A stretch of DNA of 64,000 nucleotides from Planctomycetota bacterium. Lineage in GTDB: Bacteria > Planctomycetota > MHYJ01 > JACQXL01 > JACQZI01. The position numbers and the translations under genes were made by a program. Under the pieces are notes generated by a model. It ran no database searches. It had not been told where the DNA came from and was given only the letters and a program-made list of their open reading frames with translations. The DNA is taken from NCBI GenBank assembly GCA_016207825.1, contig JACQZI010000010.1:124001-188000 (forward strand), written 5' to 3'. Below, one piece after another: positions 1-64,000 of the stretch. Positions within the stretch are counted from its first letter, which is position 1, and every line of letters starts with the position of its first letter.

Positions 1-961
1 TATCGTACGACTTGAAAATCTTTACCTTGCCTTTATTCATATGCATGCCGCCTTTTTCGATATTGAATACATCAAACTCCATTCCGTCGAGCACCGCATT
101 CTTTTTGCCGAGATTAACGTAAACATAACCGTTGGTAAAATCAGAGAAAATGACTTCTCCATCCACCTCAACCGTTTCCCTGTTAAGGCGTATTTTCTGC
201 CTTATTTTATCCAGGCGATCCTGGGCTTCTACCAGCTGCTGGGTAAGCCCGATAATATCCTGTTCTTCCTTCTTTGTATTAAAGCTCAGTTCCTGCGCAA
301 TACTCTTGATTTCACGCACACGGCTTTGGAGATCCGACTCTCCCTGGTCTATAATACCCTTAATCCTGTTCAAAGTAGTAATAACCGATTCGATCTGGGC
401 GTTTATTTCAGCGTTTTTGCTTTCCCACAACTGGCTCACTTCCTGGATTACCTGCAGCTTCTGTTTGCGGGCGGAATCTCGTTCGGAAACGGCGCTGGTT
501 TCCTTCGTTTCGTTGTTCTTGACAATCTGCTCAAGTTCGACGATAAGCTTATCGATTGTCAGGTATTTATCCAGGCTCCCCATGGATGATTCTTCTTCCG
601 GCCAGGAATCGTATTTTTCCAGCTTATGATTTTCCTTAAGGTACGCCACCCACCAGTTAAGATGATCCCTTAGCTTGGCTTTATTGGTCCAGCCGCCTTT
701 TATCTTACGCCACTTACCCTCTTCCCGCCAGCCGACCATCCGGGAAAGCAACAATAACATGTTTTCTTCGGTGGAACATTCGGCAACTGAAACCGATTTT
801 TTATTTATTGCCTGTTCAAGCTTCTTTTCGACCTCTTCGCGCTCTTTTATGCCGGAATAAATGACTATCCCGGTAATTATGATAATCAACCCGCAGACAA
901 TACTGATGTATAACCCGGTTGCTTCTTTGCGGATTTTCTTTTTTATTACTTTACGCGCCAT
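1..961 (-). CDS. Membrane-anchored coiled-coil protein (3' end cut by window edge)
   Basis: The reading frame is open from an ATG at 961 to the window edge, so about 320 residues are visible and the C-terminus is missing. A short basic N-terminus (MARKVIKKKIRK) is followed by one hydrophobic segment at about residues 17-36, then a long charged region rich in Glu, Lys and Gln that should form coiled coil. Near the visible end is a motif of the type YVYVNLGKKNAVLDGMEF. The same kind of motif occurs in the next gene (AFVNLGEKDNLKLGMKF), so the two are tandem paralogues. The start lies 10 bp after the upstream gene's stop, which suggests one operon. The shape suggests an inner-membrane protein with a periplasmic coiled coil and a small beta domain. 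I do not recognise a named family. Confidence 0.8.
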   Translation of the reverse strand, partial: MARKVIKKKIRKEATGLYISIVCGLIIIITGIVIYSGIKEREEVEKKLEQAINKKSVSVAECSTEENMLLLLSRMVGWREEGKWRKIKGGWTNKAKLRDHLNWWVAYLKENHKLEKYDSWPEEESSMGSLDKYLTIDKLIVELEQIVKNNETKETSAVSERDSARKQKLQVIQEVSQLWESKNAEINAQIESVITTLNRIKGIIDQGESDLQSRVREIKSIAQELSFNTKKEEQDIIGLTQQLVEAQDRLDKIRQKIRLNRETVEVDGEVIFSDFTNGYVYVNLGKKNAVLDGMEFDVFNIEKGGMHMNKGKVKIFKSYD

Positions 962-971
962 AATTCATATC

Positions 972-2222
972 TCAATCGCTTAGATAAAACGTCACGCTTT
1001 CTTCCGCTTCCTTGTTTTCCAGGTAAGGGATATTCAAGAGCCTCATGGTTTCATAGGTGGGTAATATCTCATAGTTCCGGCCCAGGATTGCAAAATCCGT
1101 CATCAAAGAAACCTCTGTTTCCACCACCACACCCAGGCTGTTTAATTTGCGCTTGATTTGCTCCAGGTTATAATGGAACATATCCCGTTCAATACTGCCT
1201 ATTAATGCGACATAAAGCGTTTTGTTCGGACGGTAGAAAACATTGGTGATATAATCCCCTTCCAGAATCGGATCCAACTCATCTTCTAACTTATTGATGG
1301 AAACCTGGCTGTATGTTTCGAAAATCTTTTTAACCTCAACCAACCCTTTCCATTTTCTCTTGCCGTTTTTATCACGCCGGAATACCCTGAATTTCATTCC
1401 GAGCTTTAAGTTATCTTTTTCCCCCAGGTTTACGAAAGCGTACCAATCCTTGACCGCCGGGTTAATGATTTTCCCCTGGATTTCAATGATATCACGGTTA
1501 ACCGCTCCTCTTGAAGAATTGGATTCTATTTCCTGCTTGGTCAACTGTATTTTATATTCTATTTTCCTGCGTTCCTCCTGCAATTCGGCTATTTTCTTGT
1601 CACGTACCGCCGTTAATTCGTTTCTTTTACGGTTCAATTCGTCAATCCGGGTGTTATAATTGACGTTTTCATTGGTTTCGATTGCGGAAACCTGATTTTT
1701 CTTGGCGGAAATATCATCGATTTCGGATTTTTTATACTCGTCGATTTTATCGCGAGTTTCCGTAAATTTACGGTAACGCGCCTCGGCAGAAACCTTGCCT
1801 GATTCGGCCAAATTCACCCCAAGGTAGGATGAAGTCACTTTAATCCCCACTATCCCGATAATATCCTCAAGGGTCGAATCTTCGCCCCCGATTTGCTCCT
1901 CACTTGTAATATTGGATTGCAAATTATATAACTTTATTTTATCTTCCAAAAGCTTGCGCACTTTTTCCTTATCCACGACCATACCGTATTGGCTGATTTC
2001 GGTAATATAGGGCGACATTTTCAGGATATCTTCCGTATAATTCCCCTTGCGTTTCTCGACGATTTTGGTCTCCGCTTCTTTTTCCTTGATATTTTCTATT
2101 ATTATCAGGGTGCGCCCGGTTATGATGTAAGAAGTGACGATTCCGATACAAGCAACCATTACCAATATCACCACCACGAAATTGGCGATGCCTGAATTGT
2201 CCTTTAGATTTGAATCTCTCAT
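972..2222 (-). CDS. Membrane-anchored coiled-coil protein with C-terminal beta/BRCT-like region
   Basis: This protein of about 416 residues has one N-terminal membrane segment (FVVVILVMVACIGIVTSYII), a central coiled coil of about 200 residues, then an SH3-like stretch (YAFVNLGEKDNLKLGMKFRV). The C-terminus contains LYVALIGSIERDMF and a glycine-rich turn that loosely resemble a BRCT-type fold; that part is a guess. It is a paralogue of the gene that follows it. The longer frame starts at 2273, but a strong promoter (2230-2258) overlaps that extension, so I chose ATG 2222 (MRDSNLKDN). The predicted transcription start coincides with this ATG, so the message may be leaderless. Function unknown. 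Confidence 0.75.
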   Translation of the reverse strand: MRDSNLKDNSGIANFVVVILVMVACIGIVTSYIITGRTLIIIENIKEKEAETKIVEKRKGNYTEDILKMSPYITEISQYGMVVDKEKVRKLLEDKIKLYNLQSNITSEEQIGGEDSTLEDIIGIVGIKVTSSYLGVNLAESGKVSAEARYRKFTETRDKIDEYKKSEIDDISAKKNQVSAIETNENVNYNTRIDELNRKRNELTAVRDKKIAELQEERRKIEYKIQLTKQEIESNSSRGAVNRDIIEIQGKIINPAVKDWYAFVNLGEKDNLKLGMKFRVFRRDKNGKRKWKGLVEVKKIFETYSQVSINKLEDELDPILEGDYITNVFYRPNKTLYVALIGSIERDMFHYNLEQIKRKLNSLGVVVETEVSLMTDFAILGRNYEILPTYETMRLLNIPYLENKEAEESVTFYLSD

Positions 2223-2229
2223 GGCAGCC

Positions 2230-2258
2230 ATATTAAATTTATTATTTAAATTTGTCAA
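2230..2258 (-). promoter_or_regulatory. Sigma-70 promoter for the coiled-coil gene pair
   Basis: On the minus strand TTGACA (2258-2253) and TAATAT (2235-2230) are separated by exactly 17 bp. The expected start point is about 7 nt downstream, at the ATG at 2222. Confidence 0.75.
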
Positions 2259-2266
2259 TAAAATAC

Positions 2267-2295
2267 TTGACACTGATTTGATTTTAAACTACAGT
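2267..2295 (+). promoter_or_regulatory. Sigma-70 promoter for coaE-rho
   Basis: TTGACA (2267-2272), a 17-bp spacer and TACAGT (2290-2295) form a plausible promoter. Its -35 box is 8 bp from the -35 box of the divergent promoter at 2230-2258, so the two are back to back. Confidence 0.6.
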
Positions 2296-2380
2296 AACAA
2301 CGATAAATAAGTCAGGACATCTCTAAAACCTCTTCAGTGGAGATATATATCCTGCATTTAATGGTTAGTTCTTCAGGTAA

Positions 2381-2977
2381 GTGCGAAAAAAAATAATAAT
2401 CATAGGGATTTCCGGAGGTATAGGCAGCGGCAAAAGCACGGTCGCCAGATTATTCAAAAAGGCCGGCGCAAAAATAATCGATGCGGATAAAATCGGACAT
2501 GCCGTTTTGAGTCTCCGCGGGATACAAAAAAAATTAGTTAGTTGTTTCGGCAAAGGAGTAATAAGCAAGTCCAACCGGGTTAACCGCCAGTATCTGGGCA
2601 GGCAATGTTTCCTTGACAAGAAAAATATCGCGAACTTAAATAATTTAGTCCACCCGCTTATCCGGAAAGAAATAAAAAAACAGATAAAAGCTTATAAAAA
2701 AGGAATGGTCATACTGGATGCGGCGCTTTTAATGGAAAAAGGGCTGTATAAAATATGCGACTACCTTGTTTTTGTAGACGCCCCTTATAAAACACGTTTA
2801 AAAAGAGTTGTGATGAGAAATTGGTCGAAATCAGAATTAGCCCGGCGCGAAAAATTCCAGGCTTCCCTTTCAACCAAGAGAAAAAAATCGGGATTCATCA
2901 TCTACAATCAAGGTGATTTAAACAACACCAAACAACAAGTTTTACAAATTATTAAACAAATATCTGAAAGGAGCTAA
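2381..2977 (+). CDS. coaE: Dephospho-CoA kinase
   Basis: This 198-residue protein has the normal length for the family and phosphorylates the 3'-hydroxyl of the dephospho-CoA ribose, the last step of coenzyme A synthesis, in the cytoplasm. The P-loop is near the N-terminus ([14 protein letters not shown], about residues 8-21), followed by the substrate-binding stretch [10 protein letters not shown]. Later conserved pieces are VHPLIRKEI and the lid-region arginines near [11 protein letters not shown]. The start is GTG at 2381 with a weak AGG a few bases upstream. rho follows after 4 bp, so the two are probably co-transcribed. Confidence 0.93.
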
Positions 2978-2981
2978 ACCT

Positions 2982-4409
2982 ATGGTTCCAAGAACCCCGA
3001 AAGAAGCCAAAACATCGGAAACCGCCGAAACAAAGTTAAAATCTAAAGCAAAGCCATCAGAAATTAAAGAAATCAAAGAAATTCTCCCTCCCTCTCCCCC
3101 GCCGCCTCCTGCGCCAACCGAAGACACCAAGTATGAGGAAATCAAAAAAGGCGAGCTTTACCTGACAAAACTCCAAAGCATGACCATGGAAGAACTGCTT
3201 AAAACCGCTAAAAGGGAAAACGTCCCTGAATATAGCGGCCTTAAAAAACAGGAGTTAATATTCAAAATACTCAAGGAAAAAGTCAGCCAGAATGGAATGC
3301 TCTACGGGGAAGGTGTGCTGGAAATTCTCCCAGAAGGATTCGGGTTCCTACGCTCACCCAGGTATAATTACCTGCCCAGCCCGGATGATATATATGTATC
3401 TCCTTCCCAAATCAGGCGGTTCAACATGAAAACAGGGCTCGTTGTCTCCGGCCAAATCCGGCCTCCCAAAGAAGGCGAAAAATACTTCGCTCTCCTCAAA
3501 GTAGAGGCAACCAACTACGAAAATCCGGAAAAACTATTCGAAAAAGTATTCTTTGAAGAGTTAACTCCTCTCCATCCGCACGAGCGCCTGATACTGGAAA
3601 CCAGGCCGGATGAAATATCCATGCGCATCATGGACTTAATCACGCCCATCGGCAAGGGACAGCGCGGATTAATCGTCGCCGCGCCCAGGACAGGGAAAAC
3701 CGTGTTCCTGCAGAAAATCGCCAACAGCATCACCACCAACCACCCAGAAGTTTATATGATTGTGTTGCTGATTGACGAACGCCCGGAAGAAGTGACCGAT
3801 ATGGAACGCTCGGTCAAGGGCGAAGTCATCAGCTCCTGCTTTGACGAACCGACCAGCCGCCACCTCCAGGTAGCGGAAATGGTCTCGGAAAAAGCCAAAA
3901 GGCTGGTCGAATACGGAAAAGATGTGGTCATACTCCTGGATTCAATTACCCGTCTGGGAAGGGCTTATAACACATTGGCCCCCCACAGTGGCAAGATAAT
4001 GACCGGCGGTATTGATTCCGGCGCCTTGCAGGGACCCAAAAAATTCTTCGGCGCCGCCCGTAAAATCGAAGAAGGAGGAAGCCTTACCATCCTCGGCACG
4101 GCACTGGTTGATACCGGCAGCAAGATGGATGAAGTAATCTTCGAAGAATTCAAAGGCACCGGCAACATGGAAGTCCATCTGGACCGCCCCATGGCAGACC
4201 GGCGCATCTTCCCGGCAATCGATATCACCATGTCCGGCACCAGGAAAGAAGAGCTGTTGCTCGATCCGGAAGAACTCCGCAGGGTCTGGATGCTGAGGAA
4301 AGGCCTCTTAAGCGAAAAGAAGAATCCCATGGACGCCATGGAATGGCTGATTGAAAATATCAGGAAAACCAAAACCAACGCCGAATTCCTGATGAAATTC
4401 AAAGTTTGA
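2982..4409 (+). CDS. rho: Transcription termination factor Rho
   Basis: Rho is a hexameric RNA-dependent ATPase that ends transcription. The 475 residues begin with a Lys/Glu/Pro-rich extension (about 1-55, with a run of prolines), then a Rho N-domain ([13 protein letters not shown]) and the cold-shock-like RNA-binding domain with EGFGFLRSP and [10 protein letters not shown]. The Walker A motif APRTGKT is at about residues 231-237, [10 protein letters not shown] follows, and Walker B with the Q-loop ([16 protein letters not shown]) is at about 315-330. A strong AGGAG lies 8 nt before ATG 2982. The N-terminal extension is longer than in E. coli Rho, as in many non-proteobacteria. A small GCTCT/AGAGC hairpin follows the stop. 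Confidence 0.97.
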
Positions 4410-4487
4410 AGCTCTTGCAGAGCGAAAAACCCCGTACCCGATAGTGGCGCGTGGGTATAATCAAGAATATAAAAGGAACATATTAAT

Positions 4488-5060
4488 ATGAAGCTGAAAG
4501 GCACGAAGACGGAAAAGAACGTATTAGCCTCATTTGCCGGAGAATCGCAGGCGCGCAACCGCTACACCTATTTTGCCGGGGTTGCCCGGAAAGAAGGCTA
4601 TGAACAAATTGCCGCTTTATTCCTGGAAACCGCGGAGAATGAAAAAGAGCATGCCAAGGTATTCTTTAAATTCCTGGAAGGCGGTGATACGGAAATAACC
4701 GCGTCTTATCCGGCCGGAGTTATCGGCACGACCAAAGATAATCTCAAAGCCGCGGCAGACGGTGAAAAGATGGAGTGGGGCACGCTCTATCCGGAAGCGG
4801 AAAAGATTGCCAAGGAAGAATGCTTCCCGGAAATCGCCCGCGCCTTTAACCAGATTGCCAAGGTGGAAAGCCACCACGAACAGCGTTACCGGACACTCCT
4901 TAAAAACGTCACGGACGGCACGGTCTTTAAAAAGGCGAAACCGGTCAAGTGGATATGCCGCAATTGCGGATTCATCCATGAAGGCACGGAAGCCCCGAAA
5001 ACCTGCCCGGCTTGCAGCCATCCGCAGGCCTATTACGAGGTTTTGAGCGAACAGTATTAA
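4488..5060 (+). CDS. rbr: Rubrerythrin
   Basis: Rubrerythrin reduces hydrogen peroxide in anaerobes and microaerophiles. The 190 residues hold an N-terminal four-helix diiron domain (ESQARNRYTYFAGVA, ENEKEHAK, KVESHHEQRY) and a C-terminal rubredoxin-like domain with two CxxC pairs (WICRNCGFIHEG and CPACSHP) that binds one iron. This is the classic two-domain form. Start ATG 4488 has AAGGAA upstream. A TATAAT-like -10 (near 4455) lies in the short gap after rho, so it may have its own promoter. A second ferritin-like gene follows after 14 bp, forming an iron/peroxide defence pair. Confidence 0.95.
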   Translation: MKLKGTKTEKNVLASFAGESQARNRYTYFAGVARKEGYEQIAALFLETAENEKEHAKVFFKFLEGGDTEITASYPAGVIGTTKDNLKAAADGEKMEWGTLYPEAEKIAKEECFPEIARAFNQIAKVESHHEQRYRTLLKNVTDGTVFKKAKPVKWICRNCGFIHEGTEAPKTCPACSHPQAYYEVLSEQY

Positions 5061-5074
5061 GAAAGAAGGTTAGT

Positions 5075-5575
5075 ATGCCCTACGCAAAGCACTTAAGCGC
5101 ACTGGAAGTCTTAGGGATTGCCATAATGTCCGAAATAGAAGCCGCCTCTTATTACAAAAAAATAAAGAACGCGATAAAGAATCCGGCTCTAAAAGAAAAA
5201 CTATCGTTCCTGGTCGGCGAGGAGCAAAAGCACCGCAGGATTCTGGCCGATATTTACCATAAAAAGGCAAATGGGGTAAGGCTTTCCAAGCCGCCGGATT
5301 CGCTCGTTCCCAGGCCAATCACCCAGAAAGGCAAAACGACTGTATCGGTCTTGCTAAAATCAGCCATGAAAGCCGAGCTGGACGCGGAAAATTTTTACAC
5401 CATGCTCATCGGCAAGATGAAAGATCCTCAGGCAAGCATCATTTTAAGGTATATCGCGAAGATGGAAAACAGCCACTATCATATTTTGGAGAACGAGGTG
5501 GAAATAATCAGCCGGGCACGCGACTTAAAAGAGATGATGCACCTAACCGACGAAGCAGTCCATCTCGGTCCGTAA
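5075..5575 (+). CDS. Ferritin-like (rubrerythrin-family) diiron protein
   Basis: The protein has 166 residues from ATG 5075, which has GAAGG upstream. An open frame continues 5' into the rubrerythrin gene, but that ATG lacks a ribosome site. Two repeats carry the ferritin-like pattern of Glu followed by ExxH: SEIEAASYYKKI with GEEQKHRRI, and KAELDAENFY with MENSHYHILENE. There is no rubredoxin domain, unlike its neighbour. It is likely a cytoplasmic diiron protein of the COG1633 type, acting in iron or oxidant handling with rubrerythrin. The exact reaction is not known from sequence. Confidence 0.8.
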   Translation: MPYAKHLSALEVLGIAIMSEIEAASYYKKIKNAIKNPALKEKLSFLVGEEQKHRRILADIYHKKANGVRLSKPPDSLVPRPITQKGKTTVSVLLKSAMKAELDAENFYTMLIGKMKDPQASIILRYIAKMENSHYHILENEVEIISRARDLKEMMHLTDEAVHLGP

Positions 5576-5586
5576 TAAATCTACTC

Positions 5587-6351
5587 CTAACTCACCTCAA
5601 TTGCAAGATACAACAAGTTATTCTCGGTACTAAAGTCAATGCTAACCTTAAAGCCTTTGGTTGAGCATTGATTAACTAATTCATTAATCGCCTTGTTTTC
5701 CTGGCGGATGATTTCAGGGCTGTAATTGTATTGCACAATACGCGCTCCGGATTTGGAGATTTGCTGGACGAATTTATTCCTGAATTCACCTGACTTTTCC
5801 GGCTTGGTTATTGATACCGGTTTCGTGCCGTAGCAATTATCCTGTTTAGTCATCAGTTTCATCACCGCCGAATCTCCGCTTAACCACCGCGCGGCAAAAG
5901 GCCCGGCTCCCCTGATAATATCCTTGTATCCGCTAAAGGGTAAAACTAATTGGCTCTGCCTTAAGGCAACGATATATGCCTTGTCATCAATTGTTTCTAT
6001 AAAACGGCTTGCCCTTTGCGAGCCTACACGCGCAAATGCCTTCTTGGTTTTCCCCGCGTATTTTCGGTGGCTCTTTTTTATCTCCGTTAGCATCTTATTA
6101 ATAATCTGCTCATATTTCTTGCCGGTTTTAGTCAGGTAACCCTGATTAAGCAATTCAATAAATTCTTTTATAGTAGACTTGGCAATCTTTTGGGAGTAGT
6201 CGCCTATTCCGCTAATCGCCTTTTTAAGGTTGAGGCGCATTTTGGGGGCGGCTTTTTTCATGGAATCGCGCCATTTTTCCAGATATTCCCTGGGCGGTTC
6301 TTCCGGAATAAAGACGGCTATCTTGATTTTAGAGAGGATTGGCAGTTCCAT
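5587..6351 (-). CDS. Family P protein, copy P1 (unknown function)
   Basis: This protein of about 254 residues belongs to an unrecognised family with two other intact copies in the window (13164-13955 and 23307-24170). Shared landmarks are an N-terminal SK(I/V) strand with a proline segment, a helix with EKW, a stretch around TKTGKKYEQIINKM, a central GAGPFAARWLSGDSAV region, and a C-terminal helix with ENKAINELVNQ. The GGASH motif of the other copies is replaced here by KGFKVSIDFS. No signal peptide or membrane segment is seen. The open frame extends to TTG 6378, but ATG 6351 (MELPILSK) matches the start of P2. No clear ribosome site is present. A hairpin, a G-rich tract and a 22-bp repeat array lie upstream, then an anti-sigma gene. 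Confidence 0.7.
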   Translation of the reverse strand: MELPILSKIKIAVFIPEEPPREYLEKWRDSMKKAAPKMRLNLKKAISGIGDYSQKIAKSTIKEFIELLNQGYLTKTGKKYEQIINKMLTEIKKSHRKYAGKTKKAFARVGSQRASRFIETIDDKAYIVALRQSQLVLPFSGYKDIIRGAGPFAARWLSGDSAVMKLMTKQDNCYGTKPVSITKPEKSGEFRNKFVQQISKSGARIVQYNYSPEIIRQENKAINELVNQCSTKGFKVSIDFSTENNLLYLAIEVS

Positions 6352-6376
6352 ATCAGATAATATAGCATAGGGAGCC

Positions 6377-6403
6377 AAAAACGCCCACGAAAATGAGGCG
6401 TTT
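6377..6403 (-). terminator. Terminator-like hairpin upstream of P1
   Basis: On the minus strand AAACGCC (6403-6397) pairs with GGCGTTT (6385-6379) across an 11-nt loop, and T residues follow. It sits between the 22-bp array and the start of P1. It could end the sigma/anti-sigma transcript or act as an attenuator for P1. Confidence 0.5.
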
Positions 6404-6433
6404 CCATCCTGTTATTTATATGGCAGTTAGGAA

Positions 6434-6481
6434 CCCCTCCCCCCGCTCTAGGGGTGGGGGGTATCTTACCCCCTACCACCC
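6434..6481 (-). other. G-rich tract and hairpin between array and P1
   Basis: On the P1 coding strand there are G runs at 6481-6479, 6473-6469, 6444-6439 and 6437-6434, separated by a perfect GGGGGTA/TACCCCC hairpin (6456-6473). It resembles the G-rich segments upstream of P3 and of the family P remnant. Four-strand folding would need a long loop, so it is weaker here than at the other loci. Confidence 0.5.
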
Positions 6482-6484
6482 TGT

Positions 6485-6726
6485 GGGATACCGGCACGTA
6501 GCTTAAGGGATACCGACCCGTAGCTGAAATCTACCCTGAGGCACGCTGAAAGAATACCGATACTATGCCTAAATCTACCCGTCCACACGCTGAAATCCAC
6601 CCTGAGACACGCTGAAAGAATACCGGCACGTAGCTGAAGAGATTAGGGCACGTATCTGAAAGGATTAGGACACGTATCTGAAAGGATTATGGCACGTATC
6701 CGAAAAGAATAGAGAGCGTGGCTTGT
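6485..6726 (-). repeat. Tandem array, 11 units of 22 bp (array 1)
   Basis: Eleven successive units of exactly 22 bp fill the gap between the anti-sigma gene and P1. Read on the P1 coding strand, the best units begin GGGTAGATTTCAGCGTG; others read like GGTATTCTTTCAGCTACGTG or AATCCTTTCAGATACGTG, so two or three subfamilies alternate. The unit matches array 2 (22950-23213) in period, phase and orientation relative to the downstream gene. A period of 22 cannot encode a repeated peptide in one frame. No unique spacers are present, so this is not CRISPR. Confidence 0.9.
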
Positions 6727-6728
6727 AT

Positions 6729-7226
6729 CTACACTGCACCGTTTTCTTTAATTACTCCAACATGAGGCGGTATTTTTGACTGGTCGAAATAGACCTTGTT
6801 TTCCCGTTTCAGCCAGCCGGTAGATAAGATAGTTATATACGGCTCGGCTTTTACCTTTTCCGGCAGTTCGGCCAAACTGGTCGGGCCGTGCTCATTGAGG
6901 AATCTCCATATCTTTCCGGCGGTATCGCCGATAGCATTGTCAAGGTCAACCTTGCCTCGTTCCTTGTTGGACGCCTGACCGTAAACCAGACCTTTAATAA
7001 AGGCTTCGTTACGTTGTTTTACTTCGGGTTTGGAATCGTATTCCCTGGCGCACATGGTGGCATAAGTCGCCCGCCAATTCCTTAAGTCATCCTGGCAATT
7101 TTTGCATTTGGCTAAATGATTGAATAGCTCCTCCTGCGGGATATCAATTTTCTCGCCCATGACATAGTTAGTGATGGCTAATTCATACTTCGCGCAGGTA
7201 TTATTTTTTGTCTTTACCGTCTTCAT
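6729..7226 (-). CDS. Zinc-finger anti-sigma factor with winged-helix tail
   Basis: This 165-residue protein has a zinc-finger anti-sigma signature, HLAKCKNCQDDL, at about residues 38-49 (HxxxCxxC). A C-terminal part at about 105-150 (GKIWRFLNEHGPTSLAELPEKV...) resembles the small winged-helix domain of DUF2582. No membrane segment is visible, so it is probably a soluble cytosolic anti-sigma or redox/metal sensor rather than a membrane-anchored one. The gene overlaps the upstream sigma-factor gene by 26 bp, typical of a co-translated sigma/anti-sigma pair. The 22-bp array begins 3 bp after its stop. Confidence 0.75.
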   Translation of the reverse strand: MKTVKTKNNTCAKYELAITNYVMGEKIDIPQEELFNHLAKCKNCQDDLRNWRATYATMCAREYDSKPEVKQRNEAFIKGLVYGQASNKERGKVDLDNAIGDTAGKIWRFLNEHGPTSLAELPEKVKAEPYITILSTGWLKRENKVYFDQSKIPPHVGVIKENGAV

Positions 7227-7806
7227 GTTTTATCCCTTTCAATCTCTTTCTGATATTATAAACTTTCTGTTTAAGAGCGTCAACAGAATATTGTTTGAAT
7301 CTCTCCTTTTTGACAATATCTATATATTCCACCTTTTGGCTGACTAATTGCATCAGTTCCAGCTCTTCATCGTCCAATTTGGAAGAGGCGTCTTTTAATT
7401 GTTCGGCAACATCTTCATAATCCGAGGTGGTCGGCGTGGTTTGTGCATAAAGGACATCCACTAAGTTTGTATCTTCTTTAGTGAAAATCTCCGAGGTGGT
7501 TTTCTTTTCCCTGCGGTGCTTCTTATCCGCATTGAGGCAGGCGAAATAGGTGATTTTATAAACCCATTTATTGAATGCTCCGGGTGTTAACTCCGTAAGT
7601 TTTTTCTGGTTTAACTCATTCCAGATAGTCATAAGGACTTGCTGGCGGACATCATCTAAGAACGATTTATCTTTAACGAATAGGCTGATACCACAGAGGT
7701 AGCCGAGGATGATGGTGGAATAGCGGTTAAGCAGGATTTCCAGCGATGATTTATCTCCTTTGTAGAACGATTCGACTAACTGTTCGTCGGTACGATTATC
7801 TTCCAT
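7201..7806 (-). CDS. ECF-type RNA polymerase sigma factor
   Basis: This 201-residue protein has the layout of group 4 (ECF) sigma factors: a region 2 (about 10-95) with LLNRYSTIILGYLCG, FLDDVRQQVLMTIWNEL and FNKWVYKITYFACLNADKKHRREKK, and a region 4 helix-turn-helix (about 140-195) with DDEELELMQLV and SVDALKQKVYNIRKRLK. It should direct RNA polymerase to a small regulon and be held by the overlapping zinc-finger gene. The target promoters are unknown; the 22-bp array and P1 just downstream are possible targets. It is unrelated in role to the ECF transporter upstream. Confidence 0.8.
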   Translation of the reverse strand: MEDNRTDEQLVESFYKGDKSSLEILLNRYSTIILGYLCGISLFVKDKSFLDDVRQQVLMTIWNELNQKKLTELTPGAFNKWVYKITYFACLNADKKHRREKKTTSEIFTKEDTNLVDVLYAQTTPTTSDYEDVAEQLKDASSKLDDEELELMQLVSQKVEYIDIVKKERFKQYSVDALKQKVYNIRKRLKGIKHEDGKDKK

Positions 7807-7852
7807 ATTCAGTATTCATTAATTCAGTATGGCATACCCGCCTCTAACGGAA

Positions 7853-8551
7853 TTACATTAGCCCATTAGTTTCTAATAGGGCGGTATCGGAAACAATATC
7901 TTTGGCCGGACCATCAGCTATAATTTTCCCTTTATTGATAACTATTACCCGTTGGGTAACTCTGGCTATCATCTCCAGATTATGGCTGGCAATTATCCTG
8001 GTTTGCTTAAGTCCTTTCAATATCTCTATAAAATCTTTGCGGCTGTGCGGGTCAAGATTGGCGGTCGGTTCGTCAAAGACGATTATTTCAGGCTCCAGCA
8101 CTAAAATACCCGCCAAGGCTATCTTTTTCTTCTCGCCAAGGCTCATGTGATGCGGCATTTTATCGGCATAAGCGGACATGCCAAACCGATTGAGAATGGC
8201 ATCTGTCTTTTTCCTGACCTCATTTTCAGGAAGGCCGAGGTTTAATAACCCGAAAGCAATGTCTTCAAACACAGTGGGCATAAAGAGCTGGTCATCCGGG
8301 TCCTGGAATACCATGCCGACTTTCCGGCGGATAGCCCGGATATTGCGGTCATCTACCGGTAGGCTGGAGATTGAAATCGTCCCAGTTGTCGGCCGAAGCG
8401 TGCCGTTAAGGTGAAGTAAGAGCGTGGATTTGCCCGCACCGTTAGAGCCGATAATGCCGACCGATTCGCCCGCACTTACGGACAGGTTTATCCCGTCCAG
8501 TGCCAGATGCCCGTCGGGATATTTGAATACAAGTTCTTTTATGCTTATCAT
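7853..8551 (-). CDS. cbiO: Nickel/cobalt ECF transporter ATPase
   Basis: This 232-residue ABC ATPase powers the ECF-type uptake system encoded upstream. Walker A is GSNGAGKST (about residues 36-44), the Q-loop is [10 protein letters not shown], the signature is [13 protein letters not shown] and Walker B with its switch Glu is [21 protein letters not shown] holds the H-loop. The QDPDDQLF segment is typical of CbiO/EcfA proteins. It starts 6 bp after cbiQ and is the last gene of the operon. The nikR gene and operator upstream point to nickel as substrate (NikO), though CbiO and NikO cannot be told apart by sequence alone. Confidence 0.92.
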
Positions 8552-8556
8552 ATAAA

Positions 8557-9330
8557 TTACAAATTATAGGTTTCCCATATAATTGTTAATAACGCAACTA
8601 TTACCGCTGCGAACACGGCGTCGGCGGCGCGGAACTTCAGGTTGTCTATGCGCCTGATAGAGCCGTCAAATCCGCGCGCCAGCATGGAGGCGTAAATACG
8701 TTCCGACCGCTCGTAAGACCGGATAAAAAGCAGTCCTATCATATTGCCGATGACCTTTATCTGCCTCAGGAGATAGCCGCCGAACCAGCGGCTCAGCCGC
8801 GCGTGCTGCATCCGCTCGGTTTCGTCCAGCAGGACAAAGAGATAGCGATACATAAACGAGACCATGGTTATCAGGACACGCGGGACCCGCAGGTGCGCAA
8901 GACCGTGCAGGATATCATTAAACGGCGTAGTCGCCACCAGCAGTGTTATTAGCAAAACCGAAGAGACCGATTTGACCAGGACATTCCAGCAGACCATCAG
9001 TCCTTCGTAGGTAACTTGGGCATGGATAAACCAGAGGTCTATCCGAAAGGCGGGTTGGCCCTCCTTGAGGAAAGGCACGAAGATAACAATCATTAGGACA
9101 AATGGGATGACCAGCAATGCTCTGCTTATATAAAACCATACCGGAATGCGGCTGAGAATAACCAGCCCCAGAATAAGCAGACCATACTGGCTAAAGGTTA
9201 TGAACTGCTTGGGCGGCGTCAGGACAACCATTATGACAAACCCGAGAAACACGATTATTTTCGTTCTCGGGTCAAGCCGGTGCAGCAAACTATCCCGTTT
9301 GCTATAAGTATCAATCAAATGATATTCCAT
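8557..9330 (-). CDS. cbiQ: ECF transporter transmembrane (T) subunit
   Basis: This 257-residue membrane protein is the T component that couples the ATPase to the substrate-binding M subunit. It has about five or six hydrophobic segments and the two cytoplasmic Ala-Arg-Gly type coupling motifs expected of the family (ERIYASMLARGFDG near residue 215). The N-terminal LHRLDPRTKI is typical of CbiQ. It lies between the PDGLE gene and cbiO, with 6 bp to cbiO. Confidence 0.9.
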   Translation of the reverse strand: MEYHLIDTYSKRDSLLHRLDPRTKIIVFLGFVIMVVLTPPKQFITFSQYGLLILGLVILSRIPVWFYISRALLVIPFVLMIVIFVPFLKEGQPAFRIDLWFIHAQVTYEGLMVCWNVLVKSVSSVLLITLLVATTPFNDILHGLAHLRVPRVLITMVSFMYRYLFVLLDETERMQHARLSRWFGGYLLRQIKVIGNMIGLLFIRSYERSERIYASMLARGFDGSIRRIDNLKFRAADAVFAAVIVALLTIIWETYNL

Positions 9331-9362
9331 AATTTATGTAAACGGATTTAGCGATTAGGCCG

Positions 9363-9656
9363 CTAAACCTGTTTGCTTTTATCTCTCTTGCTAATTACTA
9401 GCATCAATAAATAGGTTATCCCGAATACGACTAAGACGCCCAGTCCTCCGGCAATAGCCGTGGCAATTTTCTCGTCGCTCACGCCCGGGAATACGTAATC
9501 CGGTATCAAGCCGGTCAGAAAAGAATGGGCTTTTTCTATGAAGCCTTTGTCCTCGCCGACTTTCTCCAATCCGTCCGGAGAAGATGACGCAAACGGCGAT
9601 AAAAGTATGGCCAGAACCAGCGAAACAATCAATCCTATAACAATTATTTTTTTCAT
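9363..9656 (-). CDS. PDGLE-type (CbiN-like) small subunit of the transporter
   Basis: The 97-residue protein has a membrane segment at each end and a short outside loop that begins SSPDGLEKV, the hallmark of the PDGLE domain found next to or fused with CbiM/NikM. It probably plays the CbiN/NikN role as a small accessory subunit for metal capture. The frame contains an earlier ATG at 9662, but AGGAG abuts it directly; the ATG at 9656 (MKKIIV) has proper spacing and was chosen. Confidence 0.85.
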   Translation of the reverse strand: MKKIIVIGLIVSLVLAILLSPFASSSPDGLEKVGEDKGFIEKAHSFLTGLIPDYVFPGVSDEKIATAIAGGLGVLVVFGITYLLMLVISKRDKSKQV

Positions 9657-9671
9657 AAGCATTCTCCTATA

Positions 9672-10307
9672 TTATATTTTTGTTAATTCTAAAAGGTCAG
9701 GACGGACCGCCAAAATAAGCGTCAGCACCGCAGTGGTTATGAGTGCCTCGCCGATGCCGATAATCATGTGGACTCCGGCCATCGCAGGCAGGGCGATATT
9801 TAAGGCAATAGTGCCGGAAAAAGCCAGCTCCAAAGCGCAGGCTCCGGACGCCAAAACGATGGAAGCCCAGCTGGCGACAAACACCCCGATAAGTTTGCCG
9901 GGTTTGCCTTTTATGACAGAAGAAAGTAAAAAGTAGATAAGATATCCCGATAACGAACCGACGACGCCCATATTAAATATATTGGCGCCGAGCGCGGTGA
10001 TGCCGCCGTCGGCAAACATCAGGCACTGGACAACCAGGACAATGGACATTATAAGCGTTCCGGCAAACGGCCCCAGGAGCACGGCGGCCAGAACCGCACC
10101 CATAAAATGGCCCGAGGTGCCTCCGGCCACCGGGAAGTTAAGCATCTGGGTGGAAAAGATAAAGGCGGACATAATCCCCATCAGCGGAACGTGCTTTTCC
10201 CCGAGTTTTCGGTTGGCGCGGACAACACTCAACGCGACAAAGCCGGCTGACACGGCGCTTAACGATGCCCACGTCTTGGTATCTAAAAATCCATCCGGTA
10301 TATGCAT
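9672..10307 (-). CDS. cbiM: Nickel/cobalt ECF transporter substrate-binding (M) subunit
   Basis: This 211-residue membrane protein starts MHIPDGF, the conserved N-terminus in which Met1 and His2 take part in binding Ni2+ or Co2+. The motif PVAGGTSGHFMGA in the first third is also conserved in CbiM/NikM. About six membrane segments follow. An M subunit with Q, O and an N-like gene is a full ECF metal importer. The adjacent NikR and operator favour nickel. Confidence 0.93.
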   Translation of the reverse strand: MHIPDGFLDTKTWASLSAVSAGFVALSVVRANRKLGEKHVPLMGIMSAFIFSTQMLNFPVAGGTSGHFMGAVLAAVLLGPFAGTLIMSIVLVVQCLMFADGGITALGANIFNMGVVGSLSGYLIYFLLSSVIKGKPGKLIGVFVASWASIVLASGACALELAFSGTIALNIALPAMAGVHMIIGIGEALITTAVLTLILAVRPDLLELTKI

Positions 10308-10319
10308 ATTATTCTCCTT

Positions 10320-11057
10320 TTAAAAGTTTATACTGATTCCGTTAATGACTGCGTAATCACGGTTGCTGTCGTTCAAGCCTAATCTTACGGCAAAGTCCAT
10401 GGTAACCTTTTGGTTAATGCCCCATGTTATTCCGACCGCCCCCGTGACCGGGTTATCAGAAAAATCTGTTCCCCAATATGGTTCCGAGGTTATTTCACCC
10501 AGCAGGGTTAAGTCTTTGCCAATAGCTTGCTGTAACCCGATTCCGAAGAAACCACTGTTGTCATTCCAGATATCAGATTTGGGCAGGTCAATTACATTAT
10601 ATCCGCCGTTTGCGAATAAGGTTAAATCACCGAATGATTTGGTAATAACAAAGAGAAGACCGGCATCGGTTTTACCGGAGCCCAGGCTTTTGGATTCACT
10701 TCCACTGGGGGTTTTTAGCGCCAGCTTAACCAGCATGGCCGGGCGCGTGTCGTTTTCAGGCAAAATCAGATATTTAGAACGGAGGGTTATATCGCCTATG
10801 CCATAGGTATCCTGGGTCAGATTAACCAACGGTATCTCTATCCCTGCATCTAAATTATCGGATAGTCCATAATTGAAAACATTAGTCACGGTGTAATCCG
10901 TATTAGTATTTTCCGGCATGGTAAATTCAAATCCCACTTCCATAGACAACTTATTAATCGGTGTCGTTCCGCAGTCCTCAGTAACTAGCGGCCGGCATGG
11001 CAGGGCGTCTGATGCGGTAGCCATCAATATGCAAATTATCATGATAATTCGTTTCAT
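10320..11057 (-). CDS. Outer-membrane beta-barrel protein, probable metal channel
   Basis: The 245-residue protein has a signal peptide (MKRIIMIICILMATASDALP), then alternating strands rich in Gly and aromatic residues, and ends in Phe (GISINF), as outer-membrane barrels do. It looks like the MetA-pathway/phenol-degradation-type barrel group (PF13557-like). It is the first gene of the nickel/cobalt transporter operon, 12 bp before cbiM, and just downstream of the NikR-type operator. I infer it lets nickel or cobalt across the outer membrane, a role played by TonB receptors elsewhere. The family link is moderate and the substrate is inferred from context only. Confidence 0.7.
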   Translation of the reverse strand: MKRIIMIICILMATASDALPCRPLVTEDCGTTPINKLSMEVGFEFTMPENTNTDYTVTNVFNYGLSDNLDAGIEIPLVNLTQDTYGIGDITLRSKYLILPENDTRPAMLVKLALKTPSGSESKSLGSGKTDAGLLFVITKSFGDLTLFANGGYNVIDLPKSDIWNDNSGFFGIGLQQAIGKDLTLLGEITSEPYWGTDFSDNPVTGAVGITWGINQKVTMDFAVRLGLNDSNRDYAVINGISINF

Positions 11058-11103
11058 AATTCACACTCCTTATCGTCATGAAACACTTCACAAATAATGA
11101 GGT

Positions 11104-11164
11104 GTGATTGACCAGCCCACCCATCCCGACGAAAGGACAGGCGTCGTCATGGCCGGCCAATCAC
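11104..11164 (-). promoter_or_regulatory. Structured 5' leader of the transporter operon
   Basis: On the minus strand GTGATTGGCC (11164-11155) pairs with GGTCAATCAC (11113-11104), and the pairing continues with GGCC/GGCT. An inner GACGA/TCGTC hairpin sits on top. The whole 61-nt element lies between the NikR-type operator and the barrel gene. It lacks a recognisable B12 box. It may be a metal-sensing or stabilising leader, or a palindromic repeat. Confidence 0.6.
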
Positions 11165-11191
11165 GTAACACTCATTTAATAATCGTGTTAC
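11165..11191. promoter_or_regulatory. NikR-type operator
   Basis: A perfect inverted repeat GTAACAC - 13 bp - GTGTTAC lies between nikR and the transporter operon. From memory, NikR sites in deltaproteobacteria have this form (GTGTTAC/GTAACAC half-sites). Binding of Ni-NikR here should repress the operon that starts at 11057. Confidence 0.8.
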
Positions 11192-11216
11192 TATAGCATA
11201 AAAAATATATTCTCAT

Positions 11217-11633
11217 CTATGGTATCTTATGTCCGGTGGTCGCCATTGATATGACGCAGTGCTTGACGCCTTTGGTGGCCTTCAGCGCCTGCAACAATTC
11301 CTGTGCCTGATTAGGCTTGCCTTTAACCACCACGATTTCCAGGCAGTTATTATGGTCTAAGTGTATATGCTGGGTAGAGACAATGGCATCGTGGAAATCG
11401 TGCTGGACGGAAATAAGTTTTGTGACCAGTTCGCGTCGGTGGTGGTCATAGACCAGGGTGATGGTGCCGGCAACCTCTTTGCCCTTAAGCCATTCCCTCT
11501 TGACCAGCTGTTCCCGGATTAAACTGCGCAGGCCCTGGGATCGGTTGGTAAAACCGCCTTCCCGGATAAAGCGGTCGAAATCATCCAGCAGGTCTTTTTC
11601 CAGCGATACTCCAAATCTAACCAGTTTAGCCAT
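11217..11633 (-). CDS. nikR: Nickel-responsive regulator NikR
   Basis: This 138-residue protein has an N-terminal ribbon-helix-helix domain (MAKLVRFGVSLEKDLLDDFDRFI) and a C-terminal ACT-type metal domain. The nickel ligands of the family (His76, His87, His89, Cys95 in E. coli) are matched by HDAI, QHIHLDHNNCLEIV. The open frame starts at 11651, but GGAGG lies 5 nt before ATG 11633, which was chosen. Its own promoter is at 11662-11690. It lies upstream of, and in the same direction as, the operon it should repress. Confidence 0.95.
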   Translation of the reverse strand: MAKLVRFGVSLEKDLLDDFDRFIREGGFTNRSQGLRSLIREQLVKREWLKGKEVAGTITLVYDHHRRELVTKLISVQHDFHDAIVSTQHIHLDHNNCLEIVVVKGKPNQAQELLQALKATKGVKHCVISMATTGHKIP

Positions 11634-11661
11634 AGAAACCTCCAGTATCACGAATATCTAT

Positions 11662-11690
11662 ATCGTAGCACTAATAAATAATAATGTCAA
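11662..11690 (-). promoter_or_regulatory. Promoter of nikR
   Basis: On the minus strand TTGACA (11690-11685), a 17-bp spacer and TACGAT (11667-11662) precede the ribosome site GGAGG of nikR. Confidence 0.65.
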
Positions 11691-11851
11691 GTATTTTATA
11701 TGATTTTTATAAGGCGCTATTTTTTTATAACAAGTAATGGGATCATACTATCGATTCTGCGGATATCTCTTGTCATAAATAATTTCAACTATTTCCTGAT
11801 TTTCTAAAGATTTCTTGTTACTTCAGCCAAATTCCGGACTGTATAAGTGGA

Positions 11852-11920
11852 GGGAAGGAAGGTGATGATGCCTTCCTGAAGCCTTCCCGCCCAAAAGGGC
11901 GAGGTTCGCTATAAGCGACC
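11852..11920 (+). promoter_or_regulatory. Structured leader upstream of the protease/P2 cassette
   Basis: Three hairpins follow each other: GGAAGG/CCTTCC (11857-11876), CGCCC-AAAA-GGGCG (11888-11901) and GGTTCGCT-ATA-AGCGACC (11903-11920). GGGAAGG at 11852 could instead pair with CCTTCCC at 11882, so two exclusive folds are possible. The weak ribosome site of the next gene starts directly after. I do not recognise a known riboswitch. Confidence 0.5.
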
Positions 11921-11931
11921 GGAAAGAATAT

Positions 11932-12267
11932 ATGAAAGAATTAAGAAAATGTAAAGAAGACAAATGCGAGAACCCGTTACCAAACGGTAACAATCCCATC
12001 AGCTGGACTGCCAGAAACATGGGATATTGCCGGTATTGCTACCTATCTTACTATCCCAAGCGTAAGCGGAGCAATCGGGCACCGTTAAGATGGGGTTCAA
12101 GGCCTTTGTTATCAACCAGCCAGCGGAACAAGATGTATAAGGGCGTCTTTGAGAAGACCGGCAGAAGGCTCTGGAGCTATTCTTTCTATAGGGAATGGAT
12201 GGCAATCTGGGAAGAGAAATTAGCCACTCCGCGCAGGAGCGATATCAGGGAGAGAAAGGAAGGATAA
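11932..12267 (+). CDS. Small basic protein with possible Cys zinc site, unknown
   Basis: The 111 residues are rich in Arg, Lys, Trp and Tyr. Two cysteine pairs (CKEDKC at 7-12 and CRYC at 33-36) could bind one zinc. No signal peptide or membrane segment is seen, and the basic, aromatic C-terminal half suggests nucleic-acid binding; that is a guess. The gene begins a three-gene cassette with a secreted-type protease (4 bp downstream) and P2, closed by a terminator at 13960. The ribosome site is weak (GGAAAG, 8 nt) and a structured leader lies upstream. I do not recognise the family. Confidence 0.65.
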   Translation: MKELRKCKEDKCENPLPNGNNPISWTARNMGYCRYCYLSYYPKRKRSNRAPLRWGSRPLLSTSQRNKMYKGVFEKTGRRLWSYSFYREWMAIWEEKLATPRRSDIRERKEG

Positions 12268-12271
12268 GAAC

Positions 12272-13159
12272 GTGAAACGCATAATAATTATTATAGTTTT
12301 AGGGATTTTGGCGATTTGGTTTACCGCATTGGTAACCAGGCCTGCTGAATTGCCTTCAGATGTCCGGATTATACGGGTCTTGCCGACTGCTGACAACCCG
12401 TATGAAAAGGAATATAATGAATTACTGAAACCGACCGTTAAGGTTACCACAGGCTTCGGCACGGGTTCGGGCGTTATTATCAATAGCGAGGGGTATGTAT
12501 TAACTGCGGCTCATGTGGTAGGCAAGGAATCATCTGTAATAATACATGTATACGATTATTATAAATGGACAGAGGAACTATTACCGGCATCTGTAGTAAT
12601 AACAGATACTACCAGGGATTTAGCGCTTATTAAAATAACCGCCTCCTCCCGCCCCCTTTCTGACTGTGGACGTCTTGCCCCGAAGGACTATAAGCCTTAC
12701 CTCTTTACGCCTGTATACGTGGTGGGTTGTTCTTTGGGGCTGGCTCCACGGCCATCGGAAGGAATGATTACCGCAATCAATATTGATAGCTGGGAGATTT
12801 CTGCCCCGATACTTCCCGGAAATTCAGGAGGCCCAGTGTTCGATAAACGAACTCATGAATTAATAGGGATAGCGGTTTGGGTTCGGCTCTATGGCAACCA
12901 GCTTATTACCACAATGGCGGGGATTGTTCCTATTAATCAAATATACGATTTCTTAGATAGCCACAGAGACTCAAAGGACACGGAGAAGATTCTTAATAAG
13001 TCTTCTTTCTGTTCTTTGCGCCTTTGCGGTGCAAGCTCGCCTTTGATGAACTGCGATGAGCATAAGTCAAAGGGTGAAACTGCTGATGTGCCGGTGATTG
13101 GTGAGCTAGACACTAATCAGAGAGACCGGCTTGTCAGCCTAACCCAAAGAAAGGAGTAA
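12272..13159 (+). CDS. Trypsin-like serine protease, membrane-anchored or secreted
   Basis: The 295-residue protein starts with GTG, has an N-terminal hydrophobic segment (KRIIIIIVLGILAIWFTALV) and an S1-type protease domain. The triad is visible as His in LTAAHVVG, Asp in TTRDLALIKI and Ser in PGNSGGPVF. There is no PDZ domain, so it differs from DegP/HtrA. After residue about 228 the tail (DSHRDSKDTEKILNK... to the end) does not look like protease; it begins with an in-frame palindromic repeat insertion (12961-13029). P2 starts 4 bp downstream, so protease and P2 are co-translated partners. Confidence 0.85.
   Translation: MKRIIIIIVLGILAIWFTALVTRPAELPSDVRIIRVLPTADNPYEKEYNELLKPTVKVTTGFGTGSGVIINSEGYVLTAAHVVGKESSVIIHVYDYYKWTEELLPASVVITDTTRDLALIKITASSRPLSDCGRLAPKDYKPYLFTPVYVVGCSLGLAPRPSEGMITAINIDSWEISAPILPGNSGGPVFDKRTHELIGIAVWVRLYGNQLITTMAGIVPINQIYDFLDSHRDSKDTEKILNKSSFCSLRLCGASSPLMNCDEHKSKGETADVPVIGELDTNQRDRLVSLTQRKE
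12961..13029. repeat. Palindromic dispersed repeat inserted in the protease frame
   Basis: The segment starts CCACAGAGACTCAAAGGACA and ends TTCTTTGCGCCTTTGCGG, which are imperfect inverted repeats. It is 69 bp, 23 codons, and keeps the frame open. The same CACAGAG-type palindrome occurs at 45187-45231. Confidence 0.6.
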
Positions 13160-13163
13160 CAAC

Positions 13164-13955
13164 ATGACAATCGTATCTAAAGTAGACCTGTGGATACCAG
13201 CGAACGTGCCCCCTTCCCCGGATATGGAGCAGAAGTGGTCAGACGTTTTGCAGACAGTTGCGTCGCTCATCAATGACCGCCGCAATTCCAAGATACCCGA
13301 TGAAGCGGCTTTCCAGAACAAGGTTGTGGAAACCTCTAATCAGGCATGGGCAAACGTCTTTAACTCTGCCTATCGTTCCAAGAGCGGTAAGACCTACGAC
13401 ATGATGAAGAACGCGCACGACCAAAACCTTCAGCAGTCGTATAACCAGTGGAACGACAAGCTCAATCGGATGTTCGAGACAGTCGACGGCGTGGTTGCCA
13501 AAAGATTCAAGGACGTAGTTTCTTTTGCCAAGAAATTCTGGTCCGAGGCCATCGGCAAAGGCGTCTTAAGGCTGACCGGCGATAAGCGGCGCGATTCCGG
13601 CGCGGCTACCATTGCGACCCACTGGCTCATCGGAGAGCCAATGGCCGCGGGTATGTTGCGTCCTCAGGATACCGGCGTAGTCGGTGGACCGTATCGTGTA
13701 TGCAGAATTGAACTCGTCCAGGCCTTAAAGGCAGCCTTGATGGAAAGGCTCGTCCAAGCGGGCGTGGTGATTTTCAATGCCAATTACTCGATGCCGGTAA
13801 TCACGGCGGAGAACACGGTTATCAATACCTTGATACAGGGTTTCATTGACCCTGCGTTGGGATTGGAATCGTTTACGCCCGGCGGTGCTTCCCATCTTGA
13901 CTTTGCCAAGCAGGGAGCACTCCTGAAGATTTCACTCCAGGTATCGCAGGTGTAA
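13164..13955 (+). CDS. Family P protein, copy P2 (unknown function)
   Basis: The 263-residue protein is a clear paralogue of P1 and P3: SKVDLWIPANVPPS at the N-terminus, EQKWSDVL, SKSGKTYDMMKNA, a central SGAATIATHWLIGEP, an ENTVINTLIQ helix and the C-terminal FTPGGASHLDF followed by SLQVSQV. No signal peptide, membrane segment or known catalytic motif is seen. AGGAG lies 7 nt before ATG 13164. Unlike P1 and P3 it has no 22-bp array; it is the third gene of a cassette with a protease. The pairing hints at a substrate, partner or regulator of that protease, but this is inference. Confidence 0.75.
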   Translation: MTIVSKVDLWIPANVPPSPDMEQKWSDVLQTVASLINDRRNSKIPDEAAFQNKVVETSNQAWANVFNSAYRSKSGKTYDMMKNAHDQNLQQSYNQWNDKLNRMFETVDGVVAKRFKDVVSFAKKFWSEAIGKGVLRLTGDKRRDSGAATIATHWLIGEPMAAGMLRPQDTGVVGGPYRVCRIELVQALKAALMERLVQAGVVIFNANYSMPVITAENTVINTLIQGFIDPALGLESFTPGGASHLDFAKQGALLKISLQVSQV

Positions 13956-13959
13956 GGAC

Positions 13960-14004
13960 AGGCAAAACCCCGGCTTCTTCCGGCCGGGGTGATTGCCTCT
14001 TTTT
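13960..14004 (+). terminator. Rho-independent terminator of the protease/P2 cassette
   Basis: AGGCAA...CCCCGGC pairs with GGCCGGGG...TTGCCT and is followed by CTTTTTG. Confidence 0.9.
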
Positions 14005-14041
14005 GTATGGTTCTAAATCCAAAGCCGCCTTGAAATTTTGC

Positions 14042-14070
14042 TTGACATTAAATCAGATTGTTTTTATAAT
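14042..14070 (+). promoter_or_regulatory. Consensus sigma-70 promoter of the ferritin-like gene
   Basis: TTGACA (14042-14047), 17 bp, TATAAT (14065-14070): a perfect consensus match. Confidence 0.9.
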
Positions 14071-14118
14071 GCGCTATTCTAGTAAATACAGATTACATAA
14101 ATATAAAGGAGGAAAAAT

Positions 14119-14547
14119 ATGGCACCAAAGGCATCAAAACAGCTCCTGGAACTCCTGAACAAAGGCATCGCCCGCGAACTGCAGGTCGCCGTCCAGTATA
14201 TGTGGCAGCACGTCCAGTGGAGCGGGGTAAAAGGCTACGCCGTAAAAGACGGCCTTAAGGAAATCGCCGTGGCGGAAATGAAACACGCCGAGAAAATCGC
14301 CGAGCGTCTCTTCTACCTGGGCGGAACCCCCACCACCAAGCCCGAACCCATCTTTGTCGGCAAGACCCTAAAGGAAATGATTAACCGCGATGTCAAGGAT
14401 GAAGAAGGCGCCATTGTCCTTTACAATAAAATAATCGCCTTAGCCAAGAAAGAAGGCGATGAAGTGACCAACAGAATCTTCCGCGAAATACTCGAAGATG
14501 AGGAAGACCACCACGATACTTTCAGCTCGATTGCTGAAGAGATATAA
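14119..14547 (+). CDS. Bacterioferritin/ferritin-like diiron protein
   Basis: The 142 residues form one ferritin-like four-helix domain. The diiron ligands follow the usual order: ARELQVAVQYMWQH, EMKHAEKIAERLF, KDEEGAIVLY and EDEEDHHDTF. It resembles short bacterioferritin or Dps-like proteins; no haem-binding Met can be assigned with confidence. A perfect-consensus promoter and AGGAGG before ATG 14119 suggest strong expression. A 20-residue Cys/Lys peptide gene follows after 27 bp and should share the message. Likely role: iron storage or detoxification in the cytoplasm. Confidence 0.85.
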   Translation: MAPKASKQLLELLNKGIARELQVAVQYMWQHVQWSGVKGYAVKDGLKEIAVAEMKHAEKIAERLFYLGGTPTTKPEPIFVGKTLKEMINRDVKDEEGAIVLYNKIIALAKKEGDEVTNRIFREILEDEEDHHDTFSSIAEEI

Positions 14548-14574
14548 ATCTTTATAGTTAATAAGGAGAGAAAT

Positions 14575-14637
14575 ATGACGAATTGCGGATGCGGATGCGG
14601 CAAGAAAGCTAAAGCCAAGAAAAAAGGCAAGAAGTAA
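14575..14637 (+). CDS. 20-residue Cys/Lys-rich peptide
   Basis: ATG 14575 is preceded by AAGGAGAG at good spacing. The peptide MTNCGCGCG is followed by a tail of Lys, Ala and Gly (KKAKAKKKGKK), then TAA. Three cysteines in alternating Cys-Gly order suggest soft-metal or iron-sulfur binding, and the basic tail suggests binding to nucleic acid, acidic protein or membrane. It lies between the ferritin-like gene and a hairpin, so it is probably the second gene of a two-gene operon. The acs protein just downstream begins with a similar Cys-rich, Lys-containing stretch. Function unknown. Confidence 0.65.
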   Translation: MTNCGCGCGKKAKAKKKGKK

Positions 14638-14680
14638 GTCTCCATCCCGCCCCGGCACGCGCTGGGGCGGGGTAGGAGAC
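14638..14680 (+). terminator. Strong hairpin closing the ferritin-like operon
   Basis: GTCTCC...CCCGCCCC pairs with GGGGCGGG...GGAGAC. It lacks a T tract, so it may be a processing barrier or a Rho-dependent end rather than an intrinsic terminator. Confidence 0.6.
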
Positions 14681-14789
14681 CCTAAAACATCGCCTTAGAT
14701 ATCAGAGTGCAACTTTGCGATTAATGAAAATGCGGTCGGACAGTTTCGGATACAGCACACCACTTTTTCATTGTATTGGCGCAATTATT

Positions 14790-14819
14790 TTGACAAGGTT
14801 CGCTTTACCTGCTTATATG
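14790..14819 (+). promoter_or_regulatory. Probable promoter of acs
   Basis: TTGACA (14790-14795), an 18-bp spacer and TATATG (14814-14819) lie about 46 bp before the acs start. Confidence 0.55.
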
Positions 14820-14865
14820 CACGATTCCATAAACTATATTAGATTCTCATAGAAAGGAGAGAACT

Positions 14866-16950
14866 ATGGATTGCAATTGCTGCGGGACACCGCAAGACAA
14901 GAACAAAAAGGCATGCAAGCCCCCGGCCGGCGCGCCGGCCAAAGCCGCCTCAGACGATTTGATTGAGGCAAACACCATCACATCCATGATGGATGAAAAA
15001 AGGAAGTTCGAGCCGCCCAAGTCGGTCTCCGAAAAGGCTTATATCAAGAGCTTCAAGCAATACAAGGAACTATACGATGAATCAATCAACAATCCCGATA
15101 AATTCTGGAGCGAACGCGCCAGCGAATTACACTGGTTCAAGAAATGGGATAAAGTCCGCGACAGCAACTTTGCCAAGGCCCAAATCAAGTGGTTCGTCGG
15201 CGGCAAAATGAACGCCTCCTACAACTGCCTGGACAGGCATATGGAAACCAAGGCAAAGGATAAAGTCGCCATAATCTGGGAAGCGGACAACGGCGAGACG
15301 CGCAAATTCACCTATGCGCAGCTTTACAAACAGGTAAATAAATTCGCCAACGCCCTGAAGAAACTCGGCGCCAAAAAAGGCGACAGGATTACCATATATC
15401 TCCCGATGATTCCGGAACTGCCGGTAGCCATGCTTGCCTGCGCGCGCATCGGCGCCATCCACAGCGTGGTATTCGGCGGATTCAGCGCGGAATCCCTGAT
15501 TGACCGCATCCAGGACTGCAAATCGTCCATGATGATTACATCAGACGGCGGTTTCCGCGGCGGCAAGAATATCCCGATGAAAGAAACCGCGGATAAAGCA
15601 ATCGAGAAATGCCCCTCAATCAAGAGCGTTGTCGTGGTCAAACACGCCAATGTTAATATTAACATGATATCCGGGCGCGATACCTGGTTCCATGACCTGA
15701 TGAACGATAAGAGCATCGCTGAAACGTGCAAGCCGGAAGAAATGGACGCGGAAGACCCGCTCTTTATCCTTTACACCAGCGGAAGCACCGGGAAACCCAA
15801 AGGCGTCATGCATACGACAGGCGGATACTCGGTTTATACCTATCTCTCATTCAAATGGATATTCGACTGCCACGATGACGATATCTTCTGGTGCACGGCC
15901 GATATCGGCTGGGTTACCGGCCATAGCTACATCGTTTACGGGCCGCTGGCCGCGGGCGCGACCGAAGTGATGTTCGAAGGCATACCGACCTATCCGAAAG
16001 CCGACCGCTTCTGGGAAGCCGTCGACAAACACAAGGTAAGCATTTTCTACACCGCGCCGACCGCCATCCGCGCGCTAATGGGTTGCGGCGAAGAATGGCC
16101 CAATAAGCATTCGCTTAAATCCCTACGCATACTCGGCAGCGTCGGCGAACCGATTAACCCGGAGGCCTGGATATGGTATTACAAGAATATCGGCAAGGAA
16201 AAATGCCCGATTCTGGATACCTGGTGGCAGACCGAAACCGGCGGGATACTGATTACCCCGTTCCCGGGCGCCACAGCGGTGAAACCCGGTTCGGCATCAG
16301 TCCCGTTCTTCGGAGTCCTTCCAGAAGTCGTCAACGTGGAAGGCAAACCTGTTAAGACCAACGAAGGCGGATACCTCTGCATTAACCAGGACTGGCCCGG
16401 AATGATGCGCGGCGTCTACGGCGACCAGAAACGGTTCTTTGATACATACTTCACCAGGTTCCCGGGCAAGTATTTCACGGGAGACGGCGCCCGCAAGGAT
16501 GAAGACAATTTCTACTGGCTGATGGGACGCGTTGATGACGTCATCAACGTTTCCGGACACCGCATCGGAACGGCCGAAGTGGAAAGCGCCCTGGTTTCCC
16601 ACCCGAAAGTTGCCGAATCAGCCGTGGTCGGATTTCCCCACGCAATTAAGGGACAGGGCATCTATGCCTATGTCACCCTTAAAGGCGGCAACGCGGGAAG
16701 CGACGAGCTGAAAAAAGAGCTCACCGGCCACATCACCAAGGTAATCGGACCGATAGCCAAGCCGGATATCATCCTCTTTGCCCCGGCGCTCCCCAAGACA
16801 CGCAGCGGCAAGATTATGAGGCGTATCCTTAGGAAGATTGCCGAAGGCGATATGAGCAATATCGGCGATACTTCCACGCTGGCCGATCCGTCGGTCGTGG
16901 ATAAGATCCTGGTGGATGCCAAGGAAGCAGCTGCAAAATTGGCGAAATAA
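14866..16950 (+). CDS. acs: Acetyl-CoA synthetase (AMP-forming)
   Basis: This 694-residue enzyme makes acetyl-CoA from acetate, ATP and CoA through acetyl-AMP. Seen motifs are [13 protein letters not shown], the phosphate loop [14 protein letters not shown] (about residues 303-316), WWQTETGG (about 451-458), the hinge [20 protein letters not shown] and the C-terminal [10 protein letters not shown], whose Lys (about 648) is the usual acetylation site. The first 50 residues are an extension not usual in Acs: [19 protein letters not shown], with four Cys and many Lys, then Ala/Pro linker. The extension shares its Cys-Lys character with the 20-residue peptide upstream. AGGAG precedes ATG 14866. 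A terminator follows. Confidence 0.95.
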
Positions 16951-16967
16951 CCTTTAGTTAATACCTA

Positions 16968-17006
16968 TAACCCCGTCCCGACAAGTTGTCGAGACGGGGT
17001 TTTTTA
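16968..17006 (+). terminator. Rho-independent terminator of acs
   Basis: ACCCCGTC...GACAA pairs with TTGTC...GACGGGGT, followed by a T run. Confidence 0.9.
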
Positions 17007-17110
17007 TTGCCATGGCACATCTATAATCGGGCCAAACGACTGAATTAAGTGTCTTGTCCCAACCAGTTTACCGTCGAGACAGGGTGCACAGGGTATCAAA
17101 TATACTATGT

Positions 17111-17178
17111 GTCATTCCGCACTTGATGCGGAATCCAGTCTTTTAATTCCTCTGGATTCCCGCTTTCGCGGGAATGAC
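17111..17178. repeat. Dispersed palindromic repeat (GTCATTCC ends)
   Basis: GTCATTCC at one end and GGAATGAC at the other are inverted repeats. Two inner stem-loops are present: ATTCCGC/GCGGAAT and ATTCCCGC/GCGGGAAT. A second copy of this type is at 38117-38178. The rest of the 16951-17297 gap holds only the acs terminator and no gene I can support. Confidence 0.8.
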
Positions 17179-17297
17179 AGACGAATCCTGTCAAGGTGGG
17201 ACTGCGACGAGACTGCAGTGAATTACAAGTTAAAAATCTTGAAGTTTCTTTTAATATCTAATACAATCAGCCTCAATATAAATAAGGAGTGAATAAT

Positions 17298-18068
17298 ATG
17301 ACCGAATATAAAAATATCAGGTTCGAGTTTGCCGAAGGAGTCGCGCGGATTATTTTTAACCGTCCGCCCTTAAATATCCTTAATATCGAAATGATGAAGG
17401 AAATCAACCAGGCACTGGAAGGACTGGTCGAGGAAAAGGATTTGCGCCTGATAGTATTTTGCGCTGAGCACAAGGCGTTTTCCGCCGGGGTTGACGTGGG
17501 CGAGCACATGGGCGACAGCGCCGCCGAGATGATAAAGATATTTCACCAAATCTTCCGCTTTATGGTAAAAATTAATAAGCCGTCGCTTGCCCTCGTTTAC
17601 GGTTCCTGCCTGGGCGGCGGATGCGAAGTGGCGCTCTTCTGCGATATGATATTAGCCCGCGACGACGCTAAATTCGGGCAGCCGGAAATACAGGTCGGGG
17701 TCTTCCCGCCGGTCGCCTGCGTGGCACTGCCCAAGATAATCAATCAGAAAAAAGCCTTGGAACTCCTCTTAACCGGCAGCATCATTTCTGCCGCAGAGGC
17801 AGAAAAGCTGGGATTGGTAAATAAGGTCTTCCCGGCAGACCAGTTTGAAGCGGAATCCAATAAGTTGATAGGTAAAGTAGCCTCTTTAAGCGCACCGGTC
17901 TTGAAATTCACCCGCAAAGCCGCCATGGGAAGGTCTGACAAGGAATTCCTAAACCATCTGGAGGAAGTGGAAAATATCTACCTTAACTCGCTGATGCTGA
18001 CCAAAGACGCCAACGAAGGATTAAAAGCGTTTATGGAAAAGCGGAAGCCCGAATGGAAGAATAGATAA
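17298..18068 (+). CDS. Enoyl-CoA hydratase/isomerase family, close to dienoyl-CoA hydratase
   Basis: The 256-residue protein has the crotonase fold. FSAGVDVGEHMG and GSCLGGGCEVALFCDM carry the oxyanion-hole regions, and FGQPEIQVGVFPP follows. The opening FNRPPLNILNIEMM and the VDVGEH segment resemble cyclohexa-1,5-diene-1-carbonyl-CoA hydratases of anaerobic benzoyl-CoA breakdown more than ordinary fatty-acid enoyl-CoA hydratases. No other benzoyl-CoA genes are nearby, so the substrate is open. An open frame starts at GTG 17289, but AGGAG is 8 nt before ATG 17298, which was chosen. Confidence 0.85.
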   Translation: MTEYKNIRFEFAEGVARIIFNRPPLNILNIEMMKEINQALEGLVEEKDLRLIVFCAEHKAFSAGVDVGEHMGDSAAEMIKIFHQIFRFMVKINKPSLALVYGSCLGGGCEVALFCDMILARDDAKFGQPEIQVGVFPPVACVALPKIINQKKALELLLTGSIISAAEAEKLGLVNKVFPADQFEAESNKLIGKVASLSAPVLKFTRKAAMGRSDKEFLNHLEEVENIYLNSLMLTKDANEGLKAFMEKRKPEWKNR

Positions 18069-18086
18069 AGCCATCCTGCTAATACA

Positions 18087-18139
18087 GCCCCACTCTGCTT
18101 CCCTCCGCGTAACTCCCTGTAATCGGGATGGGGTGGGGT
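18087..18139. repeat. Palindromic repeat after the hydratase gene
   Basis: GCCCCAC at one end and GTGGGGT at the other are inverted repeats with an inner AATCGGGA. It resembles in part the CACCCGATT-containing elements at 24057 and 28599. It could also serve as a transcript end. Confidence 0.45.
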
Positions 18140-18170
18140 AAAAGTATTTAACCAAATTAAAATATTTTAG

Positions 18171-18199
18171 TTGACAAATGAATATAGTTGGATTATACT
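18171..18199 (+). promoter_or_regulatory. Sigma-70 promoter of the 1279-residue protein gene
   Basis: TTGACA (18171-18176), 17 bp, TATACT (18194-18199). The 5' leader is about 100 nt. Confidence 0.8.
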
Positions 18200-18306
18200 T
18201 GCCATTAATATAAAGCTGAATCCTGATTAATTGAGTTCACATCTTTGCGTATTGCAGCAATCAGGGGAAGTAGTCTATAGCAATATAATATGTAAAAGGA
18301 GGATTT

Positions 18307-21300
18307 ATGCTGAGCAAGGTAAAGCAAGCCGGATTAATTGTGCTTTTGGGCTGGATGGTTTTAGGCTTAGGTATTAATGCGGAAGATGTTACATCGGGTT
18401 CATCTGCCGGCAATGAAACTACATCTACCTCAAATGAATTAGCCGGATTTTCTCAAGCCGTTCTTAAAGAAGAAATTACCAAGGCATCGGATAATCTTGA
18501 TTCATCCAATACCCAGCTCCAATTCACAGGGAACAATACCTTGCATGTTAAGGTTGACTCATCCGGGACAGAAAATTTCTCCGAGGCGGGCCAGACTAAA
18601 ACCTGCAAACATTTTATAACCTGGGACGAAGGTGATTTGTTCGGATATTTTTGTATGGGTTATTTAAAGATAACCTTTGACTCGAACGTTGTGGAAGCGG
18701 ACCATGTTACATCCGGGGCGTTTTCTACCGGCATATCAAGGAGGGGGACCGGCTGGATAATCGTTGACCCGTGGATGTGGTATTACGAGGGTGTGCCTGC
18801 CAGCGACCCGAACCGCTTGGCTTTTAGCATAACATGGAAAAGCAAGCAGGCCGGAACAAGCTCTTTTACTTATAGTATTACAAATAGCAGTGGGACGATA
18901 ATCAGGAATTATTTCCTCACCGGCACGGTCCATAATATGCAGGCGGTTCCGGCGGTGGTAGATTTCGCACCGCAAATCCAGCCACCCGCCGCGCCGAGTA
19001 ACCTGGTTGCTACAGCGGTTTCCTCATCGCAAATCAATCTTACCTGGCAGGACAATTCGAATAATGAAGATGGGTATATTATAGAAAGCAAAACCAGTTG
19101 CCACGACCCGTTTGTCCAGATTGCGGTTGTAGAATCCAATCCAGAAGCGCCCGCCGTTACTTATTCTCATACGAATCTTTCTCCGGGCACGGTTCATTAT
19201 TACCGGATTAAGGCTTATAATGTGGCCGGCAATAGCGTACCATCCAATATGGCCGCGGCTGTTACCTTTGCTCATATCCCGACTATAGATGAAACTATTA
19301 CCGAACTTAATAATGTAAAAGCGGGTATTATCAAGCCGGGGCTTTACCAATCCTTCTCTGACCGTTTAAATGAAGCAAAATCATATCTTATTATAAATGA
19401 TTATAAATCAGCGCTCGGCCCGCTTAATTCTATCGCCAAGAAATTAGCAGAATTAACGGATGCCGAAATGACCGCTGAAGCGCGGACGGCTTTTGGTTCT
19501 TCACTTGCCGCATTGATAGATTATCTGACGCTTCTTTCCGGTTTGCCGACTACGGTTGATTTGTATCTCGTAGAAGGCGGCTGTTCCAATGTGGTGCATA
19601 TAGAAACTGCTAACGGCATAATCAGCACAACTTTGAGCGGAAGTCTTAAAGTTAGTATTGAACCGACAAGTAATGCGGATATTGCTTCGGTCACTATCAT
19701 TAGTTCTGCCTACAAAGGAACCCCGATAATAGTAAACGGTACAAACTTCGGGAAACTTGATATTGCTAATAATACCGAAGCCCTTTCAGTTGGTACTCTT
19801 AATCTTAAAACCGGCGAAATAGTCATTACGTATAATGTAATAGTAAAGAGTGATTTACTTGTAACAGGTGAGAAAGTGACGATTTCCCTAAAAGGCACAT
19901 TTTCACCTTTAGGACTGAATAAAGGAATAGCTATATTAATTGGCGAAGGAACGTTGCCTGCGACAGTGCCATTATTAGGCGGGGCGAAATTTAATCTGCT
20001 GGCGATGGCTGGAGGGATAGAGGCATTGGTTCTGAAAATAGAACTGGTAACTAAAAATAATGATGGCGAAATCGTGCCTGTTGGAGAATACCTGCCCGTT
20101 TCCGACCCTACACCGGAAATAACACTTAACGACGTCCAACTTTCAGATGTATCTATTAATGCTAATGGCATTATTTCACTTATCGTCAGCGGAACGGTTA
20201 GAGACCCCTTGGCTGATATTTTGACAAATGGTCAAGGGCGCATCGCTTCTGTTAAAATCTTTGCTAATGGAGAACAAATCGCAATCGCGCAGGTTACCGG
20301 GCAATCCGAAGCGCCATCTTATTTCCGCCCCTTTGCGTGGAAGGGAACCTTTACTGCTCAGATTAATTTCCCTGCCGCTAACCCCGATTTAACGGATTCC
20401 AATATTATATTCGTAGAAGCGGAGAATATAATAGGTAATGCTGGTTCGGACAGCCTTACCATAATTACCTATCTTGATGAAACTGGACTTAAAGCATCTA
20501 ACATAACGGCTAATACAGGATCGTTAACAGGAGATTATTATCCCCTTATGGTTGAGATTAGCGGCAATAAACAGGCGGCTTTAAGCGGTAATATCGCAGG
20601 GAATTTCTTTAACCAAGATTGGAATATTATTCCTATCAGTTACAGTCCGGAGCATTATTTGTTGGGCAAATATAAAGACGGAAAAGGAAACCAGCAAGTC
20701 TTTGTGGTAGTTAAAAAATTACCAGAAGGGGTAGATGTTGCTACGATAAAAACGCCTGTTCAAGTGACCGAAGGGAAAAACAACACTCTTGAAGCAAAGC
20801 TTGTTGATAATGAAGGAGACGAAATTGCCAAAGCCGAAGTTTCTGTAATTGAGTTAGAACTTATCATAACACACAAAAGCAAGAGCCAGAATAATTGCCC
20901 TAAACTTAATGAAGAATTCCCTGTATATTGCATAGTAAAACTGCGCGAAGGAAAAGATTTCAAGTATTATTATAAGGGAGAGAAGCCAACTGCCGAGGAT
21001 TTAAAAGATCTGAAATACTGGGATAAAAAAAGCTATATTTATGAGTTTAAAAGTAAGGTAGAAAGCAGAAACATTCAATTGGTGGACAAACTAACCATTC
21101 CTATAGATAAGCTTGACGAATATCCTAATAAGATTGAATATAAATGGTTTGAAATATCGGCTTCTAGAGATCCTGATATAAGCAATAAAATACCCTCCGA
21201 TCCTGAACGCAAAGGACATTCTGGTGTTACTGTTAGGTATGCAGCAAATCCTATTGCTGGCTGGGATAAATGGAAGCATCTTAAGAAATTTACTCAACCT

Positions 21301-22146
21301 AAAGAGGAGGGGTGCCATTACTATTTTGCGAAAGTTACCTTGTATGACGATAAAAATAAATTAATCATGTACTCTAAAGAATTTCCTGATAATTCGGTTA
21401 AATTAACTGGGGCAACAGGAAAACTAGCCGCAATGTATGAAGCCAATGCGCGAATTAAATTTGCCCATAAAGTTTTATGCGGGGGGTATGCGGGCAATGA
21501 ACGAACCATTTGGGAGTGGGCGCGAACACATTTAGGATTACCCTACGGCTTAGGAGCCAAGGATAAATATGTGAACGAAGATTGTAGTGGATTAGTATGT
21601 TCCGCGGGATTACAATCTGGTTTAATTCCCCAAGGGGAAGTGGACATATGGTCTGTAGCGGACATGGTTGATATGGCTAAAGGAATAAAAAAACCAAAGA
21701 AAATACTGTATCAAGTGGGCGAGGGAGAAGGAGCAACTACGGAAATCCTCCTTCAAAAACTCAGAGAAATAGATACAGGGGAGAACGGGCCTATTCAACA
21801 GGGTGATTTAATTGCCCATGGTAAATCTTGGGCAACACCAAGTAGAGAAGCAAAATATCCTTCGCATATTGTAATAGTTGAAACTATTAAGAGAGATATT
21901 TTGGATAGAATAACTGAAATTGTAGTTATAGAATCCGTGGGTTATGACGATATGGATGATGCAGAAGACCGAATTAATCAACAGGCTGTTCAGCTCCCAA
22001 AAAACGGGACCGAATGTACTCGTCGTACAGATTACATTGCTACTTACTTAAATCTAAAAGGAAAAACTTTCGAAACGAACAAAGAAAAACCGTATATTGG
22101 AAAGTTTTGGGTGCTTAGATTCGGGGAAAAACCGAAGAAAAAATAA
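18307..22146 (+). CDS. Giant secreted multidomain protein with C-terminal NlpC/P60-like domain
   Basis: The 1279 residues start with a signal peptide (KQAGLIVLLGWMVLGLGINA). A beta region at about 60-200 recalls cohesin-like folds (YLKITFDSNVVEADHV). A fibronectin type III domain is at about 222-320 (PPAAPSNLVATAVSSSQINLTW). A helical spacer and several beta domains follow. The last 230 residues resemble an NlpC/P60 cysteine peptidase: WEWARTHLGLPYGLG, then EDCSGLVCSAG with the likely catalytic Cys, and YPSHIVIVE with a likely His. The role may be cell-wall cleavage or surface binding. AAAGGAGG precedes ATG 18307. A lipoprotein gene starts 1 bp after the stop, so the two are coupled. Confidence 0.8.
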   Translation: MLSKVKQAGLIVLLGWMVLGLGINAEDVTSGSSAGNETTSTSNELAGFSQAVLKEEITKASDNLDSSNTQLQFTGNNTLHVKVDSSGTENFSEAGQTKTCKHFITWDEGDLFGYFCMGYLKITFDSNVVEADHVTSGAFSTGISRRGTGWIIVDPWMWYYEGVPASDPNRLAFSITWKSKQAGTSSFTYSITNSSGTIIRNYFLTGTVHNMQAVPAVVDFAPQIQPPAAPSNLVATAVSSSQINLTWQDNSNNEDGYIIESKTSCHDPFVQIAVVESNPEAPAVTYSHTNLSPGTVHYYRIKAYNVAGNSVPSNMAAAVTFAHIPTIDETITELNNVKAGIIKPGLYQSFSDRLNEAKSYLIINDYKSALGPLNSIAKKLAELTDAEMTAEARTAFGSSLAALIDYLTLLSGLPTTVDLYLVEGGCSNVVHIETANGIISTTLSGSLKVSIEPTSNADIASVTIISSAYKGTPIIVNGTNFGKLDIANNTEALSVGTLNLKTGEIVITYNVIVKSDLLVTGEKVTISLKGTFSPLGLNKGIAILIGEGTLPATVPLLGGAKFNLLAMAGGIEALVLKIELVTKNNDGEIVPVGEYLPVSDPTPEITLNDVQLSDVSINANGIISLIVSGTVRDPLADILTNGQGRIASVKIFANGEQIAIAQVTGQSEAPSYFRPFAWKGTFTAQINFPAANPDLTDSNIIFVEAENIIGNAGSDSLTIITYLDETGLKASNITANTGSLTGDYYPLMVEISGNKQAALSGNIAGNFFNQDWNIIPISYSPEHYLLGKYKDGKGNQQVFVVVKKLPEGVDVATIKTPVQVTEGKNNTLEAKLVDNEGDEIAKAEVSVIELELIITHKSKSQNNCPKLNEEFPVYCIVKLREGKDFKYYYKGEKPTAEDLKDLKYWDKKSYIYEFKSKVESRNIQLVDKLTIPIDKLDEYPNKIEYKWFEISASRDPDISNKIPSDPERKGHSGVTVRYAANPIAGWDKWKHLKKFTQPKEEGCHYYFAKVTLYDDKNKLIMYSKEFPDNSVKLTGATGKLAAMYEANARIKFAHKVLCGGYAGNERTIWEWARTHLGLPYGLGAKDKYVNEDCSGLVCSAGLQSGLIPQGEVDIWSVADMVDMAKGIKKPKKILYQVGEGEGATTEILLQKLREIDTGENGPIQQGDLIAHGKSWATPSREAKYPSHIVIVETIKRDILDRITEIVVIESVGYDDMDDAEDRINQQAVQLPKNGTECTRRTDYIATYLNLKGKTFETNKEKPYIGKFWVLRFGEKPKKK

Positions 22147-22147
22147 T

Positions 22148-22735
22148 ATGATAAAACTAGTATTGTTAAGCAGTTTATTATTATGCTTTGGTCTAAGTAG
22201 TGGCTGTCTTTCTGTAGAACAAACGAATGAACGCTCCGATTGGGATTTTCAACCAGAAGGCCAAGGAATTAAAGATTTTGATGCGTTTAAAGAAGATCTG
22301 ATTAGTTTATCAAAGACAAATGCCGCTCCTTTTGGTGATGGTGATGGAGCAATTCGCCGGTTAATATATCTAATGACTTGGAAACAAGCATGCGTATTAT
22401 ATCGTACTGATAAAGATTTTCCTTTCCAAGTATTTCTTCTTTATCTCATAATGAGCAAGCATCAGTTTAATCAGGGCGTTTGGACAACCAAGGATGTTAT
22501 TGATTTACTTGGCATTCCTGATGGTATTTGGTTCGGAATGCGTTTTCCAGCTATGGACAGGGAGAGTGTGAACAACCAAAAAGATGTTATTAGCTATCTT
22601 GAGGCAACAGGGAATATTTTGCAGACCGCTTCTTTGGTTTATACAGGTTGCGGTTCAGTGAGCGATAGTATGTCCGGCTATATTTTGCATTTTGATGAAA
22701 AAGGGCACTATTGCGGAATGACCCCCGCAAATTGA
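22148..22735 (+). CDS. Putative lipoprotein, unknown
   Basis: The 195-residue protein has a lipoprotein signal: KLVLLSSLLLCFGLSSGC, with Cys about residue 20 as the lipidation site. The rest shows no family I recognise. A DVIDLLGIPDG segment and the closing GYILHFDEKGHY loosely resemble small BamE/SmpA-like lipoproteins; this is weak. The start chosen lies 1 bp after the stop of the giant protein, so translation is probably coupled and the products may work together at the cell surface. Confidence 0.7.
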   Translation: MIKLVLLSSLLLCFGLSSGCLSVEQTNERSDWDFQPEGQGIKDFDAFKEDLISLSKTNAAPFGDGDGAIRRLIYLMTWKQACVLYRTDKDFPFQVFLLYLIMSKHQFNQGVWTTKDVIDLLGIPDGIWFGMRFPAMDRESVNNQKDVISYLEATGNILQTASLVYTGCGSVSDSMSGYILHFDEKGHYCGMTPAN

Positions 22736-22897
22736 ATGGGTTAGGAATAGACACGGTGACGCATACCGCCCGGCGAAACCAGCTAAACATTTGACTTCTA
22801 AGGTACGGTTTCAATAAGATACCCACTAATAAATTATCCCAATAGAAAAGCTGTTAGGTGTTCAAGGAATTCGGGACTCCTTATTAAAACTTTCCCC

Positions 22898-22926
22898 TTG
22901 ACATTTTGGGCTAACATTATTATAGT
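22898..22926 (+). promoter_or_regulatory. Sigma-70 promoter upstream of array 2 and P3
   Basis: TTGACA (22898-22903), 17 bp, TATAGT (22921-22926). The expected transcription start is near 22933, 17 bp before the first 22-bp unit, so array 2 should be transcribed as part of the P3 leader. Confidence 0.75.
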
Positions 22927-22949
22927 ATCATTGTTTTAAGTGTGGCTAC

Positions 22950-23213
22950 GGGTAGATTTAAGCGCGCGGGAGGGTAGATTCAAGCGCGTGGACGGGTAGA
23001 TTTAAGCGCACGGGAGGGTAGATTCAAGCACGTGGAAGGGGAGATTTAAGCGCGTGGAAGGGTGGATTTAAGCGCACGGGAGGGTAGATTCAGGCGCGTG
23101 GATGGGGAGATTCAAGCGCGTGGAAGGATGGATTCAAGCGCGTGGAGGGGTAGATTCAAGCGCATGGACGGGTAGATTCAAGCACGTAGGAGGGTAGATT
23201 TAAGAGCGTGGGA
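22950..23213 (+). repeat. Tandem array, 12 units of 22 bp (array 2)
   Basis: Twelve units of exactly 22 bp follow without gaps. The consensus begins GGGTAGATTYAAGCGCGTGG and ends in two variable bases. Each unit differs at a few positions, mainly T/C at 10 and bases 15-22. No unique spacers occur, so it is not CRISPR; 22 is not a multiple of 3, so it is not coding. Phase and orientation match array 1. The 22-bp period is about two helical turns, as in iterons or arrays of protein sites. The rest of the 22736-23306 gap holds a promoter and a G-rich tract. Confidence 0.95.
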
Positions 23214-23233
23214 GGTAGGGCACGGGGGTAGGG
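23210..23233 (+). other. Predicted G-quadruplex at the end of array 2
   Basis: Four G runs (23210-23212, 23218-23220, 23224-23228, 23231-23233) are separated by loops of 5, 3 and 2 nt. This fits the standard G-quadruplex pattern on the P3 coding strand, in the predicted 5' leader. Confidence 0.7.
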
Positions 23234-23306
23234 TGGTATCGGTCTCGCGGCAAGGTTTTTAAAAAGATTTGTCATCTAATGTGCTAATATATAAGGGGTT
23301 ATAAAT

Positions 23307-24170
23307 ATGACAGCGCCAACCGATAAAATTTTATTCAAGGCAATCCTGCGGGCGCCTTTTTTCGACCATGCGCCCGAAGAAGAAGTGGAGAAATGGGCAA
23401 AAAACACCATTGATGCCGCCCAAAAAACATACTCCCAAAGCAAAAAAGCCATCCGGACAAAAAAAGACTACGAGGAAAAGATAGCCAAACCAGCCGGGGA
23501 GATGATAGATAAATTTATTTCAAAGGGAAAGTATAAAAGCCACGAGCAAATCATGAATAAGTTGAAGGATGGCAAGAATCTGGCGGCGAAAAAGTTTTTC
23601 GAGAAACGCAAACGAGCATATGAATCCGGCAAATTCGCCGATGACGTCCAATTCAGCAAGAAATTCTACGCCCAAAAGTGGGTAAAATATAACGGGCCTT
23701 TAAGAGGCTACAAAAAAGGCGGAATAAAAGGACTGGGCGCATTGGCCGTGATGGCGTTATCCGCGGATAAAGACTTAAAGCAGTTTTTGAAAAAAGATAC
23801 GGATAAAATTATTGATGGCGTCCCGTTCTCTATTGCTTTGCCGGATAAGGCCGGCAAGTTCAAGAACGCTTTAAGAAACCAAATCACCCGCTCCGGCAAG
23901 TATATTATCATGATGAAGTGTGATGAAAAAATCATGCGGGGCGAAAGTGAAATTGTTAACCAACTGGCAAATAAATATCGGTTACCGGAAATAACCCCAT
24001 TTGCATCAGGCGGCGCTTCACATATAGATTTTATCGCCATAGAAATACCTAATCCCGCCCCGCTCCACTCCGTTTCGGGGACACCCGATTATAGGAAGTC
24101 CTCGAAGGGGGCAAAGCCGGGTGAAATGATAAAACAGCTTGGGCTGGATGTGCAGGTTTCCCATGGGTAA
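23307..24170 (+). CDS. Family P protein, copy P3 (unknown function)
   Basis: The 287-residue protein is a paralogue of P1 and P2. Shared parts are VEKWAKNTI, SKGKYKSHEQIMNKL, a central KGLGALAVMALSADKD, the GVPFSIALPDKAGKFKNALR region, the ESEIVNQL helix and SGGASHIDF near the C-terminus. Between GGASHIDF and the final LDVQVSHG it carries about 30 extra residues relative to P2; the DNA there contains a palindromic repeat (24057-24094), so the extra part is an insertion. It is very rich in Lys. No signal peptide or membrane segment is seen. AAGGGG precedes ATG 23307. Array 2, a G-quadruplex motif and a promoter lie upstream. Confidence 0.75.
   Translation: MTAPTDKILFKAILRAPFFDHAPEEEVEKWAKNTIDAAQKTYSQSKKAIRTKKDYEEKIAKPAGEMIDKFISKGKYKSHEQIMNKLKDGKNLAAKKFFEKRKRAYESGKFADDVQFSKKFYAQKWVKYNGPLRGYKKGGIKGLGALAVMALSADKDLKQFLKKDTDKIIDGVPFSIALPDKAGKFKNALRNQITRSGKYIIMMKCDEKIMRGESEIVNQLANKYRLPEITPFASGGASHIDFIAIEIPNPAPLHSVSGTPDYRKSSKGAKPGEMIKQLGLDVQVSHG
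24057..24094. repeat. Dispersed repeat inserted in the P3 frame
   Basis: A 34-bp segment starting GCCCCGCTCCACTCCGTTTC matches 28599-28632 inside the kinase gene at 32 of 34 bases. The reading frame differs between the two copies. A CACCCG/CGGGTG pair extends the element to about 24123. Confidence 0.8.
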
Positions 24171-24282
24171 TAGCAATCCCTTACGGGATACCTGCTGGTT
24201 TATGTATCACCGGCGAGTGATAAGTTAAACGGATAAGGTGACGTGCGAGGCATCCTTCTGCCGTTGTTTAGCGTATTCCTGG

Positions 24283-27200
24283 TTACGCCATCGCCGGCTC
24301 AAGCTCTTTTTCCCTGCCGGCCATCTTGACGGATATTTTTTTGGACACGCCGGATGTTTCAATCGTTACGCCATAGAGGCGATCCATGGTAAGCATGGTC
24401 TTCTGGTTGTGCGAAATAACGATAAACTGGGTGGTGGCGATATATTCTTTCAGGAGGCTGATAAACCTGCCGACGTTTGTTTCATCCAGCGCCGCATCGG
24501 ATTCGTCCATAATGCAGAATGGGCTGGGCCTCAGCTGGAAAATCGCCATCATCAATGCCAGCGCGGTCATGGTCTTTTCTCCGCCGGAAAGCAGCCTTAT
24601 GGAAGTGGGCTCTTTCCCCGGAGGCTTGGCGATGATATCAACCCCGGCTTCTAAGATATCATCACAGCGCTCAATATCTTCCGGGTTAACCGGCTCAGCA
24701 GGCGCCTGGGGAGGTGGAGTAGCGGTATTTTCTGGATTAGCTTCTTTCGGTGCCCCGGTTTGTTCAGCATGCTCATCAACTCCTTCGTTCGCGACGGACT
24801 CCGAATATTTAGGAGAGCAAAGAATCAGCTCCGCCCTGCCGCCGCCGAATAACTTGCGGAAAACCGTATTGAAGTTTTCCTGGATTTTATTAAAGACTTC
24901 CAGCATTTTTTCCCGGCTTTCCCGGTTCATCCGCCGGATAAGGTCCTGCAAGGATTGCTTGGATTTTACCAGGTCCTGCTCCTGCGTATCGTATAATGCC
25001 AGGCGTTCTTCAAGCTCCTTAAGCTGGTCGATGGAGGAAAGGTTCACATCAACCATCGTTCCCATCTTTTCCTTCATCTCGAAAACCTGCCGGTTTATCT
25101 CTTCCCAGTTAATCGTCTGGTCATCCGTATAATTCTGATGGAGCTCTTCAATATTATTTCCGGTTTCTTCGGTCACTTTATCCCGGATATTCTGAAGCGT
25201 CAGTGAATATTCCCGCTCCTTTAGCCCCAATTCGTTGAGCCTGGCTTCTTTTTCCTGGATTTCGCGGGTGGTTTTATTCTCGTCTGATTTCCGCTCGGCA
25301 AGCGACGCTTTTAACTGCCCCATCTGGTTGGTATAATCATCCAGCTTAGCCTGTATCTGGGCTTTCTCGGAATTTAAAGCGTTTAGCTTATTGCCGGATT
25401 CAACGCAGGATTCTTCCAGTGCCTTTATTTTGGCTTGGCATTCGGTTATGCCGTCTGATGTATTCTTAAGAGAGGCTTCGGTCTGGGCAACCTGGTTATT
25501 CAGCTGTCCGATTGAGGTGTTAAGCGATTCCTGCCGCTCGTTAGTTGAGGAAATATTCACTTTTAATTCCGTTATCGCATGGCTGAAAGTTTTCTTCTTT
25601 TCCGTATATTCATTGATGCTGTGCCCCAGGGCATCCATTTCCGCCTGAAGCGTTACCAAATGGGCTTCCATGTCTTTAATAATTTCCGCGGTTGAGGTGG
25701 CGCGCTCAGCCAGGTTATTCACCTGCGCGTTGGTTTCATTCAGTTCCAGCTCGTTTATCTCGCGTTCTTTGCCCAGGAGTTCGATTCTCCTCTGGAATTC
25801 CTCCTGTGATTTTCTCTTGTCAAGCAGAGCGATTTCATGCTCGTAGATGCTCTGGCGGCATCTCTGCTTTTTGCCTTCCAGCTCGTTTATCTCGCCTGCT
25901 TTGCTCGCCTTCTGCTCTTCCAAAAGTATGATATTATCTGAAATGGTCTTGAGCTCGTCTTTTAATGCAGAAAGTTCGGTCTTCCGGGAAAGTATGCTGA
26001 TGCCGGACTCGACCACTCCGCCGGAAATGATGCCTTCGGCGGTAATCGTCTCCCCTTCCATGGTAACGACCGGCCGGAAAGGCTGGTTATTGCCGGCAAT
26101 GACGCGCGCGGTATCCAGATTTTCCGCCAGGATATAAGAGCCCAAGAGCCATTCGACGATTGATTCAAACTCTTTTTCCGCCCGCACCACCTGGGAGACC
26201 TTGCCCAAAACGCCCGGAAGGCTGGGCAGCGACGGATTAAGGTTAAAATTATTATTTATGGATTCCAACGATATGGTAATGACTTTTTCCTTGCGGTTTT
26301 TCTTTACGAAATCGATGATGCGCAGAGAATCGGCCGTGGTCTTTGTGACGATTGCCTGCGTATATTCGCCTAAAGCCGCTTCGATGGCGGTGACGTATTT
26401 CGGGTCGACTTTTATGATATCGGCCAATATTCCGCAGGCGGACAAAGTCGGCTCGGCCGCGGCGGATTCCGGAGTAGCGGATTGGTTATTCTTTATCGCC
26501 TCCAAAACCGCCTTGACGCCGCTGGTCAAACCCTGGTTATGCCCTTCCAAATCCTCGAGGATTTCCTTGCGGGATAATTTCTTATGCACCTCGGCCTGGT
26601 ATTGGGCGATATTTTTCTCTATCGATTCGAGGTCATCGCTTAATGATTTTGATAATTGCTCCAGCTGGGCATTTTCGTTCTTCAGGGATTCCTTGTTCGC
26701 CTGGACTTCAGAAACTTCTTTGTCAAGAGACGCCATGGTCTCGCTTATCTTATTCAGTTCCGAACCGATTTCTCCCTGGCGGCTTTGGCATTTCTCGCGC
26801 CGTTGGGTGAGGTTTTTCAACTCGGCCTGCATGCCTGTCAAATCGTTCTGGTATTGGGCTTTTTTATGGGTGGCGGAAAAGACGTCATTGCGCTTGGATT
26901 CCAGGCTTTCATGGACGGTTTTCTCCTCTTTGACTATTTGTTCCAAGAGGTTATTCTGCTCAAGGAGCTGGTTGGAAAGCGCTTCCGCTTCCTGTTTTGC
27001 CGTTTCCAGGAGGTGCATCGTTTCGCAGATGGTCTGACGGGTGGCAATCGCCTGCCCTGTTAAGGCGGCCAGCTCTTCCTTGGCGCGGGTTTCCTCTTCC
27101 TTGAGCTCTTCACAGCGTTTTGTATTGTGCTCAATCTCGGTCGAAAGGGCTGAAATCTGCGATGATACATTCAACAGGCTTTCCTGCTCAGACTTTATGG

Positions 27201-28044
27201 TATTTTCAACCGTGATGATATTCTTTTCCAGGTTGATAATTGTTTCCTGCAAAGGGGCAATTTGCACTTTCAGGCTATTTACTTCCCCGGTCAGGCCAGA
27301 AATAATCTGGGTAATTTCATTATGCTTGGTCACGACGGTATGATATTGGTGCAGGAATAAAGACGCCTTTTTTCGCTTCATCTCTTCGGCCATTTCCTTG
27401 TATTTCTGCGCCTTGGTCGCCATTATTTTAATGGAGCGTATTTCCCGCTTTATTTCCCTCGTGACGTCATTCAGCCTCAATAAATCCTGCTGGGCTTTTT
27501 CGAGCTTACCTTCCGCTTCCTTGCGGCGGGCTTTGTATTTGCTTATGCCGGCGGCCTCCTCAAATAATCCGCGGCGTTCCACGGGCGTGGCTTTAAGGAC
27601 AAAATCAACGCCGCCCTGCTCGATGATAGAGTATGATTCCATGCCGACCCCGGTATCCATGAACAATTCACGGATATCCTTCAAGCGGCAGGTCTGGTTA
27701 TTGATAAGGTATTCGCTTTCGCCGGAGCGGTAAAGGCGGCGGGTTATCGTTATCTCGTCGTAATCCATGGGCAGGGTTTTATCCGCGTTGGAGAATGAAA
27801 GGGAAACTTCGGCCATGCCGGCGGGCGAATTTCCATTGCCGCCGTTAAAGATAACATCCAGCATTTCCTCTCCGCGCATGGATTTGGCGCTCCGGTCGCC
27901 CAGCACCCACTTAAAAGAATCGACGATATTGCTCTTTCCGCAGCCGTTGGGGCCGACAACGCCGGTCAAACCGTCTACAAAGGAGAATTCCGTTTGATTG
28001 GCGAAAGACTTGAATCCCCGAAGCTGCAACCGACTAAGTTTCAT
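24283..28044 (-). CDS. smc: Chromosome segregation protein SMC
   Basis: This 1253-residue ATPase organises and separates chromosomes. The head Walker A is GPNGCGKSN (about 32-40), with the N-terminal LQLRGFKSFANQTEF typical of SMC. Long coiled coils flank a hinge at about 510-670 (GILADIIKVDPKYVTAIEAALG; GEGETITAEGIISGG-like region). The C-terminal head has the signature LLSGGEKTMTALAL (about 1147-1160) and Walker B FCIMDESDAALDE. An acidic Pro/Ala-rich loop of about 50 residues (after FGGGRAELILCSPKY) is inserted in the C-terminal head before EAGVDIIAKPPGK. No scpA or scpB is in the window. It converges with P3. Confidence 0.96.
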   Translation of the reverse strand: MKLSRLQLRGFKSFANQTEFSFVDGLTGVVGPNGCGKSNIVDSFKWVLGDRSAKSMRGEEMLDVIFNGGNGNSPAGMAEVSLSFSNADKTLPMDYDEITITRRLYRSGESEYLINNQTCRLKDIRELFMDTGVGMESYSIIEQGGVDFVLKATPVERRGLFEEAAGISKYKARRKEAEGKLEKAQQDLLRLNDVTREIKREIRSIKIMATKAQKYKEMAEEMKRKKASLFLHQYHTVVTKHNEITQIISGLTGEVNSLKVQIAPLQETIINLEKNIITVENTIKSEQESLLNVSSQISALSTEIEHNTKRCEELKEEETRAKEELAALTGQAIATRQTICETMHLLETAKQEAEALSNQLLEQNNLLEQIVKEEKTVHESLESKRNDVFSATHKKAQYQNDLTGMQAELKNLTQRREKCQSRQGEIGSELNKISETMASLDKEVSEVQANKESLKNENAQLEQLSKSLSDDLESIEKNIAQYQAEVHKKLSRKEILEDLEGHNQGLTSGVKAVLEAIKNNQSATPESAAAEPTLSACGILADIIKVDPKYVTAIEAALGEYTQAIVTKTTADSLRIIDFVKKNRKEKVITISLESINNNFNLNPSLPSLPGVLGKVSQVVRAEKEFESIVEWLLGSYILAENLDTARVIAGNNQPFRPVVTMEGETITAEGIISGGVVESGISILSRKTELSALKDELKTISDNIILLEEQKASKAGEINELEGKKQRCRQSIYEHEIALLDKRKSQEEFQRRIELLGKEREINELELNETNAQVNNLAERATSTAEIIKDMEAHLVTLQAEMDALGHSINEYTEKKKTFSHAITELKVNISSTNERQESLNTSIGQLNNQVAQTEASLKNTSDGITECQAKIKALEESCVESGNKLNALNSEKAQIQAKLDDYTNQMGQLKASLAERKSDENKTTREIQEKEARLNELGLKEREYSLTLQNIRDKVTEETGNNIEELHQNYTDDQTINWEEINRQVFEMKEKMGTMVDVNLSSIDQLKELEERLALYDTQEQDLVKSKQSLQDLIRRMNRESREKMLEVFNKIQENFNTVFRKLFGGGRAELILCSPKYSESVANEGVDEHAEQTGAPKEANPENTATPPPQAPAEPVNPEDIERCDDILEAGVDIIAKPPGKEPTSIRLLSGGEKTMTALALMMAIFQLRPSPFCIMDESDAALDETNVGRFISLLKEYIATTQFIVISHNQKTMLTMDRLYGVTIETSGVSKKISVKMAGREKELEPAMA

Positions 28045-28181
28045 AGATGATTTTATCGGTTGTAAAGAGTGCCATCTTAAGAAAAATCCGTTATAAATAT
28101 TAAATATTTGAACTTGTTTAATCGCCCTGTTTTGTAAGAGAAGATAAGCGTTTAAAGGTTTAACGCCGCGGGATTTTTACT

Positions 28182-28210
28182 TTGACAGATTACCGATAAG
28201 ATGGTATTTA
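28182..28210 (+). promoter_or_regulatory. Promoter of the LPS gene cluster
   Basis: TTGACA (28182-28187), 17 bp, TATTTA (28205-28210). Transcription would start near 28217, which excludes the ATG at 28201 and supports ATG 28246 for the kinase. Confidence 0.6.
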
Positions 28211-28245
28211 TTTTCTTAGTATTTCATAACTTAGGAAACCATAAA

Positions 28246-29175
28246 ATGACTGGATTTAAGATACCGGAAGGATTTGTAACAAGTGAAATCAGCGGCGGCT
28301 GGGTTATAACCAAAACGTCCTACCGTGAAGTGCTGGAAAAAGAAGTCATTCCGCTCGTTGATAAAAGCACTCCTATCAGCGGTAAGGGCCGAGGAGGACT
28401 GCTCTCCTTTTCCACCGGACATCCGGATATCAAGCAGGTGGTCATCCGGCCATGCCGTCGTGGAGGAACCCTAACCGGACCACTTTTAAAAAGCAGTTAC
28501 TGGGGAACCAAGCGCGCCATCAGGGAACTCTTTATCAATAACCTCGCCTTTAACAAAGGATTAGCGGTTCCGGAAATGCTGGGTATTATATTAAAACGGC
28601 CCCGCTCCACTTCGTTTCGGGAACACCCGATTGATAGTCCAGATAAAATCGGGGTGACGGCAGGAATGGGGCATCGAATGGGCTTTTTCAAGGCATTTGT
28701 AATAATGAAAGAAATCAGCGGGGCAATTGAACTGCCTGAATATATAGAAAGCATTAAAACCAGGGATAAAAAGGAATTATCTTTAAGAAAAGCGACTCTC
28801 TTTAAATCTGTTCTCGAAAGCCTGCTCAAGTTCCACAACGCGGGGTTTTCCCATCCCGACCTTAATATGAAAAACCTGCTTATTGCGACTGATGAAAAAG
28901 GCGGCTTAAAGACATGGATTATCGACCTTGATCGCGTTACCTATCATGAAAAACTCGGCTTAACCAAACGCATAAGAAACCTTGTCAGGCTGGCGCGTTC
29001 TATGGTAAAATTGAATATTGACCAGATAATTACCCGGACTGACCGATTATGGATGCTGAAGGGATACCTTAACGCGATCGGAGAAAACAACAAGCGCGCG
29101 TTAAAAGAGACAAACTATTTTTGTAATAGTAATATTAATTATCATAAATTTTTATGGAAAATACTGGGGAAATAA
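28246..29175 (+). CDS. LPS core kinase-like protein (KdkA/WaaP type)
   Basis: The protein has about 309 residues from ATG 28246 (MTGFKIPEG), with AGGAA upstream. It has a eukaryotic-type kinase fold: RGGTLTGPLLKSSYWGTKRAIREL near the N-lobe, the catalytic loop HPDLNMKNLL (about 200-209) and the metal-binding IDLDRV (about 223-228). This pattern fits 3-deoxy-D-manno-octulosonic acid kinases and related LPS core kinases. Three glycosyltransferases follow in the same operon. An in-frame palindromic repeat (28599-28672) inserts about 25 residues (RPRSTSFREHPID...) between the N-lobe and the rest, close to the hinge; activity may be affected. Confidence 0.85.
   Translation: MTGFKIPEGFVTSEISGGWVITKTSYREVLEKEVIPLVDKSTPISGKGRGGLLSFSTGHPDIKQVVIRPCRRGGTLTGPLLKSSYWGTKRAIRELFINNLAFNKGLAVPEMLGIILKRPRSTSFREHPIDSPDKIGVTAGMGHRMGFFKAFVIMKEISGAIELPEYIESIKTRDKKELSLRKATLFKSVLESLLKFHNAGFSHPDLNMKNLLIATDEKGGLKTWIIDLDRVTYHEKLGLTKRIRNLVRLARSMVKLNIDQIITRTDRLWMLKGYLNAIGENNKRALKETNYFCNSNINYHKFLWKILGK
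28599..28672. repeat. Palindromic repeat inserted in the kinase frame
   Basis: The outer stem is GCCCC (28599-28603) with GGGGC (28668-28672). The inner stem is CACCCGATT (28624-28632) with AATCGGGGTG (28647-28656). The left half matches 24057-24090 at 32 of 34 bases. The frame stays open through the 74-bp element. Confidence 0.8.
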
Positions 29176-29177
29176 AA

Positions 29178-30212
29178 ATGGAACCGCAAAAGATATTGAT
29201 AAGCCTGCCTAATTGGCTGGGCGATATCGTGATGAGCATCCCAACCATCAAAGGAATGCGGTGGCTCTTTCCGGAAAGCCATCTGGCGGTGTTGGTCCAT
29301 TCTAATTTCGCCCAGATATTTAAGCATAATCCCGATATCAATGAAATAATCATCCACACGCGCGGCGAGGGATGGAGAAAAATCTTCGGCAGTTTTAAAA
29401 TGGCAAAAGATGTAAGGAAAAAGCGGTTCGATATGGCGCTGATTCTGCCCCGCTCCTTCAACTCCGCTCTGGTAACCTTCATGAGCAATATCCCGGAACG
29501 GATCGGCTATGAAGGTGACTCCCGCGGGCTCTTCCTGACCAAATCACTGCCGCGCAAGGATGACGTTATAAAACAACACCGTGTATATTATTTCCTGAAC
29601 CTCTTGAATATATTTAACAAACCCGTCCCTTTTTCCGCCCCGCGCCTATACAGCGGCACGGAAGAAGAGCAATGGGCCGACGGCCTATTGAAACGCTTGA
29701 ATATCCCCTCAAAGGCATTGCTCATCGGATTCAATGCCGGTGCCTCGCACGGGAAAGCGAAATGCTGGCTGCCGGAAAACTATATCGAATTAGCCCTTAA
29801 ACTGATTAACTTTTACGACGCCTATATTTTACTCCTCGGCGGACCGGCCGAAACAAGGCTGAACTCCCGGATACTTAAAAAAGTTCCTAAGGATAAGGTA
29901 ATTGATCTGTCGGGGCAGACGGATATTTTACAGCTGGCTTCGCTCCTCAAGCGCTGCCGTTTGCTGGTCACCAACGATACCGGCCCCATGCACATGGCCG
30001 CAGCTTTAACCACCCCGGTGGTAGCGATTTTCGGCTCGACCGACCCGGTAACGACCTCGCCTTTTGAACGCAGGCATGCCCTAATTTATAAAAAAGTATC
30101 ATGCAGTCCATGCCATAAGCGCATCTGCCCGATTGACCATAAATGCATGACGCAAATAACGGCCGGCGAAGTGTTTGAAGCCTGCCAGGCAATGCTAAAA
30201 AATTACATATAA
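29178..30212 (+). CDS. waaF: Lipopolysaccharide heptosyltransferase II (GT9)
   Basis: The 344-residue protein belongs to glycosyltransferase family 9, which adds heptose to the LPS inner core. The N-terminal LISLPNWLGDIVMSIPTIKGM and the C-terminal VTNDTGPMHMAAALTTPVVAIFGSTDP are typical of WaaF; PLCH-like CSPCHKRICP follows. ATG 29178 was chosen over 29154, which lies inside the kinase gene. It begins 2 bp after the kinase stop and 11 bp before the next glycosyltransferase. Confidence 0.9.
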   Translation: MEPQKILISLPNWLGDIVMSIPTIKGMRWLFPESHLAVLVHSNFAQIFKHNPDINEIIIHTRGEGWRKIFGSFKMAKDVRKKRFDMALILPRSFNSALVTFMSNIPERIGYEGDSRGLFLTKSLPRKDDVIKQHRVYYFLNLLNIFNKPVPFSAPRLYSGTEEEQWADGLLKRLNIPSKALLIGFNAGASHGKAKCWLPENYIELALKLINFYDAYILLLGGPAETRLNSRILKKVPKDKVIDLSGQTDILQLASLLKRCRLLVTNDTGPMHMAAALTTPVVAIFGSTDPVTTSPFERRHALIYKKVSCSPCHKRICPIDHKCMTQITAGEVFEACQAMLKNYI

Positions 30213-30223
30213 AGGAAATAATT

Positions 30224-30988
30224 ATGAATCCGCCTGTTTCAGCCTGTGTCGTATGTTTCAACGAAAAAGACAATATCAAGAAGTGCCTAGAAAGCGTAAA
30301 GTGGTGCGATGAAATTATCGTGGTTGATTCCGGCAGCACCGACGGCACGGTGGAAATCTGCCGCCAGTACACGGATAAAGTCCATCATAACAAATGGCCC
30401 GGATTCGTCGCACAGAAAAACCATGCACTTGACTTGGCAACTAACGACTGGGTATTATCATTGGATGCCGATGAATACCTTTCCGATGAACTCCAAAGTG
30501 AAATCAAATCTATCTGGGAAAAAGGCGAGGTGACAGTCAATGCCGGATTCTATGCGCCAAGGAAAACATTCTATCTGGGCAGGTGGATTCTCCACGGCGG
30601 ATGGTATCCGGATTACAAACTCAGGCTGTGGAAAAAAAGCCTGGGCAAATGGGATGGGATTGACCCGCATGACCGTGTTGAACTTAAAGAAGGCAAAACC
30701 GTAAAACTAAATCATCCGATTATACATAATAATTACATTGACCTTTCCGACCAGCTTGAAACAGTAAACAAATTCTCCTCCACTGCCGCGCAGGCGCTTA
30801 TCAAGGAAGGCAAATCTTTCTGCCTTATTAATCTTATCTTCCGCCCGCCTGTCAAATTCATAGAAAACTATTTCTTCAAACTCGGCTTAATTGACGGCAT
30901 GGCCGGCTTGATTATTGCGGTCAACTCGGCGTTTTATGTGTTTAATAAATACGCCAAAATGTGGGAGTTAAAGAAGAAGGATAAATGA
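30224..30988 (+). CDS. Glycosyltransferase family 2 (WaaE/KdtX-like)
   Basis: The 254-residue enzyme has a GT-A fold. VVDSGSTDGTVEIC and the DxD-type LSLDADEYLS (about 79-88) bind the sugar nucleotide. The middle TFYLGRWILHGGWYPDYKLRLWKK is typical of LPS core beta-1,4-glucosyltransferases of the WaaE type. The C-terminus has one hydrophobic segment. It overlaps the next gene by 4 bp (ATGA), so translation is coupled. Confidence 0.88.
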   Translation: MNPPVSACVVCFNEKDNIKKCLESVKWCDEIIVVDSGSTDGTVEICRQYTDKVHHNKWPGFVAQKNHALDLATNDWVLSLDADEYLSDELQSEIKSIWEKGEVTVNAGFYAPRKTFYLGRWILHGGWYPDYKLRLWKKSLGKWDGIDPHDRVELKEGKTVKLNHPIIHNNYIDLSDQLETVNKFSSTAAQALIKEGKSFCLINLIFRPPVKFIENYFFKLGLIDGMAGLIIAVNSAFYVFNKYAKMWELKKKDK

Positions 30989-32121
30989 AAATCGCGCTAG
31001 TAATCTATCACTATTCCGACTCCAAAGGCGGGGTGGAAAGATATGTATCTGATTTAAGCAAAGGATTAATTAAACTAAGGAATGAAGTCCATATCTTTTG
31101 CCATACGATTGACGTCCCTGTCCCAAAAGAGATAATCTTCCACCAGGTGCCGATATCCGGTAAGTTCTATTCTCCGTTAAAACTTGCATCTTTTGCCGAG
31201 AATTCCGCGCGCCTGCTAAAGAAAGAAAAGTTCGATGTCATCCAAGGATTCGGCAGGACATATTACCAAGATATTCTCCGTTTCGGGAGTGGAATTCACT
31301 GGGAATACCTGAAACAAAGGCATCCATCAATGGCTAACCCAATCGGCAGGTTTATACAATTGATTAATCCGCATAACCGGGCGATTATGCACTTGGAAAG
31401 GAAATCACTCCTGCCGGGCAACTATAAAAAGGTTATCTGTATTTCCAACCTGGTCAAGCGCGAAATCCAGCGATATTATAATGTGCCGGAATACGATATC
31501 ACGGTGATTTATAACGGGATAGACCCGGAACGCTTTACGCCGGACAACCGCACCAAATACCGCGATTCAATCCGCAAGGAACTTAATATAACCGAGAAAG
31601 ACTTAATGGCGCTTTTTGTCGGATCGGGATTCGAGCGCAAGGGATTGCGGTATGCCATAGAAGGAATCGCCAGGGTGGATAAAGAAATCCCGATTAAACT
31701 GGTTGTCATCGGGAATGGCGCGACAGGTAAATATAAATTCCTGGCAGATATAAAAGGTATAGGAGACAAAGTCATTTTTGCGGGGACAAAATCAAATATC
31801 GAGCAATACTATGCCGCATCGGATATTTTTATATTTCCGAGCCTATACGATGCCTTTGGTACGGCGGTATTGGAAGCAATGGCAAGCGGATTGCCAAGCC
31901 TGGTGAGCAATCAATCCGGCGCTTCAGAAGTAGTCTTCCACGGAACCGATTCCTTTATAATAAATCCTCATAAGACTGATGAGCTTACCAAATATCTCAC
32001 TGACTTATCCAACCCTGCCCGCCGGGAGAATATAGGTAATGCCGCGCGCCAAACAGCGTTAAAGTATTCATTCGTAAACAACCTTAATTCTACTTTGGAA
32101 GTTTATAAGAAAATTACATAA
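30985..32121 (+). CDS. Glycosyltransferase family 4 (WaaG-like)
   Basis: The 378-residue enzyme has two GT-B domains. The N-terminal YHYSDSKGGVERYVSDLS and the C-terminal AASDIFIFPSLYDAFGTAVLEAMASGLP carry the family's donor-binding E-x7-E pattern. FVGSGFERKGLRYAIEGIA is typical of LPS glucosyltransferase I (WaaG). The start overlaps the GT2 gene by 4 bp. It is the last of the four LPS genes. Confidence 0.88.
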   Translation: MKIALVIYHYSDSKGGVERYVSDLSKGLIKLRNEVHIFCHTIDVPVPKEIIFHQVPISGKFYSPLKLASFAENSARLLKKEKFDVIQGFGRTYYQDILRFGSGIHWEYLKQRHPSMANPIGRFIQLINPHNRAIMHLERKSLLPGNYKKVICISNLVKREIQRYYNVPEYDITVIYNGIDPERFTPDNRTKYRDSIRKELNITEKDLMALFVGSGFERKGLRYAIEGIARVDKEIPIKLVVIGNGATGKYKFLADIKGIGDKVIFAGTKSNIEQYYAASDIFIFPSLYDAFGTAVLEAMASGLPSLVSNQSGASEVVFHGTDSFIINPHKTDELTKYLTDLSNPARRENIGNAARQTALKYSFVNNLNSTLEVYKKIT

Positions 32122-32217
32122 AAAATATAAAAGACTATGGTGTGTGTTTAGACATAAGTTTAATTTGCAGCCTAAATATGAATGCTAAAGTAAACAGTAA
32201 CCAGTGAATAGAGGATT

Positions 32218-33438
32218 ATGAAACTATTAAGACATCTCAATAACTATAAAAAAACCAAAGTGATGGGTTGTTGCTCATTAATCATTGGTGTTTTTTGCTT
32301 CTTCATCTTGACCTCTTGTTTCTCAATACAGTATCCGTTAAATTGGCTTAAAGGATTCAACTACCGCGTGCCATTCACCATTACCGAATCAGGCGGCTAT
32401 ACGCTTAAAGATTACCAGATAAAGCTGGAAATCCAGGGGCAGGATGCAAACAAGCCCAACTACATGGATTTCAGCCGCATTAGCCCTAATGGAAACGATG
32501 TAAAAATCACCGATAACGAAAACCGACCGATAAATTTCTGGATTCAGTCATGGAATAATGCGACCAAACAAGCGACCATCTGGGTAAAAGTCCCGGAAAT
32601 ATTCTCCTACCGCAAAGCCGTGGTTCATCTTTATTACGCGCCATCGGCCAGCCAGAAACCGGTATCGGATTTCACCAGCACTATGGCAAAGCTTAAAACG
32701 GACGACGAAACACGTGGTTTGTGGCACATGGACGAATCCACACGGGATAGTTCCCGCCATAACAACCACGCCAAAGTAACCAAAACCGGGCGATTAGGAA
32801 AAGACGGCGGGCAATTTGGCGATGACCATTCAACCAATTTCACTAAAGGCGACGCGCTTACCTTCAACGGGAAAGATGATTTCGTCCAAATACCATTCCG
32901 CTCCAGCCTCGATTTCAACGGAACAAGCAAAATATCCATCGAAGCCTGGATAAAACCTGCTACCCTAACAGACTATACACCGGTCATATATAAACCGGGC
33001 AGTTACGCGCTCTACATCATGGCGGACGGAAAACTCTGCACCTATATTTACGGGCCCAGGCCGGAGAATTATTATTCGTCGGAAAGCGCCGTCAAGGCAG
33101 GCGACTGGTCGCATATCACGCTTACCTATGATAACGAATATTTAAGGTTTTATATTAATGGCAGCCCCGATAACAAAATCGCACTGACGGGTGATTTGAT
33201 ATCCTGCCTGGACAGAATACACGGCGTGGAATACCAGAAATCTGATTTATATTTCGGGATAGACCTGATGCCGCCGGGTCCCAATTATTTTTCCGGGGCG
33301 ATGGATGAGATACGGATATTGAGCCGGGTGCTTGGCGACGGCGAAATCAAAGCGGATTACCAGCGCAGGCAATATTGCCCGGCAGGTCCGACGATTGAAA
33401 TCGGGCAGGAAGAAGCAGAAAACTCTAAATCCCAATGA
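32218..33438 (+). CDS. LamG-domain lipoprotein with DUF2341
   Basis: The 406-residue protein has a long N-terminus, then a lipoprotein signal (GVFCFFILTSC, Cys about 39). A DUF2341 domain (about 45-150: GFNYRVPFTITESGGYTLKDYQIKLEI and VVHLYYAP) is followed by a concanavalin/LamG-like domain (about 160-390: LWHMDESTRDSSRHNNHAKV, LTFNGKDDFVQIP, ISIEAWIKP, WSHITLTYDNEYLRFYING). Both are found in secreted or surface proteins that bind sugars. It lies between the LPS cluster and a Xer recombinase; the substrate is unknown. Confidence 0.85.
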   Translation: MKLLRHLNNYKKTKVMGCCSLIIGVFCFFILTSCFSIQYPLNWLKGFNYRVPFTITESGGYTLKDYQIKLEIQGQDANKPNYMDFSRISPNGNDVKITDNENRPINFWIQSWNNATKQATIWVKVPEIFSYRKAVVHLYYAPSASQKPVSDFTSTMAKLKTDDETRGLWHMDESTRDSSRHNNHAKVTKTGRLGKDGGQFGDDHSTNFTKGDALTFNGKDDFVQIPFRSSLDFNGTSKISIEAWIKPATLTDYTPVIYKPGSYALYIMADGKLCTYIYGPRPENYYSSESAVKAGDWSHITLTYDNEYLRFYINGSPDNKIALTGDLISCLDRIHGVEYQKSDLYFGIDLMPPGPNYFSGAMDEIRILSRVLGDGEIKADYQRRQYCPAGPTIEIGQEEAENSKSQ

Positions 33439-33526
33439 CCAAACTCCAAATAAATTCCAATACCCAATTGGAATTTACCCATATTGGATATTATTTGGAA
33501 TTTGTGATTTGTAGATTGGAATTTTA
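33430..33526. repeat. AT-rich dispersed repeat between LamG and Xer genes
   Basis: Several TCCAA/TTGGA inverted pairs (CCAAATAAATTCCAA, TTGGAATTT, TTATTTGGAATTTG) form an imperfect palindrome. Its left end overlaps the last codons of the LamG gene. Confidence 0.5.
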
Positions 33527-33531
33527 CAGCC

Positions 33532-34422
33532 ATGGAAAACTCAATAAAGCAGTTTCTCGCTTATCTTAACGTTGAATGCGGTTTATCCAACAATACGCTT
33601 TCCGCCTACCGCAGTGATCTGGTAAAGTTTACCGAATACCTTAAAGGGCAGGGAATAACGAGCCCATCCGGAATATCTCCCGAAGATATCATGCGTTTCA
33701 TGGAAGCCTGCAGAAATCGAGGCGCTTCGCATACTTCGCTGGCAAGGTATCTAAGCTCTATCAAGATGCTTTTCAAATTCCTCTCTTCACAGGGCACGAT
33801 AAAAGGAGATGCGACTATGCTTTTGGATACGCCTAAAATCTGGCACCGGATACCGGATGTCATGTCTTATCCTGTTATCCAAAAACTGCTAGATGCGCCG
33901 GATACCAAGAAACCTTTAGGGATACGAGACCGGGCAATCCTGGAAACTATGTATGCCACCGGGATGAGAGTTTCTGAAGTGGTCAATATGAAAACCATTG
34001 ACTTAAGCCTTGAAGGAGGCTATTTACGCTGCATCGGCAAAGGACAGAAAGAACGCGTCGTGCCAATCGGCGAAGAAGCGATTAAATATGTCAAACTCTA
34101 CCTTGATAAAGTGAGACCTAATTTAAAGAAAGAAAAACGGCCTTATGAAAACCTGTTTCTGGACAGGATAGGCAAGCCTTTAAGGAGGGAAACAATCTGG
34201 AAGATGATTCACCGTTATGGATTACTTGCCGGGATTAAAGAGAAACTGCATCCGCATATCCTGAGGCATTCATTTGCCACCCATTTATTGGAAGGCGGAG
34301 CGGATTTGAGATATGTCCAGGAGATGCTGGGACATTCCAATATCGCCACTACCCAGATTTATACCCACGTGGATAAGGAAAGGCTGAAGGCAATCCATAA
34401 GAAATTCCATCCGCGGGCTTAA
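33532..34422 (+). CDS. xerD: Tyrosine recombinase XerC/XerD
   Basis: The 296-residue protein has the usual length of Xer recombinases, which resolve chromosome dimers at dif. An N-terminal SAM-like domain (QFLAYLNVECGLSNNTLSAYRSDL) precedes the catalytic domain. Active-site residues are visible: Arg in ATGMRVSEV, His-x-x-Arg in HPHILRHSFATHLL, His in LGHSNIATTQIYTHV and the nucleophile Tyr in QIYTHV. XerD is slightly preferred over XerC. The ribosome site is weak. The normal length argues for a housekeeping role and not a phage integrase, although an odd tRNA locus lies 400 bp downstream. Confidence 0.9.
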   Translation: MENSIKQFLAYLNVECGLSNNTLSAYRSDLVKFTEYLKGQGITSPSGISPEDIMRFMEACRNRGASHTSLARYLSSIKMLFKFLSSQGTIKGDATMLLDTPKIWHRIPDVMSYPVIQKLLDAPDTKKPLGIRDRAILETMYATGMRVSEVVNMKTIDLSLEGGYLRCIGKGQKERVVPIGEEAIKYVKLYLDKVRPNLKKEKRPYENLFLDRIGKPLRRETIWKMIHRYGLLAGIKEKLHPHILRHSFATHLLEGGADLRYVQEMLGHSNIATTQIYTHVDKERLKAIHKKFHPRA

Positions 34423-34426
34423 AGAA

Positions 34427-34456
34427 AAAGCCGGCCTGCAAAAACAGACCGGCTTT
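34427..34456. terminator. Bidirectional terminator between xerD and the RAM-domain gene
   Basis: AAAGCCGG-C-CTG pairs with CAG-A-CCGGCTTT across a short loop. T runs are present on the minus strand. It separates two convergent genes. Confidence 0.85.
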
Positions 34457-34462
34457 CAGTTA

Positions 34463-34699
34463 TTATGATTTTACGGTCAAACAGGTAACAGTCCGGTCAA
34501 CTCCCGGAACTTTTTGTAGCTGCGTCACGATTGTTTTGCCTAATTCATTGACATCATTCGCCTCAAGGTAAGCAATAACATCATGAAGTCCGGTCACTAA
34601 ATGCGCCTGTTTTACTCCCTTAACCTTGCGGATATCCTCAACGGCATTCATGCCGTTACCGGATTTAACGTTGATAAACACATATGCGCCTACTCCCAT
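34463..34699 (-). CDS. Stand-alone Lrp/AsnC ligand-binding (RAM) domain protein
   Basis: The 78 residues match only the C-terminal ligand-binding domain of Lrp/AsnC regulators (GAYVFINVKSGNGMNAVEDIRKVKGV and HLVTGLHDVIAYLEANDVNELGKTIV). There is no helix-turn-helix, so it cannot bind DNA alone. Such stand-alone domains form decamers or dimers and bind amino acids. AGGAGG precedes the start. A palindromic repeat lies upstream at 34745-34793. Confidence 0.88.
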   Translation of the reverse strand: MGVGAYVFINVKSGNGMNAVEDIRKVKGVKQAHLVTGLHDVIAYLEANDVNELGKTIVTQLQKVPGVDRTVTCLTVKS

Positions 34700-34744
34700 T
34701 TTAAGTTCCTCCTTCTTTTAATACAAAACTCGAAACAAAGCATT

Positions 34745-34793
34745 AAGACACGAAACTATTTTTGCGCTTTCTTGTCAATCAATTTCGTGTCTT
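34745..34793. repeat. Short palindromic repeat
   Basis: AAGACACGAAA (34745-34755) and TTTCGTGTCTT (34783-34793) are perfect inverted repeats around an AT-rich loop. It is similar in type to the CACAGAG-type elements. Confidence 0.55.
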
Positions 34794-34804
34794 CGTGATT
34801 TATA

Positions 34805-34840
34805 TCTGGCGGCCGGGATTTGAACCCGGGGCCTTGCGCG
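34805..34840 (-). pseudogene. tRNA-Pro-like 3' half
   Basis: On the minus strand the segment starts with GCAAGG (3' side of an anticodon stem), then a perfect T arm (CCGGGTTCAAATCCCGG) and a 3' acceptor strand CCGCCAG plus A. It shares 23 identical bases with the intact tRNA (34808-34830 and 34942-34964). There is no adjoining 5' half on its immediate upstream side. Confidence 0.75.
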
Positions 34841-34938
34841 AAAAGGGTCTGGGGAAAACACCCAAGAGAGGGGTCTTCTCCAGCATTATTTATTTTCTTT
34901 CAACATCTCCTCTCGCAATTTTAACAAGTTAAGCCTAG

Positions 34939-35014
34939 TCGGGCGGCCGGGATTTGAACCCGGGACCTCTTGCACCCCAAGCAAGCACGCTAAGCCAGGC
35001 TGCGCTACCGCCCG
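34939..35014 (-). tRNA. tRNA-Pro (anticodon GGG)
   Basis: The cloverleaf is complete: acceptor CGGGCGG/CCGCCCG, D arm GCGC...GCGT, anticodon stem CTTGC/GCAAG with loop TTGGGGT (anticodon GGG) and T arm CCGGG-TTCAAAT-CCCGG. The discriminator is A; CCA is not encoded. Outside the gene the acceptor stem continues: AGTTAGCCTAGT before it can pair with ACTAGGCTTAACT after it (one bulge), which adds about 12 bp. This is unusual for a tRNA precursor. Confidence 0.93.
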
Positions 35015-35121
35015 ACTAGGCTAACTTTCTCATTTTAACCATCCATTAACAAAAAGACCAGCAATATTTCTTTCTGGAAAACCACTATGCCGTAGGGGTT
35101 TTCCCGAACCTTTTCCACACT

Positions 35122-35171
35122 CCCACCAAGCAAGCACTCCCGCCAAGCGGGACAGGCTACACTACCACCCG
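35122..35171 (-). pseudogene. tRNA-Pro-like 5' half
   Basis: On the minus strand CGGGTGGTAGTGTAGCCTG matches the first 19 bases of the intact tRNA-Pro at most positions. A small CCCGCTTGGCGGG hairpin is inserted in the D loop. The segment continues through AGTGCTTGCTTGG (5' side of the anticodon stem and loop) and then loses similarity. Its acceptor pairs at 6 of 7 positions, and its anticodon stem at 5 of 5, with the 3' half at 34805-34840. Confidence 0.65.
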
Positions 35172-35246
35172 AGATTTAATTACCATTAACAGAATAGCAC
35201 GGAATTACCAGGAAGTCTATATTTTTCTTGTTTGAAATTAGTGCTG

Positions 35247-35651
35247 TTAATGCTTATTTGCGAATTGGCAGATTTCTATCAATACTCTGCTAGAGTCTTT
35301 AGGGCTGAAGAAGTTTACGAGATATCCGCCCGCGCCTGTCTTTGGCTCAGGATAAACGAGTTTGTAACCCTTGGAAACCATATCAGCCATGGCGCTTTTG
35401 ATATCAGCCACCTCGAAACATATATGGTGAATTCCTTCCCCCTTGTTCTGGATGAATTTTGCCACGTTTTCATTTCCTTCCATCGGCTCAATAAGCTCTA
35501 TGACTGTATTATCCAATGTAAGTTTGGCGGTTTTGACCTTCATTGACAAGACTTCTTCGAAATGAGGTGATAATCCCAATCCATTCTGATAAAAAGGAAG
35601 GGTGTTTTCTATTTTCCTTACCGCAACACCGATATGATTAAGTTTTATCAT
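35247..35651 (-). CDS. mce: Methylmalonyl-CoA epimerase
   Basis: The 134-residue VOC-superfamily enzyme interconverts the two epimers of methylmalonyl-CoA. Metal ligands are visible as His in KLNHIGVAV, Glu in TVIELIEPM, His in GIHHICFEVAD and Glu in VLIEICQ. The mutase gene lies 314 bp upstream with a small lipoprotein gene between them, so they form one functional unit for propionyl-CoA/succinyl-CoA exchange. Confidence 0.93.
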   Translation of the reverse strand: MIKLNHIGVAVRKIENTLPFYQNGLGLSPHFEEVLSMKVKTAKLTLDNTVIELIEPMEGNENVAKFIQNKGEGIHHICFEVADIKSAMADMVSKGYKLVYPEPKTGAGGYLVNFFSPKDSSRVLIEICQFANKH

Positions 35652-35669
35652 TCCAGAATATGCTATATT

Positions 35670-35936
35670 TTAATCATCTACCAACGGCCATATCAAATAA
35701 GTAAAAATGACATCCGCCGCAAAAATAATGCCACCTATTTTAATTCCCCTGCGAGCGCTTTTACTTGACTCTTCTTCCATTCGATGCCCCTCATAATAAC
35801 CGATTGCCATATCTCCGACTAACCCAGCGGGAATTCCAATTATGTTTTTACCGCCGTTACTGGATACTGCCACACAACCACTGCAGGCTATGTAAAGGAT
35901 AAGTATTGTCAATAGCAAAGCTATTTTTATTTTCAT
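35670..35936 (-). CDS. Small putative lipoprotein with glycine-zipper-like segment
   Basis: The 88 residues begin with a signal (KIKIALLLTILILYIACSGC) that ends in a lipobox-like Cys at about 20. A Gly-rich segment (NIIGIPAGLVGDMAIGYYEG) and a C-terminal hydrophobic helix (IGGIIFAADVIFTYLIWPLV) follow. Unrelated by sequence to the two metabolic genes around it. Function unknown. Confidence 0.6.
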   Translation of the reverse strand: MKIKIALLLTILILYIACSGCVAVSSNGGKNIIGIPAGLVGDMAIGYYEGHRMEEESSKSARRGIKIGGIIFAADVIFTYLIWPLVDD

Positions 35937-35964
35937 TTAGCAGACTCCTTTATACTTATATCGG

Positions 35965-37581
35965 TTAAAAAATAGAAGCGCCTTTATGTTCTCCGAAAAT
36001 CTCTCGCAGGGTGCCGCAAATTTCCCCTAAGGTTGCTTCAGCTTTTATCGCTTCTATTATCAAAGGCATCAGATTATCGCTGCCTTTGGCAGAACTTTTC
36101 AAAGCGTCTAAATACGATTCTATCTTTTTATTATTCCGCCTCTTTTTATATTGGGCGAGTTTGGTTATTTGCTTCTTCTGCATTGCCTGGTTGACTTTCA
36201 GTATTTTCAGGCGTGCTTTCTTATCCGTGGTTTCGTCGGTAAAATCGTTTACCCCAACGACTATCCGTTCGCGGTTTTCCACTTGTTTCTGGTATTGATA
36301 AGCGCTTAAGCTGATTTCTTTCTGGTAGAATCCGTTTTCCACCGCCTTAAGCGCACCGCCCATCTCGTCTATCCGCCTGATATATGCTTCACCCTGCTTT
36401 GCCAGCTGGCTTGTAAGATGCTCGATATAATACGACCCGCCCAAAGGGTCAACCGCTTTGGTCACACCTGATTCATAAGCCACCAGCTGCTGGGTGCGCA
36501 AGGCGATTTTAGCGGATTTTTCCGTGGGAAGCGCCAACGCCTCATCGCGTGAATTGGTATGGAGGCTCTGCGTCCCTCCCAAGACTGCCGCCATCGCCTG
36601 AAGCGCGACCCTGGTAACATTATTATCAGGTTGCTGCGCGGTCAAAGAACAACCGGCTGTCTGGGTATGGAACCTCAACATCATCGCCCGCGGGTCTGTG
36701 GCGCCGAATCGCTCCTTCATAATCTTTGCCCAAAGACGGCGCGCCGCGCGGAACTTGGCGACTTCTTCCAGCAAATCATTATGCGCATTAAAGAAAAATG
36801 ACAGGCGATTGCCTATCTGGTTGATATCCAGGCCTCTGCCATTACAAGCTTCGACATAGGCAATGCCGTTAGTTAGGGTAAAAGCAATTTCCTGAATTGC
36901 GGTTGCCCCAGCTTCCCGGATATGATAACCGCTGACACTGATATAATTCCAGCGGGGAACGTTCTTCATGCAATATTCTATTGTATCCACAACCAACCTC
37001 ATGGAAGGACCCGGCGGATAGATATAAGCACCGCGGGCGATATATTCCTTTAAAATATCATTCTGGACCGTGCCGTTAAGGAACTCCGGTTTTATCCCTT
37101 TACGCTCGGCCAAGACCAGATACATCCCTAAAATCACCGCGCAGGATGCATTTATGGTCATGGAGACACTGACCTTATCAAGCGGGATATCCGCAAATAG
37201 CGTTTCCATATCCTCTAACGAACTTACTGCCACCCCGCATTTGCCAACTTCGCCCAAGCTCATGTCATGGTCTGAATCATATCCATTTTGTGTAGGCAGG
37301 TCAAAGGCAACCGAAAGGCCTGTCTGCCCGCCTTTTAGAAGAAATTTATAGCGCTTGTTGGTTTCCTCTGCCGTGCCGAACCCGGCGTATTGGCGCATCG
37401 TCCAAAGCTTGCCGGTATACATAGTCGGATGGACACCTCGGGTGAATGGGGATAAACCGGGCGAACCTAAATCGGTTTCCGGAGGCATATCGGACGGCAT
37501 GTATATATCTTTAACTTCTATTGCGGATAACGTCTTGAATTGCTTCGCGTGCGCGGCCTTTGACGTTATTTTGACTGACAT
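35965..37581 (-). CDS. Methylmalonyl-CoA mutase, large (catalytic) subunit
   Basis: The 538 residues match the catalytic TIM-barrel domain of methylmalonyl-CoA mutase, a B12 enzyme. Motifs seen are FTRGVHPTMYTGKLWTMRQYAGFGTAEETN, GLSVAFDLPTQ, SVSMTINA, ISVSGYHIREAGATA, RFHTQTAGCSLTAQQP and GGTQSLHTNSRDEALALPTE. The B12-binding domain with its DxHxxG is absent, so the enzyme must be of the split type, with the small subunit encoded outside this window. It starts 4 bp after rsfS. Epimerase lies downstream. The nickel/cobalt importer could supply metal for B12, but the operator favours nickel. Confidence 0.93.
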   Translation of the reverse strand: MSVKITSKAAHAKQFKTLSAIEVKDIYMPSDMPPETDLGSPGLSPFTRGVHPTMYTGKLWTMRQYAGFGTAEETNKRYKFLLKGGQTGLSVAFDLPTQNGYDSDHDMSLGEVGKCGVAVSSLEDMETLFADIPLDKVSVSMTINASCAVILGMYLVLAERKGIKPEFLNGTVQNDILKEYIARGAYIYPPGPSMRLVVDTIEYCMKNVPRWNYISVSGYHIREAGATAIQEIAFTLTNGIAYVEACNGRGLDINQIGNRLSFFFNAHNDLLEEVAKFRAARRLWAKIMKERFGATDPRAMMLRFHTQTAGCSLTAQQPDNNVTRVALQAMAAVLGGTQSLHTNSRDEALALPTEKSAKIALRTQQLVAYESGVTKAVDPLGGSYYIEHLTSQLAKQGEAYIRRIDEMGGALKAVENGFYQKEISLSAYQYQKQVENRERIVVGVNDFTDETTDKKARLKILKVNQAMQKKQITKLAQYKKRRNNKKIESYLDALKSSAKGSDNLMPLIIEAIKAEATLGEICGTLREIFGEHKGASIF

Positions 37582-37584
37582 AAA

Positions 37585-37962
37585 TTACTTTGATTTTGCT
37601 GGCTTCGCTTTTTGCCACTTCACTTTTGGAGCTTCAGCCCAGATGGATTCCAAATCGTAAAAATCCCTTAACGGCTCCAAAAGCATGTGAATCACGACAT
37701 CGCCCAAATCAAGAAGCACCCAGGAACCTTCTTCATAACCCTCCCAACCCAACACATTAATGCCTTTTGCCTTGGCGGTTTCCTTTAAATCGCGGACAAT
37801 CGCCTGGTTTTGCCGGGTGCTTTTACCGGAAAGAATCATGAAGTAATCTGTCAGAAAAGTCTGTTTCCTGACATCAAGAACAACGATATTCCCGGCCTTT
37901 TTCTTATCTGCCAATCTTGCAAACTCAACGGCTGTTTCTCGGCTTTTATCTCGTTTTATAAT
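37585..37962 (-). CDS. rsfS: Ribosomal silencing factor RsfS, probable ATT start
   Basis: RsfS binds ribosomal protein L14 and blocks joining of the subunits when nutrients are low. Family motifs are NIVVLDVRKQTFLTDYFMILSGKS, NQAIVRDL, WVLLDLGDVVIHM and FYDLESIW. The only standard in-frame start is TTG 37914, which cuts off the conserved SRETAVEFARLADDKK-like N-terminus and has no ribosome site. The frame stays open upstream; AAAGAGGTG (37975-37967) is followed 4 nt later by ATT at 37962, giving about 125 residues. I therefore propose a rare ATT start. The mutase follows after 4 bp. Confidence 0.8.
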   Translation of the reverse strand: MIKRDKSRETAVEFARLADKKKAGNIVVLDVRKQTFLTDYFMILSGKSTRQNQAIVRDLKETAKAKGINVLGWEGYEEGSWVLLDLGDVVIHMLLEPLRDFYDLESIWAEAPKVKWQKAKPAKSK

Positions 37963-38054
37963 AGAACACCTCTTTAAATCTAACTACTGTTATATATCAA
38001 ATTATGAATTCATTTACCAGAATTTTTATAGTTAATTTCGACTTTTCTTTAGAT

Positions 38055-38083
38055 TTGACAATCATTCCGGTTTAGAATATACT
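38055..38083 (+). promoter_or_regulatory. Sigma-70 promoter of prmC
   Basis: TTGACA (38055-38060), 17 bp, TATACT (38078-38083). A palindromic repeat lies between it and prmC. Confidence 0.75.
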
Positions 38084-38116
38084 ATTTAATTGAAGATGAC
38101 TATACTCATCTTTACA

Positions 38117-38178
38117 GTCATTCCCGCGAAAGCGGGAATCCAGCCATAATCCTGGATGCCTGCTTCCGCAGGCATGAC
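38117..38178. repeat. Dispersed palindromic repeat (GTCATTCC type) in the prmC leader
   Basis: It starts GTCATTCCCGC and ends GGCATGAC, with inner stem-loops ATTCCCGC-GAAA-GCGGGAAT and TGCCTGC/GCAGGCA. It is the same type as 17111-17178. Confidence 0.8.
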
Positions 38179-38211
38179 AAACTATGGTGACTTTTAAGCC
38201 ATAACTAATAT

Positions 38212-39105
38212 ATGCCAATGAAACATCCGGCTAAAACAATTTCTGATGCCCTGCGGGAATCCCGCCTGTTTTTAGCAAGGCATAAAATCCCTGACGCCAA
38301 CCTTGCAACGGAAATAATACTAGCGCATGTGTTAAAATCATACCGGACTTATTTATACCGCAATTTTTACAAACGACTTTCTTTACGGCAATTATCGGTT
38401 TATAATAAACTAACTCAACAACATATCAAAGGTAAGCCTATCTCCAGGATAACCGGTAAAAAGGAATTCATGTCGTTGCCTTTCATAATAAACCGCCATG
38501 TTTTAAGCCCGCGCCCGGAAACTGAGTTGGTTGCGGAAGAAGCCTTACGCCTAATCCAATCCTACCCTGCCGATAAATTAATTATATTGGATATCGGCAC
38601 AGGAAGCGGTAATATTGCCGTATCTGTTGCAAAATTATGCCAAAATAGACATTTACATGTTTTCGCCTCTGATACTTCCGCGCAGGCTTTGAAGATTGCA
38701 CGGCAAAACGCGCGGATAAACGGAGTTGAAAAACTTATAACTTTCTGTAAAGGGGATTTATTCCGTGCCTTTAAGCCATTCCGACTGGGACATAAGGCTG
38801 ATTTTATCCTGACAAATCCACCTTACATAACACCTTGTGAATATAAAAAACTGCCCAACAGTGTCCTTAAATACGACCCTAAACACGCGCTTTATGCGAA
38901 AGATGATGGTTTATATTACCACAAACAAATCATGGAAAAAGCATCTCGATACCTTCGCCAAAATGGTTATTTATTGATGGAAATGGGAATGGGACAGTGC
39001 GAAAATCTTAAGAAACTGGCTGCCGAGTCATATAATCCTAATCAAATTAAAATATTGCGCGATTATAACGACATCCCCCGGATGTTATCCATTCGCTATA
39101 ACTAA
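38212..39105 (+). CDS. prmC: Peptide chain release factor N5-glutamine methyltransferase
   Basis: The 297-residue enzyme methylates the Gln of the GGQ motif in release factors 1 and 2. The helical N-terminal domain is followed by an S-adenosylmethionine fold: LDIGTGSGNIAVSVAK (about 122-137), FASDTSAQALKIARQNA and the catalytic LTNPPYI (about 201-207). No strong ribosome site precedes either of the two close ATG codons (38212, 38218). prfA is not adjacent, unlike in many genomes. Confidence 0.92.
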   Translation: MPMKHPAKTISDALRESRLFLARHKIPDANLATEIILAHVLKSYRTYLYRNFYKRLSLRQLSVYNKLTQQHIKGKPISRITGKKEFMSLPFIINRHVLSPRPETELVAEEALRLIQSYPADKLIILDIGTGSGNIAVSVAKLCQNRHLHVFASDTSAQALKIARQNARINGVEKLITFCKGDLFRAFKPFRLGHKADFILTNPPYITPCEYKKLPNSVLKYDPKHALYAKDDGLYYHKQIMEKASRYLRQNGYLLMEMGMGQCENLKKLAAESYNPNQIKILRDYNDIPRMLSIRYN

Positions 39106-39171
39106 GTTCCACCCACAAGATATTGTGTTAGCAGGCTACTAAAACACTTTTAGCTGTATGTTATAAGTTTA

Positions 39172-39200
39172 TTGACAAAACCTGATTTTTTTGTTAAGAT
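39172..39200 (+). promoter_or_regulatory. Promoter of the 137-residue protein gene
   Basis: TTGACA (39172-39177), 17 bp, TAAGAT (39195-39200). Confidence 0.6.
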
Positions 39201-39238
39201 AATATGTCTAGAGTGACGATATAAAGCGATAGGCAACT

Positions 39239-39652
39239 ATGATGACGGAAATAGAAAAGTTAGAACAGGAGTATTGCGCCGGTAAGTTCAAAATCCTGGA
39301 AAGCGAACTCACTGAATTCATCAAAACCCACAAGGAATCCATAAAACAGCTCAAAGATGACGAACTCGGCAATATCAAAGGAATACAAGCTTCGGACGAG
39401 TTGGCAATAAAGTTATTCATCCTAAAAAGCCGTTCAATCAATCCGACCAAGGAAATCAAGATAGAACTGGATGAAATCGAAAAAGAAGTTTGGTACCAGG
39501 GTGAAAAACGCCAGGGACAGATTGACCGGAATAAAATCGCCGAGGAGTGGTGCAAGAAACACGCCGCAGGATGGAGAGACAACTGGATATTAGGCGCTCT
39601 TCTGGTCTTTGAACGAGATAAACAAAAATTCGTCAATCTGCTTAACAGTTAA
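39239..39652 (+). CDS. Conserved-looking hypothetical protein, cytoplasmic
   Basis: The 137-residue protein is highly charged and mostly helical, without signal or membrane segment. A C-terminal segment, KIAEEWCKKHAAGWRDNWILGALLVFERD, looks structured. It has its own promoter and converges with kdsB, with 3 bp between the stops. I do not recognise the family. Confidence 0.7.
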   Translation: MMTEIEKLEQEYCAGKFKILESELTEFIKTHKESIKQLKDDELGNIKGIQASDELAIKLFILKSRSINPTKEIKIELDEIEKEVWYQGEKRQGQIDRNKIAEEWCKKHAAGWRDNWILGALLVFERDKQKFVNLLNS

Positions 39653-39655
39653 GTA

Positions 39656-40384
39656 TCATTTCCTTTTACACGTTCTTTTCACGAAATCTTCGTAATCATA
39701 AAGTGTATCTATACCGACATGCCCTTTTTTAAGGACTCCGGTTTTTATCCTGAAACCGTTATCCACGGCGCGCAATTGCTCCAAACGTTCTGTTTTTTCC
39801 CTTTCAACTGGTGCTAATTTCGTAAAGAGCAATAGCTTATTACGCTTGTATGCATAAACACCGATATGCCGCTTGATATTTGAACTGCCCGTTTTATCCT
39901 TTAGGAGACTTTGTTTTTGCCTGGAAAAATCCAGCGCAAACCCTTTATCATCAATCAGGACTTTTACTTTATTGGGGTCGGCAAGTTCTTTAGCGTTTTT
40001 AAAAGGGCATGCCAAGGTTGCCATATCTACTCCCTTACTGTCGGACAGTTTAATGACTAAATCGATTGCCCCCGGGCTTATTTCCGGCTCATCCGCCTGC
40101 AGGTTGACGATCACAGAAGCCTTTAATTTCCGTGCAACTTGGGCAATACGATCTGTGCCGGAACGATGCTTGCGTGATGTCATCTTAACCTCGCCTCCAA
40201 AGCTCTTAACCGCCTTAAAGATGCGCTTATCATCAGTCGCGATTATAATCCTGCTTACCTTTTTAGCCTTTAATACCTGTTCGTAAGTGTGCTGGACTAG
40301 ATACTTCCCTGTCTTATCCAGCAACACTTTTGCAGGCAGCCGGATAGAACCGTAACGCGCCGGGATAATCACGATTGCTCTCAT
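39656..40384 (-). CDS. kdsB: 3-deoxy-manno-octulosonate cytidylyltransferase
   Basis: The 242-residue enzyme activates KDO as CMP-KDO for LPS lipid A core assembly. Motifs are IIPARYGSIRLPAKVLLDKTGK, VIIATDD-like RIIIATDDKRI, MTSRKHRSGTDRIAQVA and VNLQADEPEISP; RHIGVYAYKRNKL follows. It is the last gene of a minus-strand operon that also holds a heptosyltransferase. Confidence 0.95.
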   Translation of the reverse strand: MRAIVIIPARYGSIRLPAKVLLDKTGKYLVQHTYEQVLKAKKVSRIIIATDDKRIFKAVKSFGGEVKMTSRKHRSGTDRIAQVARKLKASVIVNLQADEPEISPGAIDLVIKLSDSKGVDMATLACPFKNAKELADPNKVKVLIDDKGFALDFSRQKQSLLKDKTGSSNIKRHIGVYAYKRNKLLLFTKLAPVEREKTERLEQLRAVDNGFRIKTGVLKKGHVGIDTLYDYEDFVKRTCKRK

Positions 40385-40417
40385 AATACTACTTTCTCTC
40401 TGTTTGACCCGGAAGGG

Positions 40418-41857
40418 TCATTTATTCAACAAGCGCACCAATTCATCCTTCATGTCGCTGATTTGTTTCCGATCGGCATGGTCATCTGAAATCAACTCAA
40501 GGTATTTATTGATATTATCCAGCGATAATTTATATTCCTTGGTTTTGTAATAAACGATTGCCAGGTTACGATAGGGATCAGGGAATAGGGGAACCAGCTC
40601 AATAGCCTTTTGATAATCCGTAATCGCTTTATCCCATTTTTCCTGCCTGGCATACAGAGTCCCGCGGTTACTATAAACTTCAGGGTAGTAAGGGTTCAAT
40701 TCGCAGCTTTTTGTATAATCATCGATGGATTTATCAATCTCCCCCATTTGATGATAAACAACAGCCCGGTCATAATAAACGCTGGCATTATCCGGCGCGA
40801 AAGACAGGGCGGATTTAAAATTATCCAATGCCTTATCCCAAAGCTCTTTCTTGCTGTAAGCGGCGCCGCGGTTATGATAAGCATCCGCATAATCAGGAGC
40901 AAGCCTTATTGCTTCGTTAAAATCGCGGATTGCTTCATCCAACCGGTCTAACATCGCCATGGACAACCCGATATTCAAATAAGTGGACGGGCAATTGGGT
41001 TCCAGCTTCAGCGCTTTCTGGAAATCATCCAACGCCTTGGAAGCGTCCTTCTTTTCCAGGTAAATTGCGCCCCGGCTTTTATAAGCCTCGTGGTTTTCCG
41101 GATCGAGGATCAAAGCCCAGTTGAAATCGGACAGTCCCTCGTCATATTGCTTGCGCTTCAGGTAATATATCCCGCGATTATAGAGGATAAGTCCGATAAA
41201 CTGTTGTTTGGAAATAAACCGGAATTTTATCTCATCGCCGATCGAATACTTCGGGATATCCTCTCCGATTAAGGACTTCGTTTTTTTGACATACTCCTCT
41301 TTCGGAACGTTAACGCCATCCGAAGTGGCTTCGATAAAGTGCGAGATACCATTGCCGTCGGCGTATTGCAAAAATACGTGCCTTGGGATAACCACCGCCT
41401 GCATTGATAAATCAAAACGCTCAGCCAGTGCCCAGTAAAGCGTGGATGAACCGAGGCAATTGCCTTTCATGGTATCCAGCACTTTCGGAAGCATAAAGCG
41501 CTCAAGCAGCTCATCCTTACCCATGGATTCGGAGACCATCTTTTGCTCCTTGTAAAGATAACGGTTTATAGCCTCGATAACCTTCGCAGGCTCATTAGTC
41601 TTACCTAATATTTTTTTTATCTCGTCCGCCATCCAGTCTATTTTACCGAGCTGTTCCTTAACTTTAGTTTCCGGGTAAACGCTTTTGCCAATGATTAGTG
41701 CAAACTCAGCCAGGTTTATATCGCGGTCTGAGCGCATGGCATACTTAAATGGCGTTAACGCCTCGATTTCCTCCTTGGAAGCCTCTGCAAAAACAACCTG
41801 TGCGGCGACAGCGGCAAATAAAATAACGACTAAACTAAAGCAGAGTCTCTTAATCAT
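40418..41857 (-). CDS. Secreted transglutaminase-like/TPR protein
   Basis: The protein has about 479 residues from ATG 41857 (MIKRLCFSLVVILFAAVAAQVVFA, a signal peptide); the longer frame from 41890 lies inside waaC. An N-terminal region at about 90-190 resembles transglutaminase-like proteins: GNCLGSSTLYWALAERF (Cys), IPRHVFLQY (His) and HFIEATSDG. About six or seven TPR repeats follow (about 225-460; for example AYKSRGAIYLEKKDASKALDDF, AYHNRGAAYSKKELWDKALDNF). TPRs bind proteins, so it may be a periplasmic assembly or processing factor. It overlaps waaC by 8 bp and precedes kdsB, which suggests a link to the envelope. Confidence 0.8.
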   Translation of the reverse strand: MIKRLCFSLVVILFAAVAAQVVFAEASKEEIEALTPFKYAMRSDRDINLAEFALIIGKSVYPETKVKEQLGKIDWMADEIKKILGKTNEPAKVIEAINRYLYKEQKMVSESMGKDELLERFMLPKVLDTMKGNCLGSSTLYWALAERFDLSMQAVVIPRHVFLQYADGNGISHFIEATSDGVNVPKEEYVKKTKSLIGEDIPKYSIGDEIKFRFISKQQFIGLILYNRGIYYLKRKQYDEGLSDFNWALILDPENHEAYKSRGAIYLEKKDASKALDDFQKALKLEPNCPSTYLNIGLSMAMLDRLDEAIRDFNEAIRLAPDYADAYHNRGAAYSKKELWDKALDNFKSALSFAPDNASVYYDRAVVYHQMGEIDKSIDDYTKSCELNPYYPEVYSNRGTLYARQEKWDKAITDYQKAIELVPLFPDPYRNLAIVYYKTKEYKLSLDNINKYLELISDDHADRKQISDMKDELVRLLNK

Positions 41858-42932
41858 TTTTAAGTATACGGCGCGCCGCGTTGAATACATCTTCCACGGT
41901 TATCGAAGTCATACATTTTGGATTTGAGCATTTGCGCTTGGGGCAAGGGCTGCATGGCAAGTCCTTACGGACTATGGTAACATTATTGTTCTTGCCCACG
42001 GCATAAGGGCCATACAAAACGGGGTCCTTGGGTCCGAATAATGCAATCACCGGCACCCCGATTAGATTGGCTAAATGAAGGGGACCTGTATCGCTCCCGA
42101 CAAACAAATCCGTCTTCTTCAAAAGAGCGGTAAATTTAGATAATGGTGTTGTTTCATAATTGATTATCGGCTGTTCCTTCATCTTTGAGGCGATAAGTTT
42201 AATCAGTCCCTCTTCACCCCGCCCGCCGGTAATGATAAAATTACACTTAAGTTCTTTTATCAAACGGTCCCCTAAAACGGCGTAATTTTCCGGTTGCCAC
42301 TTTTTATACGCCCCGAAAGCGCTTACGCCCGGATGTGCCACGACTATCGATGCTCCGGCCTTCATATACCGCTTCTTGAATTCACTGAAGTAACGCTCGT
42401 CATTCTTTTCAACAGGCAAATTTACTTTATAATCGGATATATCAAACCCAAGCCCTTTCAACAGTAAAAGATTCTTGGCAACGCGGTTGACACGCAGGCT
42501 ATCCAGATGGACTTTATGGTTGCTAAAAAGATGGTTAAACTCCCTGGTAGCAGGCTTTTCAAAACCTGCTTTTACCTTTGCCCCGGAAAGATAGGAAATA
42601 ATGCCGCTTTTTAAATTCCCCTGGAAATCCAGCGCGATATCAAACTTTTCTGCCTTAAGTTCCTTGATAAATTCCGGAACGTCTTTGGTCATCTTGAGGA
42701 ATTTAGCGGGGTTGGTTAAATTTATTTTCCAATCGCGTCGCCGAAATACAAAGACTTTATCAATATCAGGATGCCCTTCCAAAATATCCTTGGCTTTATC
42801 TTCCACCACCCAGGCGATAAAGCTCTTTGGAAAATTACGCCGTAAGACCGCCAGTGCCGGGAAGGTATTAATCACGTCACCCAGGGCACTCAAGCGGACA
42901 ATCAATATGCGTTTAAAATTCAAATCCGTCAT
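41850..42932 (-). CDS. waaC: Lipopolysaccharide heptosyltransferase I-like (GT9)
   Basis: The 360-residue GT9 enzyme has ILIVRLSALGDVINTFPALAVLRR at the N-terminus, ALDFQGNLKSGIISYLSGA and, near the C-terminus, LFVGSDTGPLHLANLIGVPVIALFGPKDP. The SALGDV start and DFQGNLKS favour WaaC (heptose I) over WaaF. It overlaps xseA by 4 bp and the TPR gene by 8 bp. With the waaF-like gene at 29178, two heptose steps are covered. Confidence 0.9.
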   Translation of the reverse strand: MTDLNFKRILIVRLSALGDVINTFPALAVLRRNFPKSFIAWVVEDKAKDILEGHPDIDKVFVFRRRDWKINLTNPAKFLKMTKDVPEFIKELKAEKFDIALDFQGNLKSGIISYLSGAKVKAGFEKPATREFNHLFSNHKVHLDSLRVNRVAKNLLLLKGLGFDISDYKVNLPVEKNDERYFSEFKKRYMKAGASIVVAHPGVSAFGAYKKWQPENYAVLGDRLIKELKCNFIITGGRGEEGLIKLIASKMKEQPIINYETTPLSKFTALLKKTDLFVGSDTGPLHLANLIGVPVIALFGPKDPVLYGPYAVGKNNNVTIVRKDLPCSPCPKRKCSNPKCMTSITVEDVFNAARRILKND

Positions 42933-44173
42933 ATTATCTCTTCAACCCTTGATTTAAATTCACCGTCAGACAGTTTTGTCGTCAGGATGTCTTTCCTTTT
43001 TATTTGCTTTATGGAAGCAACCACCTCTTTGGTTTCCGCTTTCATCGTCACCGAATAGCCGCGGCCCAATACTTTTAAGGGGCTTAAGGCATCCAGCTTT
43101 CCGGCAAGTTCCTCCATAATCTTTTTGGTATTATCAACAGAGTATTTGGCGGCTTTGCCCAGTCTGGGGAAAAGCTCATCCAATCTCTGCCGGTATTGTT
43201 CCAGTTCGTCAAATGGTTTTCTAAAAGCATAACCATCTCGCAATGAATCCAACTTCAATCGCGCCATTTCCGTCCGGCTGCGCAAGGCCTTAACCAAATT
43301 ACCTGATAAATCCTGAAGTTCATTTAAGACGTCGCTCTTAACCGGAACGGCCAGCTCAGCCGCTTCAGAAGGAGTGGAAGCACGTTTATCCGCTACCAAA
43401 TCCGCGATTGTTATATCAATCTCATGGCCGACTGCGGAAATAACCGGGATAACGGATTGATAAATCGCGCGCGCTACGGATTCCGAATTAAAGACGGCTA
43501 AATCCTCCGTGCTGCCGCCACCCCGGGCTAAAATAAGGACATCCGGAATACCGGATTCATTCATTTCACTAAAGGCATTGACAATTTCCGGCTCGGCCTC
43601 TTTTCCCTGAACCTTTACCGGATAAATCAAGACTTTCATTTCCGGAAAGCGCCGTTTAATGATATTCAGCATATCCTGTATCGCCGCGCCGCGCGGGGAA
43701 GTGATTATGCCTATGGTATCCGGAAGGAACGGAATCGCCCTTTTTCGCGCTGCATCAAAAAGCTCCTCCTTTTGCAACTTCTCTTTTAACTGGCGCAAGG
43801 CTAATTCCTGGCTGCCGATTCCCTTGGGCTCCAGTTTATCCGCCACTATCTGGTATTCACCGCCCTTGTCATAAACGGTCACCCTCCCGAAGATAATGAT
43901 TTCCATCCCATCATTAAGCTTAAACTTGAGCGTATCCGCGGTGGATTTCCACAGGACGCATTTAATCTGGGCGGAAGCATCCTTGAGTGAGAAATAATGA
44001 TGCCCGGAAATTGGCACGCGCAGGTTGGAAAGCTCTCCGCAAATCCATACATAACCGACACTCTTTTCAAGACTTATCTTAATCTGGCGGGTAAGTTCAC
44101 TCACCGACAGAACCTTACGCTTGGAGGGAAATAATCCGAGAATGTTTTCCTGATTATCTTTATTTTCTTTCAT
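42929..44173 (-). CDS. xseA: Exodeoxyribonuclease VII large subunit
   Basis: The 414-residue subunit degrades single-stranded DNA. An N-terminal OB fold (SVSELTRQIKISLEKSVGYVWICGELSNLRVPISGHHYFSLKD) is followed by the catalytic domain (IGIITSPRGAAIQDMLNII, DVLILARGGGSTEDLAVFNSE, VISAVGHEIDITIADLVADKRASTPS). The C-terminal coiled coil is short. xseB is not adjacent. It overlaps both neighbours by 4 bp. Confidence 0.95.
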   Translation of the reverse strand: MKENKDNQENILGLFPSKRKVLSVSELTRQIKISLEKSVGYVWICGELSNLRVPISGHHYFSLKDASAQIKCVLWKSTADTLKFKLNDGMEIIIFGRVTVYDKGGEYQIVADKLEPKGIGSQELALRQLKEKLQKEELFDAARKRAIPFLPDTIGIITSPRGAAIQDMLNIIKRRFPEMKVLIYPVKVQGKEAEPEIVNAFSEMNESGIPDVLILARGGGSTEDLAVFNSESVARAIYQSVIPVISAVGHEIDITIADLVADKRASTPSEAAELAVPVKSDVLNELQDLSGNLVKALRSRTEMARLKLDSLRDGYAFRKPFDELEQYRQRLDELFPRLGKAAKYSVDNTKKIMEELAGKLDALSPLKVLGRGYSVTMKAETKEVVASIKQIKRKDILTTKLSDGEFKSRVEEII

Positions 44174-44388
44174 TTATCTAATTGAACAACCTTGCGGCTG
44201 GATTTTTCGCCCCGGATAATCTTTACATGGTCCTTCTTTATTTTGAAATGAGCGGCGATTGTTTCGATGACGGCTTTATTCGCCTTGCCATCCACCGGAG
44301 GAGCTGCTACATAAACCTTGAAAAGCCCCTCTTCTTCTTTTATCTCGTTCTTTTTCGCATTAGCGATGACCTTAAGATTTATTATCAT
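44170..44388 (-). CDS. DUF167 (YggU) family protein
   Basis: The 72-residue protein matches the YggU fold: LKVIANAKKNEIKEEEG, VYVAAPPVDGKANKAVIETIAAHFKIKKDHVKIIRGEKSSRKVV. Its role is unknown. It overlaps ymdB by 17 bp and xseA by 4 bp. Confidence 0.9.
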   Translation of the reverse strand: MIINLKVIANAKKNEIKEEEGLFKVYVAAPPVDGKANKAVIETIAAHFKIKKDHVKIIRGEKSSRKVVQLDK

Positions 44389-45172
44389 AAACCATAATTC
44401 TCTCTATCGCCTTTGCCCGGCCAGTGGAAGAATCTATTGAAACGATTGCCCCGCCTATCCTGACGTCATCTTCCGCCACGTCAAAATGCGTGGGCATCCC
44501 GGTAAGAAACGCGGAAAGCACCTTCTCCTTTTTCCGTCCTAAAATGGAATCATAAGGGCCGGTCATGCCGATATCCGTAATATAAGCCGTCCCGTTGGGG
44601 AGCACCCCCTCATCCGCAGTTTGAATATGGGTATGGGTGCCGAAAATAAAGCTCACCTTGCCGTCCAAATGCCAGCCAAGCGCTATCTTTTCCGAGGTCG
44701 CCTCGGCATGGAAATCTATAATGATGATTTTGGTTTTATCGGAAAGCTCCTTGATTGCCCTATCAACCGCATCGAAAGGCGAATCTATGGGCGGCATAAA
44801 AACCCTGCCCTGGAGATTGATTACGCCTATCTTACGCCCTTTTGCATCATCATAGAGATAATGTCCGTGCCCGGCGGATTGGGGCGGGTAATTGGCAGGC
44901 CGTAAAAGCCGCGCGTCTTTAGCGATAACCGGGACTATTTCCTTGCGCTTCCAGATATGGTCACCGCTCGTCAGGGCATTCACTCCGTAAGAAATGAGCT
45001 CTTCCATAATCTGCGGCGTGACGCCTGACCCGCCGGCGGAATTTTCCGCATTTGCCACGCAGAAATCAATTCTTTGCTTCTCCAGGAACCCCGGCAGTTT
45101 TTCCTTCAAAATCTCCCTGCCGGGCTCGCCGACTATATCCCCGATTGCCAATACTTTTATCGTGCTGGACAT
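44372..45172 (-). CDS. ymdB: YmdB-family metallophosphoesterase
   Basis: The 266-residue enzyme has the YmdB signatures: IKVLAIGDIVGEPGRE, NAENSAGGSGVTPQ, SGDHIWKRKE, IIDFHAEATSEK and GTHTHIQTADEGVLPNGTAYITDIGM. YmdB of Bacillus has phosphodiesterase activity on 2',3'-cyclic nucleotides and often lies beside rny, as here. It is likely linked to RNA turnover. Confidence 0.92.
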   Translation of the reverse strand: MSSTIKVLAIGDIVGEPGREILKEKLPGFLEKQRIDFCVANAENSAGGSGVTPQIMEELISYGVNALTSGDHIWKRKEIVPVIAKDARLLRPANYPPQSAGHGHYLYDDAKGRKIGVINLQGRVFMPPIDSPFDAVDRAIKELSDKTKIIIIDFHAEATSEKIALGWHLDGKVSFIFGTHTHIQTADEGVLPNGTAYITDIGMTGPYDSILGRKKEKVLSAFLTGMPTHFDVAEDDVRIGGAIVSIDSSTGRAKAIERIMVYDNKS

Positions 45173-45186
45173 TTCCGGAACCTTTT

Positions 45187-45231
45187 ACCACGGAGAACAC
45201 AGAGAAAATCAAACTCTGTGCCCTCTGTGGT
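45187..45231. repeat. Palindromic dispersed repeat (CACAGAG type)
   Basis: ACCACGGAGAACACAGAG and CTCTGTGCCCTCTGTGGT are inverted repeats around a short A-rich loop. It fills the space between rny and ymdB. The same type is inserted in the protease gene at 12961-13029. Confidence 0.75.
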
Positions 45232-45239
45232 TAATTATT

Positions 45240-46793
45240 TTACCTGGCATATTCGGTAACCCTTGTTTCACGGATGACCGTAACCTTGATTTCTCCCGGG
45301 TATTTAAGCTCTTTTTCTATGTCATTGGCGATATTACGCGCCACGATGGTTGCCTGCTTATCATCTATCTTTTCCGCGTTTACGATTACGCGTATCTCAC
45401 GTCCGGCCTGTATAGCGTAGCTGTTTTCCACTCCGCTATAGGAATTGGAAATATTTTCGAGCCTCTCCAGGCGCTTGACGTAAGTTTCCATGCTTTCGCG
45501 CCGCGCTCCGGGGCGGGCGGCGGAAATCGCGTCTGCCGCGCTAACCAAGACCGTATAAATAAACTCCGGGTTTGCGGTATCGTGATGACGCTCTATGGAA
45601 TCGACCACTTCCGGGCGTTCCTCGAACCTGCGCGCCAGTTCCGCGCCGATAGAAGGATGCGTCCCTTCCATTTCCTGGTCTATGGCTTTCCCTATATCAT
45701 GGAGCAACCCGCACCGCTTGGCTAAATTGGTGTCCAGCTTCAATTCGGTAGCCATGGCGCTTGCCAGCCAGGCAACTTCAATAGAATGCTCCAACACATT
45801 CTGCCCGTAACTGGTGCGGTATTTTAAGCGTCCCAGCAAATTGACCAGTTTCTGATTAAGCCCATGGACATTCAGGTCATAACAAGCCTGCTTACCTGTC
45901 TGCATGATAACCGATTCGACCTCTTTCTTGGTCTGCTCGATAATTTCCTCTATCCTGCCCGGATGTATCCTACCATCCAGGACCAGTTTTTCCATGGCGC
46001 GGCGCGCAACTTCGCGCCGGACGCCGTCAAAAGCGGAAATGACAATAACACCCGGGGTATCATCGACAATCACGTCAACGCCGGTGACTTTTTCGAAAGT
46101 CCTGATATTTCGGCCCTCGCGGCCGATTACCCGGCCTTTCATTTCGTCATTAGGCAAATCCACGGTGGAAACCGTGATTTCTGCCGTATGGTTGGAAGCA
46201 ATACGCTGGATTGCCAGGGCTATCTGCTTTTTGGCTTCCACTTCCACATTTTCCTTGGTCTGCTCCCTCATTTTATTTATCAGGCTTACCATCTCCGTCT
46301 GCATCTCGTTTTCCAAACGGCCCAAAAGCTGCTTGGTCGCTTCTTCCTTATTCAATCCGGAAATGGTATGGACGGTGCGCTTTTCGTTTTCAACCAGCTG
46401 GCTTAACTCTACCCTTTTTTCCTCAGCCTCACGGCCTTTCTGTTCGATATTCTTTTCCTGCGCCTCCAGAGATTTCTCCCGGCGCTGGATTAGATCGGCT
46501 TTCCTATCCAAGGCATCTTCGTGCTTAAGAAGCCTTCGCTCCTGGTTTTTTATTTCCTGGCGGGTTTCCTGGGTCTCCCTTTCAAAGGATTCCTTTAATT
46601 TATAAACCTCTTCTTTAGCCACCAGAAGCTCGGCTTTCTTGAACTTTTCAGCTTCGGCCTTGGCTTCCTCTAAAATGGTGTTTGCCTTGCGGCGGGATAC
46701 CTGCCGGATTAAGAAGGTAATAATATAAAACCCCAGCGCTCCGGCTAAAACCCCGGCAACGGCAAATATTATCTTTTCCGTTTGCGGATCCAT
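45240..46793 (-). CDS. rny: Ribonuclease Y
   Basis: The 517-residue membrane-bound endoribonuclease starts mRNA decay. One N-terminal membrane helix ([20 protein letters not shown]), a coiled coil (about 30-190), a KH domain (about 205-270; [33 protein letters not shown]) and an HD domain (about 325-430; [21 protein letters not shown]) are present in the normal order. AAAGGAG lies 7 nt before the start. A -10-like TATAAT sits about 60 bp upstream. Confidence 0.96.
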
Positions 46794-46927
46794 AAACCTT
46801 ACTCCTTTCTAAGTACAATAAATAAATCATTCCGTTCCCCAAGCTTTTAATTATAGTATCTGAGTGACAATACGGAACGGGAAAGGAATCGGTTTCCTGA
46901 CGGACTGGCAGACAAAAACGGCGGTGA

Positions 46928-47065
46928 TTATTTAAGAATATTCTTATGAGGAATATCTTCTTTATTCACTGATGAAAGGCATATTTCCCGGGTTAATCGG
47001 GATAAATTCCGCCTTAAATCAACTAGGGCAGGCGAAATATTAAATACACGTGTTATTTTCCGCAT
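46928..47065 (-). CDS. Possible 45-residue ORF in the rny leader
   Basis: ATG 47065 opens a 45-codon frame (MRKITRVFNISPALVDL...) ending at TAA 46928. It is basic. The ribosome site is weak and no family is recognised. A shorter overlapping ATG frame lies just upstream. It is the only coding candidate in the 445-bp gap 46794-47238. Confidence 0.25.
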   Translation of the reverse strand: MRKITRVFNISPALVDLRRNLSRLTREICLSSVNKEDIPHKNILK

Positions 47066-47144
47066 TAAGAATCTCTTTCATCAAGTAAATCTTGCTAATC
47101 ACCATAATCTTCGCTTGTTTCCCCTTGAAAACCCTTGTTTGACA

Positions 47145-47172
47145 GGCCGTTGGACACCCCGGGATAACGGCC
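47145..47172 (-). terminator. Hairpin downstream of the SH3 gene
   Basis: GGCCGTT (47145-47151) and AACGGCC (47166-47172) are perfect inverted repeats with a GC-rich loop. No T tract follows. Confidence 0.35.
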
Positions 47173-47238
47173 GTATATACATAAAGTAATAAGTTTCAAC
47201 CTGTTTTGTCTTAAAAACCAAACGCATCAGGAAAATCT

Positions 47239-48342
47239 TTATTCCTTAGGCTGTTCCTCCTCACCTAATATTTTAATATCCTCTTCGCTTTTTATAACGA
47301 TAGTCCGCTGAGGGTAATTTTTATTCTCTTTCACTTCGCCGTTAACCCCAACCTGTTTGCCGTAATACTTATTAAGATCTACTTTCTTGTCAGGACTGAC
47401 CAAAAAGTAAATGGTCTCGTCGCCTTTAACCAGGCGGTGCGTTCCGGGCCGGTTCATTATCTTACCCACATAATCAACCGTGCCGGTAGCCACAAAACCT
47501 AAAGGCGGTTTCATCTCCTTAACTAATTTCTCCATGACTTCCTTGATTATTTTGCGCCTTTCATCTTCGGCCTTATCATACTCCTCTTCCAATTTAACCA
47601 GTGTTTCCTTAACCTGACGAACCACCGCAATACTGGGCTTTATGATATTAATCTGTTCGATTGCTTTTGCGGTAAGTTTTTCATCCGTTGATTTATCCGC
47701 CACTTCTTGGTACATGCTCAATGCTTCTTCCAAATTCTGGTCCAGAGGATGCTTGACGCTTTCCTTGGCAAATATCGTATCTGCCTCTTTTAATAATTTT
47801 TCCAGCCTATCCCTTTCCTTAATCATTTCTTCGGCTTTGTCCTTGAGTTTTTCGTAATCTTCCTGTTTGCCCCAATACTTGGTGTACTTTTGGCTAACCC
47901 AGGCTGTCAGATTTGCGGGCGGGATGATTTTCAGCCAGCCTTCTTCCTCCCCGATAATGGTCACTTCGGCATCTGCTGAAACTTGCCCGATGATATTATT
48001 GGCGGTATTTGATGTGCTGGAACGGACGTTTACTTTATTGCCTTTAACCGTTCCCTTGCCGCCTTCTTTACGTTCGATGAATTTAGCGGAAATCCAGCAT
48101 GAAACTCCCGGAGGGATGATAACTTCCACCCAGCCGAGTTTTTCACCCACGACCTGGAGTTTATCCCCCATTTTTACGACATGGAGGGAGGCAAAATTCG
48201 TACCCGGGCCATTCCTCATATTCAGGCTTTTAGCCGTGACCTCACGAACTTCTTTTACCTTAACAACATCCTGTGCATATATGGGCGCCCATAAAAATGC
48301 TCCGCAAGAGAGCATCACCGCGATTAAAATGATTCGTTTCAC
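47239..48342 (-). CDS. Secreted protein with two bacterial SH3 domains and coiled coil
   Basis: The 367 residues begin with a signal peptide (KRIILIAVMLSCGAFLWAPIYA). Two SH3b domains follow: about 35-95 (AKSLNMRNGPGTNFASLHVVKMGDKLQVV) and about 97-155 (VKGNKVNVRSSTSNTANNIIGQV). A coiled coil at about 160-285 precedes a C-terminal beta domain (about 290-355; ATGTVDYVGKIMNRPGTHRLVKG and GKQVGVNGEVKE). The design fits a periplasmic wall-binding or adaptor protein. Enzyme domains are absent. Confidence 0.85.
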   Translation of the reverse strand: MKRIILIAVMLSCGAFLWAPIYAQDVVKVKEVREVTAKSLNMRNGPGTNFASLHVVKMGDKLQVVGEKLGWVEVIIPPGVSCWISAKFIERKEGGKGTVKGNKVNVRSSTSNTANNIIGQVSADAEVTIIGEEEGWLKIIPPANLTAWVSQKYTKYWGKQEDYEKLKDKAEEMIKERDRLEKLLKEADTIFAKESVKHPLDQNLEEALSMYQEVADKSTDEKLTAKAIEQINIIKPSIAVVRQVKETLVKLEEEYDKAEDERRKIIKEVMEKLVKEMKPPLGFVATGTVDYVGKIMNRPGTHRLVKGDETIYFLVSPDKKVDLNKYYGKQVGVNGEVKENKNYPQRTIVIKSEEDIKILGEEEQPKE

Positions 48343-48375
48343 TATACTCCTCCTTTCTTAGGAATTAGTGTGTGA

Positions 48376-48436
48376 CCCCGGCATTCGCCGGGGCAAGTAT
48401 AATACTATTAATATCGGATTTTCCCCTTCCTGTCAA
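48376..48436 (-). promoter_or_regulatory. Promoter and leader hairpin of the SH3 gene
   Basis: On the minus strand TTGACA (48436-48431), 17 bp and TATTAA (48413-48408) form a promoter. The predicted transcript then carries a CCCCGGC-GAAT-GCCGGGG hairpin (48393-48376) before the start at 48342. Confidence 0.6.
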
Positions 48437-48552
48437 GAGAAAATTCACACTAAGAAATCTAATGAATCAGGCTTGACGGATTGCGCATAAAAATAAAGAA
48501 AAGTGGCGTATTTGCCCGCCTGGCGGCGAGGCAGGAACTACGCCCCAATTCC

Positions 48553-48681
48553 TTACACTTGAGAAACTTGCACATCCAAGAAGAGTTGCTTGTCTATCTG
48601 GATGTAGTCAACGTGGCTCGCTCCGCCCGGAGTAAAGCGATTCAGCTTTATACCCTCGTTTATTAATTCCAAGCAGGCTAA
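48553..48681 (-). pseudogene. C-terminal remnant of a fourth family P gene
   Basis: The minus-strand frame 48681-48553 reads LACLELINEGIKLNRFTPGGASHVDY, then a short stretch, FLDVQVSQV and a stop. P2 ends FTPGGASHLDF...ISLQVSQV and P3 has GGASHIDF...LDVQVSHG, so this is plainly the same C-terminus. A stop (TAA 48684-48682) closes the frame upstream and no start or N-terminal half follows; about 100 bp further up another frame (SKVYWAQIDMILSAVN) may hold a scrap of the N-terminus. A G-rich tract lies upstream on the same strand, as at P1 and P3. Confidence 0.85.
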
Positions 48682-48914
48682 TTATCCGAAGTATTGACTG
48701 CGGAAAGAATCATATCAATCTGAGCCCAATAAACTTTGGAACGGCTAAAGACTTCGCACCCTCCCAGACAGATGAAAACACCCCCCTCTACCCATCCCCA
48801 CTATACCCCCAGGGGTATCTCTCTCCGGGGTATCCCGAGCGCGAAAAGGGAGTATCTCGAAATTCTATTTAAGGGGAACAAAAATAGTTATGCCCTCCTT
48901 ACAGGGTATCACCA

Positions 48915-48954
48915 CCCCCTATACCCACCTACCCTATACCCTCCTCCCTACCCC
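48915..48954 (-). other. Predicted G-quadruplex cluster upstream of the family P remnant
   Basis: On the minus strand six G runs (48954-48951, 48948-48946, 48941-48939, 48934-48932, 48926-48924, 48919-48915) are separated by loops of 2-5 nt. It is followed by GGTGATACCC-type sequence, like the segments beside arrays 1 and 2. The rest of the 48682-49400 gap is C-rich or has no gene I can support. Confidence 0.75.
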
Positions 48955-49400
48955 TATTCGGACCGGTCAAAGCACTTGGAATAGGGGGGTGCGACGGGAA
49001 AACGAACATATTGATTAAATCAGGATCGAAATGCAAGGAGCTTTTTAGGTTATTAGTAAATTGATGATTGGGCAGACTCGAAAAAACGCGCCTTGAATAT
49101 CAGGAAAACAGCGGATTATAAGGGGCGGAGACTTCGGCGACGTCCTTGAACGAAGTGAGAGTGGGAAGTCCATGTCATCACCCAGCCGCTTTGCCCTATC
49201 GTAAGTATACTTTATCTTATCCGTGGTGCCGGATTCCGGACCGTCCATATAGATTTGTGTCCCATCCTCCTTATAGCCGTAGACGATCTTTCCCAATCTG
49301 TAATATATTGATTCTAGCACAGATTCGCGGTTTCTTCACTTCACCTGCATTCGTGGTCCTTCGGCTCGAGGTCACTTGTCCGTCGCAGGTACAAACCTGC

Positions 49401-50498
49401 TTACTTCTTGAAAGATGCCTGCTGTTGCTTGGAATATTCCTGTATCTTCACCTCTATATCAGCAGGATTCTGGGAGGCGTCTTTCATCACCTGGTATGTT
49501 ATTTTCTTCTTTTTATACAGGTCAAAGAGGAAGTCGTCCAACAGAACCATTCCCTGGTTTCTGCCGGTCTGGATGGCGGAAACGATTTTATGCGTCTGGT
49601 TTTCGCGTATCAAATGTTCTATCGCAGAAGTGGATAACATTATTTCAAAAGCGGCTATAACGCCCGGCTCATCAGCCCTAGGCAACAAAACCTGCGAAAT
49701 TACCGCTATCAAAGAAGAAGCCAACTGAGCTCGGATTTGCTCTTGCTGTTCCTGCGGGAAGGCGTCTATCACACGATTGACAGTCCGCGCCGCGCCGGTA
49801 GTGTGCAGCGTCCCGAAAACCAAGTGTCCCGTTTCCGCGGCGGTAATGGCAGTCTGGATTGTTTCCAAATCCCTCATTTCCCCCACCAGTATAACGTCCG
49901 GGTCCATGCGCAACGCTTTAGTGATGGCTTCAGCAAAAGAGCCGATATCCGTGTATACTTCGCGCTGGGTAATAATGGATTTTTTATGCTCGTGGTAATA
50001 TTCTATCGGGTCTTCAATCGTCACAATATGGCAATCGAATTCTACATTAATATAGTTTATCATGGCGGCAAGCGAAGTGGTCTTGCCGCTTCCTGTCGGA
50101 CCGGTCACCAGGATAAGCCCCCTGGGACGCGACATCAATTCCTTAATCGTATCCACCGGCAAACCGACCTCATCCAGGCTCCTTATTTTGGAAGGAATGA
50201 GCCTTAAGACGATTCCGATATTTCCTTTCTGCTTAAAAACGCTCACGCGGAAGCGGGCTTTTTTCTCGAAAGCGAAGCCGAGGTCGCATCCGCCTTTTGA
50301 CTGCACTTCCTGCTGCTTGCTTTCCGAGGTTATCGCCTTCATATAAGCGGTGGTATCGTCATTGGTCAGTTCCGGGATATTCAATTTGCGCAAACTGCCG
50401 TGCAGGCGTATAATCGGAGGGTTGCCTACGGTTAAATGCAAATCAGATGCGTTTTTATCAACGACCAATTGCAGAAGTTTATTAAGTTCTACTGCCAT
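49401..50498 (-). CDS. pilT: Type IV pilus retraction ATPase PilT
   Basis: The 365-residue hexameric ATPase pulls back type IV pili. [21 protein letters not shown] is the usual N-terminus. Walker A is [10 protein letters not shown] (about 132-141), the Asp box follows ([10 protein letters not shown]), Walker B is [16 protein letters not shown], the His box is [10 protein letters not shown] and the C-terminal [14 protein letters not shown] matches the PilT-specific AIRNLIRE motif. It lies downstream of a PilB-like gene. Pilin and other pilus genes are not in the window. Confidence 0.95.
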
Positions 50499-50559
50499 CT
50501 TATTTTCCCTTTATATAAGAACAGAAAACACAAACAATGGGGTTTAACCGGTTAAGCCA

Positions 50560-52290
50560 TCAATACGCGATATCTTCGCGTTTGGTCATGAGAAGCACTT
50601 CTTCCACGGTGGTAATGCCATCCAAAACCTTGCGGACGCCGTCATGGAGCAAGTTGACCATTCCGTTCATAATCGCCTGTTCCCTTAATTTCAGGGTGGA
50701 TTCTTTTTGGAAAGTCATTTCCCTTATGGTAGAGTTCATTTCCATCAATTCAAAAAGTCCCTTTCGCCCTTTGTATCCGGAATCCTTGCACTCCTTGCAG
50801 CCAATTGCCTGATAAATCGTCTTGCCGGCGATATCTTTTTCCGAAAGCCCCAAAGCAGCCAATTCTTCCTGGGTCGGCTGGTAAGGCTGTTTGCATTTAG
50901 GGCAAAGCACCCTGACCAGGCGCTGGGCCAATATCGCCTGTATAGATGTCGAAACAAGGAAAGGCTTGACACCCATATCAAGAAGCCTGGTAAGCGATGA
51001 AGGTGCGTCATTCGTATGCAGGGTGGAAAACACCAAATGGCCGGTAAGGGCCGCCTGTATGGCGATTTCCGCGGTTTCTAGGTCGCGGATTTCGCCGACC
51101 AGTATGATATTCGGCGCCTGCCTTAACATCGCCCTGATAATAGAGGCAAAGGTAAAACCTATATCCGTTTTTACACGGCACTGGTTGATTCCGGGAAGCA
51201 CGTATTCCACCGGATCTTCCGCGGTGATTATTTTTACATTGGGTTTGTTTAACTCTTTAAGGGCGGCGTAAAGAGTGGTGGTCTTGCCGCTTCCTGTAGG
51301 GCCGGTCACCAGGAAAATGCCATTGGGCTTTTTAATAATACTCCGGAATTTCTGGTAATCTTCCGAATGGAATCCCAATTCTTCCAAAGTGACCAGAGCC
51401 TCTTTTTCCAGGAGCCTCATGACGATACTTTCGCCGTGGGAAGAGGGCAAGGCAGAAACGCGGATATCAAAATTCTTGCCGTTTAAAATCAGCGGAATCC
51501 TTCCGTCCTGGGGCTTCCTTTTTTCCGCGATATCCATTCCGGACATAAGTTTAACGCGCGAAAGCAAAGAACCCTGCAAACGCTTCGGTGGTGATTCTAT
51601 CGGGACGCACATGCCGTCAATGCGGTAGCGAATCCTTAATTCTTTTTCCATCGGCTCGATATGAATATCGCTTACCCTGTTTTTCACCGCGTCAGCCAGT
51701 ATCATCTGGACGAGCTTGATAATCGGTGCGTCATCGCCGGCCTCCTCATCCTCATCGGTTTTCCTGACAGAGACATCGCCTTCATCGGCGCCTCCGATAA
51801 TGCCGTCCAATTCCGAGCCGACCGAACCGTAATATTTGGTCACCGCCCCGAAAAACTCTTCCGGGGTAGTCAGGACGCATTCCAAGTCCGCATTAAGTAA
51901 AAACCTGAGGTTATCCAGGACAAAAACATCAAGCGGCTCTATCGAGGCAATCGTCAGGGTGCGATCTTTTTTGGTCACCGGAATAATCTTATGTTCCATC
52001 GCAATATTCTTAGGAACAGTCTGGATGATTTCCTCCTTGATTCCACCGGTCGACAGGCGGACGAATCTAAGGTTATGCTGAACGGCCAAGGCGGAAGTAA
52101 CCTGATTCTGGTTAGCCCAGCCTTTTTCGATGAGTATCTCGCCGATGCGCTTAACCGGTGTTTTCGCATCGCCTTTTTCCGAAGCGGCTTTTTCGGACAT
52201 TTCCTGCTGTATTTTTAAAGCCTCTTTGACTTGTTCCGCAGTAACTACTTTTCTTTCCTTTAGTATCTCGCCGATTAATTTACGCTTCAT
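50560..52290 (-). CDS. pilB: Type IV pilus/type II secretion assembly ATPase (PilB/GspE)
   Basis: The 576-residue ATPase has an N-terminal GSPII_E_N/MshEN-type domain (LIGEILKERKVVTAEQVKEAL and RIGEILIEKGWANQNQVTSALAVQ), which in some homologues binds c-di-GMP. Walker A is [12 protein letters not shown], Walker B is RQAPNIILVGEIRD, and the zinc motif has CPKCKQP and CKECKDSGYKGRKG. It should polymerise pili, with PilT next to it for retraction. Confidence 0.93.
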   Translation of the reverse strand: MKRKLIGEILKERKVVTAEQVKEALKIQQEMSEKAASEKGDAKTPVKRIGEILIEKGWANQNQVTSALAVQHNLRFVRLSTGGIKEEIIQTVPKNIAMEHKIIPVTKKDRTLTIASIEPLDVFVLDNLRFLLNADLECVLTTPEEFFGAVTKYYGSVGSELDGIIGGADEGDVSVRKTDEDEEAGDDAPIIKLVQMILADAVKNRVSDIHIEPMEKELRIRYRIDGMCVPIESPPKRLQGSLLSRVKLMSGMDIAEKRKPQDGRIPLILNGKNFDIRVSALPSSHGESIVMRLLEKEALVTLEELGFHSEDYQKFRSIIKKPNGIFLVTGPTGSGKTTTLYAALKELNKPNVKIITAEDPVEYVLPGINQCRVKTDIGFTFASIIRAMLRQAPNIILVGEIRDLETAEIAIQAALTGHLVFSTLHTNDAPSSLTRLLDMGVKPFLVSTSIQAILAQRLVRVLCPKCKQPYQPTQEELAALGLSEKDIAGKTIYQAIGCKECKDSGYKGRKGLFELMEMNSTIREMTFQKESTLKLREQAIMNGMVNLLHDGVRKVLDGITTVEEVLLMTKREDIAY

Positions 52291-52338
52291 AATAACTAAA
52301 TATTATAAAATAAAACCAGTTTGTCAAGTCAATCCAGA

Positions 52339-52872
52339 CTATTTTGCCTGCACAGGCGTTTGCCCGGATGACTTGGTATCGTAATATTCCTTGAAAGCCT
52401 CAAATGCCTTATCATCATAGAGGACGAAATAAACTGTTTCGAGGAGGGGATACTGCTTAACGAAGGATTCGGCAGTATCTATCATAATTTGGGCACAACG
52501 GGTAATGGGAAATCCGGCAACGCCCGTCCCAATCGCAGGGAAAGCGATTGACTTGATATTATTTTCTTTAGCCCTCATGAAGCTGTTATAAGTCGAGCTT
52601 TTAACGGAATCTGCCGTAGCCCATCCGCCCAATGCCATACTGGCGGCGTGGATGACATATTTGGCTTTAAGAGTCCCGCCCGTGGTAATTGCTGCTTCGC
52701 CTATCTGGATAGGAGCCTTGGTATTGCATTCAGCCTGTATTTTCGGACCTCCTTTTTGGCGTATGGCACCGGCAACGCCTCCGCCGAGAATCAAATCGTT
52801 ATTAGCAGCATTGACGATGGCATCCACGGACATCTCGGTAATATCGCTTTTTACTATCTTTATCTTATCCAT
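52339..52872 (-). CDS. Macro-domain protein (ADP-ribose/O-acetyl-ADP-ribose binding)
   Basis: The 177 residues are a single macro domain: ITEMSVDAIVNAANNDLILGGGVAGAI, KYVIHAAS and IAFPAIGTGVAGFPITRCA. The NAAN and GGGVAG motifs match active O-acetyl-ADP-ribose deacetylases and ADP-ribosyl hydrolases of the MacroD type. It overlaps the HEAT-repeat gene by 8 bp, so the two are co-translated. No ADP-ribosyltransferase is seen nearby. Confidence 0.92.
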   Translation of the reverse strand: MDKIKIVKSDITEMSVDAIVNAANNDLILGGGVAGAIRQKGGPKIQAECNTKAPIQIGEAAITTGGTLKAKYVIHAASMALGGWATADSVKSSTYNSFMRAKENNIKSIAFPAIGTGVAGFPITRCAQIMIDTAESFVKQYPLLETVYFVLYDDKAFEAFKEYYDTKSSGQTPVQAK

Positions 52873-53767
52873 TATTTCTTAAATTAGGTGAGATTTTGCT
52901 CAAAGTTTCCTTTTCTTCAGGTGTTAAGTTTTTAAACACGGCGCTTTGTTTGGCAATCTTTTCCCGCCGGACGATTTCCCTGAAAGTGAGCTTAATATAC
53001 CGCGCGCCCAGTTCGGAAATATTTAATTCTACAGGATAAAGCCTTAAAAGCGGGACTAAAGCGCGCTGGTCGCCCACTTTCCTGAGCGTTTCAATCACAT
53101 CAACATGGACACGCTTGGTTCCATCGGCCAGCAACTGCAGTAAATCATCAAGCCCATCGCGCGTCCCAAGGTCACCCAGCAAATCATGTATGCGCAAGCG
53201 CACTGTTTGGTGAAAATCGCTCGGTTTTTTCCCGGTAGCTTCTGCAGAACCGTTCGCTTGGTTCCCATTAGAAGACGCTTTCTGCAGTTCCTGATTAATA
53301 TTCTTGATATAGCCGATTAAAACCGGCACGGCACTTCTGTCATTCAACCTGATAAGTGTTTCCGTAATGCTTTCCAACAGGGTCAAATCCGTCGGTTTTT
53401 TAAAATCATTTATTTTCTTAAGCGCTTCAATCAAAGGCGGCACGGCCCGCTTGCCGATTTCTTCCAGGGCAGCGGAAACCTGGAACGCCAGAGTAGAATC
53501 CGTCGGATTTTTAAAAAGGATATCGACCAGCTTTTGTGCCGCAACCGTCCCCAGGCGGTTCAGGCGGGCAATAGTAGAATTTCTTATTTCAAGATCGGAA
53601 GAAAATATCCCCGGGACGAGAGACAGTATATCCGCATCGGAAACTTCCGATGGCATCTTATCATCAATCTTTTCCCAAAGCTTCAAGTTAAGCTTATCCA
53701 GTTCGCTGTGGTCCATCAAGTCGGGCATGCCCGACATTGACTCGCCATCAGGGTTTGTTTCTCCCAT
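52865..53767 (-). CDS. HEAT-repeat protein
   Basis: The 300-residue protein is built of HEAT repeats: IRNSTIARLNRLGTVAAQKLVDIL, AFQVSAALEEIGKRAVPPLIEAL, LTLLESITETLIRLNDRSAVPVLIGYI and HVDVIETLRKVGDQRALVPLLRLY. No signal peptide is seen, so it is a cytoplasmic scaffold. It overlaps the macro-domain gene and lies upstream of pilB, and may bind one of these products. Confidence 0.85.
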   Translation of the reverse strand: MGETNPDGESMSGMPDLMDHSELDKLNLKLWEKIDDKMPSEVSDADILSLVPGIFSSDLEIRNSTIARLNRLGTVAAQKLVDILFKNPTDSTLAFQVSAALEEIGKRAVPPLIEALKKINDFKKPTDLTLLESITETLIRLNDRSAVPVLIGYIKNINQELQKASSNGNQANGSAEATGKKPSDFHQTVRLRIHDLLGDLGTRDGLDDLLQLLADGTKRVHVDVIETLRKVGDQRALVPLLRLYPVELNISELGARYIKLTFREIVRREKIAKQSAVFKNLTPEEKETLSKISPNLRNNG

Positions 53768-53888
53768 AATTCATTCCACCTCTCTAGCAATACTATACAA
53801 AATTTTCCGGAAATGTAAAGAGTAAAATTAGTTTTCTAGAAAGATTTTTTTAAGCGCGCCGGCTCCGAAGGCACGCTGAAATTGAGTT

Positions 53889-55871
53889 TCACGCGCGTAA
53901 ATATTTTTCCGCATCCACTTCATCGCGTTTTAATTTATAAATTGCCTCTTTAATAACAACGGTATCGGTTATCCCGGCCGCGCGGCAAGCCCGTTCAAGC
54001 TGGTGCAAAACCTGTATGGCCAAACGAAAAGTCCGGACCAGGTCGCCATCTGCCGCGCTGGTCCATTCGTTCAAAGCTTCAAATGGAGTTCCGGTAGACC
54101 ATGCATACGCCGCGCCACTCAATTTAAAATCAGGTTGTTTGGAAAGTTCCGTGATACCATTTTTCCTTTCTTCACGATCAATCCGGTTACTCACTTCCAT
54201 AACCGGTTTATAAACATTGGTGAGCTGATATTTGGGAATCCTCTGGTACATCTCGCGCCGCTTGGATTCAAACACAATAGCAACACAAAGGATATTCAAT
54301 TCATCTGGGGTAAGTTTTTCCAGAACCCTTCCTGCAAAAAGCTCTCCCATAATCAATTCATACCCGTAAATCTGTCGGGCGAAATGTCCCAAACCGGTCA
54401 GAGACTGCCCCCTTATATACCCCATCCGTTCCAACAGCCTTAATTTACGTCGGACCTGCTCAACCGTTTCGGCAAAACAGATTTCCCCTCTTTTAAAACC
54501 CCTATCTTTCGTTTTTCGATGGACGCGTATTTTAGGTTTAGCCTGGAAATTACTCAGGCTTTTGGCGCAGACATCATAAATATTCTCCTTAAGCTTATGG
54601 TAAAGATTCAAGAGGCACGCATAAGAAAGGTTGAATTGGCTTTTAACCGGCTCAATCGGTCCGGCGGTTATCTGTTCCACAAAATGAGGGCGAATATAAG
54701 GACGTTTAAGGTAGCTGTAAACAAAGCCGACCTCATCAACCCCGCGCCGGCCGGCACGCCCGGCCATTTGATGGTAATCCCTGCTTTTTATAAAATTCCG
54801 CCTGACACCGTCAAATTTAATTAAATCATCGAATATTACGGAGCGGGCGGGCATATTCACACCGACCGCAAAAGTTTCCGTGGCAAAAAGTAGTTTTATC
54901 AACCCCTTAGTAAAAAGCTGTTCCACAATTTCCTTCAAGGTCGGCAACATCCCGGCATGGTGAAACGCCACGCCGTTAGAGATTAACGATGAAATAAAAC
55001 CGACCGATTCATTAGAAAACTCCAAACCGTATTTCAGGCATAATTCGGAAAAAATCTCTTCGGCTTTTTGCTTTTCCTCATCATTCAACAAACCGCGTTT
55101 TAGGTTAGTTTCCGCTCGTCGCTCGCAATCTTTCCTGTTAAAGAGGAAATAGAGACATGGCAGCTGGTTTTGTTTCACCACATAATCAACAACCGAATCG
55201 CGCACGGTGCGATTCCATTTAAATTCGACAGGAGACACTGCTTCGGTCATGCTTTTTATCTTATTCAATGTCTTTATGTTGCCAACCCCGATATTTTCTA
55301 GGAACAACAAATGACGCAAAGGCACCGGACGCTGGAATTCCTCAATCACCACCAAATTATCATTACGGACATTTTTAATCCATCTGCCGAGCGTATTGAT
55401 ATTGGGTATAGTGGCACTAAGAGCTATGATTTTAATCTCTTTGGGCGCGAAAATAATGCTTTCTTCCCAGACAGTGCCGCGCTCCTCATCGTCAAGGTAA
55501 TGGACCTCGTCGAAAATGACGTATGAAACGTCTTTCAGCCTTTCCGGATTTTCCAAGATGCTATTGCGGAATATTTCAGTGGTCATGATGAGCGCACGGG
55601 CATCAGGATTAATTGTTACATCGCCGGTAACCACACCGATATCATTCCCGTACTCACGGCTAAAATCGCGGAATTTCTGGTTGCTGAGCGCTTTTATCGG
55701 AGCGGTGTAAACGATACGCTTACCTTCCTTCAGGATTTTTTCCAGGGCGAATTCTGCGATAAGGGTTTTTCCTGCACCGGTCGGAGCGGCCACCAGCACA
55801 GACTGGTTGCGTGATATTGCTTCAATGGCTTTTTCCTGAAATGGGTCTAACTTAAGACCTCGGTATTCCAT
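53889..55871 (-). CDS. Ski2/Mtr4-like DEVH-box RNA helicase
   Basis: The 660-residue superfamily 2 helicase has motif I APTGAGKTLIAEFAL (about 29-43), Ia YTAPIKALSNQKF, motif II FDEVHYLDDEERGTVWEE, motif III ALSATIPN, motif IV to VI FHHAGMLPTLKEIVEQLF, FATETFAVGVNMPARSVIF and HQMAGRAGRRGVDEVG. The order and the DEVH box match Ski2/Mtr4 and bacterial HelY-type proteins, here without the arch domain. The C-terminal helical domain is present. Likely role: RNA unwinding in decay or ribosome assembly. It starts directly at the stop of the gene before it (0 bp). Confidence 0.9.
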   Translation of the reverse strand: MEYRGLKLDPFQEKAIEAISRNQSVLVAAPTGAGKTLIAEFALEKILKEGKRIVYTAPIKALSNQKFRDFSREYGNDIGVVTGDVTINPDARALIMTTEIFRNSILENPERLKDVSYVIFDEVHYLDDEERGTVWEESIIFAPKEIKIIALSATIPNINTLGRWIKNVRNDNLVVIEEFQRPVPLRHLLFLENIGVGNIKTLNKIKSMTEAVSPVEFKWNRTVRDSVVDYVVKQNQLPCLYFLFNRKDCERRAETNLKRGLLNDEEKQKAEEIFSELCLKYGLEFSNESVGFISSLISNGVAFHHAGMLPTLKEIVEQLFTKGLIKLLFATETFAVGVNMPARSVIFDDLIKFDGVRRNFIKSRDYHQMAGRAGRRGVDEVGFVYSYLKRPYIRPHFVEQITAGPIEPVKSQFNLSYACLLNLYHKLKENIYDVCAKSLSNFQAKPKIRVHRKTKDRGFKRGEICFAETVEQVRRKLRLLERMGYIRGQSLTGLGHFARQIYGYELIMGELFAGRVLEKLTPDELNILCVAIVFESKRREMYQRIPKYQLTNVYKPVMEVSNRIDREERKNGITELSKQPDFKLSGAAYAWSTGTPFEALNEWTSAADGDLVRTFRLAIQVLHQLERACRAAGITDTVVIKEAIYKLKRDEVDAEKYLRA

Positions 55872-56753
55872 CTATTTTTTCTGGCTTTCTTCTGCGGGCG
55901 CTGGTGTGGGTTCGGTTTTTCTCTTGGATTTTTCCGCTTCTTCCTTTTTTTTCGCCTCTTCATCTTCCTTCTTCTTTTCTTCCACTCCTTTTTCCCATTC
56001 TTTGAATTTATCGGCAAATTCCCGCTCCTCCTGGGAAGGCACTACTTTTAAACGAATAAAACGACTTATGATTTCATCATATCTTTGTTCATTCCATTTA
56101 TCGGGAGGGAATTTCTCGACCAGTGCCCGGCGATCCAGCACGGCTTTCAATTCCAGTGATTTCAACCAGTCGTCATAAACTTTTAAGAACTCCTTTTCGT
56201 CAGCGCTACGGTAGCTTTCCATTTTTTCAAGTATATCGGTTTTCCTATCCTCACTCCAACCTTCATCAGGATTGAATTTTTTCAGTATCGCCATCAGCTT
56301 TTCCCGTTCTTTTTCTTCTTCCGTCTTTTCCGGCACCTCCGGAGGGGTGCCTTCCTTGATTGTAGTTTCCTTGGATTGGACAGGCTGAACAACCGGTTCA
56401 TCTTCCCGCCAGGTTTTTTCCAGCCTTTCTGTTTTTTCCTTTTCTATCTGCTCTTTTTCCTTATCGGTCAACGAATCGAGTGTCTCTATCTTCTGGATGT
56501 TATTTTTATAAACGCTGATATTGCCGTCAAAATCCGGGTCGTCATAAGAAACATCAAGCGTGATTTTTTCCTTGGTGATTACCTTAACAATGCCGGAAAT
56601 CTGTGAACCCGTTTTTGGGGTAATCCTGATGTGATCATTAACCTTGATATTGGCGAACGAATCCGCATCTTCGGCAAAAACCGGCGCCGCTAAGCAGGCG
56701 ACTATGCACAATAAAATGCCCAAAGCATGGCTAAAGGTGTTTTTGTAAAACAT
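55872..56753 (-). CDS. Secreted protein with LSm/SH3-like head and charged coiled coil
   Basis: The 293 residues have a signal peptide (ALGILLCIVACLAAPVFA). A small beta domain at about 30-90 (IKVNDHIRITPKTGSQISGIVKVITKEKITLDVSYDD) resembles LSm/SH3-like folds. The rest is a Glu/Lys-rich coil, with repeated short helices of the type WSEDRKTDILEKMESYRSADEKEFLKVYDDWLKSLE, ending in a Lys/Glu/Pro-rich tail. It is the fourth gene of a five-gene minus-strand run. Confidence 0.75.
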   Translation of the reverse strand: MFYKNTFSHALGILLCIVACLAAPVFAEDADSFANIKVNDHIRITPKTGSQISGIVKVITKEKITLDVSYDDPDFDGNISVYKNNIQKIETLDSLTDKEKEQIEKEKTERLEKTWREDEPVVQPVQSKETTIKEGTPPEVPEKTEEEKEREKLMAILKKFNPDEGWSEDRKTDILEKMESYRSADEKEFLKVYDDWLKSLELKAVLDRRALVEKFPPDKWNEQRYDEIISRFIRLKVVPSQEEREFADKFKEWEKGVEEKKKEDEEAKKKEEAEKSKRKTEPTPAPAEESQKK

Positions 56754-56774
56754 ATTTCTCCCTCCCTTTAAACC

Positions 56775-59132
56775 TTACTCCTGCAAATAAATAAGCAGGT
56801 TTCTGTGCGCCAGTAGTATGATATCATCCTTTTTATCGTTGTTGATATCGATGATTTTTATATCGCGCGGTTCGTTAACCGGCAGGTTGCGCCAGCGATA
56901 ATCCTCGCTTTCCTCATCCAACAAATCTGTTTCCGGGTCTTCAAAAACCTGGAACGTCAACTCCTGGTTTAATTTATTTTTTTCATCTATCGAAAGTATC
57001 TCCATATTATGCCGTTTGCCTTCTATCAAAACCACGTCTTTTTTCCCGTCGCCGTTGACATCGCCAATAGCGTACCTGGTATAAACCCCGCGTTTAATCC
57101 GCGTGGCATAATCAGCCAGAGGCTCAAACTGCGGGTCAGTCACATCGGAATAAAGTATACCGAACCGCTCCTGCCCAAACAACATTATATCCTTTTTCCC
57201 ATCGTTATTCATATCTTCGGCAAAAATATTTTTGATCGTCAGGTAACTTATCTCGATATTTTCTAAGATTTCATAAACGCCCTGGACATTCTTTTTAAGG
57301 ATTGTCAATAACTTAAGCTGGCTATCGTAAAGGATGACTTCGGGTATTTTATCGCTATCCAAATCAAAAGTAAAAGCGGTTTGGACAACCGATTCTGATG
57401 ACTTACCGTTATACTGGTCTATAACCTGAGGGCTTCCGCCGTTCCAGTCAAGCGAGCGTACAAAATTATTCTGCGAAATAAGCATCTCGTTTATACCATC
57501 ACGGTTAACATCCCCCCAAGTAAGCTCGACCGGATTAAGCTTATTTAACAAGCTTGTCAAGGCTGTATTGCCAGTCGTAATATCCTTGAAAGAGCCGTCT
57601 TTTTGTTGTGTGAATATGATCGGAGAACTCATCTGGAAAAACAAAATTAAATCAGGCTGTTTATCATTATCAACATCTATTGCTTTAATTTCATCCACGA
57701 CAGTCCCTTGCTTTGCGGTGAGTTCGATTTTCTGCGTCTGGGACCATTCTCCTTTTTCATTTAGGCCCATTACAAAAATAAATCCTTTTTCCGCTTTTTC
57801 GTTACGCGCGCCATAAACAAGGTCGAGCTTTTTATCCTGATTCATATCAGCAATGACAAATGCCGTCGGCGTTTCTTCCGGCAGGAAAAGCGGTTTCGGG
57901 AAAGATAATCTTCCCTCGGGCGTCATTTGCACAAAACTAATGCACTTCTCTTTAGAGCTGATAATTACCACCTCGTTTTTCCCGTCGTTATTAATATCGC
58001 CGATTGCGGCATTCTGCATACCCATGAGCGAAGGATAAACCTTTTTTTCAGCCAGATTGCCTGATTCATCCTGCAAATACAGGCTGATTTCCGCCCGGGA
58101 GCTATCCACATAAACCACATCGAAAAGCTTATCAGCGTTAACATCGCCTATTGCCAGACCTTTAGAAGAACCGATACCGATCTTAAAGAAATAATCACGG
58201 CTACGGCTTAAATTGAATTTCTTCTTTTCGTCAGGTTTTAATTCATCTGGTTTAGAAAAGCGATAGATTTTAAAGGCATTAGTCTGTGCATGCATTGCAA
58301 GCATCTCGTTTCTCTTATCTCCGGTAATATCCTCGAAATCACCTATTCTGATACCCTCTATTTTCTGGGTTATTTCCGGTGCAAAACAAAAATTAGTTAG
58401 CTGTTTACGAAAAGACAGCAATTGTCCACTTGGCTCAAAGAATATCAAATCCTTTAAGCCGTCTCCATCGGCATCCGCCAGGTGAAAATCCGCCACTTTC
58501 TTCATGGTGTTTTCATATTTCACCGCCTTACGGAAAGACCGGTCCTTTTCGTGGAGAATAATATTAATATCCTCATTATTTAAAACGATAATCTCATCTT
58601 TCTTATCGTTATTGATATCCTCGACCTTAAGAAGGCTGCCCCGGTTATCCAACTCTATTTCCTTTGGAGAAGAAAACGCCCTTTTATCCTTCTCGTGAAA
58701 AAGGATATTAACCTTGCCATCGCTATCAAGGAAAACAATATCAACCAACCCGTCGCCGTTGACTTCTCCGGTAGTCATCCCTGAAGCAGCTTTTTCCATG
58801 ACGAAAGATTCCTGCATAAACCTCGGATCTAACTTATCTGTCTGGTAGAATACGGACACCTTTTTTTCCGTGCCGTTAACTACCAGAAAATCAAACCGTC
58901 CATCTCCATCAAAATCCTGTATACGAAGGTTATTCATGTTTTCCCCGATTTTAATAGTCTCAGGGCCCAGGAATCCGTATTTTTCGGAAACACGCTTGAT
59001 TTCATCCCGATTGAGCCTGGTTTCCCCTGTTGCTTCCTCCCCAACCGCCAGTAATCTGGATGCGGCCACAAAAACCATGCTCATTATAGACAGGATGCAT
59101 ATGGCAAAAAGAACGTTTCTTTTATTTATCAC
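56775..59132 (-). CDS. Secreted FG-GAP/VCBS-repeat protein
   Basis: The 785-residue protein has a signal peptide (FAICILSIMSMVFVAASRLLA). It then consists of many FG-GAP/VCBS-type repeats with calcium-binding DxDxDG loops: QDFDGDGRFDFLVVNG, GEVNGDGLVDIVFLD, ADADGDGLKDLIFFE, GDINNDGKNEVVIIS, GDVNGDGKKDVVLIEG and IDINNDKKDDIILLA. It should fold as a beta propeller like integrin alpha heads, binding other surface proteins or sugars. Length suggests one or two seven-bladed propellers. Confidence 0.9.
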   Translation of the reverse strand: MINKRNVLFAICILSIMSMVFVAASRLLAVGEEATGETRLNRDEIKRVSEKYGFLGPETIKIGENMNNLRIQDFDGDGRFDFLVVNGTEKKVSVFYQTDKLDPRFMQESFVMEKAASGMTTGEVNGDGLVDIVFLDSDGKVNILFHEKDKRAFSSPKEIELDNRGSLLKVEDINNDKKDEIIVLNNEDINIILHEKDRSFRKAVKYENTMKKVADFHLADADGDGLKDLIFFEPSGQLLSFRKQLTNFCFAPEITQKIEGIRIGDFEDITGDKRNEMLAMHAQTNAFKIYRFSKPDELKPDEKKKFNLSRSRDYFFKIGIGSSKGLAIGDVNADKLFDVVYVDSSRAEISLYLQDESGNLAEKKVYPSLMGMQNAAIGDINNDGKNEVVIISSKEKCISFVQMTPEGRLSFPKPLFLPEETPTAFVIADMNQDKKLDLVYGARNEKAEKGFIFVMGLNEKGEWSQTQKIELTAKQGTVVDEIKAIDVDNDKQPDLILFFQMSSPIIFTQQKDGSFKDITTGNTALTSLLNKLNPVELTWGDVNRDGINEMLISQNNFVRSLDWNGGSPQVIDQYNGKSSESVVQTAFTFDLDSDKIPEVILYDSQLKLLTILKKNVQGVYEILENIEISYLTIKNIFAEDMNNDGKKDIMLFGQERFGILYSDVTDPQFEPLADYATRIKRGVYTRYAIGDVNGDGKKDVVLIEGKRHNMEILSIDEKNKLNQELTFQVFEDPETDLLDEESEDYRWRNLPVNEPRDIKIIDINNDKKDDIILLAHRNLLIYLQE

Positions 59133-59144
59133 CTCTCCCCCCCA

Positions 59145-61103
59145 TTATTCTGAAATCAACCTGATATAATCCCTCGACATAAAACCATCTTTAACGGGAT
59201 AAAACTGCCCGAAAGATTTCAATCCGGCAAGGTGTTTTTTAATCGTTTCAATTTTAGGCATAAGCTTCAGTAATTCTTCTTCCGGACCGGGATCCTTCGG
59301 TTTCTGGAATCTTTTATTCATCTCGGAAACCTTATTGAAAAGATTCTCCATCAATTCAACATATTTCACCCAATCCATATACGACACAAAAGTTTTATTA
59401 GCATCAATTTTGTTCTTGATCAGTATTTTGGCGAAATCCGCATCAGCCAGCAAAGAGCCTTTGTTTTTACCGGCAAGCGCATCCGCAACCGTGCGAAGAT
59501 AATCAGCTGGAAAAGCAAACACAAAGGTATCATTGGTAAAGAAATATCCGGCCAATTCCTTCCCTGCCGGCGCTTCGCCTTCGTCTTCTTCCATCCCCAT
59601 ACCACCGCCGCCAAAATTAGATTCGACTATGTGCAAAGTAACCCCATTATAGTCTTTCTCTTTCAAGCTGACAAATCCGCCTTCGGCAAATATCTTTTTT
59701 ACAACCTGGTCATGAGCTTTTTTAAACTTATCTGCCTGTTTGATATTCCCGATAATTGCAATCTTCATCGGGAAAAAGCTCGTTAAATCCATTGGATCGG
59801 CTTTGCCCGCATTCGGTAAATCCTCCAATATCGCAAATTCGCTCCCGAAAGCTCCGATGATATCATCCTTAATCTTAAGCCCAATCTCTTCTTCGCCCGA
59901 CTGCATTTCTTTCATCATCATATCAAATTCCTCTTTGGGCACCACTTTGGAAAGCACATCCATCACTTCATCATAGATTTCCGTAGGGGAAACAGCCATG
60001 CCTAAATAAAGAAGCGTTTCCTTGGGAACAGCCTTCATGGTATTGAATTCTGCGGTAGCTGAAGAAGAAAGTATTTTCCATATTCCACGCTTGGCGCCTG
60101 GAATATCGAGATAAGTAAAACCAACCATCCCATCTCCTTCAAAGCGGCTTGAACCGGCTAAGCTCTTCAAATCACCCAGTCCGGTAAGTTCAATCACCTT
60201 TTCCACAGTCTTGTTTAACTCATCTATCGCTTCCGGTGAAGTTGAACCGTATTTCATGTTTTCTTTAACAATCCATTGCTTAAGCATTACAACCAACGGC
60301 GAGACATTGACAAAAAACGTCTGGAGCCTTTCTTCGCCTATTTCAGCAACTATTTTCTTATAGGAAGCAACCGTATTCAAAGACTTATTTGCCCCTTCGC
60401 CTTTATAATTGTCAATCACCTTCTTAAATCCCTTTTCCCCGTAAGCCAGGAAAAAGATGTCATCCATATAACCGTATGAAACGTTGAGAGATACTTTCTT
60501 TTCATAGAACGTAAAATATGAAACTTTTTTGTATTCATCTGCTTTTTTATAAATCTCTTTTTCGGTCAGCTGGGTGCAAATTTTATCTATCAGGTTGTCT
60601 AGCGCCTCCTTATTGGAACCCGCACGGGCAAGAAAAACCACGTGGGGGACAGGAGTAATATCTTCAACCTCAACTTCTTTCTTCACATAATCATCCGCTT
60701 CCTCATCCCATTCATACTTGGTCACTTTTTTTGTGCCGGTTTTTAATTCAATAGTGTCCAGGATAAAGGCAACCTGACCGCTGAAAACCGTTCCGAGCGC
60801 AGAAGTGATTTCTTTCAGCGAAATCTGGGTTTTTGCAGTAACCTCTTTTTCGAATTCTTTTTGTATCAACTCCATCGCCTTATCCGTAAACTTTTTGACC
60901 TCTGGATCATTCCACAAGTTATTTATAAAAGATTTTTCTATAACATCACTTACGCGTGCCATATCATCAATTGAATAATACACATAGACATTTTCCGGAA
61001 CAAAGCTGTCAAAATTAGGCTTCATTTCCGGCGCCTGTGCTCCTAAGAAAAGGCACAGCACTATTGCCATGCACAGGGCCGTTAAAACGGTCAGTTTTTT
61101 CAT
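59145..61103 (-). CDS. Secreted DUF3352-like protein
   Basis: The protein has about 652 residues from ATG 61103 (MKKLTVLTALCMAIVLCLFLGAQA, signal peptide), chosen over the earlier in-frame ATGs because AGGAG is then 7 nt away. The remainder resembles DUF3352-type proteins: FVPENVYVYYSIDDMARV near the start, then ALGTVFSGQVAFILD, PHVVFLARAGSNKEALDNLIDKI and repeats of similar blocks up to VAIIGNIKQADKFKKAHDQV. The function of this family is unknown; it may be a periplasmic scaffold. Confidence 0.75.
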   Translation of the reverse strand: MKKLTVLTALCMAIVLCLFLGAQAPEMKPNFDSFVPENVYVYYSIDDMARVSDVIEKSFINNLWNDPEVKKFTDKAMELIQKEFEKEVTAKTQISLKEITSALGTVFSGQVAFILDTIELKTGTKKVTKYEWDEEADDYVKKEVEVEDITPVPHVVFLARAGSNKEALDNLIDKICTQLTEKEIYKKADEYKKVSYFTFYEKKVSLNVSYGYMDDIFFLAYGEKGFKKVIDNYKGEGANKSLNTVASYKKIVAEIGEERLQTFFVNVSPLVVMLKQWIVKENMKYGSTSPEAIDELNKTVEKVIELTGLGDLKSLAGSSRFEGDGMVGFTYLDIPGAKRGIWKILSSSATAEFNTMKAVPKETLLYLGMAVSPTEIYDEVMDVLSKVVPKEEFDMMMKEMQSGEEEIGLKIKDDIIGAFGSEFAILEDLPNAGKADPMDLTSFFPMKIAIIGNIKQADKFKKAHDQVVKKIFAEGGFVSLKEKDYNGVTLHIVESNFGGGGMGMEEDEGEAPAGKELAGYFFTNDTFVFAFPADYLRTVADALAGKNKGSLLADADFAKILIKNKIDANKTFVSYMDWVKYVELMENLFNKVSEMNKRFQKPKDPGPEEELLKLMPKIETIKKHLAGLKSFGQFYPVKDGFMSRDYIRLISE

Positions 61104-61156
61104 ATGCATTCTCCTTCTCCCCAAAATCTGGGGCAGGTCGCCTAAAAGGCAACTTT

Positions 61157-62158
61157 TTATTTCTTCTTATCTTTCTTCTTATCTGCATCATTAGTTGACG
61201 CAGACTTCTTACGTGGAGCCGGGCAATAACGGTAACCGTAATTCGGGTTATCCTTATCGTAAGCATAAGCCTCTATGCTCTTGATAAACTCAAGAATATA
61301 ATTACTGGGCAAACCAAAACCAAGCCCTTCATAATAAGAAACACCATAGGTAACCAGCCCGATTACCTCTCCATGGGCATTAAGAAGAGGACTCCCGCTG
61401 TTGCCCGGATTAATCGGCGCGGTTGTCTGCATATAAGGCAACCCGCGGATATCCCTGCCGCGGGTGCTGACAATCCCTTCAGAAATAGTCCGCTCCAAAC
61501 CCAAAGGATTCCCGAAAGCAAAGGTCGGATCACCCTTTTTGACCTGGTTAAAATCACCTATCATCACCGGCATCAAGGTCAAATCCTTTAAATCAGCCTC
61601 TTTAATCTGGAGAAGCGCGATATCAAAATAACGGTTGAAACCGAGAATAGTCACTTCATCAATTTTCTTCTTATCTACGGTGTTGCCTTTCTGCTGGTAG
61701 ATAGTAATGCCGATTTTAGTCTCGCCTGCAATAACGTGGTGGTTGGTAATAATATGCCCCTTTGGGGTGATGACAAAACCGGAACCACGCAGGCTTCCGC
61801 CCACGTTAACCGCTACGATTGAATCATTGTGTTTATTGGCAACCTCCGTGGCACTGTAAACTCTTTTCACTATCCGCCTGGGCTGGGTAATATAACTAAC
61901 CAGGTCTTTGAATTCAGCCGGTTCGCTCTTGGCATCGTCGGACGGCGGTGTTTCGGTAGATGTTTTTTCTACTTTGGCAACTTCGTCAGAAGGAATATCA
62001 ATAATGGTAAACCCGACATCAAGGAAAAGCGATTTATCGTTCTGTTTAACCACCTTCCCTGTCATCTTCTCCCCATTTTTAAGGGTAACTTCTTCCGCGT
62101 AAATCGGCAGGATTACTAAAGAAACGAGAATCAATATAGTCAGATATTTCTTATACAT
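61157..62158 (-). CDS. HtrA-type (S1C) serine protease without PDZ
   Basis: The 333 residues have a signal peptide (KYLTILILVSLVILPIYA), then a small beta domain at about 22-70 (EEVTLKNGEKMTGKVVKQNDKSLFLDVG), like the one in the gene at 55872. The protease domain has the triad His (IITNHHVIAG), Asp (RYFDIALLQI) and Ser (NPGNSGSPLLN). A PDZ domain is absent; a short basic tail ends the protein. It is the first gene of a run with DUF3352, FG-GAP, LSm-like and helicase genes. Likely role: periplasmic protein quality control. Confidence 0.9.
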   Translation of the reverse strand: MYKKYLTILILVSLVILPIYAEEVTLKNGEKMTGKVVKQNDKSLFLDVGFTIIDIPSDEVAKVEKTSTETPPSDDAKSEPAEFKDLVSYITQPRRIVKRVYSATEVANKHNDSIVAVNVGGSLRGSGFVITPKGHIITNHHVIAGETKIGITIYQQKGNTVDKKKIDEVTILGFNRYFDIALLQIKEADLKDLTLMPVMIGDFNQVKKGDPTFAFGNPLGLERTISEGIVSTRGRDIRGLPYMQTTAPINPGNSGSPLLNAHGEVIGLVTYGVSYYEGLGFGLPSNYILEFIKSIEAYAYDKDNPNYGYRYCPAPRKKSASTNDADKKKDKKK

Positions 62159-62558
62159 TAATTATATCCTCCATTTCGGTATTTAGTTAAGGGTAAGTAT
62201 AAATAGTATTATTTGCTTTGGCAAGAAAATCATTAAATAAATAACTCTAATATGATTTTATTAAGTAGAGAAAGATAATCTTACATTAAATGAGCTTAAA
62301 GAAAAGGTTTATACAAAGCCTGGGACTTCTTTATCTTGAGTTTTGTTTATCCGGATATACAGCCTTTCAGGAATACAATTTATAAGTTACGCAGAGCCTG
62401 CAAAAGGATTCCAAAAATATTTTGCCCATTTCATATACTATCCCCGGAATGACTCCAATATTCCGTTTATTTGATGGAGCACGATGCATATCGGAGGGAT
62501 GCTTAGGAGCTTTACGTAATTTGATAGAGGTAACGGATAGACAGGCTACCAAGAACGT
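62159..62558. other. Intergenic gap without a recognised feature
   Basis: The 400 bp are AT-rich near the protease gene. I looked for a c-di-GMP riboswitch, tRNA and a credible small gene and found none. A 61-codon frame on the minus strand lacks a ribosome site and protein-like content. Confidence 0.5.
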
Positions 62559-63545
62559 TTAATTGCAGCAGGGGAACCCATTATTACAAGCAAAGATTTG
62601 GCGTGCTTTCGCTAGCGACATCACCGTTGATTGAAACCTGATTTCGTCCGGCAACTTCCCCATATACATGAGCTTATCAGCCCTGCAGACCAAACTGACC
62701 ACAGTATCATTTATCTTACCAAAAGTCGCTCCGATTGAGACCGTTAGACTTATCGTTTCCGAATCGACAAAGAAATCAGAACGTTCGATCACAAAACGCA
62801 ACCTGTCTGCGATATGAAACAGTCTATCCTTGGCAAAATTATTCACTATGGCGATGAACTCCTCGCCTCCCCATCTTCCTAAAAAATCATACGGGCGCAA
62901 ATTACTCGAAATCTTATTGGCCACTGTTTTGAGCACTTCATCCCCTACATGGTGTCCGTATTTATCATTAATCGTTTTGAAACGGTCGATATCAATAAAA
63001 AGAATACCAAATGGCCAGTCATAAGTTCTCAAATCATCCAGCCGGCTACTCAACTGCATTTCGGTAAAACGACGGTTACCTATCCCGGTAAGCCCATCGG
63101 TAAAAGCCATTCTTTTTAACTCTCTGTCATTTTTTAATCCGGCCATGCGCGAAGTGCTGACCCTGATAAGCGCAACAAGATTTTTCACCTCCCGATTAAA
63201 ATCCTTAACGGGAGCAACGCTTAAAGTAATCGGGAACTTATAACCGTTTTTGCTTTGCAACATATATTCCCGTTTATGGATTAAACCAGTCTTAACCGCT
63301 TCGTTTAACAAGCATCTACCTTTATGGCATGGATTATCATCATTATCATCAAAAATCTTAAAAAACTCCGTGTTGCAGAATTTACCGACCGTATCAGAAC
63401 TTTTGACTCCGGTCAAACGCTCTAATCCCTTGCTCCAATAAGTTATTTTACGGTTTATATCAGTGCAATAAACTCCATAGGCAAGATGGTTTAAAATATC
63501 TATACTGTTAGAACCTATAAAGAGACTGTCTGTATCTGAATTCAT
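62559..63545 (-). CDS. PAS-GGDEF diguanylate cyclase
   Basis: The 328-residue protein has an N-terminal PAS domain (about 15-130; ILNHLAYGVYCTDINRKITYWSKGLERLTG) and a GGDEF domain (about 145-310). The active-site loop is GGEEF and the inhibitory RxxD site (RPYD) lies five residues before it, so it should make c-di-GMP with feedback control. The PAS domain suggests a cytoplasmic sensor. The product could act on the MshEN-type domain of the PilB-like ATPase. Confidence 0.92.
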   Translation of the reverse strand: MNSDTDSLFIGSNSIDILNHLAYGVYCTDINRKITYWSKGLERLTGVKSSDTVGKFCNTEFFKIFDDNDDNPCHKGRCLLNEAVKTGLIHKREYMLQSKNGYKFPITLSVAPVKDFNREVKNLVALIRVSTSRMAGLKNDRELKRMAFTDGLTGIGNRRFTEMQLSSRLDDLRTYDWPFGILFIDIDRFKTINDKYGHHVGDEVLKTVANKISSNLRPYDFLGRWGGEEFIAIVNNFAKDRLFHIADRLRFVIERSDFFVDSETISLTVSIGATFGKINDTVVSLVCRADKLMYMGKLPDEIRFQSTVMSLAKARQIFACNNGFPCCN

Positions 63546-63622
63546 TTAGTTATGTACCAACTCTTTTTTGCCGTTTTGGTGTGTTTTCAAATCATGCAAT
63601 ATCTAACGGTATTTAATTTCAC

Positions 63623-63650
63623 ATTATAAGAAAAGAATTCATATTGTCAA
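63623..63650 (-). promoter_or_regulatory. Promoter of the GGDEF gene
   Basis: On the minus strand TTGACA (63650-63645), a 16-bp spacer and TATAAT (63628-63623). Confidence 0.75.
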
Positions 63651-63739
63651 GCATTAATTTTAAAATATTATGTTTTTTTATAACTCCTTAATTTTCCTTA
63701 TGCATTCCAATTTAAGTGCCAGGGGAAAAGAGTTTAGCT

Positions 63740-64000
63740 TTAATTTGAAGTATGGCATATCAAAGGATAAAGTTTGCAGGCGACGCAGAATCCGAAAAAC
63801 GACTCTAACGCCGCGAAGAACATCACCGCGCCTGCCGTTATAAACGAAGCCGTTTGCATATCCGCCAGCAAAAAAACCGCCATGATAACGCAAAAGAAGG
63901 TGCCTATCTTTGCCGCGAACACCTTGCGCGCCATATCCTCCATCCGCGGCTTTACTCTTAAAAGCTTCAGGATAAAAGAACTGGTGATGCTTAACGGGCT
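63740..64000 (-). CDS. DUF4395-type membrane protein (5' end cut by window edge)
   Basis: The minus-strand frame is open from the window edge to the stop at 63740 (about 86 residues). It reads SPLSITSSFILKLL at the edge, then VFAAKIGTFFCVIMAVFLLADMQ and ALESFFGFCVACKLY. Two or three membrane segments and the FCVACKLY end match the C-terminus of DUF4395 integral membrane proteins, where two Cys near the end are typical. The N-terminus is outside the window. Confidence 0.75.
   Translation of the reverse strand, partial: SPLSITSSFILKLLRVKPRMEDMARKVFAAKIGTFFCVIMAVFLLADMQTASFITAGAVMFFAALESFFGFCVACKLYPLICHTSN

Follow-up and report, generated by a model that had tools for sequence, protein, structure and literature searches.

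The window analysed here is a 64,000-nucleotide stretch of a planctomycete genome (GCA_016207825.1, contig JACQZI010000010.1, positions 124,001 to 188,000; hereafter the genome is G000), and on its minus strand it carries three tRNA-Pro sequences in succession: a 5' part (35171-35122), comprising the acceptor 5' strand, the D-arm and the start of the anticodon arm, an intact and presumably functional tRNA-Pro(GGG) gene that encodes no CCA (35014-34939), and a 3' part (34840-34805), comprising the anticodon 3' strand, the T-arm and the acceptor 3' strand. The nested arrangement described in the first-pass annotation is therefore confirmed, with all three pieces at the positions and on the strand given there. 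ARAGORN and Rfam find only the middle sequence as a tRNA (Pro, anticodon GGG, RF00005, 60.1 bits). In local alignment to the intact gene, the 5' part matches its 5' half with a score of 116 (shuffle mean 64, 0/1000) and the 3' part scores 136 (shuffle mean 50, 0/1000), the latter being a 30-nt direct repeat, 93% identical, at a spacing of 134. The outer pieces pair with each other at 6/7 positions of the acceptor and 5/5 of the anticodon stem, as judged by inspection, but this pairing is inherited, since both pieces copy one tRNA, and is not separate proof of a split gene.

Closer inspection shows further features that the first-pass annotation had not described. The D-loop of the 5' part contains a 15-nt palindrome, TCCCGCTTGGCGGGA (35138-35152), where the intact gene has GCTTA, and similar palindromes sit in other tRNA relics of this order. 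A 17-nt near tandem duplication (GCTTGGYGGGAGTG; window 35118-35148, repeat D2) inside the 5' part joins this palindrome and the anticodon region, while the 3' part has a variable loop shortened by 2 nt. The two spacers, spacer 1 (35015-35121) and spacer 2 (34841-34938), are inverted relatives of each other over nearly their whole length, about 105 nt (compared over 35121-35015 and 34938-34834; score 130 versus mean 61, 0/1000; duplex -64 versus -40 kcal/mol, 0/500), so that the insert can fold as a long imperfect hairpin capped by the tRNA. The intact gene also lies in a perfect 15-nt inverted repeat (34932-35022; arms 35022-35008 and 34946-34932) that includes the acceptor stem plus 8 flanking bases on each side (flank complementarity p = 0.003). 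The hairpins that had been noted on both sides of the intact tRNA are real, at 35108-35072 in spacer 1 and 34881-34853 in spacer 2, and the first 35 nt of spacer 1 have a weak residual likeness to a tRNA 3' half (p = 0.03-0.05). Dispersal of the insert as a MITE is not supported, as no other copy of the spacers is found in the genome and the specific hairpin pattern occurs once.

Three genes lie near the locus. A methylmalonyl-CoA epimerase gene (35247-35651, minus strand; TIGR03081, 122.8 bits) provides a synteny anchor in relatives. A stand-alone Lrp/AsnC ligand-binding domain gene (34463-34699; 78 aa, PF01037) lies next to the tRNA, and its best relative in the order is in the genome G002, elsewhere. 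The Xer recombinase gene (33532-34422, plus strand) lies 383 bp from the 3' part.

The first-pass annotation offered three readings: one tRNA split in the anticodon loop by a 281-nt intron-like insert, tandem duplication with decay, or an attachment-site scar, the last with the nearby Xer gene in mind. These readings are partly supported, in that insertion into one tRNA is close to the explanation we favour, whereas the specific mechanisms fare less well. Group I and II intron models had been suggested as a check on the split-gene reading, and no Rfam intron family or ribozyme core matches the insert at gathering thresholds or at E <= 10. ARAGORN at default settings does not recognise the joined halves with any junction that gives a 7-nt loop, nor was a spliced outer tRNA found with its intron options; only at a lowered threshold does it report an implausible Ala. 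The genome has 46 RF00005 matches, with intact tRNA-Pro genes for GGG, CGG and TGG, so an outer tRNA is not needed, and the intact CGG gene elsewhere also rules against the 3' part being the relic of a needed Pro(CGG) tRNA. Although the complementary spacers could hold the halves together for cis splicing or trans assembly, the D-loop palindrome and shortened variable loop argue against this, and bacteria lack the archaeal splicing endonuclease pathway. We regard a genuine split tRNA as very unlikely.

An attachment-site scar, left by a tyrosine-integrase element that entered the tRNA 3' end and was almost wholly deleted, is similarly improbable. The 3' part is a direct repeat of the tRNA 3' end, as integrases leave, but only 98 bp lie between the repeats and the 5' part is unexplained. 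The Xer gene is the housekeeping host XerD (TIGR02225, 367 bits), has an orthologue (63% identity) near the same epimerase gene in the relative G004, and is not judged part of the element; related loci carry GIY-YIG genes and not integrases.

It is also conceivable that the outer halves and hairpins form a maintained structured RNA that controls or protects expression of the inner tRNA, as the fold of the whole stretch is stable (z = -3.6). However, the structure is not conserved at the orthologous locus, its stability comes largely from inverted repeats and inherited tRNA stems, and there are no covariation data, and we consider this reading very doubtful.

Relatives and other nested tRNA genes

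A comparison with relatives had been proposed beforehand, with two or three plain tandem tRNA genes at this site as the outcome that would count against the nested reading. In the relatives G004, G006 and G007 a single tRNA-Pro(GGG) follows the epimerase gene, without a nested pair; the same-genus genome G001, which is 56% complete, lacks the epimerase and any strong tRNA-Pro(GGG) match. In G004 and G006 a GIY-YIG gene lies between the epimerase gene and the tRNA, although neither has a 5' part in front of it. In G006, and at the tRNA-Pro(GGG) of the relative G005, a 3' part of the same tRNA lies downstream, split in its T-loop by palindromes.

A second nested case exists in G000. The tRNA-Leu(TAG) gene at positions 8638-8719 of contig C10 (in the extracts L046 and L201) lies inside a GTCCCGATGAAAAA/TTTTTATCGGGATG inverted repeat that replaces the anticodon arm of an outer tRNA-Leu, whose acceptor (7/7), T-arm (5/5) and variable arm look intact by inspection; this pairing could also be taken in favour of a structured RNA. 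Further tRNA-like 5' fragments (GAGCGGGGTAGCTCAG, GCCCCCGTAGCTCAACCCC) occur around tRNA-Lys(CTT) and tRNA-Arg(TCT) (L046 1800-1570, minus strand). On contig C8 (42536-42962; L064), tRNA-Ser(GGA) and tRNA-Ser(CGA) lie between strong inverted repeats of their flanks (z = 7.3 and 5.0), made of AAAGTTTCAGGTTAAA-type sequence. Short TCCCGA..TCGGGA palindromes are about 26-fold enriched genome-wide (78 versus 3 in the control pattern), and such palindromes replace or interrupt arms of the tRNA relics. Two of the form TCCCGAT..ATCGGGA lie in the window (31688-31714 and 59747-59773; 0.03 expected), the first inside a glycosyltransferase-like ORF.

GIY-YIG genes and tRNA parts

To ask whether the arrangement recurs, we examined the unbiased tRNA sets of G000, G003 and G004, three genomes of this order. 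Among their 123 tRNAs, 12 have their own 5' part upstream and 7 their own 3' part downstream; none has the reverse placement, and shuffles give about none. A larger set of 146 tRNAs, enriched for GIY-YIG loci, gives 15 and 10 versus 0 and 0. Beyond the order only 25 tRNAs of other Planctomycetota were examined, and these show no such parts.

Small GIY-YIG genes sit beside tRNAs, and five of the nine in G000 lie within about 210 bp of a tRNA (binomial P about 7e-9). In ten loci from a profile search for GIY-YIG ORFs, the ORF ends within -35 to +9 nt of the downstream tRNA (71 nt for Leu-CAA, whose ORF is cut short), and in all ten the same tRNA's 5' part lies just before the ORF. The Asp, His, Leu-TAA and Leu-GAG loci show the mirror type, with a 3' part, whereas several other tRNAs with GIY-YIG neighbours (for example Asn, Val-CAC, Gln and Phe) show no detectable part. 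The clearest locus, L303 in G002, is the one with the full nested order of 5' part, GIY-YIG ORF, intact tRNA-Ser(CGA) and 3' part, with nearly the same 30-nt palindrome in the anticodon loop of both outer pieces. Two successive 5' parts lie upstream of tRNA-Val(GAC) in G000 (contig C7, 297951-298500; L049), one without an ORF and one with a GIY-YIG ORF, suggesting repeated insertion at one tRNA, and a decayed GIY-YIG gene with three in-frame stops lies about 1.1 kb from tRNA-Leu(GAG) (contig C10, 203329-203529).

The cassette ORFs carry the GIY-YIG catalytic domain (PF01541, 46-73 bits on three of them), and its Y, Y, G, R, H and E residues are invariant in six. Their tree does not cluster by genome (23 changes, shuffled mean 22.6), as expected for mobile or old paralogous genes; since no clean pair of occupied and empty strains was available, this leaves transfer to empty alleles undecided. 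A phage origin of the cassettes has no support, with one weak phage hit and one viral contig.

Break points were read by eye, and many lie in the T-loop, for example at GGTT|CAAATCC in Pro-GGG of G005 and G006, Met of G003 and Leu-GAG of G000, and after GGTT or GTTC in the 5' parts of Pro-CGG, Ala-CGC and Arg-TCT. Others end in the anticodon or variable arm (Val, Ser, Leu-CAA). The T-loop breaks fit the motif RAWTSGAAC, the reverse complement of T-loop GTTCSAWTY, published for the phage T6 GIY-YIG enzyme SegB (PMC13096335), and this motif occurs in 15 of 45 tRNAs of G000.

Discussion

Because of this recurrent architecture we propose, with reasonable though not full confidence, that the tRNA-Pro locus is a decayed footprint of small GIY-YIG homing-endonuclease cassettes that target tRNA genes. 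In this model the enzyme would cut a tRNA gene in or near the conserved T-loop, and repair of the break through tRNA homology would copy the cassette in with duplicated tRNA sequence, so that one complete tRNA remains as a rescue copy, and the cell survives, while the outer pieces decay and collect palindromic hairpins. Here such an element would have interrupted the resident tRNA-Pro(GGG), with later loss of the endonuclease ORF; the middle tRNA is the functional gene and the outer pieces are relics. What our analysis demonstrates is the architecture, its direction and its association with GIY-YIG genes, whereas cutting and mobility, neither of which was assayed, and a common origin for this ORF-less locus are inferences. 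A search of all frames of the insert with hmmsearch found no ORF remnant (best E = 1.1), so that the assignment of this locus rests on architecture and relatives only. In addition, the 3' part has an unbroken T-loop, unlike most 3' relics, G004 and G006 have the GIY-YIG gene but no 5' part in front of it, several GIY-YIG genes beside tRNAs show no tRNA part, the inverted relation of the spacers is not explained, and the genomes are draft assemblies, mostly from metagenomes. The locus is real and, as part of an order-wide pattern, unusual.

The main alternative is ordinary tandem duplication of two or three promoter-tRNA units (about 130-155 bp) followed by decay of the outer copies, with palindromes gained by chance and no endonuclease involved at this locus. 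Collinear direct repeats (D1, D2 and D3, at spacings 134, 145 and 140), including TTNTGTTAATGG upstream of both the 5' part and the intact tRNA, are in keeping with this, as is the weak trace of a 3' half after the 5' part, and the upstream tRNA-Asp copy in the same genome shares the flank CCGACAC with the intact gene. However, random decay should also leave 3' parts upstream and 5' parts downstream, and none is seen against 19 and 25 in the two tRNA sets. Nor does duplication explain the GIY-YIG genes between part and whole, and relatives have single tRNAs here. We therefore consider it unlikely, although it keeps some support at this locus.

A more far-reaching possibility, which we put forward tentatively and as somewhat less likely than not, is that this order hosts a family of minimal chromosomal GIY-YIG elements that use the nearly universal tRNA T-loop as target, enter tRNA genes of any isotype, and carry or create a complete rescue copy of the very gene they break. 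These would be natural home-and-rescue elements, of which the nested tRNA-Pro is an old, ORF-less one. The arrangement suggests that essential tRNA genes can be invaded again and again without loss, by a layout, breaking the gene and keeping a complete copy, that engineers use in home-and-rescue gene drives. It gives a chromosomal setting for tRNA-cutting GIY-YIG enzymes so far studied in phages, explains odd half-tRNAs that gene finders skip, and gives a simple search rule, namely same-isotype 5' parts upstream and 3' parts downstream of intact tRNA genes. Our literature search found phage and fungal analogues but no bacterial tRNA case, although its coverage was incomplete and this is not proof of novelty; the locus is best regarded as the footprint of a variant of free-standing GIY-YIG homing elements that live in tRNA genes and leave a complete tRNA.

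Comparison with known systems places these loci beside several others. Group I introns in bacterial tRNA anticodon loops are also insertions in a tRNA gene, sometimes with a homing endonuclease (PMC3984707), but here there is no ribozyme core and no splicing is needed, because a complete tRNA copy is present. Integrative elements with attachment sites at tRNA 3' ends likewise restore the tRNA and leave a 3'-end duplicate, but no integrase is found at our loci, which have a GIY-YIG ORF instead, and 5'-part duplicates are at least as common. Rickettsia-type palindromic elements and REP repeats share with the palindromes described here their short, dispersed nature and insertion in genes and RNA relics; those in G000 have a TCCCGA/TCGGGA stem with variable loops, and their relation to known families was not examined.

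Closer parallels are provided by free-standing homing genes. The SegB enzyme of phages T4 and T6 (PMC13096335, PMC2988022) is a GIY-YIG homing endonuclease often encoded next to tRNA genes, cuts inside tRNA genes with a T-loop-like motif, and causes duplication of a tRNA/segB segment by homologous recombination; the T6 enzyme drives tandem amplification of a tRNA-Tyr/segB segment (PMC13096335). It belongs to phage genomes and segB lies in a tRNA intergenic region and not between parts of one tRNA, and we found no one-part-plus-whole tRNA layout described for it, whereas the ORFs here are chromosomal and 80-110 aa, about one GIY-YIG domain. In fungal mitochondria, as in cob and atp6 of Endoconidiophora resinifera (PMC6279837), free-standing homing genes leave a full gene plus a partial duplicate; these are mitochondrial protein genes, with LAGLIDADG ORFs in the cob case, and neither tRNA nor bacterial, but the order of complete gene, degenerate homing ORFs and duplicated C-terminal segment of the same gene follows the same logic as that of complete tRNA, ORF and 3' part seen here.
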